From: Dirofilaria immitis
Taxonomy: Eukaryota > Nematoda > Chromadorea > Rhabditida > Onchocercidae
NCBI GenBank assembly: GCA_024305405.1
Contig: JAKNDB010000086.1
Coordinates: 1,921,001 to 1,985,000, forward strand
DNA: 64,000 nt
Direction: 5' to 3'
The position numbers and the translations under genes are program-made. The notes under the pieces are model-generated. The model saw only the letters and a list, made by a program, of their open reading frames with translations, was not told the DNA's origin and did no database searches. The stretch's first letter is position 1; every line of letters begins with the position of its first letter. Below are positions 1-64,000 of this stretch, in pieces.

Positions 1-191
1 GGATCGTACTGTTCGGGAGTCATGGTAGTCAGGCATGAGTGGCAGTTTAAACGATTTGGCTTTCCATCGTTTACATCCATAACATTTATTCAACACTCTC
101 TTGACTTCGGCTCTTCCTTTAGGTATCCAATATCTTCTTAATTCAGAAATTGTATGAGGAATGCCTCCATGATGAATTTTTTCATGGTATG
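1..191 (-). CDS. Pao integrase, H2C2 zinc-binding domain (partial)
   Basis: The minus strand encodes a stretch with the integrase zinc-binding signature: HEKIHHGGIPHT, then RRYWIPKGRAEVKRVL, then C-x2-C in KCYGCKRW, followed by KSFKLPLMP. The two histidines and two cysteines of the H2C2 finger are all present, and WIPKGR is typical of Pao/BEL integrases. The catalytic core would lie beyond the window start. The link to the upstream RNase H (191-430) has stops, so the polyprotein is broken here. Confidence 0.85.
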
Positions 192-430
192 TTTAAATAA
201 TAATTTCTGTTATTCAATTATGTCTCGGGAGATATGTTAAATATGAGATACAATTACCACTACTTGGAAATTGCAATCGTCCTCTAAACTTCCATAATCC
301 CATTACATAATCCAAGTACGCTTCTTTATTTCCTCTACTGATAGTCCTTCCGATTGAGCTTGTCTGAGTAACAATTCAACGGCAAATTCATATTCATATG
401 GAGTGATTTGAATTCCCTGTGATATATTGC

Positions 431-889
431 TTAATAACCAGGAAATTTATCTTTGGATATTAGTTTAAGAAATTTCAAAGCTCTTACGGTAGTTCGGACC
501 ATTCGTGACCAATTGCTGAACCGATTTGCATCAAAAAAGCTGATTGATGTTTTGGTAATAGCTTCTTGAATCGCTATAACTACTACTTGTTCTCCTTCTT
601 CATCTATGGTTTCTTCGTTATCGCTTTCTTGTTTGATATCATATTCCCAATGGGGCCAATTTGATTCTTCCTCCTTCAGCCATTCGGGCCCATTCCACCA
701 AAGTGTGAGATTTGCCAGATCGCTTGGTGATATTCCTTTCGTAGCTATGTTTGCTGGATTACACTCACTTGGAATATATCGATACGCAAATTTGGCCTTT
801 CGTATCTCCTCGACTCGATTTTGGATAAAACTTGATAAGATCGAGAATGGTTTTGTATCCAGTGCAATGCGCACCGCGAATCTGACCAT
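431..889 (-). CDS. Pao pol segment between RNase H and integrase
   Basis: An open frame of about 150 residues lies between the RNase H-like part and the integrase finger. It contains RKAKFAYRYIPSECNPANIAT, resembling the C-terminal end of Pao RNase H regions (residues of the type RHVPTxxNPADxxSRG), then a linker with LTLWWNGPEWL as seen before integrase in this superfamily. It continues the pol of the element on the same strand but in a broken frame relative to its neighbours. It is a relic, not an independent gene. Confidence 0.7.
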   Translation of the reverse strand: MVRFAVRIALDTKPFSILSSFIQNRVEEIRKAKFAYRYIPSECNPANIATKGISPSDLANLTLWWNGPEWLKEEESNWPHWEYDIKQESDNEETIDEEGEQVVVIAIQEAITKTSISFFDANRFSNWSRMVRTTVRALKFLKLISKDKFPGY

Positions 890-918
890 AAAATCACCTG
901 TACATTTTCAAATTCCAA

Positions 919-2213
919 TTATTTGATGACAAATTGAGCTGCTCTTACCCCAATTAAGATTGCTAATACTTCGAGTTCCGGTATCGTCATCGTTTTGATT
1001 GGGGCTACTCTTGATTTGGCAAAAATCAAGGACGTTGTCGGACTTTGTTTCACATAAATTGCCGCTGCATATGCTTTGGTGGACGCGTCAGTGAACACGT
1101 GGATACTTGTATGTTCGAATATGTTGATAGCAGCGCGTGGTATCTCCTTTACGTATGTTGGCCATAGAGTTATAAAGGAATTCCATGTTTGGCTTTCATG
1201 CTCGTTTTGTGGTTGATCCCATGGTAACTTCTTTTTCCAGAGATCTTGAAGAAATAGTTTGAAGGATATCATTGTTGGAACTAAGAAATCTAATGGATCG
1301 AAATGAGAAGCTATAAACTGTAGAATTGTTCTTTTAGTTAGTTTCTTATCAGTCCATGGTTTTAATATTATCTCTATGACATCCTTGTGTGGATTCCAAC
1401 TAATGCCAAGAATTTTTTTGACTCGGCTTACCTCTGCAAGATCGTAACTGGGTAATTGAGCATTGAAACTTTTATCGTTCGAGAAGAATTCTCTTATATT
1501 CATCGAGGCCTCACTGAAAATTGATTTCACTTCTTCATATTTTTTCAGAGCTTCCTCTGTCCCTTCAGTCGGTATTATGATATTATCAACATATAGGTTT
1601 TTTCTGATTTCATAGGCGGTTTTGCTGTGGTGGTTTTCTAAATAGTAATTGAGCGTGGCCAACAACAAAAAGGGGACGATATTATTCCGAAATGGTACTC
1701 TTTGAAATCTGTAACATATCAGGTTATCCTTTGTAGGTGGTTTTTGATACCATTTACCCATAGAAATCTTGTGCAATTCCTTTCCGTTGGAAACAACTCC
1801 AATTGTAAAAGGCGTTTTCAATATCGGCAATAAACACATTTTTCATCGCGCGAAACCGAAGTAAAAACACCAGCTAAGTCGGGGAGTGTGATCGGTCCTC
1901 TGTACAGGACATCGTTCAAACTTTTTATTCCTTTGAGGTGTGCTGAGGCATCATAGACGATTCTCAGTTTCGTTGTAGATTTGTTTGGAGTTACGACTTC
2001 ATGATGTGGTAGATAACGGATAATGCCGTCTTGATGTTTCGTTTTTACTTCTTCGATGACGTTAGATTGTAACTGTTCATTGATTGTTTCACTGTATTTT
2101 CGTAACAGATCTTTGTCATTTTGAAGTCGTCTGATCAATGACTGTAACCTACCTAGACACAAACCAAAATTGTCGTTTAGTTTGAGGTTTGTTTCTTTCA
2201 ATGGCCATGACAC
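919..2213 (-). CDS. Pao/BEL reverse transcriptase and RNase H region
   Basis: Two overlapping open segments (1818-2213 and 919-1839) carry the RT. The first has [14 protein letters not shown] and [10 protein letters not shown], the Pao fingers/palm start. The second has [30 protein letters not shown] at the polymerase active site, [13 protein letters not shown], and an RNase H start at [16 protein letters not shown] with its first aspartate. The active-site motif reads YVDN where many reverse transcriptases have YVDD; I recall this variant in other nematode Pao elements but cannot confirm it here. The overlap in different frames at 1818-1839 is a frameshift, so the polyprotein is interrupted. 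Confidence 0.85.
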
Positions 2214-2468
2214 CTGATACCGTCCATTGATTTTCGTAATGCTTAAATTGGTTTAAGGCTTACGAAAGGAAACGAAATGCGAACGAAAAAAAAAAGGCAT
2301 TGGTTTAAGGCTCATTATCTTCGTCATCAGGTTTGTCTTGTATTCCAATAACTTCTAATTTCCAGAAGCGGTCTATGTCTGCGGTAATACTATTGACGGA
2401 TACAGTTGTTGATGTTCTTTGTGGCAATTCGGATGTTGGCGTAATACCTTTACAGTTTGATATAGTCG

Positions 2469-3000
2469 TCACTCCAGTGAATTTAGGTGGTCTTGTTGTG
2501 TGTCTCCACTGCCAGCTAATATCGGACCAACCTTAGTATTTATCAAGGAAAATCCTGATCTTATGACTTGGCATTGCTTAAATGGGATGAATTGAGAGAA
2601 GTAGTCAGCTCCGATGAGTATATCGGGACGTTCTATGCATCTTAAACTTCTGCCTAATTGAATTTGATTCGTGATACTTGGTACGTCCCGTTGGTCTAAT
2701 GGAATTATCAGCAATGAGTTGGTTAAATATTCTACCACATTCACTTTGAGGAATATGGTCTGGGAGTCAGTGGTTTTTACTCCAATAACCGTTGTATAGT
2801 ACGAAGATGAAGTTGGGTATTTGTTGCTGAATGAGGCAATCCTTATGATTCCATTTCACCAACCTCTAATTTCAATTTTTGCGCCAATTTTTTGAGACAA
2901 ACGATGTTTGCGCACCAGTATCAAAGAGTACTATAGCTCCGCTTTGAATCTCCTGATTAACTGGATTGATAACATTGACCTTTCTGCATAGAAGCAAAAC
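2469..3000 (-). CDS. Pao aspartic protease domain
   Basis: On the minus strand, an Asp-Thr-Gly-Ala active-site motif (VLFDTGAQTSFVSKN) is encoded around 2890-2940, and RPDILIGADYF at about 2600-2640. Both belong to the retropepsin-like DUF1758 protease of Pao/BEL elements, between zinc knuckle and RT. The two parts are in different frames, consistent with decay. Confidence 0.75.
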
Positions 3001-3049
3001 TTTTTCTCTTTGATCCATTTGGTTTTTGTTTGTAATATTGACATTCACT

Positions 3050-3300
3050 TGGCTTCTTCTTTATTTGGTTCGTCGTGCCCTCGATACTTCTTTTCGTATA
3101 ATGCTGTGTTGTGAGGGCCTTTGCAGTAAAAACAGGAACTTTTTCTGCTTTTACAATCCGTCGTCTTGTGACTATTATCAAAAGAGTTCAAACAGATCTT
3201 TAATTCCTTCAGACGTTCCGTTCTTTGTTTTACTGTTGAGTAAAGCTGACACTCATTATCCCAATGATCTTTATTACAAAATGTGCAGGGTCTTTTTGTT
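3050..3300 (-). CDS. Pao gag zinc knuckles
   Basis: A complete CCHC finger is read on the minus strand at about 3245-3295 (C-x2-C-x4-H-x4-C within PCTFCNKDHWDNECQLYS). A second, imperfect one follows near 3110-3150 (CFYCKGPHNTALY, last cysteine replaced). Tandem knuckles at the end of gag, just before the protease, are usual in Pao/BEL elements. They bind the element's RNA. Confidence 0.7.
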
Positions 3301-3679
3301 TTAGTCCCTTTTGCCTTTGATTAGGGAATTAACACCGTTAATGCTGAGGTTTCATTAGGGATAAATCGCGAAAATGGTTTTGACTTACTCTTTACTGATT
3401 CTTGATTTCTTATCGTATTCAGGGATTGGATCCTCATTACTTCTTCACTTCTGAGCACGAGTTTCCCGAGAAGTTGTCTCAGCTTATTTACTGACCATGA
3501 TTCCTGTTACTTTTGTTGATAAATCTTTTTCAGAATCCATGCTGGCAGTCTGCTTTCAATTATTATTTCAATACTCGACTTCTCCAAGTTCTCGCCCATG
3601 GCTTCCAGCTGTCGCAGTATTCTTTCGATACTTTCAACTGTCACTCTCCATTCCCGATCATTCTTTTGGTCGAGCACAG

Positions 3680-4334
3680 TTCATTATAGAGTGACCTCTT
3701 GATTGTATATGACTGACCAAATTTTTCGATAAGAACCGTTCTGATAACATTGTAATTTTCTGGGGTTATATCATATCCCCTTACAGCTTGTAAGGCATTA
3801 CCTTTCAAAAAGCAATGAAATAATTTAATTTTTGGATATCTGGGATGTTTTGAAGATGTATTGCAGCATCAAACTCCAAAATCCTCTCCATAACTTTGGG
3901 TTACCGTCAAATATTGGTAACGGTAACTGGGGCAAATTCACTGTTGTGTGATTTGCTGATTGTATCGTTTCGTTTTGTTGAGTCAGTACTCCTTTTTAGT
4001 GCTTTTTCTAAGCGTTGGAGTATTAACTCCGAATCTTTTTCATACATTTTAAGAGTAATTATTACATCTTTACTATCACTAATTAATCTTAAAATACCTG
4101 TTTCATCGTCCATCATTTGTGCGTATTTTTCTTCTTCCTCTCGCCTTTTTGCGGGGAGGAAATTTGTGGAATATTCTGCTTCCACTCTTTATTGGTCGTT
4201 TCGAGAGATTCCAGATATGATTCGAGGCGCATCATTTTCTCCTCGATGATTCGTTTTCTTGTTTCATGTTGCTCCTGGATTTCTTCTACAGTCATCATTG
4301 GATCCATTTTCTCCAAATCCATTTTTTGATTCAT
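3680..4334 (-). CDS. Pao gag, coiled coil and DUF1759-type core
   Basis: Minus-strand frames at 4113-4334 and 3907-4185 encode a Glu/Lys-rich coiled coil. It is followed by LPQLPLPIFDGNPKLW at about 3895-3930, the hallmark start of the Pao gag core (LPKLELPxFxG), and by stop-interrupted gag sequence down to about 3680. The two coiled-coil frames overlap by 73 bases in different registers, so at least one frameshift is present. Confidence 0.75.
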
Positions 4335-4400
4335 TTCAGAAGGCTTAACGCCTTTTCTTTCACAGGTTGAACAGCTTTAACTATTGCAGCTGACATTCCC

Positions 4401-4423
4401 GGCTCGTGGCACCAATTTTATTT
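4401..4423 (-). other. Primer-binding site region of Pao element
   Basis: Directly inside the LTR, the minus strand reads TTGGTGCCACGAGCCGGG. A TGGTGCC start followed by a short GC-rich stretch is the form of many LTR-element tRNA primer-binding sites. Its place, a few bases after the ACA end of the LTR and before gag, fits that role. The tRNA itself was not identified. Confidence 0.6.
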
Positions 4424-4843
4424 TGTTGATAACTTTTTGATTAGACTGAACTGAGTTTGAATTTGTAATTTGTTGGAAAAGGGTTCATTGTGGACGAATT
4501 CAGGATTTGTAAGGTTTTAGCACAAGAAGAATGTAATAACAATTTACTTTAAAGAAAACGGGAACGTTGATATTGGTAAAACTATAGACAACTGGGTAAA
4601 CACCAAAAAAATAAAAAAAATGATCCGGTACAAAGTCATGGTCCTTTGTACAAAAGATTTTGAAAGGAGGAGATTTACAAGGATAGACATATTTAGATAC
4701 GAGACAATTTTTTAATGGAATGAGAACATCTGCCGGAAACGGCGCCATGAGAATGGTTTACATTGTACAAGCAATGATTCATAGAGAAATAAAGATTTGG
4801 AAATAATTATAATTAAAAATTAGTTTCGAGAAAATTCCCGACA
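4424..4843 (-). repeat. 5' LTR of the Pao element (about 420 bp)
   Basis: On the minus strand the segment begins TGTCGGGAATTTTCTCG at 4843 and ends GTTATCAACA at 4424. The TGT...ACA ends fit the usual LTR termini and are followed by the putative primer-binding site. Satellite A starts at the very next base (4844), so this edge is the insertion boundary or a later breakpoint. The partner LTR is not in the window, so the ends rest on motif and position alone. Confidence 0.65.
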
Positions 4844-5290
4844 GTATATAAGAAAATATAACAAATTTTTATTTTATAGTATACAAGAAAATATTGCACA
4901 AGTAATATTTTTATTTTCTGGTATATAAGAAAATATGTAATATTTTTATTCACTGGTACATAAGAAATTATGCAATATTTTTATTTTATAGTATATAAGA
5001 AAATATTGCATATGTAAGATTTTTATTTTCTAGTGTGTAAGAAAATATGTAATGTTTTCATTTTCTAGTATGTAACAAAATATGCAACATTTTTATTTTC
5101 TAGTATAAAAGAAAATATATAATATTTTCATTTTCTGGTATATAAGAAAATATGCAATAATTTTATTTTATAGTATATAAGAAAACAAGTTAAATTTTTA
5201 TCGTATAGTATATATGAAAATATAAAAATTTTTATTTTATAGTATACAAGAAAATATGTTAAATTTTTATTTTATAGTAATTAAAAAGAC
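4844..5290 (+). repeat. Satellite A array, forward orientation, copy 1
   Basis: Tandem monomers of about 35-38 bp follow the scheme ATTTTTATTTTATAGTATAT then AAGAAAATATGTAAT. Variants TTCTAGTAT, TTCTGGTAT and TTATAGTAT alternate. Copies differ by several bases each. No open frame of interest runs through it. Confidence 0.9.
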
Positions 5291-5550
5291 GAGTACATTT
5301 TCATATATATAAAAAAATTTTCTCTCTCTCTATATATATATATATATGTATATTTTTCCTTGTATATATACTTTTAAATATCGTTATTTTTATAGATACG
5401 ATCAAACATTTTCTCTACTTACATTATATATTCGAATATGATTATTTTTATATATTTTTTGTTTTTTTGGGAAAAAAATTTCCGCTTGAAATTATAAATA
5501 ATATTTATTATGTATATCATTAAATCTTTATTATATAACATGTAAATCTA
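5291..5550 (+). repeat. Linker J, forward copy 1
   Basis: This non-tandem AT-rich segment joins satellite A to satellite B. It contains a (CT)n(TA)n stretch at 5315-5348 and the landmark ACATTATATATTCGAATATG. The same segment recurs inverted at 6421-6720 and forward at 10991-11290. Here it runs straight into satellite B after AACATGTAAATC, lacking segment U that follows it in the other two copies. Confidence 0.8.
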
Positions 5551-5902
5551 TCTATGATTAGACGGGTCATAATCCATATCTGTGATAAAAGGAACACAGA
5601 CGAGTCATAATCCATATCATTGATAAGAGAAATATATATGACAAATTCATCGTATATATCTATGATTAGACGGCTCATAATCCATACCTATGGTTAGACA
5701 AATATATACGAATCATAATCCATATCTATGATTAGAAAAACACAGACGAGTCATAATCCGTATCTATGATAAAGAAACACAGACGAGTCATAATCCGTAT
5801 CTATGATAAAGAAACACAGACGAGTCATAATCCGTATCTATGATAAAAGAAACACAGACGAGTCATAATCCGTATCTATGATAAGAGGAATATATACGAC
5901 AT
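5551..5902 (+). repeat. Satellite B array, forward orientation, copy 1
   Basis: Monomers of about 37-38 bp run as AAAGAAACACAGACGAGTCA then TAATCCGTATCTATGAT. They are nearly identical at 5735-5880 and more diverged before that. Variants carry ATTAGACGGGTCATAATCC. The array turns into its own inverse at about 5900. Confidence 0.9.
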
Positions 5903-6225
5903 AGGTATGGATTATGGGCCGTCTAATCATAGACATATACGATGATTTTGTCGTATATATTCCTTTTATAATATATACGGATTATGACTCGTCTGTGTTT
6001 ATTTTATCATAGATACGGATTATAACTCGTCTGTGTTTCTCTTATAATATATACGGATTATGACTCGTCTAATCATAGATATATACGACGAATTAGTCGT
6101 ATATATTTCTCTTATCATAGATATGGATTATGATTCGTATGTGTATCAATAATCATAGATATGGATTATGACCCGTCTAATCATAGACATATACGATGAT
6201 TTTGTCGTATATTTTGTCCATTCAT
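5903..6225 (-). repeat. Satellite B array, inverted, copy 2
   Basis: The same monomer as in the preceding array is read on the other strand (ATACGGATTATGACTCGTCTG and relatives). The change of direction happens within a few bases after AGAGGAATATATACGACATA. This block is the reverse complement of about 11500-11760, base for base over long stretches. Confidence 0.9.
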
Positions 6226-6420
6226 CGATATGCATGACGGTTCTATCTAATCAGAGATATTATTTTTTCGATATTAGAGACCATTTTTGATCTGCTTTTA
6301 CACATTGCTCAGTTGGAGTGTGAGAGATGAGCGCACTCTGGATTATATATTATAAATGCATCTCTCTCTATCAACGTTGTAGTATTTTTTAAAAAATTTT
6401 TTTCTTTTTTTTATTTTATA
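6226..6420 (-). repeat. Segment U, inverted copy
   Basis: This is a non-tandem stretch of about 195 bp containing GGAGTGTGAGAGATGAGCGC and CATCGATATGCATGACGG. Its reverse complement lies at 11291-11500 and is practically identical. It is the only part of the 8.7 kb block with near-normal GC content. No reading frame or RNA-gene signature was recognised. Confidence 0.8.
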
Positions 6421-6720
6421 AAAATGATTTTAATCAAAAATATTTGATTTACATGTTACATACAAAAATTTAATTATATATATAATAAATATTATTTATA
6501 TTTTAATGAAAAATTTTTTTCCCAAATAAATTTCTTTTTTCCCAAAAAAAAAAATATACCAAAATAATCATATTCGAATATATAATGTAAGTAGAGAAAA
6601 TATTTGATAGTATCTATAAAAATAACAATATTTAAAGGTATATATATAAGGAAAATTATATATATATAGAGAGAAAATTTTTTAAATTTCTTTTAATATA
6701 TATGAAAATGTCCTCATATT
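6421..6720 (-). repeat. Linker J, inverted copy
   Basis: Reverse complement of the linker at 10991-11290. Shared landmarks are CATATTCGAATATATAATG and a run of T/A around TTTTTTTCCCAAATAAATTTC. Pairing positions sum to about 17715 (6331 with 11385, 6601 with 11114), which shows that the two copies are arms of one large palindrome with almost no indels in this stretch. Confidence 0.85.
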
Positions 6721-8985
6721 TTTAAATACTATAAAATAAGAATTTTTACATTTTCATATACACTATAAGATAAAAATTTACTTATTTTCTTATATACTAT
6801 AAAATAAAAATAAATAAAAGTATCACATATTTTCTTATATACTAAAAAATTAAAATATTACATACGCAATATTTTCTTATACACTATAAAATAAAAATTT
6901 TTTCCTATATACTACAAAACAAGAATATAATATATTCTATCACATTCTATAAAATAAAACTATTAAATATTTTCTTACATACCATAATATAAAAATATTT
7001 CGTATTTTCTTATATACTGGAAAATAAAAATTTTTAATATTTTCTTATATACTATGAGATATAAATCTTACTTATTTTCTTAACTTAATGACTTAATGAT
7101 ATATATAATAAATATTGTTTATATTTTCAAACGAAAATTTTACCTAATGATATGTATAATAAATGTTATTTTAAATATTATTTATAAATATTGTTTATAC
7201 ATTATTTATATGATATATATAACAAATATTGTTTATGAAAATATTGCATATTTTCTTATATACTTTAAAATTAAAATACTACATATTTTCCTATATACTA
7301 AAGAATTAAAATATTATATACGGAATATTTTCTTCTATACTATAAAATAAAAATTTTTTTCTTATACGCTATAAAATAAAAATTTAACGTATTTTTTATA
7401 TACTATATAATAAAAATATTACATATCTTCTTTTATACCAGAAAATAAATATATTACATATTTTCTTGCATACTAGACAATAAAATTATAGTATATGATG
7501 TATTTTCTTATATACGATAAAATAAAAATATCACATATTTTATTAAATACATTAAAATAAAAATATTACATATTTTCTTATATACTAAAAATCAAAATAT
7601 TACATATGCAATATTTTCTCATATACTATAAAATAAAAATATCACATACTTTCTTCTATACCAAAAAAAAAAATATTGAATATTTTCTTATATACTATAA
7701 AATAAAAATATTTCATATTCTCTTACATACTATAAAATAAAAATATTTCATATTTTCTTACATACTAAAAAATTAAAATATTACATACGCAATATTTTCT
7801 TCTATACCATAAAATAAAAATTTAAATTATTTTCTTATGTACTACAAAACAGAAATATTATATATTCTCTTATATACTATAAAATAAAAATATTTCATAT
7901 TTTCTTATTTACTGGAAAATAAAAATTTTTAATATTTTCTTATATACTATGAGATATAACTCTTATTTTCTTAACTTAATGACTTAATGATATATGTAAT
8001 AAATATTGTTTATATTTTCAAACGAAAATTTTACCTAATGATATGTATAATAAATGTTATTTTAAATATTATATATAAATATTATTTATATATTATTTAT
8101 ATGATATATATAACAAATATTATTTATAGAAATATTTCATATTTTCTTATACACTGGAAAATTAAAATATTACACATGCAACATTTTCTAATATACTGTA
8201 AAATAATTGAAATTATTTTCTTATATGCTACAAAACAAAAATATTATGTATTCTCTTACATACTATAAAATAAAAATATTTCAGATTTTCTTATTTACTG
8301 GAATTTTTTATATTTTTTTTATATTTTTAAAATTTTTTATATTTTGTTATATACTATAAGATAAAAGTCTAACTTATTCTCTTATATACTATAAAAAATT
8401 ATATTTCATACTTTCTTATATACTGGAAAATAAAAATATTGCATAATTTCTTGTATGCTTGAAAATAAAAATATTATATATTTTCTTATATACTGGAAAA
8501 TAAAAATATCACATATTTTCTTATATACTGGAAAATTATAATACTACATATGAAATATTATTTATATATTTTTATATGATATATATAACAAATATTATTT
8601 ATAGAAATATTACATATTTTCTTATCTACCGGAAAATAAAAATTTTTATATTTTCTTATATACTATGAGATAAAAGTCTAACTTATTCTCTCATATACTA
8701 TAAAATAAAGACATTTCATAGTTTCTTATGTACTGGAAAATAAAAATATTACATATGCAATACTTTCTTATATGCTATAAAATAAAAATTTAAATTAATT
8801 TCTTGTATACAAGAAACAAAAATATCACATATTTTATTAATTACTAGAAAATTATAGCATTACACATGCAATATTTTTATATACTATAAAATAAAAATAT
8901 CACATATTTTCTTATATATTCTAAAATTAAAATATTACATATTATCTTATATATTGGAAAATTAAGATATTAAAAAAAATTAAAA
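6721..8985 (-). repeat. Satellite A array, inverted, with an embedded longer repeat
   Basis: About 2.2 kb of satellite A monomers on the minus strand (TTTTCTTATATACTATAAAA and variants). Inside it a longer unit of roughly 250 bp, starting AACTTAATGACTTAATGATA, appears at 7082 and again at 7975. Its inverse recurs near 9440-9700 and 10370-10600. Thus the inner palindrome also holds a higher-order duplication. Short reading frames here (for example 7096-7350 and 7987-8268) are low-complexity Ile/Tyr runs created by the repeat. Confidence 0.88.
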
Positions 8986-10990
8986 TTATAATATTTTATA
9001 GTACATAAGAAAATATGTGATATTTTTATTTTTTTATAGTATATAAGAAAATATGTGATATTTTATTTTCCAGTATATAACAAAATATGAAATATTTTTA
9101 TTTTACAATATATAAGAATATATGAAATATTTTTATTTTATAGTATATAAGAAAATATGAAATATTTTCATTTTATAGTGTATAAGAAAATATTTAATAT
9201 TTTTTTCTGGTATAGAAGAAAATATGTGATATTTTTATTTTATCGTATATAAGAAAATACATCATATACTATATTTTTATTGTCTAGTATGTAAGAAAAT
9301 ATGTAATATATTTATTTTCTGGTATAAAAGAAGATATGTAATATTTTTATTATATAGTATATAAAAATATGTTATATAGTATATAATATTGCGTATATAA
9401 TATTTTTTATTATATAGTATATAATATATAAAAAATATGTTATATAGTATATAATATTGCGTATATAATATTTTAATTCTTTAGTATATAGGAAAATATG
9501 TAGTATTTTAATTTTAAAGTATATAAGAAAATATGCAATATTTTCATAAACAATATTTGTTATATATATCATATAAATAATATATAAACAATATTTATAA
9601 ATAATATTTAAAATAACATTTATTATACATATCATTAAGTAAAATTTTCGTTTGAAAATACAAACAATATTTATTATATATATCATTAAGTCATTAAGTT
9701 AAGAAAATAAGTAAGATTTATATCTCATAGAATATAAGAAAATATATAATATTTTTCTTTTATAGTATATAAGAAAATATGTGATATTTTTATTTTCCAG
9801 TATATAAGAAAATATGCAATATTTCTATAAATAATATTTGTTATATATGTCATATAAAAATATATAAATAATATTGCATATGTAATATTATAATTTTCCA
9901 GTATATAAGAAAATATGTGATATTTTTATTTTCCAGTATATAAGAAAATATATAATATTTTCATTTTCAAGCATATAAGAAAATATGAAATATTTTTATT
10001 TTATAGTATATAAAATATTTTTGTTCTGTAATATATAGGAAAAAAATTTTAATTTTTATTTTATAGTATATAAGAAAGTTTTGCATATATTAAATTTCCA
10101 GTATATAAGAAAATATGTGATATTTTTATTTTACAGTATATAAGAAAATATATAATATTTTCATTTTCAAGCATATAAGAAAATATGAAATATTTTTATT
10201 TTATAGTATATAAGAAAATATTTAATATTTTTTTTCTGGTATAGAAGAAAATGATATTTTTATTTTATAGTATATAAGAAAATATTGCATATGTAATATT
10301 TTAATTTTTTAGTATATAGGAATATATGTAATATTTTAATTTTATTGTATATAAGAAAATGTTGCATATGTAATATTTTAATTTTCCTGTATATAAGAAA
10401 ATATGCAATATTTCTATAAATAATATTTGTTATATATATATCATATAAATAATATATAAATAATATTCTTAAATAATATTTATTATACATATCACTAAGC
10501 AAAATTTTCGTTTGATATTTATTATACATATCACTAAGTAAAATTTTCGTTTGAAAATATAAACAATATTTATTATATATATCATTAAGTCATTAAGTTA
10601 AGAAAATAAGTAAGATTTATATCTCATAGTATATAAGAAAATATTAAAAATTTTTATTTTCCAGTATATAAGAAAATACGAAACATTTTTATATTATGGT
10701 ACGTAAGAAAATATTTAATAGTTTTATTTTATAGAATGTGATAGAATATATTATATTCTTGTTTTGTAGTATATAGGAAAAAACTTTTATTTAATAGTGT
10801 ATAAGAAAATATTGCGTATGTAATATTTTAATTTTTAGTATATAAGAAAATATGTGATATTTTTATTTATTTTTATTTTATAGTATATAAGAAGATATCA
10901 AAACTTTTATTTTATAGTATATAAGAAAATAAGTAAATTTTTATCTTATAGTGTGTATGAAAATGTAAAAAATTTTTATTTTATAGTATT
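8986..10990 (+). repeat. Satellite A array, forward, copy 2
   Basis: Satellite A flips to forward orientation at about 8985 (after GATATTAAAAAAAATTAAAA) and runs 2.0 kb. Together with 6721-8985 it forms the core of the large palindrome. Monomers alternate TTTATTTTATAGTATATAAG and TTTATTTTCCAGTATATAAG forms, as their inverted partners do. Confidence 0.88.
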
Positions 10991-11290
10991 TAAAAATATG
11001 AGGACATTTTCATATATATTAAAAGAAATTTAAAAAATTTTCTCTCTATATATATATAATTTTCCTTATATATATACCTTTAAATATTGTTATTTTTATA
11101 GATACTATCAAATATTTTCTCTACTTACATTATATATTCGAATATGATTATTTTGGTATATTTTTTTTTTTTTGGGAAAAAAGAAATTTATTTGGGAAAA
11201 AAATTTTTCATTAAAATATAAATAATATTTATTATATATATAATTAAATTTTTGTATGTAACATGTAAATCAAATATTTTTGATTAAAAT
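10991..11290 (+). repeat. Linker J, forward copy 2
   Basis: Right-arm partner of 6421-6720, with the same TATATTCGAATATGATTATT landmark and AACATGTAAATCAAATATTT end. Unlike copy 1 (5291-5550), it is followed by segment U. Confidence 0.85.
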
Positions 11291-11500
11291 CATTTTTATA
11301 AAATAAAAAAAAGAAAAAAATTTTTAAAAAATACTACAACGTTGATAGAGAGAGATGCATTTATAATATATAATCCAGAGTGCGCTCATCTCTCACACTC
11401 CAACTGAGCAATGTGTAAAAGCAGATCAAAAATGGTCTCTAATATCGAAAAAATAATATCTCTGATTAGATAGAACCGTCATGCATATCGATGAATGGAC
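11291..11500 (+). repeat. Segment U, forward copy
   Basis: Reverse complement of 6226-6420, with TGCGCTCATCTCTCACACTC and CCGTCATGCATATCGATGAA. Its near-perfect preservation in the two arms contrasts with the drift seen between neighbouring satellite monomers. Confidence 0.8.
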
Positions 11501-12408
11501 AAAATATACGACAAAATCATCGTATATGTCTATGATTAGACGGGTCATAATCCATATCTATGATTATTGATACACATACGAATCATAATCCATATCTATG
11601 ATAAGAGAAATATATACGACTAATTCGTCGTAAATATATATATGATTAGACGAGTCATAATCCGTATATATTATAAGAGAAACACAGACGAGTTATAATC
11701 CGTATCTATGATAAAATAAACACAGACGAGTCATAATCCGTATATATTATAAGAGAGATACATACGAATCATAATCCATATCTATGAATAGAGAAATATA
11801 TATGACAAAATCATCGTATATATGATAAGAGAAATATAAACGGATCATAATCCATATCTATGATTATTGATACACATACGAGTCATAATCCGTATCTATG
11901 ATAAAAGAAACACAGACGAGTCATAATCCGTATATATTATAGGAGAAACACAGACGAGTCATAATCCATATCAATGATAAGAGAAATATATACGGATCAT
12001 AATCCATATCAATGATTAGACAAATATATACGACAAATTCGTCGTATATATATATATGATTAGACGAGTCATAATCCGTATATATTATAAGAGAAACACA
12101 TACGGGTCATGATCCGTATCTAGGATAAGAAAAACACCGACGAGTCATAATCAGTATCTACGATAAAAGAAACACAGACGATTCATAATCCGTATCTATG
12201 ATAAGAGGAATATATACGACAAAATCATCGTATATGTCCATGATTAGACGGGTCATAATCCAAATCCATATCAATGATAAGAGAAATATATACGGATCAT
12301 AATCCATATCTATGATTATTGATACACATACGAATCATAATCCATATCTATGATAAGAAAAACACAGACGAGTCATAATCCGTATCTATGATAAGAGGAA
12401 TATATACG
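11501..12408 (+). repeat. Satellite B array, forward, copy 3
   Basis: About 24 degenerate monomers of roughly 38 bp in forward orientation. Every few monomers an insert such as TATACGACAAATTCGTCGTA occurs, itself a near-perfect dyad. The first 250 bp mirror 5980-6225. The array turns at about 12408 with the sequence AGAGGAATATATACGACATA, the same as the turn at 5890-5903. Confidence 0.9.
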
Positions 12409-13535
12409 ACATAGATATGGATTATGACCCGTCTAATCATACACATATACGATGATTTTGTCGTATTTATTTTTCTAATCATAGATATGGATTATGATTC
12501 GTATATATTTGTCTAACCATAGGTATGGATTATGACTCGTCTGTGTTTCTCTTATAATATATACGGATTATGACTCGTCTAATCATATATATATATATAC
12601 GACGAACTTGTCGTATATATTTGTCTGATCATAGATATGGATTATGATTCGTATATATTTCTCTTATAATATGTACGGATTATAACTCGTCTGTGTTTCT
12701 CTTATAATATATACGGATTATGACTCGTCTAATCATAGACATATACGATGATTTTGTCGTATATATTTCTCTTATCTTAGATACGGATTATGATTCGTAT
12801 ATATTTGTCTAATCACAGATATGTGTTATGACCCGTCTAATCATAGACATATACGATGATTTTGTCGTATATATTTGTCTAATCATTGATATGGATTATG
12901 ATCCGTATATATTTCTCTTATCATTGATATGGATTATGACCCGTCTAATCATGGATATATACGATGATTTTGTCGTATATATTCCTCTTGTCATAGATAC
13001 GGATTATGACTCGTCTAATCATATATATATAGACGACGATTTTGTCGTATATATTTGTCTAATCATTGATATGGATTATGACCCGTCTGTGTTTCTCTTA
13101 TAATATATACGGATCATGACCCGTCTGTGTTTCTCTTATAACATACACGGATTATGACTCACCTTTGTTTCTCTTGTCATTGATACGGATTATGACTCGT
13201 CTGTGTTTCTCTTATCATAGATACGGATTATGACTCGTCTGTGTTTTCTTATCATAGATATGGATTATGATTCGTATGTGTATCAATAATCATAGACATG
13301 GATTATGACCCGTCTAATCATAGATATATCCGATGATTTTGTCGTATATATTTGTCTAATCATAGATACGGATTATAACTCGTCTGTGTTTCTCTTATAA
13401 TAGATACGGATTATGACTCGTCTATTCATAGATATATACGATGATTTTGTCGTATATATTTCTTTTATCATAGATACGGATTATGACTCGTCTGTGTTTA
13501 TCGTATAACAGATACAGATTATATGACTCGTCTGT
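12409..13535 (-). repeat. Satellite B array, inverted, copy 4
   Basis: About 1.1 kb of satellite B read on the minus strand. It stops at about 13535 where the leader of an LTR element begins. A frame at 12828-13103 is open for 91 codons only because the monomer translates into a repeating IYDDFVVYI-like peptide; it is not considered a gene. Confidence 0.9.
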
Positions 13536-13539
13536 CGCG

Positions 13540-13585
13540 TATTTATTGGGTGTGAGCTGACGTCGAGGGGACCAAATGTCACCAG
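13540..13585 (-). other. Leader and primer-binding site after LTR 2
   Basis: Just inside the LTR end, the minus strand reads CTGGTGACATTTGGTCCCCT and then a GC-rich leader. TGGTGAC as the start of a primer-binding site is common in LTR elements. It differs from the TGGTGCC of the element at 1-4843, so this is another family. After about 45 bases the leader gives way to satellite B; no gag follows. Confidence 0.55.
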
Positions 13586-14018
13586 TGTTGGGGATTGAGT
13601 AGGGTGTAGTGGAGCTGTATTGAGAACACACCGTGAAGCCGAAACGTTTATTACTGATTGTACTTAAGTGATAACAATAATATTGATGATGATCACTCGT
13701 GGTTTATATCTTCCCAGAAGTGGGAGTGGTTAATTCTAGCACCGGAAACATACCGGATATGGAGGAAACATTACAGTAAGATTAAAAGGGGAGATTAGCG
13801 TGGGAAAATAAGCGTTTAAACAAAAAGATGTGGATTGGGTAGATAACAACAAAACGTGTGAAAAACAGTTTTAAAGAATGTAGATATGACTGGGATGATT
13901 CATAGTTTCATGAGCATTAATTTACAGTGAGTAATCTATTTGCTTATTTGTTTACATTAAGAAATTTATTTAATTATGTAATTGTGTGTTGGAGTTTCGC
14001 GAATCAGCGTTCGCGACA
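13586..14018 (-). repeat. LTR of a second retroelement (about 433 bp)
   Basis: Minus-strand ends are TGTCGCGAACGCTGATTCGC (at 14018) and CAATCCCCAACA (at 13586), that is TGT...ACA. An env-like frame ends 14 bases inside the LTR on one side and a primer-binding site lies on the other. This is the order env-LTR-PBS, expected at the junction of tandem copies or of a solo LTR with flanking element sequence. The first bases contain an inverted repeat (TCGCGAA...TTCGCGA). The body is not visibly similar to the LTR at 4424-4843. Confidence 0.6.
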
Positions 14019-14696
14019 CTCCCAAGGGGAGACGAAAAAAGAATTAGTATAGCATTCTAATTGGGGTGTCTTCAGGGTATATGCAAAAGTATTGAGTCTA
14101 ATAACCGTTGCTTGATTTTCCTTATCAGAAACGTGGGTAAGCTTAGGTCCCGTAGGAAGGATAATGATATTTTTGTGGTCAGAATTTCGTCTTCGGGAAG
14201 AACAAAATAAGGATTGCAAGAACACAAGCTTGAATTTAAGACCAATTATTATAAGTAATATTACGGCAATACTGATGCAAATAGTTATTAACTTCCAATT
14301 TGTTGCCACGCTTTCAAGTTCTTCTTGAATAAATTGAATCACTTGGTCAACTTCTTGTCCAACCTGATTCGTTAGTTCTTCTCCCTGTTCGGCGACTTCT
14401 TCCCAGATAGAATCGTCCTTGTATTGTGACGACACCAAACCATCTGTGTCGTGATGGTGGCTTAGAAGCTCCAACTCACCATTAATTCTCTCGATCTCAA
14501 ATTTATTTAGTAATTCTCCTGTGAATTCGATGGTTCGGAATGGCTTTCTACCTGTTTTACAGGGTGCTTCTACGCCGACTACACCGATTGGTGTGTGGTT
14601 TGTATCGTATGATTTCATCACATATAGAAAGGCTTTCTGAAAGCCTTTCAGAAAAATCGTTTTTACCAAAAAAATAATGTGGAAATATGCAGACAT
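14004..14696 (-). CDS. Env-like C-terminal fragment of LTR retroelement
   Basis: The open frame of 230 codons encodes, in order, a region starting near residue 30 with the cysteine-containing VEAPCKTGRKPF, a Glu/Gln-rich amphipathic stretch (about residues 90-135), one hydrophobic span (LITICISIAVILLIIIGL, about residues 137-154), and a basic, cysteine-containing tail. A heptad-like ectodomain followed by a single membrane anchor at the 3' end of an LTR element is the form of an envelope protein. The frame ends just inside the LTR. The N-terminal 30 residues, which cross an inverted repeat (14632-14655), are doubtful. The rest of the env and pol are absent upstream, so it is a truncated relic. 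The family assignment is inferred from position and topology only. Confidence 0.5.
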   Translation of the reverse strand: MSAYFHIIFLVKTIFLKGFQKAFLYVMKSYDTNHTPIGVVGVEAPCKTGRKPFRTIEFTGELLNKFEIERINGELELLSHHHDTDGLVSSQYKDDSIWEEVAEQGEELTNQVGQEVDQVIQFIQEELESVATNWKLITICISIAVILLIIIGLKFKLVFLQSLFCSSRRRNSDHKNIIILPTGPKLTHVSDKENQATVIRLNTFAYTLKTPQLECYTNSFFVSPWECRER

Positions 14697-15096
14697 TCAT
14701 TTCTTTACTTTATTTCTTCTTTTATTCTTTATTTAATCAACTTTTCAGATCTAATTTATAATGGTTTTCAAGTGTTTTTAGTTCCCTATGTTATTCTTTC
14801 CTTTTATTCAAATTAATTGTAATATATTTTTCGATTCATTAATTTACTTATATTTTCTTTGAAACTAAACGTTCCTTACAACGTTATGATTTGTTTCTGA
14901 ATTCAATAATTAATATTTTTTTATATTAATTGGTAAATTTTCAAGCGCAACAATAAGCAAATTACTTTGCGTGACGGTGTATCATGTTATTTTGTGATTA
15001 AATGTTTAGACGTACATTCATTGAATTTCAAATATATACATTGACAAACTACTAATTGCAATTGTTTTTAAGCCTTTCCAACTTCATTAGTTGCAG
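14697..15096. other. AT-rich spacer, no gene seen
   Basis: No exon with coding character was found on either strand. There is no thioredoxin active-site (WCGPC-like) exon here that could belong to the exon that follows. Confidence 0.5.
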
Positions 15097-15316
15097 AAAC
15101 AAGCATCAATTCGGAATTAACGCAATGCCTACATTTGTTTTCTTTTCTAACGGTCGTGAAGTGGATAGAATAATGAGTGCAAACGTAGAAATGTTGGAAA
15201 CGAAGATCGTTCAACGACTTAAAGAAAGTCTCACTGTAATATCGGATGAAAGAATTTTTTGGAAAAACGCGTCGAATAATTCACAACAAATAAGTTTCAG
15301 TATTCTCTGTTTTTGA
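15097..15316 (+). pseudogene. Orphan thioredoxin-like exon
   Basis: After a splice acceptor (TTAGTTGCAG) the frame reads NKHQFGINAMPTFVFFSNGREVDR and then ANVEMLETKIVQRL. This is the C-terminal half of a thioredoxin fold: the cis-proline AMPTF, the FFxNG turn and the last helix. The redox CxxC half should lie upstream, but within 400 bases there is none, and beyond that lie a retroelement and satellite. It may be the surviving end of a thioredoxin or TXNL1-like gene cut by the retroelement, or an exon with a distant partner. The frame runs to a stop at 15314 with unrelated residues. Confidence 0.55.
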
Positions 15317-16802
15317 ATAATAAATGAATAAAAATATGAAAATTTTAATTCTGAATCCAAATGTAAGCTTATTTTGCCGAGTGATATTCGGTCATTATTA
15401 TTTTGTACAGATTATTTTTTAGGCAAGAGTTGCTCTAAAGAGATTGTTTGAAGAGTCGATCTAAACAGTTTTTAAATTTTCATTTCCAGCTAGAAGTCTT
15501 ACAGCTTACGATAAACTAATAGAGACAAGCTAACGGGATAACGAACAAATAAGCTTGTAAAATTATTAAATTGTTCAAAACGGATTTTTGCTTGGACTGA
15601 TATCTCGAAATGCGAATTATGTGGACAAAATATAGAAAAATCTGAAGGTCATAAGATTTGAACAAATTCTCAATTCTCTTCCGATGATCCTTTTTTTCAT
15701 TGATTACTAGTTTTAAAATTTTCAGAGAAATTTGCTAGGATCTTCATGCTAATCATAAGTACTTTTAATGCATTAAATATTTGCTGAGATATCCAGAAGT
15801 ATTTTATCGATAACACAAAATAATCAATTTAAAAATATTAATCTTTTCTTTTTAGCTGAATTTACGATGTTGCAGATCATGTTTGGTATGAAATATGGAT
15901 AAAAGATTTGAATAGATGGGTACACTGTAAACCATACGAAAATATAATTTATTTATTTCACATAATAAAGGAGTGTACTCCTTTATTATGTAAAAGGTTC
16001 TTTTTTTCCTTTTATTAAAATATGCACTGTATAGATATTTAGATCTTTTCTTTTTAATTTATCCTTTCATTTCTGATTTCGCATTAAAAATTGTATTGAT
16101 GAATAATAAAAATTATCATTTTTGTATCGGAAACTTTCGTTTGTACGAAGTCTTAGGTATGAAAACCAGTCAGTATATGCTTCGATTTCTAGAGATAGAG
16201 ACAGAATTTGAATTATGTAATCGAGCTTGGTTTGGACCACATACGAAATGTTAGATGGAGATATGCTTTCAATCACTTTGCAGCTCTTGGTAGAGGGAAT
16301 TCCTCCGGGAAATAGTTCTGAGAAATTTTATGCGGGTGTAATTTCATTCGGAAAGTATGCATTTATAGAAGCAAAACACGATTTTCTTCAATAAAATGAA
16401 CTAATAAAATTGAAGAATATTGATTGCTGACAAAAATATTCATTGATTTTTCATCAACATTTAATACAATTTTTTTTTGTATGCAAAATGCCTGCAAAAG
16501 CTTCAGAAACTGAACATCCGTTATGCAAGTTTTATGTGTGAAGGGAGAAAAGAATGAAATGGAAAAAAGGCACATGAAAGAATTGATTGGATTCATTAGT
16601 GCCACAATGTAGATACGTGATGGAAGGTAGAAAAGCAAGGAAGAATAACTGGATCGGAAGAATCGTAAAAACAACAGGGAGAAACTGGAAGTGGAGAATG
16701 AGCTGAACGGATGCTTGTACCAATCGAAAAGGAAATTTATGACAAAATATTCAGGTTGTTCTGTTTAGTTAGTAAAAAATAAGTACTAAAAGTAAGTACT
16801 AA
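15317..16802. other. Intergenic, one weak possible exon
   Basis: Mostly featureless AT-rich DNA. A plus-strand frame at about 16219-16393, open without a good start, reads in part LVEGIPPGNSSEKFYAGVIS and looks somewhat protein-like. I could not assign it to a family and found no clear splice partners. Minus-strand frames over the same place appear to be shadows. Confidence 0.3.
15960..15991. repeat. Perfect 15-bp inverted repeat, 2-base spacer
   Basis: ACATAATAAAGGAGT is followed by GT and then its exact reverse complement. It sits in non-coding DNA, could extrude as a cruciform, and could be a terminator-like hairpin in RNA. No element ends were recognised around it. Confidence 0.8.
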
Positions 16803-17081
16803 AATAACCGCTTTTAGCCTTTCTTCAAACTCTTCTCTGAACTTTATTCCAGCAATTAATGCGCCAAGATCTAAGGCTAAAACCTTCGTATCACGTAAAC
16901 CAAGCGGCACATCATTTATAACAATTCTATTTGCCAGTCCTTCCACTATTGCAGTTTTTCCAACACCAGGCTCACCTATTAGCACTGGATTATTCTTTGT
17001 CCGCCTGAGTGATACCTGTATAGTCCTTCTAATCTCATCATCACGACCAATCACAGGATCAATGATTGGCCTAATTGTCAT
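16803..17081 (-). pseudogene. clpB: ClpB fragment, probable Wolbachia-derived nuclear insertion
   Basis: Ninety-three codons match the first AAA domain of bacterial ClpB/Hsp104 almost residue for residue: [16 protein letters not shown], then [20 protein letters not shown] with the Walker A motif GEPGVGKT, then [19 protein letters not shown] and [11 protein letters not shown]. The match begins and ends abruptly. The domain's Walker B, the second AAA domain and the N domain are missing. Changes at normally fixed positions are seen (QVSLRRT for QVLSRRT, KFREEF for KFRGEF). No splice signals frame it. In a filarial nuclear context the likely source is the Wolbachia endosymbiont. ClpB is a cytoplasmic disaggregase, but this piece cannot work. 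Confidence 0.8.
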
Positions 17082-18616
17082 GACTGTTCCATCAACTGTT
17101 GCTATTGGTAATAGTTTGGAATAATTGCATGTTATAAAGGTATTTTTTTATATCAGCTACCACTTAAATAGTCTATTTTTTGCGCTAGCTTAAATTATTC
17201 AGGCAATTTTGCAGAAGAAATCAAGATTTATTTAAATCGTGGTAAAAAAGAGAGAAGAAAGAAAAGGAAAAAAAGGTTTATCAAAAAACGGAAAGATGTA
17301 AAACGACTGATAAATTATTGCAAATTATACAAGATGGATTATTATTAGATTTGTTTATTAAAAATATTGCTGGAAATTTTCAGAAAACAATTTTTGAAAA
17401 TATTTCAGTTTTTCTCTAAACTAAAATATTTTATGATTGTGCAAAAAGTATGATTGTGCGAAGGATCAATACAGAGGAAGTATAATGAAAGATTTGGCAA
17501 GTTTAGTCAATAAACAAAAAGTGTATGTCGAGTATTCGATCAAACGAACAGTGTCGCTTATATATGTTGTCAAAAGATCAAAGCAAATACTGAACTGTGC
17601 TGATCACTTGATTTTGTTGGTCATCATGTCAAAAATATTAAGTTTTGGTGGACGGTAGCAAAAAAATGATTAAGCCTTGTAAATTTAATTCATATTCGTA
17701 AATCTTTGAAAATACTGAAAATCTCTGAAAAGTATTGAGCAGAATTTAATTCGATTTTGAAGTACAAACCCAGATGTTGCGGTACTTTTTAGCAGTTAAG
17801 AATAGTGAAAGACGATATTGATTTGAAATGTGTACAAGCCTTTTGAGAAAGTTAGTTCAGATTATTCCTGGAATAAGCTTCGGTGTTTCCATCACTTATA
17901 CTAATTGTTAACTTTGGCTGACATAAAATAAATCGTTAACACGAAGAAACTGTAATAAAAACTATCAAATTCCCAGAAACATTTGATGGGTAATCCTTGT
18001 CAATGAAGTGAACTTGCAAGCCAGGTGGTTCTTGTATTAGATTATTTTGTCAACCGCAAAATTTCACAGTTATTGCTTACTGACAAGAATGATAATAATA
18101 GAAAATTGTTTAGACATAGATTCCCGGTTAACTATTCTAGGAACCATTGCAGGATATGATGAAAGCAGTCATTAGTTGCGGTGGCATATGCACAGTGATA
18201 TTTTCAACCGGTAAATTAGAATTGAAAATGATTGAACGTGACGACAGTTGTCTCCAACAAATCTTCATTCTGAAGATTATATCAATTTCCGTGTCGAGAT
18301 TTCTTTTTAAACGATATTTGATTTTGCTTTTCCCTTCCAAAAATAAGTCTTCCATCCTAGCTAACATTTTCGATGTTCAGCTTTCTGCAACTTTGAATTT
18401 TTCCTTGTTCATATGTAACAGTTTTGCTAATTTGCACTTTCTTCATTCTTATTAACCAATAAAACACGCAAACAACTGACAACAATAACAACAAAAATAA
18501 TGAAATGATTTCTTGAATAAACTATTGGAAGCCGTTCCAAAAATTTCTTTTCTCATCAGATCGACAGTTGAATATATTCTCAAAGAATGTAGATCAATTT
18601 CAAAAGAGCACTTTAT
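17082..18616. other. Intergenic, no gene recognised
   Basis: Short frames at 17437-17658 (+) and around 18137-18455 (both strands) show no family resemblance, no splice support and no codon bias. Nothing else was seen. Confidence 0.4.
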
Positions 18617-19953
18617 TTAATCTTCTGCATCAATCTTATGAACTGCAAATGAAGGATTTACAACAACATGTTCCGCCTTTGCGATTACTATATCCTTTAA
18701 GGGCTTGTCACCAGGTTTTATTGTTTTCGTATTTTCTATTTTCCTTACTACTTTCATTCCATCGAGAACCTGTAAAGAAAGGAGCTAAAAGAGAACTATG
18801 AAGAGGGAAACAGGAATACGTAGTCAGTTACCTTGCCAAAGACAACGTGTCTTCCATCGAGCCAAGGTGTTTTCCTTAGAGTAATGAAGAACTGAGAACC
18901 GTTCGAATCTGACCCATTATTTGCCATGCTAACCCATCCTGCACCATAGTGCTTCAATTTAAAATTTTCATCAGCAAATTTTTCACCGTAGATGGATTTA
19001 CTACCGGTACCGTCATTCTGAAACAAATAAGTGTTATTTTAAGTAAAGCTAAGAAGAAAGAAAAGACAATAAAAGGAATAAAAAAACCATTTAAACAAAA
19101 AATTTTTACATTGGTAAAGTCTCCGCCTTGCACCATGAATTCTTTAATAATTCGATGAAATTTTGAGCCAATATATCCTTCCTGAAAATTTGAAAAGAAT
19201 TCCACGTGGCTTGTGTTGTTGGAAATTTTTTGGGATCTATTTGTGAATCATTGCTAAACAAATCGATAACAAAGAATTAATTGAACTTGTTTAAAATTTT
19301 CTACTTTCGTAAGAATAATTCAATTACATAGATTAAACTTACTCCTTTCGTATTCTTTGATAATTGGATAAAGTTTTTACAGTTTTCGGAACCGTCTTTC
19401 CAAATAAGCCAACAGTTATTTTACCTATTTCTTCGTCTCCTATTTTTATCGTAAAAATAACCTGCAGAATTGCGCTTTAAAACACTATTTAAAAGCGATT
19501 CCACTTTTTCTTTTTTGAAGTGGGAAACGTTCGGAGACAATAAAAAGTGAAAAAATGTTATATAAACAGAAAGATAGTTAAGAAAATGAAAAAAGTAACT
19601 GGAAGCGACCTAACGACAGATTGTTCTGCATCTTGCAACATAAAATCGCTTTTAAAGCATGCACATACTGCATTCGTAATATCAACACTATTCATAATAT
19701 TTTTAATCTTTAGCAATGCCTTCTTCATTGATTTATTTATTTTTTACAATTTACGTTCTTTTGACCACAAGATCCACTCCATTAATTTCCTGATGCATTC
19801 TAATAAAACTGAAGAAAGAACTGTCACAAAAGATATTGTCATATTTACCTTGTCAGTCACTTTTGGTCCTTTCGGTTTATCGGCTGATCTCAATGTAGCA
19901 CACATATTCATTACACATAAAATTAACACTAGTGATCCATGCTTCCAAACCAT
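18617..19953 (-). CDS. Secretory cyclophilin B-type peptidyl-prolyl isomerase
   Basis: Five exons on the minus strand: 19849-19953, 19343-19461, 19110-19181, 18832-19017 and 18617-18769; about 211 residues. Exon 1 encodes a signal peptide ([10 protein letters not shown] core) and KGPKVTDK, the usual start of ER cyclophilins. The catalytic set is present: FHR and [10 protein letters not shown] for peptide binding, and the tryptophan in [13 protein letters not shown]. The C-terminus (HKIDAED) lacks a KDEL-type signal, so the protein may be secreted or held by partners. A TTTCAG acceptor lies directly before the ATG, suggesting spliced-leader addition. AATAAA overlaps the stop. Exon 2 is 119 bases and needs one more A in the run at 19374-19378 for [15 protein letters not shown] to stay in frame. 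The probable role is folding of secreted proteins such as collagens. Confidence 0.92.
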
Positions 19954-21409
19954 CTGAAATTTATTCGTTTCTTATTAACTGTACGAAATATATTCACGAA
20001 ATACGCCATAAACAATTTTCAGTTCGTGATAACACTCATCTTTAAATAAGAGAAAGTGCTATATAACTACTTATAAAAGAATTCAATAAAAATGCAAGTA
20101 AAATTTTTACATATTTCATATCAAAAATAATTGCATAATAGAAATAATCGAAAAGAGATATGAACGAGCAAATAAAAGTTCAGCATGAAATATATGCTCC
20201 ATTTCCCTTACAAAGCTGTTCAAACAGTATGCATAACACATCGTACTTAGCACGAAAAGTTATCTTCCAATAAAATTAAACAGAACTGATAAATTTGGTC
20301 TAAATTTCATGAAAACGACACTTCTTTACAGATGTATTCTGGATCTGACAAATAATCTTATATTCAGAAATTAATTTAAATAAAATTCGCTAATTTATGT
20401 AATCAATATCAGGAGCTTTGTTATCTTTCAAGTAATATGTAAATAATGCGTCCAAAAAAATTCATGCCTGTGTCAATACCAATCATGTACTCGAGCAGAT
20501 CGGCATATACAATTACTATACAATATATGCACTGATTGGAAGCATACATACCTTTTCTTTCTTTCAAGTCAGCAATTCTATCACAAACTTCGGAAGAGCA
20601 AAGATAGAAAGTATAAGAATTTAAGATTAGTAAATCGGTAATTAAACGAAATTAAAAAATGTATACACATGGTATATAATGATATTTATTTACAAAAAAA
20701 CATAGAGCAAAGAATCGAACTGATTATCGAAGTACTGATAAATATTTCGAAATGAATAAAAATTTAAAATACATATGAAATGAAACTGGCAATAAACGCG
20801 AATGATGTTTACAGTTGATTACCTAAACAACTGTTATCTATTACCTGCATAATATTAAAAATCATGCTGAATATTTATCATTTCCAGGCTTTTAATATGT
20901 TCAAAATAGATATTTCTCAATTTTCAAAATTTGAGGAATATCTAAGGAAAACATATAGCTTTTTTTTTTCTTACTACATAGAAACAATTTTTCATCGCTT
21001 TGACACAATTTTCTTCATTGCTTTAACATTAAGCTTTTTATTGAATCACTATAACAAATGATAAAATGGAGGAAAAGTACAGAGAATAAGTGATTCCTAA
21101 AAATATAATCAACAATGCTTATAAAGAAAAGTGATATTGGCAAGTAAACAAATGTTGCAAGCCATAACAAGCATACATATATGCTACTGCAGCTAGCGAA
21201 AAGAAATATATCATTACTTTATGAATATTTTTTTCTTTTTATGGCTTCTTTCATTGGTTTATTTGTTTATAAATTTTAAAATATAAAATAACATTTTTCA
21301 GTACTAACCTTTTTTGCTTTATGCCTATCTGTATGAGTAAAAATGGAAGATGTACTAACTAATATTATGTTAAAAATTTGTGATCCTTCCTTCTTTTTCT
21401 TCTTTTCAG
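19954..21409. other. Upstream/intergenic DNA, no gene recognised
   Basis: Very AT-rich. It should contain the promoter of the cyclophilin gene, but no motif stands out. Confidence 0.4.
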
Positions 21410-21553
21410 AATAAATTGGCAGAAGAAATGAAATCACTGATTGATCGAAACAAATACGACTTAATAAAAAAAAAAAGGGATGGTATAACTGATCAAAGTG
21501 TTGACAGCATACTTTCCATTTTTATTCACATAGAGCAAAGAAGAGCACACTAA
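21410..21553 (+). CDS. Possible orphan exon, unknown
   Basis: Behind a strong acceptor (TTTTTCTTCTTTTCAG) a frame of 47 codons runs to TAA: NKLAEEMKSLIDRNKYDLIK, then KKRDGITDQSVDSILSIF. It looks amphipathic and protein-like. It is not recognised, and no partner exon was found upstream. It contains an 11-base A run (21467-21477) that could hide a length error. It may be the last exon of an unseen small gene or chance. Confidence 0.3.
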   Translation, partial: NKLAEEMKSLIDRNKYDLIKKKRDGITDQSVDSILSIFIHIEQRRAH

Positions 21554-22735
21554 TTGCATAGATAGGAAAGACAGATCAGATCCAATAGTCTTCCTCTTTC
21601 TGAAATCATCGAATGCATGATTTTTTTATATTTCAACAATTCACTAAGCCATTCAGTAATCATCGTTTTATGTATCGAATTTCTCCGGAAAAATACTTTT
21701 AATTAAAAATTGGAAATAGCCGAGAACGGATGAATGCAATATATACAGAAGTACGGTGCAAAGAAATATCCATACCAAACCAAATACTAAAAATACCAAA
21801 AATGAAAGGGAGAAATAGATGAGATATTCTTTCGTGTGGAGAGAGAGAAAGAAAGAGGAGAAAGAAAAGGAGGAATTTGAGCAGAGTAATTAAGATATAT
21901 GCAAAATGTAGGAAATAGTTTCTCGTGTTAAGATCGCATTGATAATGGGATGAGCTGATAGTGAGGAAAAAGAAGAAATGATTGCTCTCACGCCTTACTT
22001 TGGTCTCCAGATTATTCACGCAAGGATATTTTTCTTCCGAAAGATACGATCACATAATTATATGTCATATGTATTATCAACTGGTGGAAAATGATAAGTA
22101 TAGTTTCAGGTAGGTAAGTTCAGATAAAGTCGGTCAGTTGAATTCATAATTGTGAAGCTACGCGAATGGTGATAAACATTATTGTCCTGGATGAATCGAG
22201 TGGGAAAGAAAGAGGGTCTCCGTGGACGATATTGCTACTGCATTTCTCGACACTTTCCTTGCCGCTATATCACCTCGGGAGCATTTTCGACATTTTCGCT
22301 GTTCGTTAAAATTCTGTTGCGTCATCCTTTTGCTTATTTTTTATTCTTTAATTAACTGTTTAGAAGTTTTAATATTTGCTTCATTAAGAGTTAAAGTTCT
22401 CTGCGATGTAATTATCTGAATGTTATGTTAATGTCTTCATAACTATTTATATTTTCTTTATCCATCTACTTTTTTAAATGTGGCAAATGACTTAATATTA
22501 TTCGGGAATTATTAAAGCCACAGAATTATCCGATTTGAATAGTTTTTAATGTATGCTGCATGTTGTGCATTTAGTTCATAGCGCTACGAAATAGAATAGC
22601 TTAGCCTAACAAATTAAATGTCATTTTTCTTGAAAATTTAGATATTCATTCTAAATGGTTATCATTTCTGTCTCAGAAATGTCTGCATGAATTAAATTTA
22701 AACTTTAGTAATAAGAATGATGGATTGTCTAGTCA
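21554..22735. other. Intergenic, may hold the 5' end of the MEK5-like gene
   Basis: No convincing exon. The first coding exon of the following kinase gene (with its ATG) should lie here but could not be fixed. A plus-strand frame at 22222-22419 has no recognisable content. Confidence 0.35.
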
Positions 22736-25188
22736 AGTATTTTCTCTAAGCCGATAATAAGATTTACTTTGAAGGAGTTGTCTTCTGTGATGAGTTTAGT
22801 CGAGAGAATATCATCTATTTTGGAGAAACACAACATTTGTTTTAGACGAAGATGAAGAAGGCGATCTTGTGGCTGTTCGAACCAACGAAGAACTTGCTGC
22901 CATGTTATCTTCATCGAGAACTCATCCGTTAAAGATCCATTTAAGTCAGTCGTAACGCTTTTTAGGTTGCTCTGAGATTAATGTATGTTATGGCCTAGAA
23001 AAAGAGAATACGTATACTAGTGCCACTTTTTTAAACATTTTTTCCATTTGGCTTTTAATGTAGCAATGAGTTGACTTTCGATGATTCTCCGAGCCTCTTT
23101 CAAAAACCGCAAGCTATAGTAAATTAGGAAAATAATAATTAATAACTATTCCCAGTTTCGCAAGATGAACCTCTTCTGAATGGTAATTTAACCAGTATTA
23201 TGCCAAATATGTTGAAGAGACTTGAAGCTATTGGATTCGGTTGTTCTGGCACTGTTTACAAGTTAGTTTTTTTACTCATGTTTGAGATTCTGGTAAGCAT
23301 TTTTAAATCTTATTAGGAAAGGAAATTCAACTTTCAGAGCCTTAGATGTGGAACATGATCGGATTGTGGCGTTAAAATGTATCTCTATAGATGGTTGCAG
23401 GGAAAATCTTATCGTTGCTCGAGAAGTACAGCTTCTTAGAAAAGTTTCTATTTCAATTCATTGTAATCTTATTGTTATTACACTGCTTCAGGCAAAAGAT
23501 TGCAAAAATTTTTTTTCTCGAGGCTATTCGAGTTCAAAAAGCAGGAAATCAAGCTGCAAAAGACCTATATATTCTTCTTGAAAACACTTCATTATTTAAA
23601 TTTCTAGTAGCCTAAGTAAGATGCTAAAAGCGCATCTAGAATACTTTAAAGAATATAGTGAAAAGAAAAGAAAGCCATGTTTTTTTCTGTTTCCAGTTTC
23701 AGATGGAAAGTAGTATTGATGTTGCTTAAATTACTGATTTTGTTTTGTACAGTATTCTTGCAGTCCATATATCGTGAATTTCGTATCGGCAGCACTCCTT
23801 GATGGCGAATTATGCTTATCTATGGAATTCATGGATGGTGGCTCATTGGATCGTTACAAAAAATTGCCTGTTTCGGTACTTGTTCCAGCAGCTGTCTCTG
23901 TTATCTGTGGACTCCATCATCTGTGGACGCACAAAGTGATGCACAGAGGTTAATTTGTGCTTATTACTAATGTATGTAGGGCATTTCTTATTTTCGTTTC
24001 ACATCTTTTTTTCTGCTACTAGCCGTGATTTTCCACAGACTTAAAATGTAACTACTGAAATCTTGATTGGCAGCAATGCGTATTACATTCAAAAGATTGC
24101 AGATATAAAACCGAGCAACATATTGGTAAACACTCATGGTGACGTCAAAATATCTGATTTCGGAGTTTCGAGACAATTAGAGCGGTCAGTAGCTCGTAGC
24201 TTTGTAGGCAGCAGTGTATATATGGCGCCGGAACGTATGCAAGGTAGTCCTTACAGGTAACATATCAAGAATATTCAAATGGCGTATTTTTTCAACAATA
24301 AAAGTGGAACATAAACATCTTTAAATCAATTTATAGCGAGGATTGCATAATTCCCTTTGCGATAGTAAGTTCAGTAGGAAAATTTTCTTCGGTGGACATT
24401 TTTGTTTTTGAGAAACGTTTTGGGAATGGGAAAAAGGTGAGATTTTATACTTTTTTGATGACTCAAATGCATATCTGCTACTTAATATACTGCGCATAAT
24501 TTAATCATTATTTTAGAATATGTTCGGATATATGGAGCTTTGGTTTGACGATGTGTGAACTGGCCGCTGGAAAATTTCCGCTAGTAATGAGCACTTGTAA
24601 GAATGTTTCAGCAGTAATGGAAGTTGTTTGTGACAAAAATTTCGATATTATGGATTCTTTTGATGTTGAACATCTTCCAGTTGATTTCGTTGATGTACTG
24701 AGGAATTGGTGTGTATGTTTCAATATATACTTTGACTAAATCCGTCATAGATAATGATAGAGGAAGAAAGCATTTCTGTAGAAATAACAAATAAAGAATG
24801 ATTTTAAACCACTATAGGTATGTCCCGGTAGAATCAACAGCAAATAAGTGGTCATTTAATTCAGAATCGTAAGGCCATTTTACTTTCAGATGCCTTTTGC
24901 ATACTTTCCAAGTATTTATAGTATTAAATATTTCTCAGAAGTCATTGCTGAAAGCATGAAGTCCTATGAGCAGATGCTCAAGATTACCTATATTCGCTTA
25001 AAGGAATTCTCGTAATTCCGATCTGTTTGCTTGATTATTTCACTTCTTGATTTTAAAGTTATAGCGTTGTCGTGGACGAAGCAAAACGATGGAAGCATGA
25101 AGATCTTCTTGATTGTCCATTCTTTCGCTTAAACATCCCTGTAGATTTGCGTCCTATAGCGCAATTCGTTAGCACAGCTCTTCCGTGA
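22736..25188 (+). CDS. MEK5-type MAP kinase kinase (PB1 + kinase)
   Basis: A PB1 domain exon (from about 22736) encodes [20 protein letters not shown] and then [19 protein letters not shown], the acidic OPCA motif. Kinase exons follow: 23156-23261 ([10 protein letters not shown] glycine loop), 23338-23443 (VALK lysine), 23753-23948 ([12 protein letters not shown], ending in the HR of HRD), 24103-24256 ([26 protein letters not shown]), 24517-24708 ([19 protein letters not shown]) and 25065-25188. All catalytic residues are present. The activation loop [16 protein letters not shown] has a Ser at each of the two phosphosites. PB1 plus MAPKK is the MAP2K5 arrangement, which pairs with MEKK2/3-type PB1 domains and activates ERK5. 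The first exon and ATG are not seen. The PB1 exon has one base too many near 22826-22828, and its join to the next exon is out of phase. Confidence 0.87.
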
Positions 25189-25787
25189 ATAAACTGTGAT
25201 GTTTTGATTCTTTTCATTCTTTATGCTTGAAATGACGCATTTTGTATTCAGTGTAATATCGTTCGGAATTTTGAAATAAATTAACTGCTATACTCGATAT
25301 TACTGTCAAATACGGTCAATATAATCCGAATGTCATTTGTAAGATCATTGCAGACCTAGATGTATATATTTTTTTACTCACTCATATTAAGAAATGCTTT
25401 GCTGAAAATATTATCGTATGATTGATGCAATGTGCAACAACAATACGTCTGAAATCGATGTGGTTTCTACGAACAGAAAGTTTTTGTGAACTTTAAAGAA
25501 AATGGCATTTATATGTGTATTGAATTAATTTGAATCTGTTTTTAAAAGAGAATGATGCCTGCTGAAGGTTTTTCCTTCTTTGTTCAGCTTAAAAGATACA
25601 ATGTGAACAATTAAAGAAATGTATCATTTTGTTACACATAGTTGTTAAGAAGAAGAAATAATAATAGTTTAAATCATCATATTAGTAGTAATAATTGAAG
25701 TATTTCATCACTGGTTGCATTCATTATGGATTACTTCTGTATTTCATTTAGATTGTAGATTGACGATATGGTCAGAAATTCAGTATA

Positions 25788-27091
25788 ATGATTTATGCCC
25801 TATTATTATTAATTACATATTTCATTTTTTGCTCGACAAATGATTTGGTAAAGTTCGATGAAAAACCTCCAAAAGATGACGACTCCTTGTAAGTATTCTC
25901 GAAATAAATGCCTTTAATTTTCATACTATCAAATGTCTAGAAGCATTTTAAGTTCAGTGCATTTCGCATTTCCTTTCCAGAGTTTTTAAAATTGAAATGA
26001 TAGCTTAAATATTAATTAGGTAAAATAGCAAACAGTTCTAAAAGAAAATTGTAATTTATCAGGCTTAAAATTGATTACCTTCAACATCGTATACAAGATT
26101 CCCTTTCATAGTTGTGGTAAAGCAGACTGTACATTATACGGTTCTTGTCTGGACTGCAAATTTCCAGAATGTGAATATGGAGCCATAATAATTTTAAATT
26201 GTACCACGAAGAGACAGTGTGCTGGCCAGTATACACTGCAGAAAGAAACAAAATGCCGATATTGTTGGCAGACCGGAATTACGGAACATCACTGCGCTTC
26301 GGTATGACTTTATTTTACATTGAAAGAACTTCTGGAATGATTCTTTCAAATAGCAGCTTGATTAAAATGATGCGAATCAGATCAGGAAATTCGAAGATAA
26401 ATATTAGATTAAAATATAACTTGTACTTCAAAATATTAAGGAAGATGGATGAGAAAGATAGATGATCGATGGAACATGCCTAGGATTTTTAATGCCTAAA
26501 AAGGTAAGACATTCTATGTTATAGAACATTGAAGGTACGCAACTGTTCGACAGTAGCCACTCGATTGTTTCGCACGACATGCCAAGTACATCAGTGGGTC
26601 ATATGTAAAGGTCGACGAACTTTCTACAAGAATGTGAAGTAAATTTATCTGTAAATAAACGTTCGAAGTTTGATATAAAATTCATCTTATTTTTGCATTT
26701 CCAAATCAAAAGGCACGTAAAAATATGTTTGCAGAATTTGAATCTGGTTTACACTAACAAGGATTTCTAATAAATTTTGGACAATTCACGCATAGACAGC
26801 GGAAAGACAAATATTCCTTTGACTGTGTACATATAACATTATTCCATATGTTACTCGATGTATAAACTTACTTGCAGATGCAATTGGTCTTCAGGATATA
26901 GCTGGTGGAAAGCGATGTTCCTTTCAGTCACACTTGGAGGTTTTGGTGCTGATCGTTTTTATTTGGGTATGTGGAAAAGTGCAATTGGGAAATTATTTAG
27001 CTTTGGTGGTTTGGGTATTTGGACACTTGTGGATGTTGTTTTAATTGGTCTTGGTTATATTGGACCAGCTGATGGTTCTCTTTATATTTAA
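25788..27091 (+). CDS. TM2D3: TM2 domain protein 3 (almondex family)
   Basis: Four exons: 25788-25888, 26112-26301, about 26535-26638 and 26878-27091. Exon 1 gives a signal peptide (MIYALLLLITYFIFC). Exons 2-3 give the cysteine-rich ectodomain (CLDCKFPECEYG, CRYCWQ, then CQVHQWVIC). Exon 4 gives CNWSSGYSWWKA and the two TM helices of the TM2 domain with SVTLGGFGADRFYLG and GKLFSFGGLGIWTLVDVVLI. The DRF motif between the helices is present and the protein ends GPADGSLYI, as in animal TM2D3. In flies this protein (almondex) supports Notch signalling at the membrane. An acceptor four bases before the ATG suggests trans-splicing. The acceptor of exon 3 (TTGAAG) is poor; a base-call error nearby is possible. 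Confidence 0.92.
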
Positions 27092-28766
27092 TGGAAAAAG
27101 TGTCTCAGGAAGTTCAACTGCATAAATTTCATTCGAAAAATTTTGACACATTAGAAAACGGAAGTGAAATATTATAATACTACATACAGTTATTGAACAA
27201 AAATATACATTTTTACTAATAAACATTAGTCATGAATTCTTTTGTCTTCCTCTTGTGAAAAGTGTCATTTAGTTAAACAGTTCAGTTGTTGCTTGTAATT
27301 TATACAATCTCGAAGCATTGCTTGAATGTTCTCGAAACTTGTTGTAGCCTTTTTCATTGACTGCATTGTACTGAAATGTAATTTACTGTGCAGAATGCAA
27401 TATACATACATCTCCAGGCTGATTAAAATAAAATACAAAATATTGCTTACAAAAGAACATTATCCAGATCGAAACATGCACCTTGAAGTTGAGAATTCAA
27501 ATCAATCATTACATATTTCCGAACCGTAAGCGCAGGTAAAGTTTTCCCAACATGTTCCTGCAGAGTTGATCAACATTTCTGGATCTTAGTCTTGAATTTT
27601 CTTCTGTTCAATTATGTGGATTTGTGAAGTTGAAGTCGAACTACATAAGAATTCATAGATTTGTATTGTCTAGAAGTTTCGTGTAGCAAACTCGTTGTAG
27701 AAACAAAACATTAGAATAAAATAGCGTTCCAGGATTTTGATATAAAAAAACGATTTTCATTTAAAGAAGTGAAGTGTTATTCGGAATTTTCCATGTTTCT
27801 GGAAATCAATTTATAAAATGACAAAAAAAACTAAATTAGAGTAAAAAATCCAAGTTTTATTCGTAAAACACCAAAAAAATCTTTTGTGGGGATGAGAAGA
27901 ATCAGAAAAGAGCTGTATTCCAAATATTTTTAATATTGTTTGTTTTGAGTTCTAAGCATGAATAAAATTCCGAAGTTTTTTTAAGAACAAAACTTCGATT
28001 CACATAAACCATAGCTTAACATACGTGTAGTCGATATAAGGCTAAGGATGGGTCGTGGTCAACAATATGCGCACTCTCTGATAAGCGTTCCGCTACTGGA
28101 AAACATTCTTGCATGCATAAAAATTGATAAAGTGATAAACATGGGATGGAAATTTAATAGAGAAATCTAGAAAAATTGGAAATAGAAAAAGTGGATTCCG
28201 CAATAAGTAGCAATATTATATATAAAAAATCTAAACTTACGTATGCGACAACGTGCTTGCAACTCTTTCGAAGCCATTAAGCGCGCACCCTGTATGTGAA
28301 TCTTATTCTGTGATTTGAATCCAAACATCGATGGAAAGTAAAAATTAAGGAATCATACATATTATGCAACGGACTATTGCATTCGCTATTCTTTATAAAC
28401 TGGTTGGAAATAGAACGTGACCCAAACTGAATTTAGGACATTGCCTCTACTCTATCAAAATTAATAACTCTCAACCATTTCCTTCAAACCAATGCGCCAG
28501 TTGATTCTCGGAACAATATAAACGGTACGAGGGACTGCTTAAGAACATTTCCGAGACAAGTTTTAACATTTATGACTCTTTCATAATAACATGACCACAC
28601 GACCAACAATTCAAAAATAAAACAAGTAACATAGCAACCAAATCAAATTTATTGTATCTTTATGGAATTCAAAAGCAAACAGATCAAACAATTGCCAAAA
28701 TAAAACTATATCAAAATCCAAATTTAATTTTTATGATTATATTGATTCCATAGAGATCTGAATTGA
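27092..28766. other. Intergenic between convergent genes
   Basis: Separates the 3' ends of TM2D3 and mS27. A plus-strand frame at 27326-27529 is not recognised. Nothing else was seen. Confidence 0.4.
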
Positions 28767-31730
28767 TCAAAATTTTGCAACATTTTTCTTATGGAACACT
28801 TCATCTACATATTCTTGTTCTAGATCTTCCTTACTTTTTCTTTTACCCTGTTCAACCTTTAGAAGATCTTCTTTCACAGCAGCCATATCCTCCCATTTCA
28901 AGCGATTTTCGAAGAAATTCAACATTTCCCAACGATGATGTAATTTTCGGCGCTCTTCGTAGGTTTCTTTCAAACGTAATTTTAAATCTAATTGTTCAAC
29001 CTGAAATTAATACAAACTTTTGAATTTCTCTAAAATTTAATCCCTAAAAATCGAAATTTTCTTTTTATTTAATATCGTGGAACTTCAATACAGAATCCAT
29101 AGAATATTACTTGCAAGAAATTAAGATCCAACTTATTCTTTTATTTGAAAAACCTGAGCTTTGATGAGATTAGCACGATTTTCTCTCCAGTTAAGGAAGG
29201 CATTTCGTTGTATTTCTACGAGATTTTCCTCTTCCGTATTCTGTACATCCTTTAGATATTTCACGATCATATCTGATAGTTTTTCGTTCGTGTTCATGTC
29301 CTCAACTCTATCCAATATTTCCTATAAAAGATGAATTAATCCATGAAAATAATTAAAATCGAAGCGAAAAACTGCAAAAGACATCTCAGGAATGTTTCAT
29401 TTAGAGCTAAAATTTTCCATAACAAATTTAGAACTTGAAAATAGAACATTAACGGTAGGCACACATTTATTGCAGTAACAAAAATCTTAAAGTGACCATA
29501 AAGAACATAACTTTTTCTGATCACTGCGCTGCATAAAATAACTTATTTAAGGATTTCCATCAGTTTATCTAAATTATTAACCTGTAATCCTTCCATAGTA
29601 TTTCCAGAAAGCTGTTTGTCCTGCAATTGCTCACTATTATCCGCTTTAACTTGCACTAATTTGGAGCGACAAATTGCGGCTGCCGATGACATGATATTTG
29701 TTGTTTGCAGCAGTTGTTTTGCCAAAATATAATTGCCAAAAAATATAGATCCTACGAAGCGAATATTGCTAGCTTCTTTTTCATTTAGTGGAACATAATT
29801 ACTAAACCAAAGTAAACACTTTCCAATCAGCTGATTTGGATCGATAAGATCAAAATGCATGTCGTTGTATTCGTTTTTCAAATATGGGAATTTGAAAGTC
29901 ATCTATAATTTTTCTCTACAAGTTTCTTGAAACAAGTAATTATAACTGTAATTTGAGTATCACAGAATAATGATGAAAAGAAAATAGCTAGTTAACAGCA
30001 ATAGTCTTCATCCTTCGTGACTGAAGTTTTCAATTTAAAATAATACGGAAAATTATCATAACTTCCAAGTAGTGATTTTTTTGGAATTTATAAGATATAT
30101 CTACGACGAATGCAGTAAACTTTAATATCTAATATGAATAATCTCCCAAAAATAAATTATCGTTATGACGTACTTCGTCCTCGTCCTCCATATTTCCTGA
30201 ATCATTTTCCATTCCAGAAATATAGTCCAGGGATGGAAGTTTCTCAAATATTCTTTGTTCAGCAGGCAATTCAGTCCATCTTAAACTACTATAAATACAC
30301 AGCCAGTTTAACAAAGCGGACTGGAACATTTCTTGCAACATTACACAACTAGCAATTCGTGCAGCATCTAAAAGTAAATAATTTTTATCGGATTCATTAA
30401 ACACTTTTACATGATTTAATCAAGCAGCACATGGGAATGAAATTTCAAAAGCATTTAGATTGAAACATGGTTTTGAATCCTTACCTGTGATTTTATTTGC
30501 CTCTAGAAAATTATCTATAACTAAACAAGCTGAATGTTCATTCAAAAAATCCCGTAATTGATCTGAAAGAAATAAAAACTGTCACATCATTATGATACAG
30601 TTTTACGAAATATTTTCAGTTTTTCGTGCAATCCTTTCAAAAGATATATCCATATTCTTCGAAAAGATTGCAAACAGTGTAGAAAGCATTGAGCAAACAT
30701 TAATACGTGTTAATAATAGAAATACGAAATACGCAAGTGATTTGAATAATTAATTTCTTAAAAAAATGAAGACATAAAAATCGCAGTAAAGAACATCGAC
30801 AAAGTAAAGATGTATGAATACGAATAAAAATCCCTTCTGCAAAAATAATATTTATAATTTTTCACTAAATAATGAATACGATTCGCATATCTTCATGAAA
30901 TAAATAAATTTTCCCACTAGACAAGTTTCTTGCTCAGGGACTTGGATTTGGAAGGAAGCAGTTATTTCTATTTTAATATATTAAATATAATTTTCAAAGT
31001 TTTTTAAAAAAGATTACTTACAGGGTCAGCTAGAATTGCAAGAAGGATGTCAGTTTTATGATGTTTCAGAAGCAGCCTGATGAGGGCGTATTCTGTTGAG
31101 GGTAGCATTCTACTAGTCATCTCGATGTGTCGCAACCTGTACACAATTTTCAGCACATCATCTAGTTGATCCAGCTCCTCTGCTATGCAAACCGCTGCAT
31201 CAACATCCACCGCACTACAAAAATTATTGTCAAAAACAGAATGTTAGTCTTGATTCCAAAACATACAACAGATTGGAAATATTTCTCATTTTCTACTGTA
31301 TTTCGGATATTTTCGATTTATTTTTAATACAAGTGAATGAAACACAAAAGCATTATTTGAAATTCCCAGATGGTTCTGGTATGCTGAAAGTATCTTCTTA
31401 TCATTTGCTTTAACTGATTTATTTATAACTATATTGGAGTAAATAAATAAAACAAATTTATTCACACGATATAATAAAAATATTCTTAGATACAAGAATA
31501 AACAAATTACAAATAATCAGAACAAACCTGGCTATTCCAGCACTGACAAATTTCTTCTGTACAGCAGTTATCCATTCATATCCTCCTTCTATACCTAGTT
31601 CACTCAGTGCACGATGTCTCATATACCATTCTTCGCTTAATGCAAATTTTTTTGACAATAAATGACGTCGAGCAGCCAGTAAGCATCGGGTAGAACGATG
31701 CATCAATAGTACTAAATGGTTAACTACCAT
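28767..31730 (-). CDS. MRPS27: Mitochondrial ribosomal protein mS27 (MRPS27)
   Basis: Seven exons on the minus strand: 31528-31730, 31022-31214, 30485-30562, 30174-30367, 29582-29902, 29154-29321 and 28767-29000; about 463 residues. The N-terminus is basic with few acids (LVLLMHRSTRCLLAARRHLL), as for a mitochondrial import signal, followed by SEEWYMRHRAL. The middle has helical-repeat (PPR-like) sequence including INYGIF and EHSACLVIDNFLEANKIT, matching the YGIFPD/LLMDSF region of animal mS27. The C-terminus is a charged coiled coil (residues about 350-463). mS27 sits on the mitoribosomal small subunit. Exon 3 is one base short: the A run at 30544-30549 (T on the coding strand) must be 7 for the frame to continue. 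The assignment rests on remembered features of the human protein. Confidence 0.8.
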
Positions 31731-31910
31731 CGTTTGATTTCAACTATTACTTAGTACCTAGAACAAGTTCAACCTGTGTTGAATATGACTGCATAACCAA
31801 TCTACAGACCAATACACGAGTTGTAAAAACCTCAATTATTATGTTATATCTACACTGAATGCAAGCATTGAAATTATCTTGCTACTGCATTTCGCAGAGA
31901 TTATCTGCCG

Positions 31911-32135
31911 GGATTTTTATTATCACAGTGGTGATAATCACTGAACATAAATCAGATGAGCACTAGAACAAAGAGAGTAAGAACGAGATACGCTTCTTTG
32001 GAGGCAAATAAGTCAATGCGGCTTAAGTCAAAAGAATTCCTAAAATCTACTTCATCCTGCAGTGTATGATCCATGCAAAACCTAATAATTTATATTTGTG
32101 TTCAGTGATTATCACTACTGCGATAATAAAAATCC
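31911..32135. mobile_element. MITE-like element with 42-bp inverted termini
   Basis: Positions 31911-31952 and 32094-32135 are reverse complements with 39 of 42 bases matching (GGATTTTTATTATCACAGTG at one end). The 141-base interior has no coding potential. Size and structure fit a miniature inverted-repeat element or a fold-back hairpin. A target-site duplication was not evident. It lies just upstream of mS27 and 140 bases from the LigA relic. Confidence 0.6.
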
Positions 32136-32240
32136 TCTCTCAAGAAACAGAAGAGACAGTGAAAACTAAATTGAATGAGCTTTGTAATATAGGAATACAG
32201 CGACAAGCTCTATCTGGTAGCATAATACACTATCTTGCTA

Positions 32241-34897
<2,657 letters not shown>

Positions 34898-37800
34898 CTA
34901 ATTCCGCCGATTTTTAGCTCGCATTTCAACATCATTTCTCCTTCGATTCCTCCGATGGCCGCGTTTTGGACCACCAAGTGCGACACAGGAATCCGGGACA
35001 GAAGCCGTATAGGGTGGTGGTGGTTCTATAACAAGAACGCTAGTTGGTTGCGTAGGTAATGGTGGCGCTGAAGCAGCTGGTCGGAATGCTGCGCGATTGT
35101 TTACTCTTTCATTGCTTTCCGAGTATCCAGCAGTTTGTCGTCCACTAATAGTTGCACCAATCTTAATTATAAAACTCAGCGTATTCCTTAGATCGTAATT
35201 AAATACTTGTATCTAAGTTTTTAGAATAAAAATATTGCTCAAATTATCCAGTATCTCAGACATTTTAAAACAAGAATAAAAAATATTATGCCTGATGTGC
35301 TCCACGGCCATGTTTTCGTTGAATGAGGTTTTTGGACGTCGAAGAGTATCATAAATATTTAGGGCTGGAGTTTTGTTGGGATTGGTACTGGGAGTATGTA
35401 CAGCACAGATCTTGATAAAAAGTGTCATAAAAAGTAGGAGACCCAGACCACCAAGAACAACGGCCCACCAGTTAACCTGAAGATACGCATATGTATGGAA
35501 AAGGATATGTCCGTGAACAAAATAACACAATATATCCAACAAAATTTTATTGATTCTAAAACAGAAGAAACCGAAATTCAAAACTTACTTGAATCCAATA
35601 TTTGACTTCATACAATGTTTTGGGGTTGAAGATGACATTTTTAAGACGTGCTAATGGTCCATCCGCATCTACACTTCTACACTTGCGAAAGATGTCGCAG
35701 TAACCTTTAATATAAATTATGATAAGCTATAAATAGCAAATATCAAGCTAGATAATAAAAAGTTAGAAATTTACCTTTATAGTTGTTGCATGGAGAGCCA
35801 GGCAGAAGAATCAATCCAGGTTTATTTGCTCGACCAGACTGTTTATATTTACCTACGGCAAACTGCGGCAGTATAAGCGTGGAACGACAAGCTACAAACA
35901 CAATGGATCATACTGTACAAGATTTAGCATTAATATTCACAAACAAAGTGAAAAAGAAGGAAAAATGAGCGAAGCGAATCAGAAGAACTAATTAAGAAAA
36001 TAACTGACTTCCATTTTCGTCCTCGCAGGCTAGATGACAGAGATGTTCTGGTGATCCTACTGTCAGAAAACAGTCTTTCAATCCCACCTACAAATATTTA
36101 CGAATAAGAAAAAATGTATATATTAACAAAATCGACATTAGTTGAATACTACATTTCAAAACACGATAAGCAAGAATAGTAACATAAAACACATAAAGTA
36201 AGAATCAAAATGTCTGCATATTACATCAAAAAACCGATGAGCAAAGGGAGATAATTAACTCAATAATGCAGGAAACAAACTTGCAAAAGCCGAATCAGTT
36301 CCCTTTTCTTTGATCAAATAATTGAAATAAATATGTCGCAGTACACAAAAATCTCTGTAGTCATTAACTCAAGAAAATAGATCTTACAAAGGTTTGTTCA
36401 ATCAAATCTTAATACAGTCCTCCGAACGATTGTATTATAATAATCAGACGTCTCATTTCCACTATTTAATATTCATTCTGTAGGTCAAGAAAATGACCTG
36501 TGCACAGACTGAGCCATTGCAATTACCATCGTTACAGACTTTAGTCGAATCTTGACATGGTAAACCATTCTCTTTAGGATCAGATGGTGGACATTCTGGA
36601 CTTGTGCTGTTACACTGCTGCTGTTTTAAGCATTCTGATTCTGCTCGGCACGTTCTAAAAATATGAATGCTGTTGAATATTGGTAATAAATTTCTTTACT
36701 TTTTTGTCTCAATCTTATGCATCTTCTGTTTCTTCCTTATTCGCTTCATCACTTCTCTCATTAATTCGCCATTTGCAAAAAACAGTCTGACTTACTTTCT
36801 AGAAGCATATGGCTGACAGCTGGAAGCATCACAGCAAGGCCCTTCGGATGGACTACATTGTGCAGAATGAATACGTTTGCAGCGAGAAGCAGGTCCAGAT
36901 TGACGAGGATTACAACAGTTGTCCTTCATTGTTTGACAGTCTTCAGTATTGTATCCACAGTCGCAATCTTCTCCAGGTTCTTTTACTTGATTTCCACAAA
37001 AAGATGATTTCGCTTCTGTAAATAACACGGATATATTACCATATAGTTAAAGTATCCAAAATAAAAATTAAAGACGCAAAAAACATAAAAATGTAAACCT
37101 CTGAAGCAGTTTCGCTTTCCTGTACCTGCGTTATTACCAAAACCACCAAATCGGAAGTCAAGTTCGCTATCAATTGGTCGCTGTTGCAAAACCTGAAATG
37201 CAAACTTTTTATTACTTTCGATTTTCCAAAGAATCCAAAATTATCTCGCTTCTAATAAAATATTTTATAAGAGTTCTTGAGCATTTCTCTCTTTCAGTCC
37301 TATAACGACATTTCTTTTAGAAAAGTTTTCTAAAAGAAAACTATTTTCTTTATTTTCTCTCCTGAAAAGTATATTTTATAATCATTATCATTCTAATAAA
37401 AACATAAACAATAATGTGAAGTACAACAATCAAGGAATCAACTTTTTGAAATGATTCAATTATATGAATTTTATTTTTAGAACATACTTCGGTAAGTACC
37501 AAAGTAATATTTGCTATTGAACAATTTGAGAATTGCGCATTATTCTTCTTATCCCCTGAAGTTGCGGAAGCAAACATGATGTAATTTCCGTCCGGTAAGC
37601 CTGGCTGACATTCCGGGGATAATCATGCTGAAAAAATAGTTTAATTAAAAAGCAAGTTAAAATATAGAGTGATTGTGAAAACGCACTATTTACTATTTAT
37701 ATTTAATATAAGTGCTTAAACTGATAGAAACTATTTTTATACATTAGTAATTAAAATAAATTGTGTTAAAGTGCATCTATTAATACAATCTCAATTGGAT

Positions 37801-40435
37801 ATTTTCAAGCAGGGTTTTTTAAAAAAATTAAAAAAATGGAATAAACATACGAACTAAAAAGTGGATAAACGTGCAGTAAAAATTAAAGTCTACCGGAGAT
37901 CCAAAATTGTGACCGATTTCATGAGCCAAAGTTAGCTGCGACACCCGATTGGGAACACGATTACCGTAGTTCACCAACGTAATTATACCTGTATTGAGTG
38001 AACGATAGACAAAGTTCGATGCCTCACTATATTTCGTATACTGTTGGCATATACCACCAGCTGTGTCTAAAAATACCTTGTTATCCAGATTTTTATTCCA
38101 TTAATCATAAATAGTAAAATAAACTCTTACTTTCGATAAAAGGAAATAAAATATTTAAGAATATAAGATTTTCTCAATATCGAATGGTTTAACGCAATAT
38201 AATATCAACAAAAGAAACTTACTGTGATTTGGACTTGCTACCCAAGCAAGGCCTAAAGTACCGCCTACAAAATCGCGAAATGTGAATGCATAAGCTAAAC
38301 AAAAATCAGAGTGATTTTTACGAGAATTAAGGTTCAAGTAATTCGACACATCGACATTTTCTTCACAAAATGGATTTTCTTGAGATATGCCTTTTGGCTT
38401 ACCATCTTTGCAAGTATTCGGAGTATAAAGCTGAAAAATTATATAAGAATTCCTCAATTTTGACGAAATTCTTAAATGTAACAAAAAAGCACAAAAATAG
38501 ATAAAAGTGAAAAACTTGCCAAATGTTTAAAATCAGTACTCACACAAAACTATAACAAACAAACCGAGATTCGTTGTATAACAAATGTAATGCCATTGAT
38601 ACCACCGAAGCTCGTACTTTCATAAATTTGATTAACTGCCTTGATATGGTTGTAAAAAGGCTTGCAATCTCTTCCCGCGTTCTTCAAAAATAAAATTTTA
38701 TTTTCCGAATTTGTAAGATATTATATCAAATGGAAGTCTTACTACTAAAAAGATATACATCCAAACATACCTGACGTCATCCATATTTCCTTCTTTCTCG
38801 TACACATGCTGATAAAGTTTCTGATCTGCTTGCAGGTAAACATAACATGCTCTAAAACTAGTCAGTGTTACAACGACTGTTACTGTGTATTGTCGATTGG
38901 CATGAGCAGAACATGTGGTCAATTTAATCAAGAAAAAAATTACAACAGGTTAAGTTTTGCTGACCTGACTTTATAAATCTCCTTTCCGTTAATTATTTTA
39001 GTTTGATTGGCAGCTCGTTTGAATCGTGACTCAAATATATATCTAAAACTTTCTAAATTAAGATCTAAACAAACTACTGTTGCTTGTTGTATAAAAATTC
39101 CATAAACTTATGTTTTATCAGCATTTCTAGTAAAATCAGAATTAAATTTAACAACAGCAGTGACTGATAAATAACCGTTCATCAAAAGCACCATCTCGAT
39201 ATGATTGCTTATTTTCTTCATCCTCAATGATAACACCATTTTGCATAATTTCCATCTTTTGCTGTATTGCGTGGTCCAACCCACAATCCTGATCGGTTTC
39301 CTCCAATGAACGTTTTTTCTTTGCTTCCAAAAATTAATTGAGTTATCTAAAAACGAATGAAAACCAATATCGGCTTTGTGATGATAATAAGATTTAGATA
39401 ACGCCTTTCCAAACAAAATTGACTTCCACATTCACCCGGCGATTTCATAACTTTTGGCTTAAGCTAAAGCTGCCACAGATTGCATATGCTGCAGAAGCGT
39501 TATCAGAATTTCATATGGCACTTAAATAAGAATAATGTACATAACGAATAACCGATAACGAGTAGAAATATTATATACCTGAATAAATAATGGAATGGAT
39601 ATGTTTTGGTCTATGTTTCCAATGCAAATATCGATCAATTTTGTCTACGGTATAAGACTCCCCATTACTATAAATTATGTGCCCATCAAATATTCCATCA
39701 TGAAATGAACCATACAATGACGATTCCGGATCATCTGAAACAAATTTGACATAATGAAAGAAAGATTAAGTAAACGGAGAAAGTATGAATACACTACTTT
39801 TTAACGTACTTTCGCTCTTAGTCACTTATTATATTCTTTTTGTCACACCTTTAAATAATCTTCTGTAAAATATGATAATGCATCAAAAACTCTTTTATTC
39901 AACTCTTTTAGAAAGCAAAATTAATGCTCACTTTTATCATGGCCATGCACCAAAAATCCCGCATTGGTACGTGTTCGTCTTTCCCATCAACGTCAAAAAC
40001 AAAATTATCGCTGAATACATTGGCACTATCGTCCAACGAATGAAGTATTAAATGGAATGACCTGAAATATCATCATAGAATATATAAAAAATCAAACATA
40101 TTGATGATCCAGTTAATTGATGCACAAAGATGAACTCACATACCTATTATGCGAAGCGAATTGAAGACTAAGAGGTGCATACAAGCCATCAGGGGATCGT
40201 TTCCTTCGACCAGCCAATGGCTCATAACTAAGTGTTTCATACCAATCTACGAACCTGCTTAAACCGCCTACTGAAAAAGAAAAAGCAACTTGAAAAATGC
40301 CGTATCTCAAATGTAAATATTTTTGCAAGATTAACAAAAAATAGGATGCTATTAGGGAAAAAATAAGTTGGTAAGTTTTCCTGCAGTGTGAGTCCTTTTC
40401 ATTGAGCAAGACACACACACACACACACACACACA

Positions 40436-40474
<39 letters not shown>

Positions 40475-40614
40475 ACAGTATATTAGTGATGATATCACTA
40501 AATTCAGTCTTCTATAATAATATGTATTATTTCAAATAATGTATAGCAAATAATGATGTAGAATCACTTACCGAGCAATATATTAGAGATAAATAAAAGT
40601 GAAACAACAAACAT
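34898..40614 (-). CDS. ADAM10 / Kuzbanian / SUP-17 metalloprotease
   Basis: About 19 exons on the minus strand. In order: signal peptide (40572-40614, [10 protein letters not shown]); prodomain with [11 protein letters not shown] and [19 protein letters not shown] and the cysteine-bearing SPGECGSQF; a basic processing site KKKRS (near 39310); catalytic domain with [11 protein letters not shown] and [11 protein letters not shown], the zinc motif [10 protein letters not shown] (37893-37923, completed by H in the next exon) and [13 protein letters not shown]; disintegrin (36796-37018, [13 protein letters not shown]); cysteine-rich segments; a TM helix ([20 protein letters not shown], exon about 35294-35476) followed by [12 protein letters not shown], an ADAM10 hallmark; and a proline-rich tail with a basic end. 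Domain order and the tail identify ADAM10, the Notch sheddase. Two exons are a base short: C run at 37615-37618 (read as G) and T run at 39952-39956 (read as A). The exon before the last seems to use a GC donor. Confidence 0.93.
40411..40471. repeat. (CA)n microsatellite
   Basis: Two CA/AC tracts, 40411-40434 and 40440-40471, interrupted by AACATA, lie in the first intron of the ADAM10 gene. They are likely length-polymorphic and prone to assembly error. Confidence 0.95.
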
Positions 40615-42763
40615 GTTGTTGGGATGGACACCTGAAAAGGACAAGAAGTACATACACTTTAGCAGTTTATAAGTACCACAACATAATATCTAACCTGAAA
40701 TGAACATGTTAAAGATAATCGAAGCCATTCTAAATAAATAATTTGACCAACACTAGCTAGAAGACGAAAATATGATACTGAAATGAAAGCATTTTTGCAA
40801 CTCGACTTATTCGTTATTATTAAAATAACATAGCATTATTCGACAATGCGTATGAACATATTTTTCTTATTTCTAATTTAATGTTTCTAGTTCGTTAGTT
40901 ATTAATTATATTTCCTGATTTAATTCTGACTTTTCTTCGTTTTTTCGTTTTTTTCCAAGTCATCAGTTATCATTTTTCAATTTACTTTTTAACAACTTTT
41001 TTTGATAGTAGCACTAAGGTTTGTTCGACCGTTTATCTCTGATATTTAAGAATTTTGAGAAAAAATTAAAAACAGCAAAGCTAATATGAGCACAACGGAA
41101 TCACAATTCATATAAAAATTAAAAAGCAAATTTGGTAGTAGCTATCCATTAAGCTTAATATCAGTTTAAAACACATTCATTGTTTTGATGCCTCAGTAAA
41201 CTTGAACCAAGTAAGGAGATAAAAAAGCCGACAACATTTTAACCTTTTTCGTAAAAAATCAATGATGCTCAACCAAACTAGCAAATCAATTCGTTTCGTT
41301 TCTTAATGCATTCCATATCACCAATCTATCCGATGGATTATATACCTGAGACGACAGTCCCACTCCTACCTTTTTCTCATCATTATGTCAAACTTACGAG
41401 AAAAGTTGTAGCAAATCGTCTTTATCAATGTGATTTTACTGTCTCTCGCTGCGTCATGAAAATGCGGTGGGATTTTATTCTGGTTGATATATTGATTCTA
41501 TCGGTAAATGGTCGATGATGTCTTTGAAATCGAGGTTCAAATCTGGATTGCGACCTAGAATTAATGCGAACCAAGATTTCTGTGACTATGTATTATAAAC
41601 ATAGGAATCATATGCGCCGTTATTTGCATATATTCTAGAAGAGTGGTTACAATGATAGTCAGTAACTTGCAAAAGATGTATGCATGAGATCAGAGATAGA
41701 AAAAAGACATAATGATAGTGTTAATTGACGTTTGATAAGGTAATTAGCAACTCTTATATTCTCGATAGATAGATAAAATATGGTGAAATACTTTGCAACG
41801 TATCTGTTAAGATGAGGGAAAAAAAATTCTCGTCAATAGGATATTCAATTTTAAAATGTAAAACAAACAGCTTTATTCTTATGATCATTTGCTGCAAGTT
41901 CCAGAGACGTTCATAAAACAAGTCCTTTTTGGTCTTAGCTCATATACCTATACACAGTTAAAAATAGTGTTATATGATTTAATTATATAATACTCTTAGA
42001 ATGCGAAAATCTTAGAATGTTTATAATCGAATTGGAAAACATTATTTCTGCAGTATGATGTAATTATTAATAAATTGAGCCATTCATGATAAAGGGAAGA
42101 ACGACTGCAGAGCTATATCTTACCATCTTCAGATTCCATGGCAATGACAATGAGACTAAAATAAGTGTATGACCTCAAGAGAAATAGTTTGGGTTAACTC
42201 TTCAGTGATAGCAGATCCGTAATTTCATGTAGAACAATATGACAAAACAATGAGGATCAATATTATTGGTGAGCGCCTCTCAATATACAAAGAGTTGACT
42301 TGAGATTGCTCGGAAATACAAAATGGTAGCGCTGTTGATTACCAATTCTGGGGACATCTCAGTGAATACTAACTAGACGAGTACCAAGTAATTTCGTAAA
42401 CACAGTAAATTCAATGCTGATAAGTTTATTCCATTCTAGAAATACTGACTAGTAAAGAATATAGTTCGTTGGTGACATACTAAGACCAACACATGGGAGA
42501 TCAAAACATGAGTTGCTGTATTGATGAGTGAACATCCATTTGTATTGCGATAACTTTTCATGTCTAATAGGCATGCATTCATAGATTAAGAAATTTCTGA
42601 AATATGACTTTTTATTTATGTACGAATAAAAAATAGAAAGTAAATCATTGCTTTACTCCACGTCATTTGCTGATTTTCTATCAAGCTCTGTTTGCTTTAC
42701 TTTTGTAAGAATAAGCTGCTCAATTATTATCATTTTTGCTTGCAGTAAATGTTAAAACGCTGA
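40615..42763. other. Divergent intergenic region (ADAM10 / NDUFB7 promoters)
   Basis: Two kilobases between head-to-head genes. A frame at 41306-41518 (+) is not recognised. No promoter motif could be fixed by eye. Confidence 0.4.
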
Positions 42764-43537
42764 ATGGGTACTCGTTTATCTGTATCACTGGAAGATCCAG
42801 AAGTCTCACCTCGAACGGATCGTCCTCCCACTTTTGACCCACTCTACGGATTTCCTAAAGGACGAAAACCGCGTGAAATGAAGACAACATGGGAAGAAAT
42901 GGATCGCTGGAAGTTGGAATTAGGCGATCGTGATTATTGTGCTCACTTATTGATTAATCTCAAAAAGTGTCAGGTTGTTATGTTTTACAAAATATTTGAT
43001 TAATTAAAGTATAATTAAGCTGCTTCTGATTTTTACTGAATGAGAGTTAAATGAATGGGTCAAAAGTGCAATGTAAACACATGACCTCTTCGTTTTCTCT
43101 TTTAGTTATCTTTGAAAATTTATAGAAAGTAAATACAGGAGAAAGTAAAAACGTAAAGTTTAATCTTGGATATTTATAAATTACTTGCACTAGCAGTCTA
43201 CGTATTTGATATTCTTTTTCCTTCGAAAAATTCAAGCTAACTTTATGTGTTATGCAGAAATATGTATGATGGAAGAAATTTGTCATTATTTATCAATTTA
43301 TCACAGTTTTTGTAAAAACATTGATAATTTTGCAATATTTTAATGCCTAACATTTTAGCGACAAAAGTTCCGTTTTCGCATTATTATTGCATAGACCAAT
43401 ACCATGCATGGCAAAACTGCGAATATGATGATCATATTTTGAGGATGAAGGAATTCGAGAGAGAAAGACGGTTATTGAAACGAGCTTCCCGTAAAGAGCT
43501 GCTCAGGAGAATACGAATGATATTTAGTAGGAAATAG
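42764..43537 (+). CDS. NDUFB7: NDUFB7 (B18) subunit of mitochondrial complex I
   Basis: Exon 1 (42764-42972) starts MGTRLSVSLEDPEVSPRTDR, with FDPLYGFPKGRKPREM and RDYCAHLLINLKKC. Exon 2 (about 43359-43537) gives HYYCIDQYHAWQNCEYDDHI and MKEFERERRLLKR. The two CX9C cysteine pairs that mark this intermembrane-space subunit are all present, and the MKEFERERRLL end is characteristic. The glycine after Met is a myristoylation-type start seen in the family. A TTGCAG acceptor 18 bases before the ATG suggests trans-splicing. The two exons do not join in phase as read (one base missing around 42972 or 43359). The 3' end is 434 bases before the next gene on the same strand. Confidence 0.9.
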
Positions 43538-43970
43538 TAACATAAACATTTGTGTTCTTTGAGTTTAGCATTTCATTGATCCTTATTTGTTTAGTATTGT
43601 ATATATTATTAAATAAAATCTTTCTTCATACGCCGAACATTTAATATTGTTCCGTTTTTATGTTTAAATGCTATGATATATTTGTTAATAGATAATACTC
43701 TTCGGATACATTATCGAAGAGAATATGCAATGACATGATGAATCAACCATTAGAATTAAGAACACAAACGTATTTCATTCAGTACCACGATTAACTTTTT
43801 CGGACATTCAAATATTTTTATTTTCTAAAAGATATTTAAATGTTTTTTAAAAGGAATTTTAATCGGAGAATGAGTATCAAGAATAGTTGAGAGTGATTAG
43901 TTGTTTTCATTTGATTTCAAAATTTTGTTTTTATATTCTTCCAATCAAATGGAACGGCAGAGAGTGGAAT

Positions 43971-46594
43971 ATGTGCTCAGAAACACTTAAGGATCCAATC
44001 AAATTACATAGAAAGTTACTTCCATTGGTAGAGGAATGTGGGAAATTATCAGAAAAAGTGCTTTTGGATGGGCTTTGCTTGCAAAACTAATTTATGCTTG
44101 TGACCAAGAGATGCTACAAACGATTTCATCGAGAATTCAGGTACTTACAATTTCTGTTCTAATTCCAATATTTCACCTGAATTATTATGTTTTGTTTTGA
44201 TATTTAACTGAATGGAACGAAAAGTGATTCGTTGCTGTCGAAATTGTCGTGGCTTATTCCTCTTTTTCCCATTAAATCAGTTTAGAAAAGATTGATCGTT
44301 GCTGCCAAACAACCAGTTACTGCTCCTCTGTTGCATTTTGTTCGTTCATTTCTTGTTCGTTTCCCGTGGTTGAAAAGTTTTAATGAACAAACCTTCGCTT
44401 ATATTTTTTCATGTGCTGTGGATTTCAGTGTTGAAAGTTGTTCCGAAGATATTACTAGGTAGGTTCTTCTTTATGTAGTTGTAAATCATTGTATTTTAAG
44501 AAGATTGCTATATTAGAATTCTTAGTATCAAACAAAATGACAACTACAATCTAGAAAAAATTCAAACACTTTTCCATTACTTTTATATGGAGCTTCAGCA
44601 CAATTATCTTCATTGCGTAATATTTCAGTAAAGATCAGAGTGCAATATATCTTTTTTAATTTGGACTTAATTGACATTAAACTGATTTTTAATTTGCAGT
44701 TTTCGTATTATTTCATCGTTTGAAATTATTTTTATAGACTCACTTCCAACATATATGCATTGTGGGCAGGAACTAAGTATGATTATATTTTGATAAAGAC
44801 ACTGAAAAATATGTTGAGTGATGTGACTGTTGAAGAAAAGGATGACAATGAAAAGATACTATTTCGTTTTGAGACAGCTCTGCAGCGATATCTTCCGCAA
44901 TTTATTTCCACAATATTCAACCTACATACAGAAGTAATGGAAAAGTGTTCGCCAGGTATTGCTTTGATGTTTTATGCTAAGTTGTGCAAAGCGCATTATT
45001 TTTATTTGAGACTTTGTGAGAGATGGCATTTCGTGTTTATTCATTATCAAAACGGAATTATGTATGTTGGTGATTAAGATTATTTTCATTTGCCTAATAC
45101 CTGAATTTTTAATGATTTCATTAGATATTTTGGCAGTTTAGTTTGATATTTATCAGCTGTTGAATTAGTGAATGTTGATACAACTAGATTAAGTAGAAAA
45201 CTGTATATATCAGTGCCCTGACTTTCAGACGACAAAATTTTCATAAACGAATGGTTAGATGTCGCATGTGAATCAGCAACTATTCTTGAAGTCGAAAAAA
45301 ACTCTATTTTTCGATGGCTAAAGACTTTCCTGTTGAAAGCTAAAAGTTGTGCACATCTTGCTATACAGAGAATTTCCTCATTTATTAGTGATTGTTGTTA
45401 TCCAAGTAAAGCTTATTACGAAGCTGTAAAACAGTATGTTCAGTTAGGACCAAATCTGAGTCTTAATGCTCTTTTCAGAGTTCTCATTCGGTCTGCCAGA
45501 TGTCAACTGAATTCACAGGTAAGCATATTAAAATATGATGCGTTATTTTGATTTTCAAATATTAAATGAAGTAGTGTATAGATTTAGTCCGATTTTTATA
45601 TTCAATGATGTTGCCTTTATATAGCTATATTGCCAAAAATTTTTGCTTTGAGTAAGATGTTTATGTCATTGCTTTTAGTTTCAGGAATATGGAAAAGCAT
45701 ATGCTGAAGCGCTGGGTATGATGCTGGAATTAAGACCCTATTTGTTGGATGTTCAGGATATAATCGAACTGCAGCATTTAATTTGTCAGGAAGCTTTTCA
45801 AAATCGAAACTGTAGGCCTGCGCTTTCATTGCTGAACTCACTGCTGGCAATGAACAATGAATTGGTGCCATCGCCTGTCCAGGTTATTGTTCGAAGAATT
45901 AATTTATCATTTTTGCCTTCATTTTCGATTCTATGAAATTAATGAACTCGTCATTCATTTTTAGATTGCACAAAGCATTTTTAATAACAGCGAAAATTGG
46001 TGCGATGAAGTACGTCTAGGTCGAGCGCTATGTTCTTCCATTTCGCGACCGCGTATTCAAATAATTATTTGCCAAGAAAACATTTTAAAGAAGTTGAGCG
46101 ATATTGTTATGAATGGCCAGCAGATAAATTCCAACGTTTTTCAGAATTCGTCCAAGCTAACTATGTTAAAAAATTCAGAACTGCAATTTAATGACACTGA
46201 AGTTAGTAATGAAGTTAATGATAACCCTATAGAAAATCACGAAAATATTAGAACAGAATTAGCTGGAAGTGTTGTTAGAAAGCGAGTATATCCATCACCA
46301 GAAAATGCAATTTTGAAGCACGTACGAATTGGATTCGAACATGGCGAAGAAGTGTTTTCTATCAAGAGCGAAAGTTCACAGTCCTTGGGAGTATTAAAAA
46401 TTACAGATGAAGTACAAATATCAAACAAAATGGGATGCGTTTTGATTGAACAAAAAGAATTACGTGATGCTGCTGTTGTAGATACTACAGCAAAGAAAAT
46501 TAATTCAAATGCTGCGATCACGGTTTTGGATAAAAGTGTGGATGATTGTCAATTAACTATTCAACAAATAATGGCCGATTTTGTACCCGCCTAA
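43971..46594 (+). CDS. PELP1 / Rix1-like ribosome-biogenesis protein
   Basis: Six exons: 43971-44140, 44286-44458, 44738-45015, 45229-45518, 45679-45882 and 45965-46594. The product is helical and leucine-rich (LHRKLLPLVEECGKLSEKVL, WALLAKLIYACDQEML, LLHFVRSFLVRFPWLKSF). CRPALSLLNSLLAMNNELVP followed by VRLGRALCSSISRPRIQ resembles the end of the PELP1 repeat region. The acidic, low-complexity tail ends QQIMADFVPA, like the MLADFID end of PELP1. In animals PELP1 with TEX10 and WDR18 (Rix1 complex) processes the ITS2 of pre-60S in the nucleolus. The T run at 44062-44065 must be one longer for the first exon to read through. An alternative in-frame ATG lies at 43887. The identification is by remembered similarity and is moderate. 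Confidence 0.6.
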
Positions 46595-47313
46595 ATATAT
46601 CTTTTTTAAATCTATGAACTAAAATATGGAGATAGCTTAGCATTATGCAGAATATATGGATGAAATCAAGAAATGTATTGAAAAAAATATATAAACAAGG
46701 AATAAATCAAAAAGATAAAAAATTCAAGAAGAAATTGAAACCAAATTAGAGTGAGTAGTTCTATAATGTCTTCAATTCATTCGCTCAATTTTTCTCTTAA
46801 ATTATGTTTGAATCCATGTGCTGAATTTCTTTTTCTGTTGAAATTCGTATTAATTCCTTTACTTTTCTCAAACTTTTAGGGATATTCTTTATAAACGTCA
46901 CGTGACAGCTATGTTGTAAAAGTACTTGTTTTTTTTATTATAGATTTTTGTTTTAGTGATATTACTGTATGAAGGTTAGGCATAAAATATTCATTGGAAT
47001 TCGATTATCAAGCAATTTAATTTGATTTGAATAATGATTATTCAATCGGAATACGTCACATCGTTGATATATTCATCAATGGATCAATAAGTTTCTCGGT
47101 TTTTGATTGTTCAATTTGTATGATACAGAGTATGGAGGTTCAGAAATATAATCTGTTAAATTCTGGTTTTGAGATCGTAATTTTTTTATTAAAATTAACA
47201 GTAGTAAATGGCTGTAGGTTGATGACGAAATTTCCATTATGAGCTAGTTAGGAGGATGGAAGTATGGGAAGAAAATTAATTATTTCATTATTCTGAAAGT
47301 AGTATCTGCGCCA
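46595..47313. other. Short intergenic gap
   Basis: About 720 bases between two plus-strand genes, AT-rich. A 71-codon frame (47027-47242) is not recognised. Confidence 0.4.
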
Positions 47314-49320
<2,007 letters not shown>

Positions 49321-50797
49321 TTATTAGTAAATTAAATTTTTGAATGCTCTTATTCTAGGGTGGAATAGCAAAAAGCTGATCAATTTCAATTTTTTCTCTA
49401 ATTTTTGTTATCCCTTTGTTCAAAAAGATATTGTATCTATACGTTCCATACTGAAATATTATGTTTGATAGCACGTTGTTTGAACATTATCTTCATGCTT
49501 TTGAACATTTAAAATTCAAACATTGCGCTTTTCTTCGCTCCTTTTCACTTTGTTGTTGTATTTGAAACCATTTGAATTTTTGAATTTAATCTTTAATCGA
49601 TATTATTTCGTTTTTATTTTCTATCATTATTTTTCATTTAATTGTAATAATTCTGGACTCATTCCTTCATTTTGTTGTTTGTTTCTAGAAAAAATGTGGG
49701 AGAATAGATGGTGGGATTGGCTTTATAAGGTCTTTCCTTGGAATTGTACTAATCTCATCACTTTATTTATTTTATTTATTTTTCTTGGTGAAATGAGACT
49801 CATTATTATGGATAATTTTTGTGAATTAATATAATTTTCATGACTGATGTTACAGATTGCTGGAGATTAGTCAGTGGTAATAGAATAATATAGGATATCA
49901 AAATCTTATAGAAAGAAAATGTTTAAGAAATTTCCTATGGGTGATAGGAAAATTTGTGATATTTTTATCAAAATATTAGTTGTTAATATTTTGATATTTC
50001 CAGTGCATAATTATTGTCAATTTTTTCAATTTTCTCCAAACTTATTTGATCGCATCCAATAAGGATGAGATGAGGCATGCAGGAAACTCTGAATTTTAAT
50101 CAACTCTTTACCGAGACTTCATGTATAACTTTTCATTGCATATTAACAATAAAACTTCATCTTAATTGTTTCTGATTCTCCAATGATCTTGGATCTCCAT
50201 CTTATCTTTATTCAGGCCATTTAGTCTCCGATCATTCATTGCCCTACTCCGTTGATGAGTTGAACGTTTCTGAACATTTGACGTTATGAATTCTTTTCGA
50301 AGGTTTCTGTATTACGTTGTTGTTCTCGTGTAATGGTACAAGAAGATTTGTTATTTTTCAGTTGTAATAATGTTTAATAATGGTAAGGAGGTGGTATCTT
50401 AATATTTTTTAAGATGTAAGCGCTACTTTGATCCTTGTTTATCTGAAAACCAAGATATTTTCGACTATTTAGATAGCTTTTCTTGGAGCTTCAAGTTAAC
50501 ATATTCACGACTGTCATAAATTCTTTTAAATCATACCTGATCACTCACTTCTCATTAACAACTTGACTAATTAATGTCTGCAAGGCTTAAATCGCGATCA
50601 TGTTAATATTGGTTCAGTTGATTGCTAAGGCTTACTTTTTATAATTTTAATTCAAGATTCTAGTTTAAAGTTTGGAGTCGCTCGAAGTAGTTGTCTATTT
50701 GGATTAAATCCCAAAAGTTAGTCGTTTCGTGCGTTTCTGATGCCGTGATATATTGTCCTATATATTATTCATTAAACAATGAGTACAGTGGTACAAA
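49321..50797. other. Intergenic, no gene recognised
   Basis: A Phe/Tyr-rich frame at 49523-49834 (+) is a product of base composition. The eEFSec promoter should lie near 50600-50790, but no motif is clear. Confidence 0.4.
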
Positions 50798-53043
50798 ATG
50801 GCAGCACGAAAATCGTTGAACGTTGGTATTCTGGGACATGTGGATTCCGGAAAAACAACTCTAGCGAAGACAATATCCACAATGAGTTCAACTGCTGCAT
50901 TCGATAAGCATGCCGAAACGTCAAGTTTTCGGGCTAATACAATCGATCTCAGGTACTCCATGTTAACTGTTGATGATACAATAATCGCTTTGATCGATTG
51001 TCCTGGACATGCGTCATTGATCAGGTTCTATTCATTAATTTTTCTTAGAATTTATAAATAAGCGGCATTTTTAAGTCTAATTCAAATATATAGAAAAACC
51101 TTTGATAAAGCTATTCGATATTTATAGATATGAAAAAATGATCAGAATAAGAGAAAAATAGTTATATTCGAAACTAGTTCGTTAAGTTATTGCTGAGAAT
51201 ATTGATCATATTTTCGTTCTTCGCAGGTCGGTGCTTGCAGCTTCATCAGTTTTTGATATGGCGATTGTTGTGATAAATAGCAGCAAAGGAATTGAGCAAC
51301 AAACCGCCGAACATCTTCTTCTTGTATCACTATTATGTCCTGACCATGTTATTATTGTCATTAACAAGGTTGACCATTAATTTGTATGAGTCATAAAATC
51401 TAAGCACAGTTTTTATTGTGTGTTTTTTTCTTTTGATGTTAAGATGATCAATGAAATTTTTACGACTTTAATAGTTATTGAAATGTCAATTTGCTGAAAT
51501 CCAGCATATTTCAGTCCTAAAAAATGAAATACAAGTTCCAAATTTCATTTATTCATTTAAAAAAAAATAGCAGAAATGAAACTCTATCCTTATTTGGTAT
51601 CAAACATTAAATTCATCTTAATTTCTGCGTCAAAAATCTTTCAGATTTCAATCATCATTAAGATAATTGTTTTTCATGAGAGTCTTTTGCTTTTTAGATT
51701 GACTTAATAGATGAGGAAGCAGAAGAGCGAATGAAAAGACGTTGCAGGAAGGCAGCATCTGTCTTTAAGTTAAACTCAAATCTACAAATTATACTAACGT
51801 CATTAACAGTGCATAAGGAGGAAGCAACAGTAGCATTAATTAATGCTTTGCGTTTGGCTCTTTATACACCACAACGAGTTTCTTCCGGTCATTTTGTGAT
51901 GTTTGTAGATCATTGTTTCCCGTTAAAGGCAAAGGCACAGTAATGACAGGCACTGTTGTTGATGGAATGTGCAAGTAAATTTTTTTAATTTAGCATGTCA
52001 CAATTATTTGGAACGATTTCCTCTAATTTTTTTAATTCACTTTACCATTAATTTCAATTATTATTGATATACTAATTTGAGTACGAATGGATAGTTGTTA
52101 ATCATCAGTCCTTCCAGAAAAAATCATTTCAGAAGAAAAGATGTTAAAATTTACAATTTATGAAAAAAATGAATATTAAAATATTTAATATACGGCACCA
52201 TATTTCAGTATTGGAATGGAAGTAGAGATAGCAGCTTTACAAGAAAAACGTAAAATCAAAAGCATGCAATGTTGGAAGGAAAATGTGCATAATGTAGGAA
52301 TGGGAGATCGAGCAGCTGTATTATTTCATAATGTTTCTGCCAAAAATATTAATCGGACCCTTATATTCGAGCCAGGAACATTGCGCTATGTGCAATTTTT
52401 GCTAGTTAGTGTGAATCGAATAGTGCATTTCCAAGAAGTTCTTCATCAGAATTCTAAATTACATGTTTCAACTGGTTTCGATACTGTCATTGGACAGTGT
52501 CAGTTCTTAGCTTCATCACTTCCTGGAGAAAAGGATAATTATGAAGTAGTACGAGAATTAGATGGAACTGTCAAGTTTGCAATACTTAGCCTAGGACGAT
52601 CTGTATATACAAAAGAAGGCAATTTCTTTATTACATCCAGATTAGATCACCAAGGTAAAGGCTGTCGATTTGTCTTCCATGGCATATTTCTGAAATTACT
52701 GGATAATGACAAAGAAATATGTCGATTTCGGCGGAAGAAAAAAGTTGGGAAAGTTGAACGAATCGAAAATGAACGAAGCGTAATTTGCAATTCTTTATTT
52801 AAGAAAGAAGCGAATATTGATATATATCGTAATATGAATGTTTATCTTTCTACCGGTGAGATAGGTCGCCTAGAATCTTCATTTGGGAAAAATGGAAAAG
52901 TTCGGGTATCATTTTCGGAGGATTTGCCAGAGAGTACAACGAGTGCCTGTAAGAATGGACTAGAAATACAAGTGATGCTATATTTCAAAAAATTTTTAAA
53001 TAATGGAGTAATTAGATCCTGTCCACCAAATCTCACTGTCTAA
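50798..53043 (+). CDS. EEFSEC: Selenocysteine-specific elongation factor eEFSec (SelB)
   Basis: Four exons: 50798-51024, 51227-51368, 51698-51974 and 52209-53043. The GTPase domain shows NVGILGHVDSGKTTLAKTIS (P-loop), STAAFDKHAETSS, ALIDCPGHASLIR (switch II) and NK/ID across an exon join. Then come HFVMFVDHCFPLK, KGTVMTGTVVDG and, in exon 4, KIKSMQCW. The long C-terminal part has RLDHQGKGCRFVFHGI, SLFKKEANIDIY and STGEIGRLESSFGKNGKVRV, matching domain IV of eEFSec, which reads SECIS/SBP2. The protein delivers Sec-tRNA to UGA codons. Switch I reads FRANTIDL where SelB proteins usually have RGIT-DL; the threonine is kept. The A run at 51925-51927 must be one longer to keep the frame into KGKGTVMTG. 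Confidence 0.93.
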
Positions 53044-53404
53044 TAATTTCTAATCTTCAAATCTGAAAATTTCACTGGTTTTATGTGGTATATATATTTG
53101 AAATTCTGCTGTAATTGAGTTTTTCAATGCTCTTTTCACTGTGGTTGATTGTATCCATAAAAATTTATCGAATAGATCTCTTATATATTATTATCCATAT
53201 GTCAGGAATCGATATTCGACTAATTTTTTAAAATCTTTGGTACCACATAGATGTTTTTTTTTTTCATGAATATTATTTTTACATTGTTTTCCAGCGAATG
53301 AAAGACTTGATTTTGACGTTTTCTTTCTTAACTTAGTAACTGTTGAGCAAAATCAGAGAATTTGGATGCACTGATTGCATGTGACATTTCTCAGTTTTTT
53401 CAGG

Positions 53405-54877
53405 ATGAACTTAAAGGTTTCACTCAGTTTTATATCAGTTCGACGAATGACAATTTTATGGAATTTTTCACTTTATAAAAGCAATCATTTATTAAGTTCA
53501 AATTCGAGTGGACTGCTTTGTAAATTAATAAGCATAAATATGCGTACCAGAACGACAATTAAAGGGAAACCGTATGTAGAAATCATTAGCGGAATGACAG
53601 AAAATCCAGAGAAAAAGGGATACATCGAGATTTGGAAAAAGTGGAAAGAAGGGAACAAAAATACATTAAAAAGACATTGTCGGATATGCGGGAAGATATC
53701 GACAAATTAGCGAAAACATTATACAGATTACGAGTCAATGAAAAGAACACCAAAAAAGCCATTACAAGTAGATGTCAATCAGCAGGAATTTGCGAAAGAA
53801 GAGCTTAAGTTAAGTACATACGTAAACGGTTCTGTCGAACGTCTTTCATTCATCGTCCGTACTCCTGATCGGCGAGTTCTTCTCAAGAAATTTACTGGTA
53901 TTACTGTTTCCAGGTTTGCTTTCTATTTATTTAATTACAGTAGATTTCTTTCTTTTCTATTTATTCCCGCGGCAAGATAACATTTCGATGAATTCATTCG
54001 TTTTTATCGAATCTCTTGACAAATGAATTAATAAATAAATGATTTATAGGTAGGATATATTGTAAGAGTGGCGTGTTTCAACCTTCAGCAACTGAATTTA
54101 TAAAAGCAATTAATTAACCAACAGACATTATGTTAGGTGTTCAGGAATTATTTAATCGTTTTTTTGTTCTGCTATTTATTTTTTTTTAAATGATTTTTCG
54201 TATTTTAATACAAAATGAATTTTTTTATATAAATGCATTATTTTACTGCAGGACTATTTTGGAAATGCTGCGGAATCAACAAGTTCGTGTCAACGAAATC
54301 GTTACTTATGATTTTGCAATTGTCGTAGGTCTTTTTCAAAATATTCTTCTATTATTTTATTAAAATATGATATACGTTCACTGAAAGATATATCTAATCC
54401 GCTGACTTTATTTATTTTCTTCTGAAAGATTATAGTTGGTAGTGCATCGAAATGAATGCAGCAAGTTTGTTCATATCAAAAATCATTATTTCTCTTATCT
54501 CTATTTTTCTTGTTGAATTTATTTTCACTTATTTATTCCCACGTATTTTTCATGAAATTTTAAATCTTAAAGTCTTAAAATTTATTAGTCTGCAAATAAT
54601 ACAGTATTTTACATTGTAAAATTACTGAAAAATAGATTTTTGAAAAGAAGTTTCAAATATTTTATTTCAGTGTAAGCCGATGGATACTTTAGATATATGG
54701 AAAGGAGAACTGGAGGAGAATCCAGCATTTGTTCGAATAGATCGTTTTCAAATCCTTCATATTTTACGTTCTTCTTGTCATCAGCATTTTACCGTGCATG
54801 TCATAGCTATGAGAGATTTTGTGGTCGAAAACTGGTTTCCGTGGGAAATTCCAAAAGTTGTACATCATCAACTTTGA
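53405..54877 (+). CDS. Unrecognised coiled-coil protein, possibly mitochondrial
   Basis: An acceptor (TTTTTTCAG) one base before the ATG suggests trans-splicing. Exon 1 (53405 to about 53910) begins with a basic, Ser-rich, acid-free stretch like a mitochondrial presequence (MNLKVSLSFISVRRMTILWN), then TRTTIKGKPYVEIISGMTEN. After adding one A to the run at 53612-53616 it continues as a long charged helix (DLEKVERREQKYIKKTLSDM, REDIDKLAKTLYRLRVNE). It then returns to the original frame as VDVNQQEFAKEELKLSTYVN and SFIVRTPDRRVLLKKFTGI. A middle exon near 54252-54326 gives TILEMLRNQQVRVNEIVTYD. The last exon (about 54671-54877) gives KPMDTLDIWKGELEENPAFV and ends WFPWEIPKVVHHQL. No family is recognised. 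It starts 362 bases after eEFSec on the same strand. Confidence 0.5.
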
Positions 54878-57800
54878 CTTGCCTGCATTTTATAGTACTT
54901 TCTTTTTATCTGAACTCATTTCGTTCGTTCATCTTAAAAATGTTGTTACTACAGTAAGGAGACTTTTAAGTATAATAAGGTCGTTCGAGGCTTGACGATA
55001 TTGACATAAAATGAGTTTGGGAAAAATGTTTCTTGGATCTGAATCCTTAAATTTAAGAGCATCAGAACTTTTCGTTATATTTTCTTCTTGTTAACCTGCT
55101 ATACATAATTAGGCAATTAATTGTCATTTTATGTAACATCCCTGTAAAGACTGATAAGTGGAATACTTATGTTTGGAAAACTTTTTGTGTTATTAGTTTT
55201 TTGACTTTGCAAATGTTTTTCAATGGATGATTTATATATTTATTGAAATATACTTCATTGCAAAAATAAATGCAAACGTTCAATTTTTTGTTCCCTCAAT
55301 GGATTCTGACAAGTTTTTAAGTGACTCACGGAAAACAGTTCTGTTTTAAATAAAAAATTCTATGGTTATGAAGGTAATCAATATTATTGCTAATATGAGA
55401 ATGAATATTCTAGATTTATCTCGTTAGGAGATTAATAGTTCACTAGTTTTTAATCAGCTTAATATTTTTCCAAAGTCGACGCTCCCATCATTACGTGGTA
55501 TATTACTATCTTGCTAATCGGAAATCTCTGCATTACTGATGGGCTGACAGTTGCTATTCCAAAAAAAAAAAATGAATTACGATTAATTTCGGCGTAAGTA
55601 TTACGATTATTCTGATTGAATTAGTTTGAAAATTGGATGGAAAAAGAGTTTTGGTATAAGTGTTGTGACATAAAAGTATTAATGGGAATTGGAAAATGTG
55701 ATAAAAGGGTATCACCAGATGATTTCCTCTCTTGCTGTTGTCAAAGAAGTAGCTGAAAATAAGCAGTATCACTCGCCTCAATATCATTCATTCTCTGGCT
55801 GTCTTCTATTGCTATTTCATTATCTTGATAAATTTCTCTAACTCTATTTTTCGACTAGTTAAAGTTAAAATGAAATTATATTAGATATTTATTTGATTTT
55901 TCATGCAACATTGGATAGGTCGAAATATGCCTGGGACGCTTTATGCATATTTCTAACTCAAAACAATCAAGACTAATTAAAACTTTTGCTTTATAATCCT
56001 TCTCCAATTAATTTTCTCGTGTGAAGTTTTTAGCTCAAATTTATAATTTTAGCTCAAGTTTGTAACGATTTATTTGGAAATTTGGAACCAATGTTCAGTT
56101 TAATTATTAACTTTATTTTGACTTAGCTCGATTTCTGAACTAGTCTTCGATTGATAACAAAGTTGATAAAAATGAAAATATAATTGGAATTCCAAAATAC
56201 TAAGACTGTTTAATATTGTGGAAGTGTTGCAGAAATGTTTGCTGGCATTTTCAAATACCAATCAATGTATGTCTGGACATTTATATATTTTGGATTTTGA
56301 AGAATCATGATTAAATGAAAATTAGCAAAAATAAGCAGAAGAAATTCATATTGTAATATAATTATTGTTTTTTTTTTTTTTTTTTTTTAATGCGATAATA
56401 ATCAAAAAAAAATAAAATAAAATTCAGCTTCTTAAAAAAGGAACATTCTCTTTTTATGCTTATTTTTTATTTATTGGATAATTTAACTTTCTTTGTTTGC
56501 AAAGGCAAATAGAGAGCAAATGAATAAACTAATTCCATTTCGAAAACGTATTTTCGCCAGCTTAGAAAAATAAAGTATGAGTCTTGTATTCTGTGAATAT
56601 GATACCAGATGATAATTTTTATAGAATAATATCATTTTTGTACTCCATCTGTACTGCTCAGAGGATGATGGAAATATGATGGAAGAGATTAATTTTCAAT
56701 TGATTGCTTATTTGTTTTATTATTTGATATTTGTGATGAAGAAAAGTTGGATTGCAGAAACGTATCGAAAAGTTGGTATTAATTAAACAAGAATAATTAG
56801 TTTGATCATAAAAATAATGAATCAATCCAGCGATATGTTTAATAAAATCATTCGATCAAACAAAGATGATTTATTCCTTGTCAATGCTATTTGCAAAGTA
56901 GGTGGAAGATATTAATTATTTCCAAGAAATGGAAAATAAAAAAAGGAACTCCATTTATTTATGTAAAATCGTTGAATGAGGGAAGGAGAATTGGTGAAAG
57001 ATTGTTTAGGAAAGGTGACTTACCTTAGTTAAAACAACTATGCTATGCAATATGTTGAATGTATGGCTAATAATTGAAGCTAAAAGACTATAAAAGTCAT
57101 TTAATTCAATTATTGACATAGATCATATCAAAAAAGTATTAATAAGAATGAAGAAAAGTAAAATAGTGGTACAAATGCTTTAGAACAGAAATTAATGACA
57201 AAAGAAAGATAGAGCTTGTTGATGGTTTAACGAGATTTTATTCCAATCATATTAATTTGAAACTCTTCCAAATGAAATTTAAATTTTAAGTTAGATTAAA
57301 TAATTCAGTATGTGGTGACTTTTGCTTATGATTCGATGTCCATTTATTAGCTAAATTCCCTTAAATATACTTTAAGATTCATCATAATATGAGATTGAGA
57401 TTTAATACTGGAATATCTGAAACACAGACTTCCGTTTATATAAGCTCATTTCAAAATGATAAAAGATTGCTTCTGTAATTCTATACCTCCTGTCAATATT
57501 TTTGATTCATTTGAACAGATGAAATATCCATATTTCGGAATCGCTTTATGTCATGAATCGATCAACTGTTAAGCGATTATATATATTAAATGATTGGAAT
57601 TCACTGGTTTCTTTGAGATTCGAAACTTTGCTACTTAAGACCTTAAGCCTTAAAGTCAATGAAAGTTTAAACAGTGTAAAACACCATTTTTTCATTGCAT
57701 TTAATACGGAAGATGATCTAGGATTCATTGGTTTCGATAGCCTTAATCGATATTTAATAAGTGAAGATTAACGCTCGCTTACTAACCATTTAATATGATC

Positions 57801-59998
57801 GGTGCTAATTTCCAGTAAATTTAAGCATAAACAATTTTAGTTGTTTTATGTTATACATTACAGAAATATACTTTGAATGTTGCCTAAATTTTACATAAGG
57901 AGTACAAGGTAATAATTTTTGCTTAATTTCGGAGTGAACTGCATCAACATAAAGAGAACAACGAAGTCCGGTATAAAATATTAGAAAAAATCTATAATTT
58001 AAATTCATTTTCTTGATTGCCAACGTGTTCTAATCATTATTTAATTCGAAAAAGGTTTTCCAGAAATCTAGATCAATCATTTCACGTAGTATTTTCAAAA
58101 TTATATCATTCATATTGAAAAAGAATTCAACTGCTATTGTGTTCTTAACATATTTCATTTTTCGATGTCGTGTTCGGCTATAACCTTTCTTGCACAATTT
58201 GAATAAACCATTAAAATATATAAAAGCGATGGGGATATTACTGAATGTGCCCGATTTCAAATTTTATTATGCATTCATGAAGATGGATCACATTTCAGAC
58301 AACCTATCATATTTAATCTGGAGAAAGAAAAACAATTCATTTCATTTGAAAATGAACAGAACTGCAATATTAACAAAAAAGAGAAAGTATGACTATCGTT
58401 CAGATATGTTCAAATATCAAGTCAAAATCATCAGTTTTTCTGCTTTTGAGTCATCACGATTTAATGGTTAAGAATGTCTTGTAAACGTAATGTATAATAT
58501 TAATGCCAGAATGTATAAAAATAAGGAAAAGTTTCGGTTCTATTTTAAAAATTTGATAAAGCAGAATAAGATATTTAAAAATTTGATTTAAAATATTTAA
58601 AAATTTGATAAAGCAGAATAAGATGACAAAGACTATTATATTATTAATTTATGGTTCAATGGTTCGATTCCTTTAGCGTAAGATTTCAAATTAGCAGCTG
58701 AAGCAATCGTATAGTTTGAAATGCTTTGGTTTAAATCATAATTTTCTGATATGAATTCTAATTACTTGAAAAATGCGGGCGGAACAATTCAGTAAGAGAA
58801 AGATTGCTTGCTATAAGTTTAATAAAGCATTGTATTACATATGTAACAGCTAGAACGACTACATATAATTTCGCTGATAACGAAAACGATCCGCTATCAT
58901 TACCACACTTGTACTTAAAATAGGCTTACGTGTACTGCTGCAATGTGAGAATAGGCCAGACAAAAAGTAAAAACACCTGGACTCCATTTCACAGCCCGAA
59001 AAAACCTTGCATGTGATCTTGTGTGAACCGTGAAACACTGATAGAAAATAGAGACCGGCCATTTTCGAGCATTTGCTCGATGCGAAACTGGGCAGGGATG
59101 TTTGTGGACTGGAAGAGACCTTACTTTGGGGGGTGAATGGTAGTTGAAGGAGGTTGGGATGGGATGTGGGACGGTGTTATGAATTTGATATTTTTAATTA
59201 TCGGTTTATAGAGATATGGTTAATCACATTCGCTTGTTGACACATTCGAGCCCAGAATGTTGAAAGCATTGGGTTCAGTAACTCGTTGCTATTGCGAATC
59301 GATCCTTTCCTCATCCAACTCCTGGGCTTGGCATTTCGTGATGATATTATGTGGGTGAATTAAATGTTGGAGGAACAAAATGGACTAATGTTGCATTTTG
59401 CTTAGGATTGACTGACTACAGTTGATTTGCTTTAAAAAATTTGTTTCTGAATAATGACAGTCTAGTGACGACTCATGGAGACCTTTGGCATAATAAGTGA
59501 TATTATTAGATTCATTTTGAATTAACTTTCATGATTTCTCACCATCTTTAATCTTTTCGTGCTCCGAAAGGTCCGTAACTTCCGTAATCATAGCTGATCT
59601 TTATTAGACACGAAAAACCCAAAAAGCGCTTCAATATAGAGTAATATATAGTTTCCTAAAGTACTTTCTTCGTTATATGTCCTATGCCGCATTATACAAA
59701 TAGCTAGTGATTTTCTAAAATTCTTAAATTTAGTAGTATTTTTATTTCTCACAGTGTATTTTACCGAGTCATCCGTAAAGTTTTTGTTACTTCCTGCTTT
59801 ATTCAGTTTTCTTGAAATCCATCAACACGTTTATTGAATGTTATGTCATAATATTTATTGTACTGAATGTATCCTTGTAATGTTTCGCTGAGTTTTTTCT
59901 TTTTTTTACTGAAATGTTATTGGCAGTATTGCATCTACTTAAATTATGAATAACCATCCTATTTAGCAACGGAATTATTCATTTGACAGAGAGATCAG
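54878..59998. other. 5.1-kb stretch without a recognisable gene
   Basis: AT-rich DNA with a 21-base T run (56368-56388), a near-duplicate of about 30 bases around AAAAATTTGATAAAGCAGAA (58547 and 58603), and scattered frames of 60-93 codons (57553, 58190, 58030) that show no family or splice support. At 59128-59170 the plus strand has a G-rich patch with four G runs. Mild GC enrichment around 59050-59170 sets it apart from the surroundings. Confidence 0.45.
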
Positions 59999-62989
59999 AT
60001 GGCTGATGCAGGCTTTTATCGCGGAACAAGTAGCGAACAGGACAGTCGATTCACCGATAAGGAACGCAAATTATTGAAGCAAATGCGTTTCGAGGAAGCA
60101 CTTGATGAAAAGGTAATAACGATACTTTTTCCTCGAAATGAAGCAAAAAGCTTATATATACTAAAATTAGTTCAGTATCATCTCTTTTTACGTTAATGCC
60201 ACTGTTATGCCAGTTCACATGCGTGTTGGATTATTTGCATTTAATACAGCCAATTTAAAGAATTTTAATAATATTTTGCAGAAGAGTTATTGGAAAGATC
60301 AAAGAAATGAGACAGCTGACATGATGTTTTTGTATAGGCTTTGATATGCATTTGTAAACTAATTGTTATGTTTTGAAGAGATCGTGAGTGAATTTGTGAG
60401 GTTAAGATCTGCATGGATCGAGTGAATCTGGATGTGCTCAAACCGTGGATTACTGCCAAGTTGAATGATATCTTGGGCTTAGAGGATGATGTTGTCATTG
60501 AATATGTATTCAGTCAATTGGAGGAGAAATCGCTGAATCCGAAAGTGATGCAGATTAACTTAACTGGTTTTCTTAATGCCCGACGAGCACGGGAATTCAT
60601 GGGTATCATTACATCACTTGCCTTAAGCTTCCTAAAGCATCAGTATTTTTCTTTTCTTATGAAGTTAATAGTTATTTCATGAATTTACTTGTTTAAAATT
60701 GGTAACACATTACAAAATTTAAAATGTTAAAACATTCTTTAATTCGGCTGGCTTGGTGTCATATTCTGTGTTTAAGATATCATATATAATTGGATTTGAA
60801 ACTAACATGCACACGGAAATTCTTTTTAAGATGCATTCATAAAATTCCATTGCAGGTGAGTTGTGGAGTATGTTAATTGAGGCACAAAGTAGCGAGGATG
60901 GCATTCCAACATCATTAGTAGCAAAGAAGATGAAAGAAATACAAGAAAAGGTATTTAATCCTCTATTGTATTACATCTGACTTTCGCAACCAACACTTTT
61001 TTCTTGTATTTAAAAATAGTTTTGCATAACATACCAAGTGTAATTTTTGAATGATGAAGTAATCATTTTTCATGTAAATACGATTGTTGTCAGAAGTGTT
61101 TCATTCATGACTATTTAAACAATTATAAGAGTATAAAAATTCAAGGATCATTCTATTTTGTCATGCTTGTGGATTGGAATAGGAAGGATATGATTATTTC
61201 ATCATTCTTATGGTTTTTCAAACATTTTGAAAATTTTCAGGCAAAAAATATCACTGTTTCGTCTTCCAACGGTGCAGCTGCTGAAGTTGCTGGATCGGAT
61301 TGGAAGAATCGATACGATTCGTTGACTGGTGGACGATATGGTAATCGCGAAAGCAAAACTATCATCGCTGAGAGTGAAAGAGGTCGAAAGAATGATGAAC
61401 GACACAAAAGTCATCGAGATCGAGAAAATGATAAAAGCAGAGAAGGCGGTCGCGTCAAAGAAGATGACAGTATGGTTTTGCTTACTCAAATTTTTAATTT
61501 ATACCCAAATATGCGGAAAAGTATAATAATAGCTGATGTTGCTACGTCCCTTAAAATTCTTCAACTGAGGATAGTTTTCCAAAATCGTTTCACTTAATTG
61601 CTGTTCCATCATCAAAGTATAAGAATTTCAATGTAACCCACTAATATTTTGAATAGGAATATTAGAAGTTAGGTTTCTCGAAATCACACTTCTAAATGTG
61701 TGGCAAAAATTAGATTCCAAGTAATTATGACTTGTCGATTTTTTGGGATGAATGATTTTAATTTCAGGTTTGTTAAATTTTATGTAACTTAAAAACTTAT
61801 AGGTCATGGAAAAACCAAGATTATTTCACAGTTATTTTTAGAAATCATTTTAAACGAATTATATTCTAAATTATTTGTAGGAATTGAAAGAAAGCGCGCT
61901 GATGAAAAACAATTCAAAGATGAAAAGCTGAGATCACATAGTCGATCACCCACGAGACGACATTTTCATGATGAAAGAATGGAAAGAAAAAAGGAACGTT
62001 TTCGTTCTCCGAACAGGTAATGCTTTTGGAATTAATTCATTATTAGATATAGAGTTGTAGTTGGTTTTAAATTAATTTCTCTATTTCTTTATAATATTAT
62101 TAAATGTAAGTCAAAAAGTATTCCTAAAAATAAGATGGGCAACAGATTACTGTTTAAAGAATAAGCACTACAGTGAGCACTGATAAAATATGCTTTTTGA
62201 GAGCCTATAAAATATGTTTCTGACGGATTTGCTTCCGATCTAATTTTTAATTCAGTCAAACTTTTTTCAAGCAAAATTTTATGATAATTGAAGCTTCAGA
62301 TCTCCACCGCGTCGAAAATTTACAGAACGAAAGGAAGATTCTCGAAGACGAAGTCGAAGTAATGAACGTCGCAAAGGTGAAGAATTTTGTGTGTTAATAC
62401 TGCACTCATTTGGTAGTTTTTGAATTTGTTTTACCACTAAATTCCTCATTTTATGAGGAGAGTTGACAAATTATCGAATGAATAAAAAGACTACTATATT
62501 TCATCTCAAAAGTTTAGTAAGAAAAATTTAATTTAATTGCCGTTTTTTTGCAGTTATTTAAGTGGCAACCTCAGAATTTTTGAATGTAATGTAAAACTTC
62601 ACGAATCATAAACCAATTAATTTTAGTTCGAAGTTTGATTTTCGAAACTGAAACCTATACGAAATGTATAATAATTAGCAACTAGATATAAGTGAAGTTT
62701 TCAAGTCTCTTTAAATAGTATTTTTGCTTAGTCCGCAATTTTTAGGAAACGATCAGCATCAATAGATGTCATGGACGAGAAGCAAAGGTCCATAATTTCT
62801 TTTTTCTCAGATATCTCCTTTTGTTTTTTGTCTTCTATTTCTGACCTTATGTTTTTGGCAGCTTCAGAAAAAGAAGAAGAAGCATTCGAAAAAGCGTACT
62901 AGTGATTCGGATTCAGAACGAGTAAAGAGAAGGAAAAAACATAAAAAGAGAAGAAGCGCAAAAAGCACAACAGTTCGGGCTCTGATTAA
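59999..62989 (+). CDS. SRRM1: SRRM1 (SRm160) splicing coactivator, PWI domain
   Basis: Exons include 59999-60112, about 60407-60602, 60856-60950, 61241-61469, 61881-62016, 62300-62376 and an end exon at about 62863-62989. The N-terminus (MADAGFYRGTSSEQDSRFTD, KERKLLKQMRFEEALDEK) and the PWI domain (NLDVLKPWITAKLNDILG, DDVVIEYVFSQLEE, MQINLTGFLNARRAREFMG) match animal SRRM1, RSR-1 in C. elegans. The rest is Arg/Ser/Lys-rich (RSRSP-type) with a Lys-rich end. The PWI domain binds nucleic acid; SRRM1 bridges exon-bound SR proteins and U1/U2 snRNPs in the nucleus. ATG follows directly after a CAG acceptor. With one more A in the run at 62943-62947 the protein ends KKRKKHNSSGSD and stops at 62987. 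The joins around 62376-62863 are not in phase as read, so an exon near 62747-62787 may be involved. Confidence 0.9.
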
Positions 62990-63447
62990 AAAGTTCCAAT
63001 GGTTTCCAGATAGCAATGTACCTGATCTGATGATTATTCTGTTTTAATTTCCTTAATGTTTCTTAATGATATTTATTGTGATAAAAACTCACTTATCAAA
63101 TGTGGCGAATTCAGTTTTCATACCCGTATTTTGATAACAAAGTAATACACGATGGATCGGCATTTTTGTAAAAGCACCATGTAAGGAGAACCCAGTCCCT
63201 AAATAAGAACAAATCTTTAGTTTTCCAAGTTTACTCAATTTTTGAGCAGATTACTTAACAATCTGTTTTGGGAATTGCTGAGTAATGAAAAATCGTGAGT
63301 GATTTCCCGTCAGTTTGGTATATTTTTTCAGTTTTCACTAATATCCATTTTCTGTAGTGCTAAGGTCAAGTTTATATTTCTTTGTTTTGGATTTCACGGT
63401 GTCATTAGTTCATACAATATATAATATTATTATATAAGACGACTCGG
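62990..63447. other. Gap between convergent genes
   Basis: Contains the 3' ends of SRRM1 (+) and the ferredoxin gene (-). No further feature seen. Confidence 0.4.
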
Positions 63448-64000
63448 TTAGTCGTAGGCTCTCGCATCTCGAACTTCGGATGGCACGATGATCTCTACAC
63501 TCGGTAGATCTTTTTCCGTTAACTTTACTTGACAACCGAGACGTGAGAAATCCGTTGATTCAGGTGCCAAATCCAATAAATCGAGTTCATCTTCGACCGC
63601 CAAAGGCAACCTATAAAGGATTGATTAAACATTGGATTAGGAATCTTTAGCAATCACATATTAACTTGTAGCTATTTTAGCAATCAGATACTAAGTGACT
63701 GTAACTATTTATCAATAAATCTTCGTTAAAATGAACTTATATTGAATTTAAAAAGGGATCTAAGAAATTTGTTGAATTTATTGAAAGTCTTTACGAATTT
63801 ATGAATAATTAACAGTAGCTTATTCCTGCTGGTACATTAAAAGCTCTTAAACGAAACTCCATAATCAAAATAAACGAAAGGATACAACCTTTTATAATGC
63901 TTTGGTTCAAGGATAACATGGCACGTACAGCAGGCTAAAGTACCTTCGCATGCTCCATAACCATCAATAGGCAAGTCGGCATTGACGACTACTTCATACA
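63448..64000 (-). CDS. Adrenodoxin-type mitochondrial [2Fe-2S] ferredoxin (partial)
   Basis: Two exons are visible on the minus strand: 63889-64000 (continuing beyond the window) and 63448-63610. The first gives [20 protein letters not shown] and then [11 protein letters not shown], with the three clustered cluster-binding cysteines (C-x5-C-x2-C; the serine before the last Cys in many homologues is Cys here). The second gives [20 protein letters not shown] with the fourth cysteine, then [20 protein letters not shown]. The [13 protein letters not shown] form is closest to FDX1/FDX2 of animals, which pass electrons from ferredoxin reductase to P450s, heme A synthesis or Fe-S assembly in the matrix. 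The mitochondrial presequence and first part lie outside the window. Confidence 0.92.

Follow-up and report, generated by a model that had tools for sequence, protein, structure and literature searches.

An inverted and directly duplicated mosaic of two satellites and two linkers in Dirofilaria immitis, with relatives beside a telomere

Organisation of the satellite block

An 8.7-kb block of the Dirofilaria immitis genome (positions 4844..13535 of the 64,000-nucleotide window analysed here) is not one palindrome but a mosaic that combines inverted copies and direct duplication with turnover of the arrays. It consists of two short tandem repeats (A and B) and two linkers (J and U) laid out in alternating mirror-image orders, and pieces related to J, A and B directly adjoin a telomere on another contig. 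Our favoured reading, to which we give a probability of a little under one half (about 0.47), is that the block is a telomere-associated composite satellite (A-J-U-B) whose inverted layout would have arisen through fold-back or template-switch copying at damaged ends, followed by conversion between its arms. The window corresponds to positions 1,921,001-1,985,000 of contig C16, and searches covered the assembly of 86.7 Mb in 65 contigs.

From left to right, the order of the elements is A> J> B> <B <U <J <A A> J> U> B> <B, as established by BLAST labelling, tandem-repeat finding and reading of the letters. The block opens with an A> array of a ~35-bp AT-rich monomer (4844..5279, plus strand), followed by a diverged J> linker (5280..5545, plus), which shares ~85% identity with the block's two other J copies and has no U after it, and a B> array of a ~38-bp monomer (5546..5886, plus). 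The first B><B join (5888..5916, plus; pattern search with up to 3 mismatches) leads into a <B array (5909..6212, minus; BLAST labels and word counts). Next come a <U linker (6213..6476, minus), the same as the U> linker at 11241-11510 except for an indel, a <J linker (6477..6714, minus), likewise the same as the J> linker at 11001-11240 except for an indel, and an <A array interrupted by spacer islands (6715..8972, minus). The middle inverted repeat has its A><A centre at 8973..8984 (no strand), as located by BLAST labels and reading of the letters. To its right lie an A> array (8985..11000, plus), the J> linker (11001..11240, plus) and U> linker (11241..11510, plus), both from BLAST labels, and a B> array (11511..12409, plus); this array and the two A arrays on either side of the centre were delimited by tandem-repeat finding, BLAST labels and word counts. 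The second B><B join (12398..12426, plus) has the orientation of the first, 6,510 bp away, and the final <B array (12410..13533, minus) is cut at its right end by the second of two LTRs.

The strand switches are clean and lie at 5.90, 8.98 and 12.41 kb. In the three A blocks, taken in order, a diagnostic A word was counted 6/0, 0/14 and 19/1 times (forward/reverse); for a diagnostic B word, the counts in the four B blocks were 8/0, 0/4, 16/0 and 0/18. With one of 40 A words and none of 46 B words on the wrong strand, the block is nearly strand-pure, and the word count found neither word in the rest of the window. The element order, block boundaries and three switch points proposed in a first-pass annotation of the letters were borne out by these counts and by the BLAST labels. 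Base composition also varied along the block: A and J have a GC content of 13-17%, U of 26% and B of 30-32%.

No reading frame of at least 110 codons was found within the block (longest stop-free run, 109 codons), and scans of the window against Rfam (gathering scores) and for tRNAs returned no match. The block itself probably has no function as a gene. It would serve as end DNA that is rich in repeats and prone to recombination, and as a site where LTR elements land. The annotation had also suggested a hairpin-ended replicon, which gained no support, as a stop-free run of at most 109 codons provides no replication genes of the block's own and the surrounding contig is 2.19 Mb long.

Inverted arms and directly oriented joins

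The inverted similarity within the block far exceeds chance. Its best inverted self-match scored 6053 bits, whereas none of 50 dinucleotide-preserving shuffles exceeded 61.7 bits, and the longest exact inverted repeat spans 312 nt, from 6084 and 11321. The earlier statement that this was one inverted duplication and not chance similarity is therefore correct in its second half, while the inverted duplication is only local. Near identity is confined to a tract of ~1.2 kb per arm (left copy 5992..7153, minus; right copy 10528..11726, plus), at 98-100% in bins of 100 columns when aligned columns only are counted and indels, including one of 34-35 bp, are set aside. The bin just inward of this tract falls to 90% and the bin just outward to 74%, giving a sharp outer edge.

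Most 70-bp windows from ~5,970 to 6,810 of the left arm paired at sums of 17,714-17,718, and those at 6,950-7,090 at 17,681. The proposal of ~3-kb arms pairing at a nearly constant sum of about 17715 was not borne out as stated: mirror register holds for ~1.2 kb, and further inward the A segments are out of register. Inner A segments alike at 93-95% pair at other sums, from about 16,760 to 18,429 (e.g. ~16,770, 17,673 and 18,429), and in a non-mirrored order (7393-7565 with 9195-9367, 7962-8177 with 9496-9711 and 8416-8643 with 9786-10013). When 27 windows of 70 bp across the inner left arm (8980-7160) were compared with their relatives, 13 were nearer to the right arm and 14 nearer to other fetched loci. 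Collinear mirror arms, as in a simple palindrome, accordingly extend over ~1.2 kb and not over the whole length.

The distribution of identity around the fold also bears on whether the inverted joins were created during assembly, either by a read chimera (missed adapter) or by a repeat misjoin. Contigs of this assembly do often end near these repeats, and the evidence presented here comes from the assembly, not from raw reads. A chimera, however, would be near-identical from the fold outward. Here, the first 200 columns outward from the 8.98-kb centre were unpaired in the arm alignment, among the 17 following 100-column bins 16 showed 61-90% identity (the other, 96%), and the 98-100% tract began 1.5-1.8 kb from the fold and carried real indels. 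Since the diverged parts lie nearest the fold and the near-identical tract farther out, a chimera is unlikely, and J/U copies in both orientations were seen again in other contigs. Taken with these observations, an artefact of either kind appears highly improbable.

A second feature argues against a single palindrome. With up to 3 mismatches allowed, the B><B join occurred at two places in the assembly, window positions 5,888 and 12,398, both forward and none reverse. The surroundings of the two joins were also alike, with 7 of 8 bins of 20 bp between -80 and +79 at 85-100% identity and the other at 65%. An inverted duplication spanning the joins would orient them oppositely, so the whole block is not a single inverted duplication, and the interval of 5.9-12.4 kb was rejected as such because its B><B joins are directly oriented. 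The shared orientation of the joins relates the outer parts of the block by direct duplication. The locus therefore combines direct duplication of a B><B-bearing unit with mirror identity flanking the A><A centre.

The two near-centre J/U copies of the window were mutual nearest relatives, identical in 100% of aligned columns, and the best other copy reached 87-90%; this and the sharp outer edge of the tract were counted in favour of the telomere-associated reading. The bounded tract is most simply explained by arm-to-arm conversion; an inverted duplication that was short and recent would fit as well. Certain large palindromes, such as those of Y chromosomes, are kept alike through arm-to-arm gene conversion. 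The heartworm block resembles them in that its arms are identical within a limited tract and diverged around it, but its arms are satellites and linkers without long reading frames and are alike over only ~1.2 kb.

Related repeats at a telomere and across the assembly

The clearest tie to chromosome ends was found at the start of contig C57. Its first bases (1-1321, ~1.3 kb) form a TTAGGC telomere (GCCTAA repeats), directly after which come <J <A, a Pao LTR and <A <B, with unlabelled DNA beyond; the two A pieces contain 4 and 5 copies of the strict A motif. This was the single contig-start telomere array among the matches listed of 105 pattern matches. No U was found beside the C57 telomere, and the outward order of B-A-J-telomere differs from that of the unit in the window. 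Adjacency to terminal telomere repeats is thus seen for J, A and B pieces at one end only. TTAGGC hits on contig C59 were considered as a second telomere and rejected, being short tracts within a ~300-bp repeat unit at 3.7-5.0 kb and not at the contig end. In the window itself, telomere-like repeats did not exceed chance (2 matches versus 2.0 expected).

The presence of repeat relatives directly beside the C57 telomere suggests that the block is likely chromosome-end DNA. It also keeps fold-back or breakage-fusion copying plausible as the origin of the layout, which was the origin first put forward for the block, although the layout is not the one palindrome then envisaged.

Across the assembly, J had 16 matches and U had 33, and there were at least 76 matches to A and at least 144 to B, the weak A matches perhaps being AT-rich chance similarity. 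The J and U matches listed grouped into 21 clusters, 13 of which lay within 25 kb of a contig end, though such ends are not proven chromosome ends, and 8 of which did not (for the cluster on C51, the distance to the contig start was used). This is an enrichment (expectation at most 3.7%; binomial P ~4e−14), and yet it is partly expected from assembly alone, as contigs break at repeats, and by itself proves little. The copy in the window lies well inside its 2,185,006-bp contig, ~253 kb away from the closer of the two ends. Flanking blocks were common to C34, C10, C3, C9 and C12 at 97.7-99.8% identity and to C34 and C61 at 97.9-99.5%. Such sharing of flanks between contigs resembles that of subtelomeres and was counted in favour of an end origin.

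We fetched 21 stretches from 16 contigs for closer comparison. BLAST labels placed A in 16 stretches and in both orientations in 7 of them, a count that was replaced because the labels not recovered by the strict motif fell mostly on AT-rich or TA-repeat DNA. By the strict motif, 12 stretches hold A and three of these have it in both orientations, namely the window, C34 1-6620 and the end of C61, the last two being nearly the same sequence. Either J or U occurred in both orientations in 6 of the 16 fetched J/U-bearing stretches (C9, C16, C25, C34 twice and C61).

These counts cut both ways for the view that the block is the product of ordinary unequal exchange, inversion and LTR-mediated rearrangement of dispersed satellites, with no special role for chromosome ends or fold-back. 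That view would readily explain the scrambled, out-of-register inner A segments, the LTR sequences at both block ends (which are common in the clusters), the single orientation of every A array on C6, the scarcity of two-orientation A (3/12 stretches, strict motif) and the 8 of 21 J/U clusters away from contig ends. It sits poorly with the J, A and B pieces adjoining a telomere, with J or U in both orientations in 6/16 stretches and with the A-J-U-B order retained at several loci (BLAST labels). The change from the BLAST-label count of A to the strict-motif count slightly lowered our estimate for the end origin, and for its fossil-end version discussed below, and slightly raised that for plain reshuffling. 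On balance we consider such plain reshuffling rather unlikely, although it is the strongest of the alternatives.

The two-orientation loci also recall a foldback-type DNA transposon family, in which a B core would be flanked by long inverted ends composed of tandem subrepeats (A-J-U) and the satellites would have grown from the ends. The long inverted arms of the window block do contain tandem repeats. At C25 (11-15 kb) and C34 (9-16 kb), B has U copies of both orientations around it, and the order on C61 is A>J>U>B> followed by <A<J<A. There is a precedent in Tetris of Drosophila virilis, which, according to the portions consulted of PMC4079207, carries tandem repeats within its inverted ends and seeded a satellite (TIR-220); the likeness lies in inverted arms that hold tandem repeats and in satellites growing out of them. 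Tetris, as those portions describe it, is a nonautonomous transposon with terminal inverted repeats. For the heartworm repeats, by contrast, none of 20 A-labelled outer edges offered a constant A terminus with independent flanks, several of these edges being LTRs or TA repeats. C61, C34, C6 and C25 share flanking sequence too and so look like copies of one larger block. Nor was a clear target-site duplication seen by eye at two loci, C19 and C25, and the window block is without a reading frame of at least 110 codons. We regard a transposon origin as unlikely.

Proposed origin and comparison with known systems

Under the telomere-associated reading, we infer a mechanism of several steps. An uncapped end would have primed synthesis on nearby repeat DNA, yielding inverted copies, and the B><B-bearing unit would then have been duplicated in direct orientation. 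Arm-to-arm conversion may have homogenised the 1.2-kb tract across the A><A centre, and the block copy would have become internal at a later time. Counted against an end origin are this internal position, the lack of a telomere scar in the window, the 8 of 21 clusters off contig ends, the bias of the assembly and the small number of loci with A in two orientations.

A route of this kind appears to be available in nematodes. In telomerase mutants of Caenorhabditis elegans, uncapped telomeres commonly receive copies of subtelomeric segments (Lowden et al. 2011, cited in the sections consulted of the review PMC9071541). As presented there, these terminal duplications are similar to what we propose in that near-end DNA is copied onto damaged ends of a holocentric nematode, giving simple or complex subtelomeric duplications. 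They differ in having arisen in telomerase mutants and in being partly primed at interstitial telomere tracts, whereas the heartworm block is a natural satellite mosaic with no interstitial telomere tract beyond chance in the window.

Among filarial repeats, the HhaI repeat of Brugia malayi offers a comparison, lying at chromosome ends according to the passages seen of PMC7181701. Like the heartworm repeats, it is a filarial tandem repeat with a tendency towards chromosome ends. By its description in those passages it is set apart as a single ~322-bp monomer, whereas the heartworm block combines ~35-bp and ~38-bp satellites with two linkers in both orientations. The annotators had known of no described filarial repeat with this layout, and we likewise found none in the titles and beginnings of abstracts among the matches listed in searches of open-licence papers. 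None of the terms telomer, satellite and inverted occurs in the genome paper on D. asiatica (main text, PMC12546972), and such a repeat goes unmentioned in the parts consulted of the papers on L. sigmodontis (PMC10817185) and O. volvulus (PMC5310847).

A more specific and more doubtful version of the end origin is that the block is a fossil chromosome end, in which a fold-back ladder of inverted A-J-U-B copies formed on an eroded holocentric end that was later joined to other DNA and is still homogenised across A><A. Were this so, filarial chromosome ends might generally be built of such inverted copies. Natural subtelomeres of this mosaic, partly inverted form would show, outside the laboratory, nematode ends repaired by copying of nearby DNA. 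Such repeats would also account for the frequent ending of contigs of this assembly near them, and would flag internal scars of former chromosome ends.

LTR elements and coding sequence around the block

Both edges of the block are formed by LTR sequences. On the left, the LTR of a Pao/BEL retrotransposon (4403..4843, minus), for which the genome search gave 47 matches, has its end in the A array, and the body of the element occupies window positions 1-4402 on the minus strand, with matches to Peptidase_A17 and DUF1758, and continues leftward. On the right, an LTR-like end of ~480 bp (13534..14017, minus; at least 40 genome matches) belonging to a second repeat family meets the B array, and the remainder of that family extends rightward.

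At its junctions with A, the left Pao family was uniform. All 8 outer LTR edges examined break at one A-monomer position, and all 4 opposite edges have their first 5 bases in common; at the solo LTR of C57 these bases constitute a clean 5-bp target-site duplication. Some of these edges copy one insertion, as C34, C61 and the window look related and the C6 flanks are alike, so they do not represent 12 independent events. Insertion of this family into A alone was rejected, since 8 of 8 further fetched LTR copies, a non-random sample chosen from the 47 matches for places outside A hits, lay in other DNA.

Separately from these repeats, the window holds an exon whose match to the Dirofilaria immitis selenocysteine elongation factor has 100% identity and covers 90% of the query, which identifies the source as D. 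immitis or a very close relative; the same exon was matched in Brugia pahangi and Onchocerca volvulus at 80-81%.

LTR junctions with the satellite arrays

The A-array junctions of the left Pao/BEL LTR family lay at one fixed position in the 35-bp monomer of satellite A at 12/12 edges examined, comprising eight outer and four opposite edges, some of which are copies of one event. These edges were located at window 4843/4844, at C57:1735-2085 and on C6, C9, C15, C34 and C61, all contigs of the same assembly (G000). The solo LTR on C57 (C57:1735-2085) had a target-site duplication of 5 bp.

The right-hand LTR, which belongs to another family, recurs together with an adjoining <B piece ~16 kb leftward, beyond the Pao element (G000:C16:1918424-1919385). 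The left flank of this other copy did not carry the B label, and no matching target duplication was seen there by eye. Adjoining the right-hand LTR in the window, a minus-strand frame of 230 residues terminates (window 14004-14696). This frame had no Pfam match at E 0.001 and contained a likely membrane segment, as judged by eye; it looks like the envelope-type end of an LTR element.

Blocks common to several contigs and other features

The start of C34 (C34:1-6620) and the end of C61 (C61:4377454-4383111) shared an almost identical block (97.9-99.5%) on opposite strands, representing either two chromosome ends or two haplotypes. The A-labelled stretches adjoining the U linker at C34:10371, C3:1565558, C10:47219 and C12:9807-9964 were TA repeats in which the A motif was not found, and these stretches sit in blocks common to contigs with 97.7-99.8% identity. 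TTAGGC-like tracts at G000:C59:3600-5060 are not a telomere; they recurred inside a ~300-bp unit and did not lie at the contig end.

A minus-strand fragment of ~100 residues (window 16737-17147) matched the bacterial chaperone ClpB in NCBIfam (E 1.5e-47, under the full-length cut-off) and in PDB (best chain at E 3e-40). The fragment may represent a Wolbachia gene copied into the nuclear genome.
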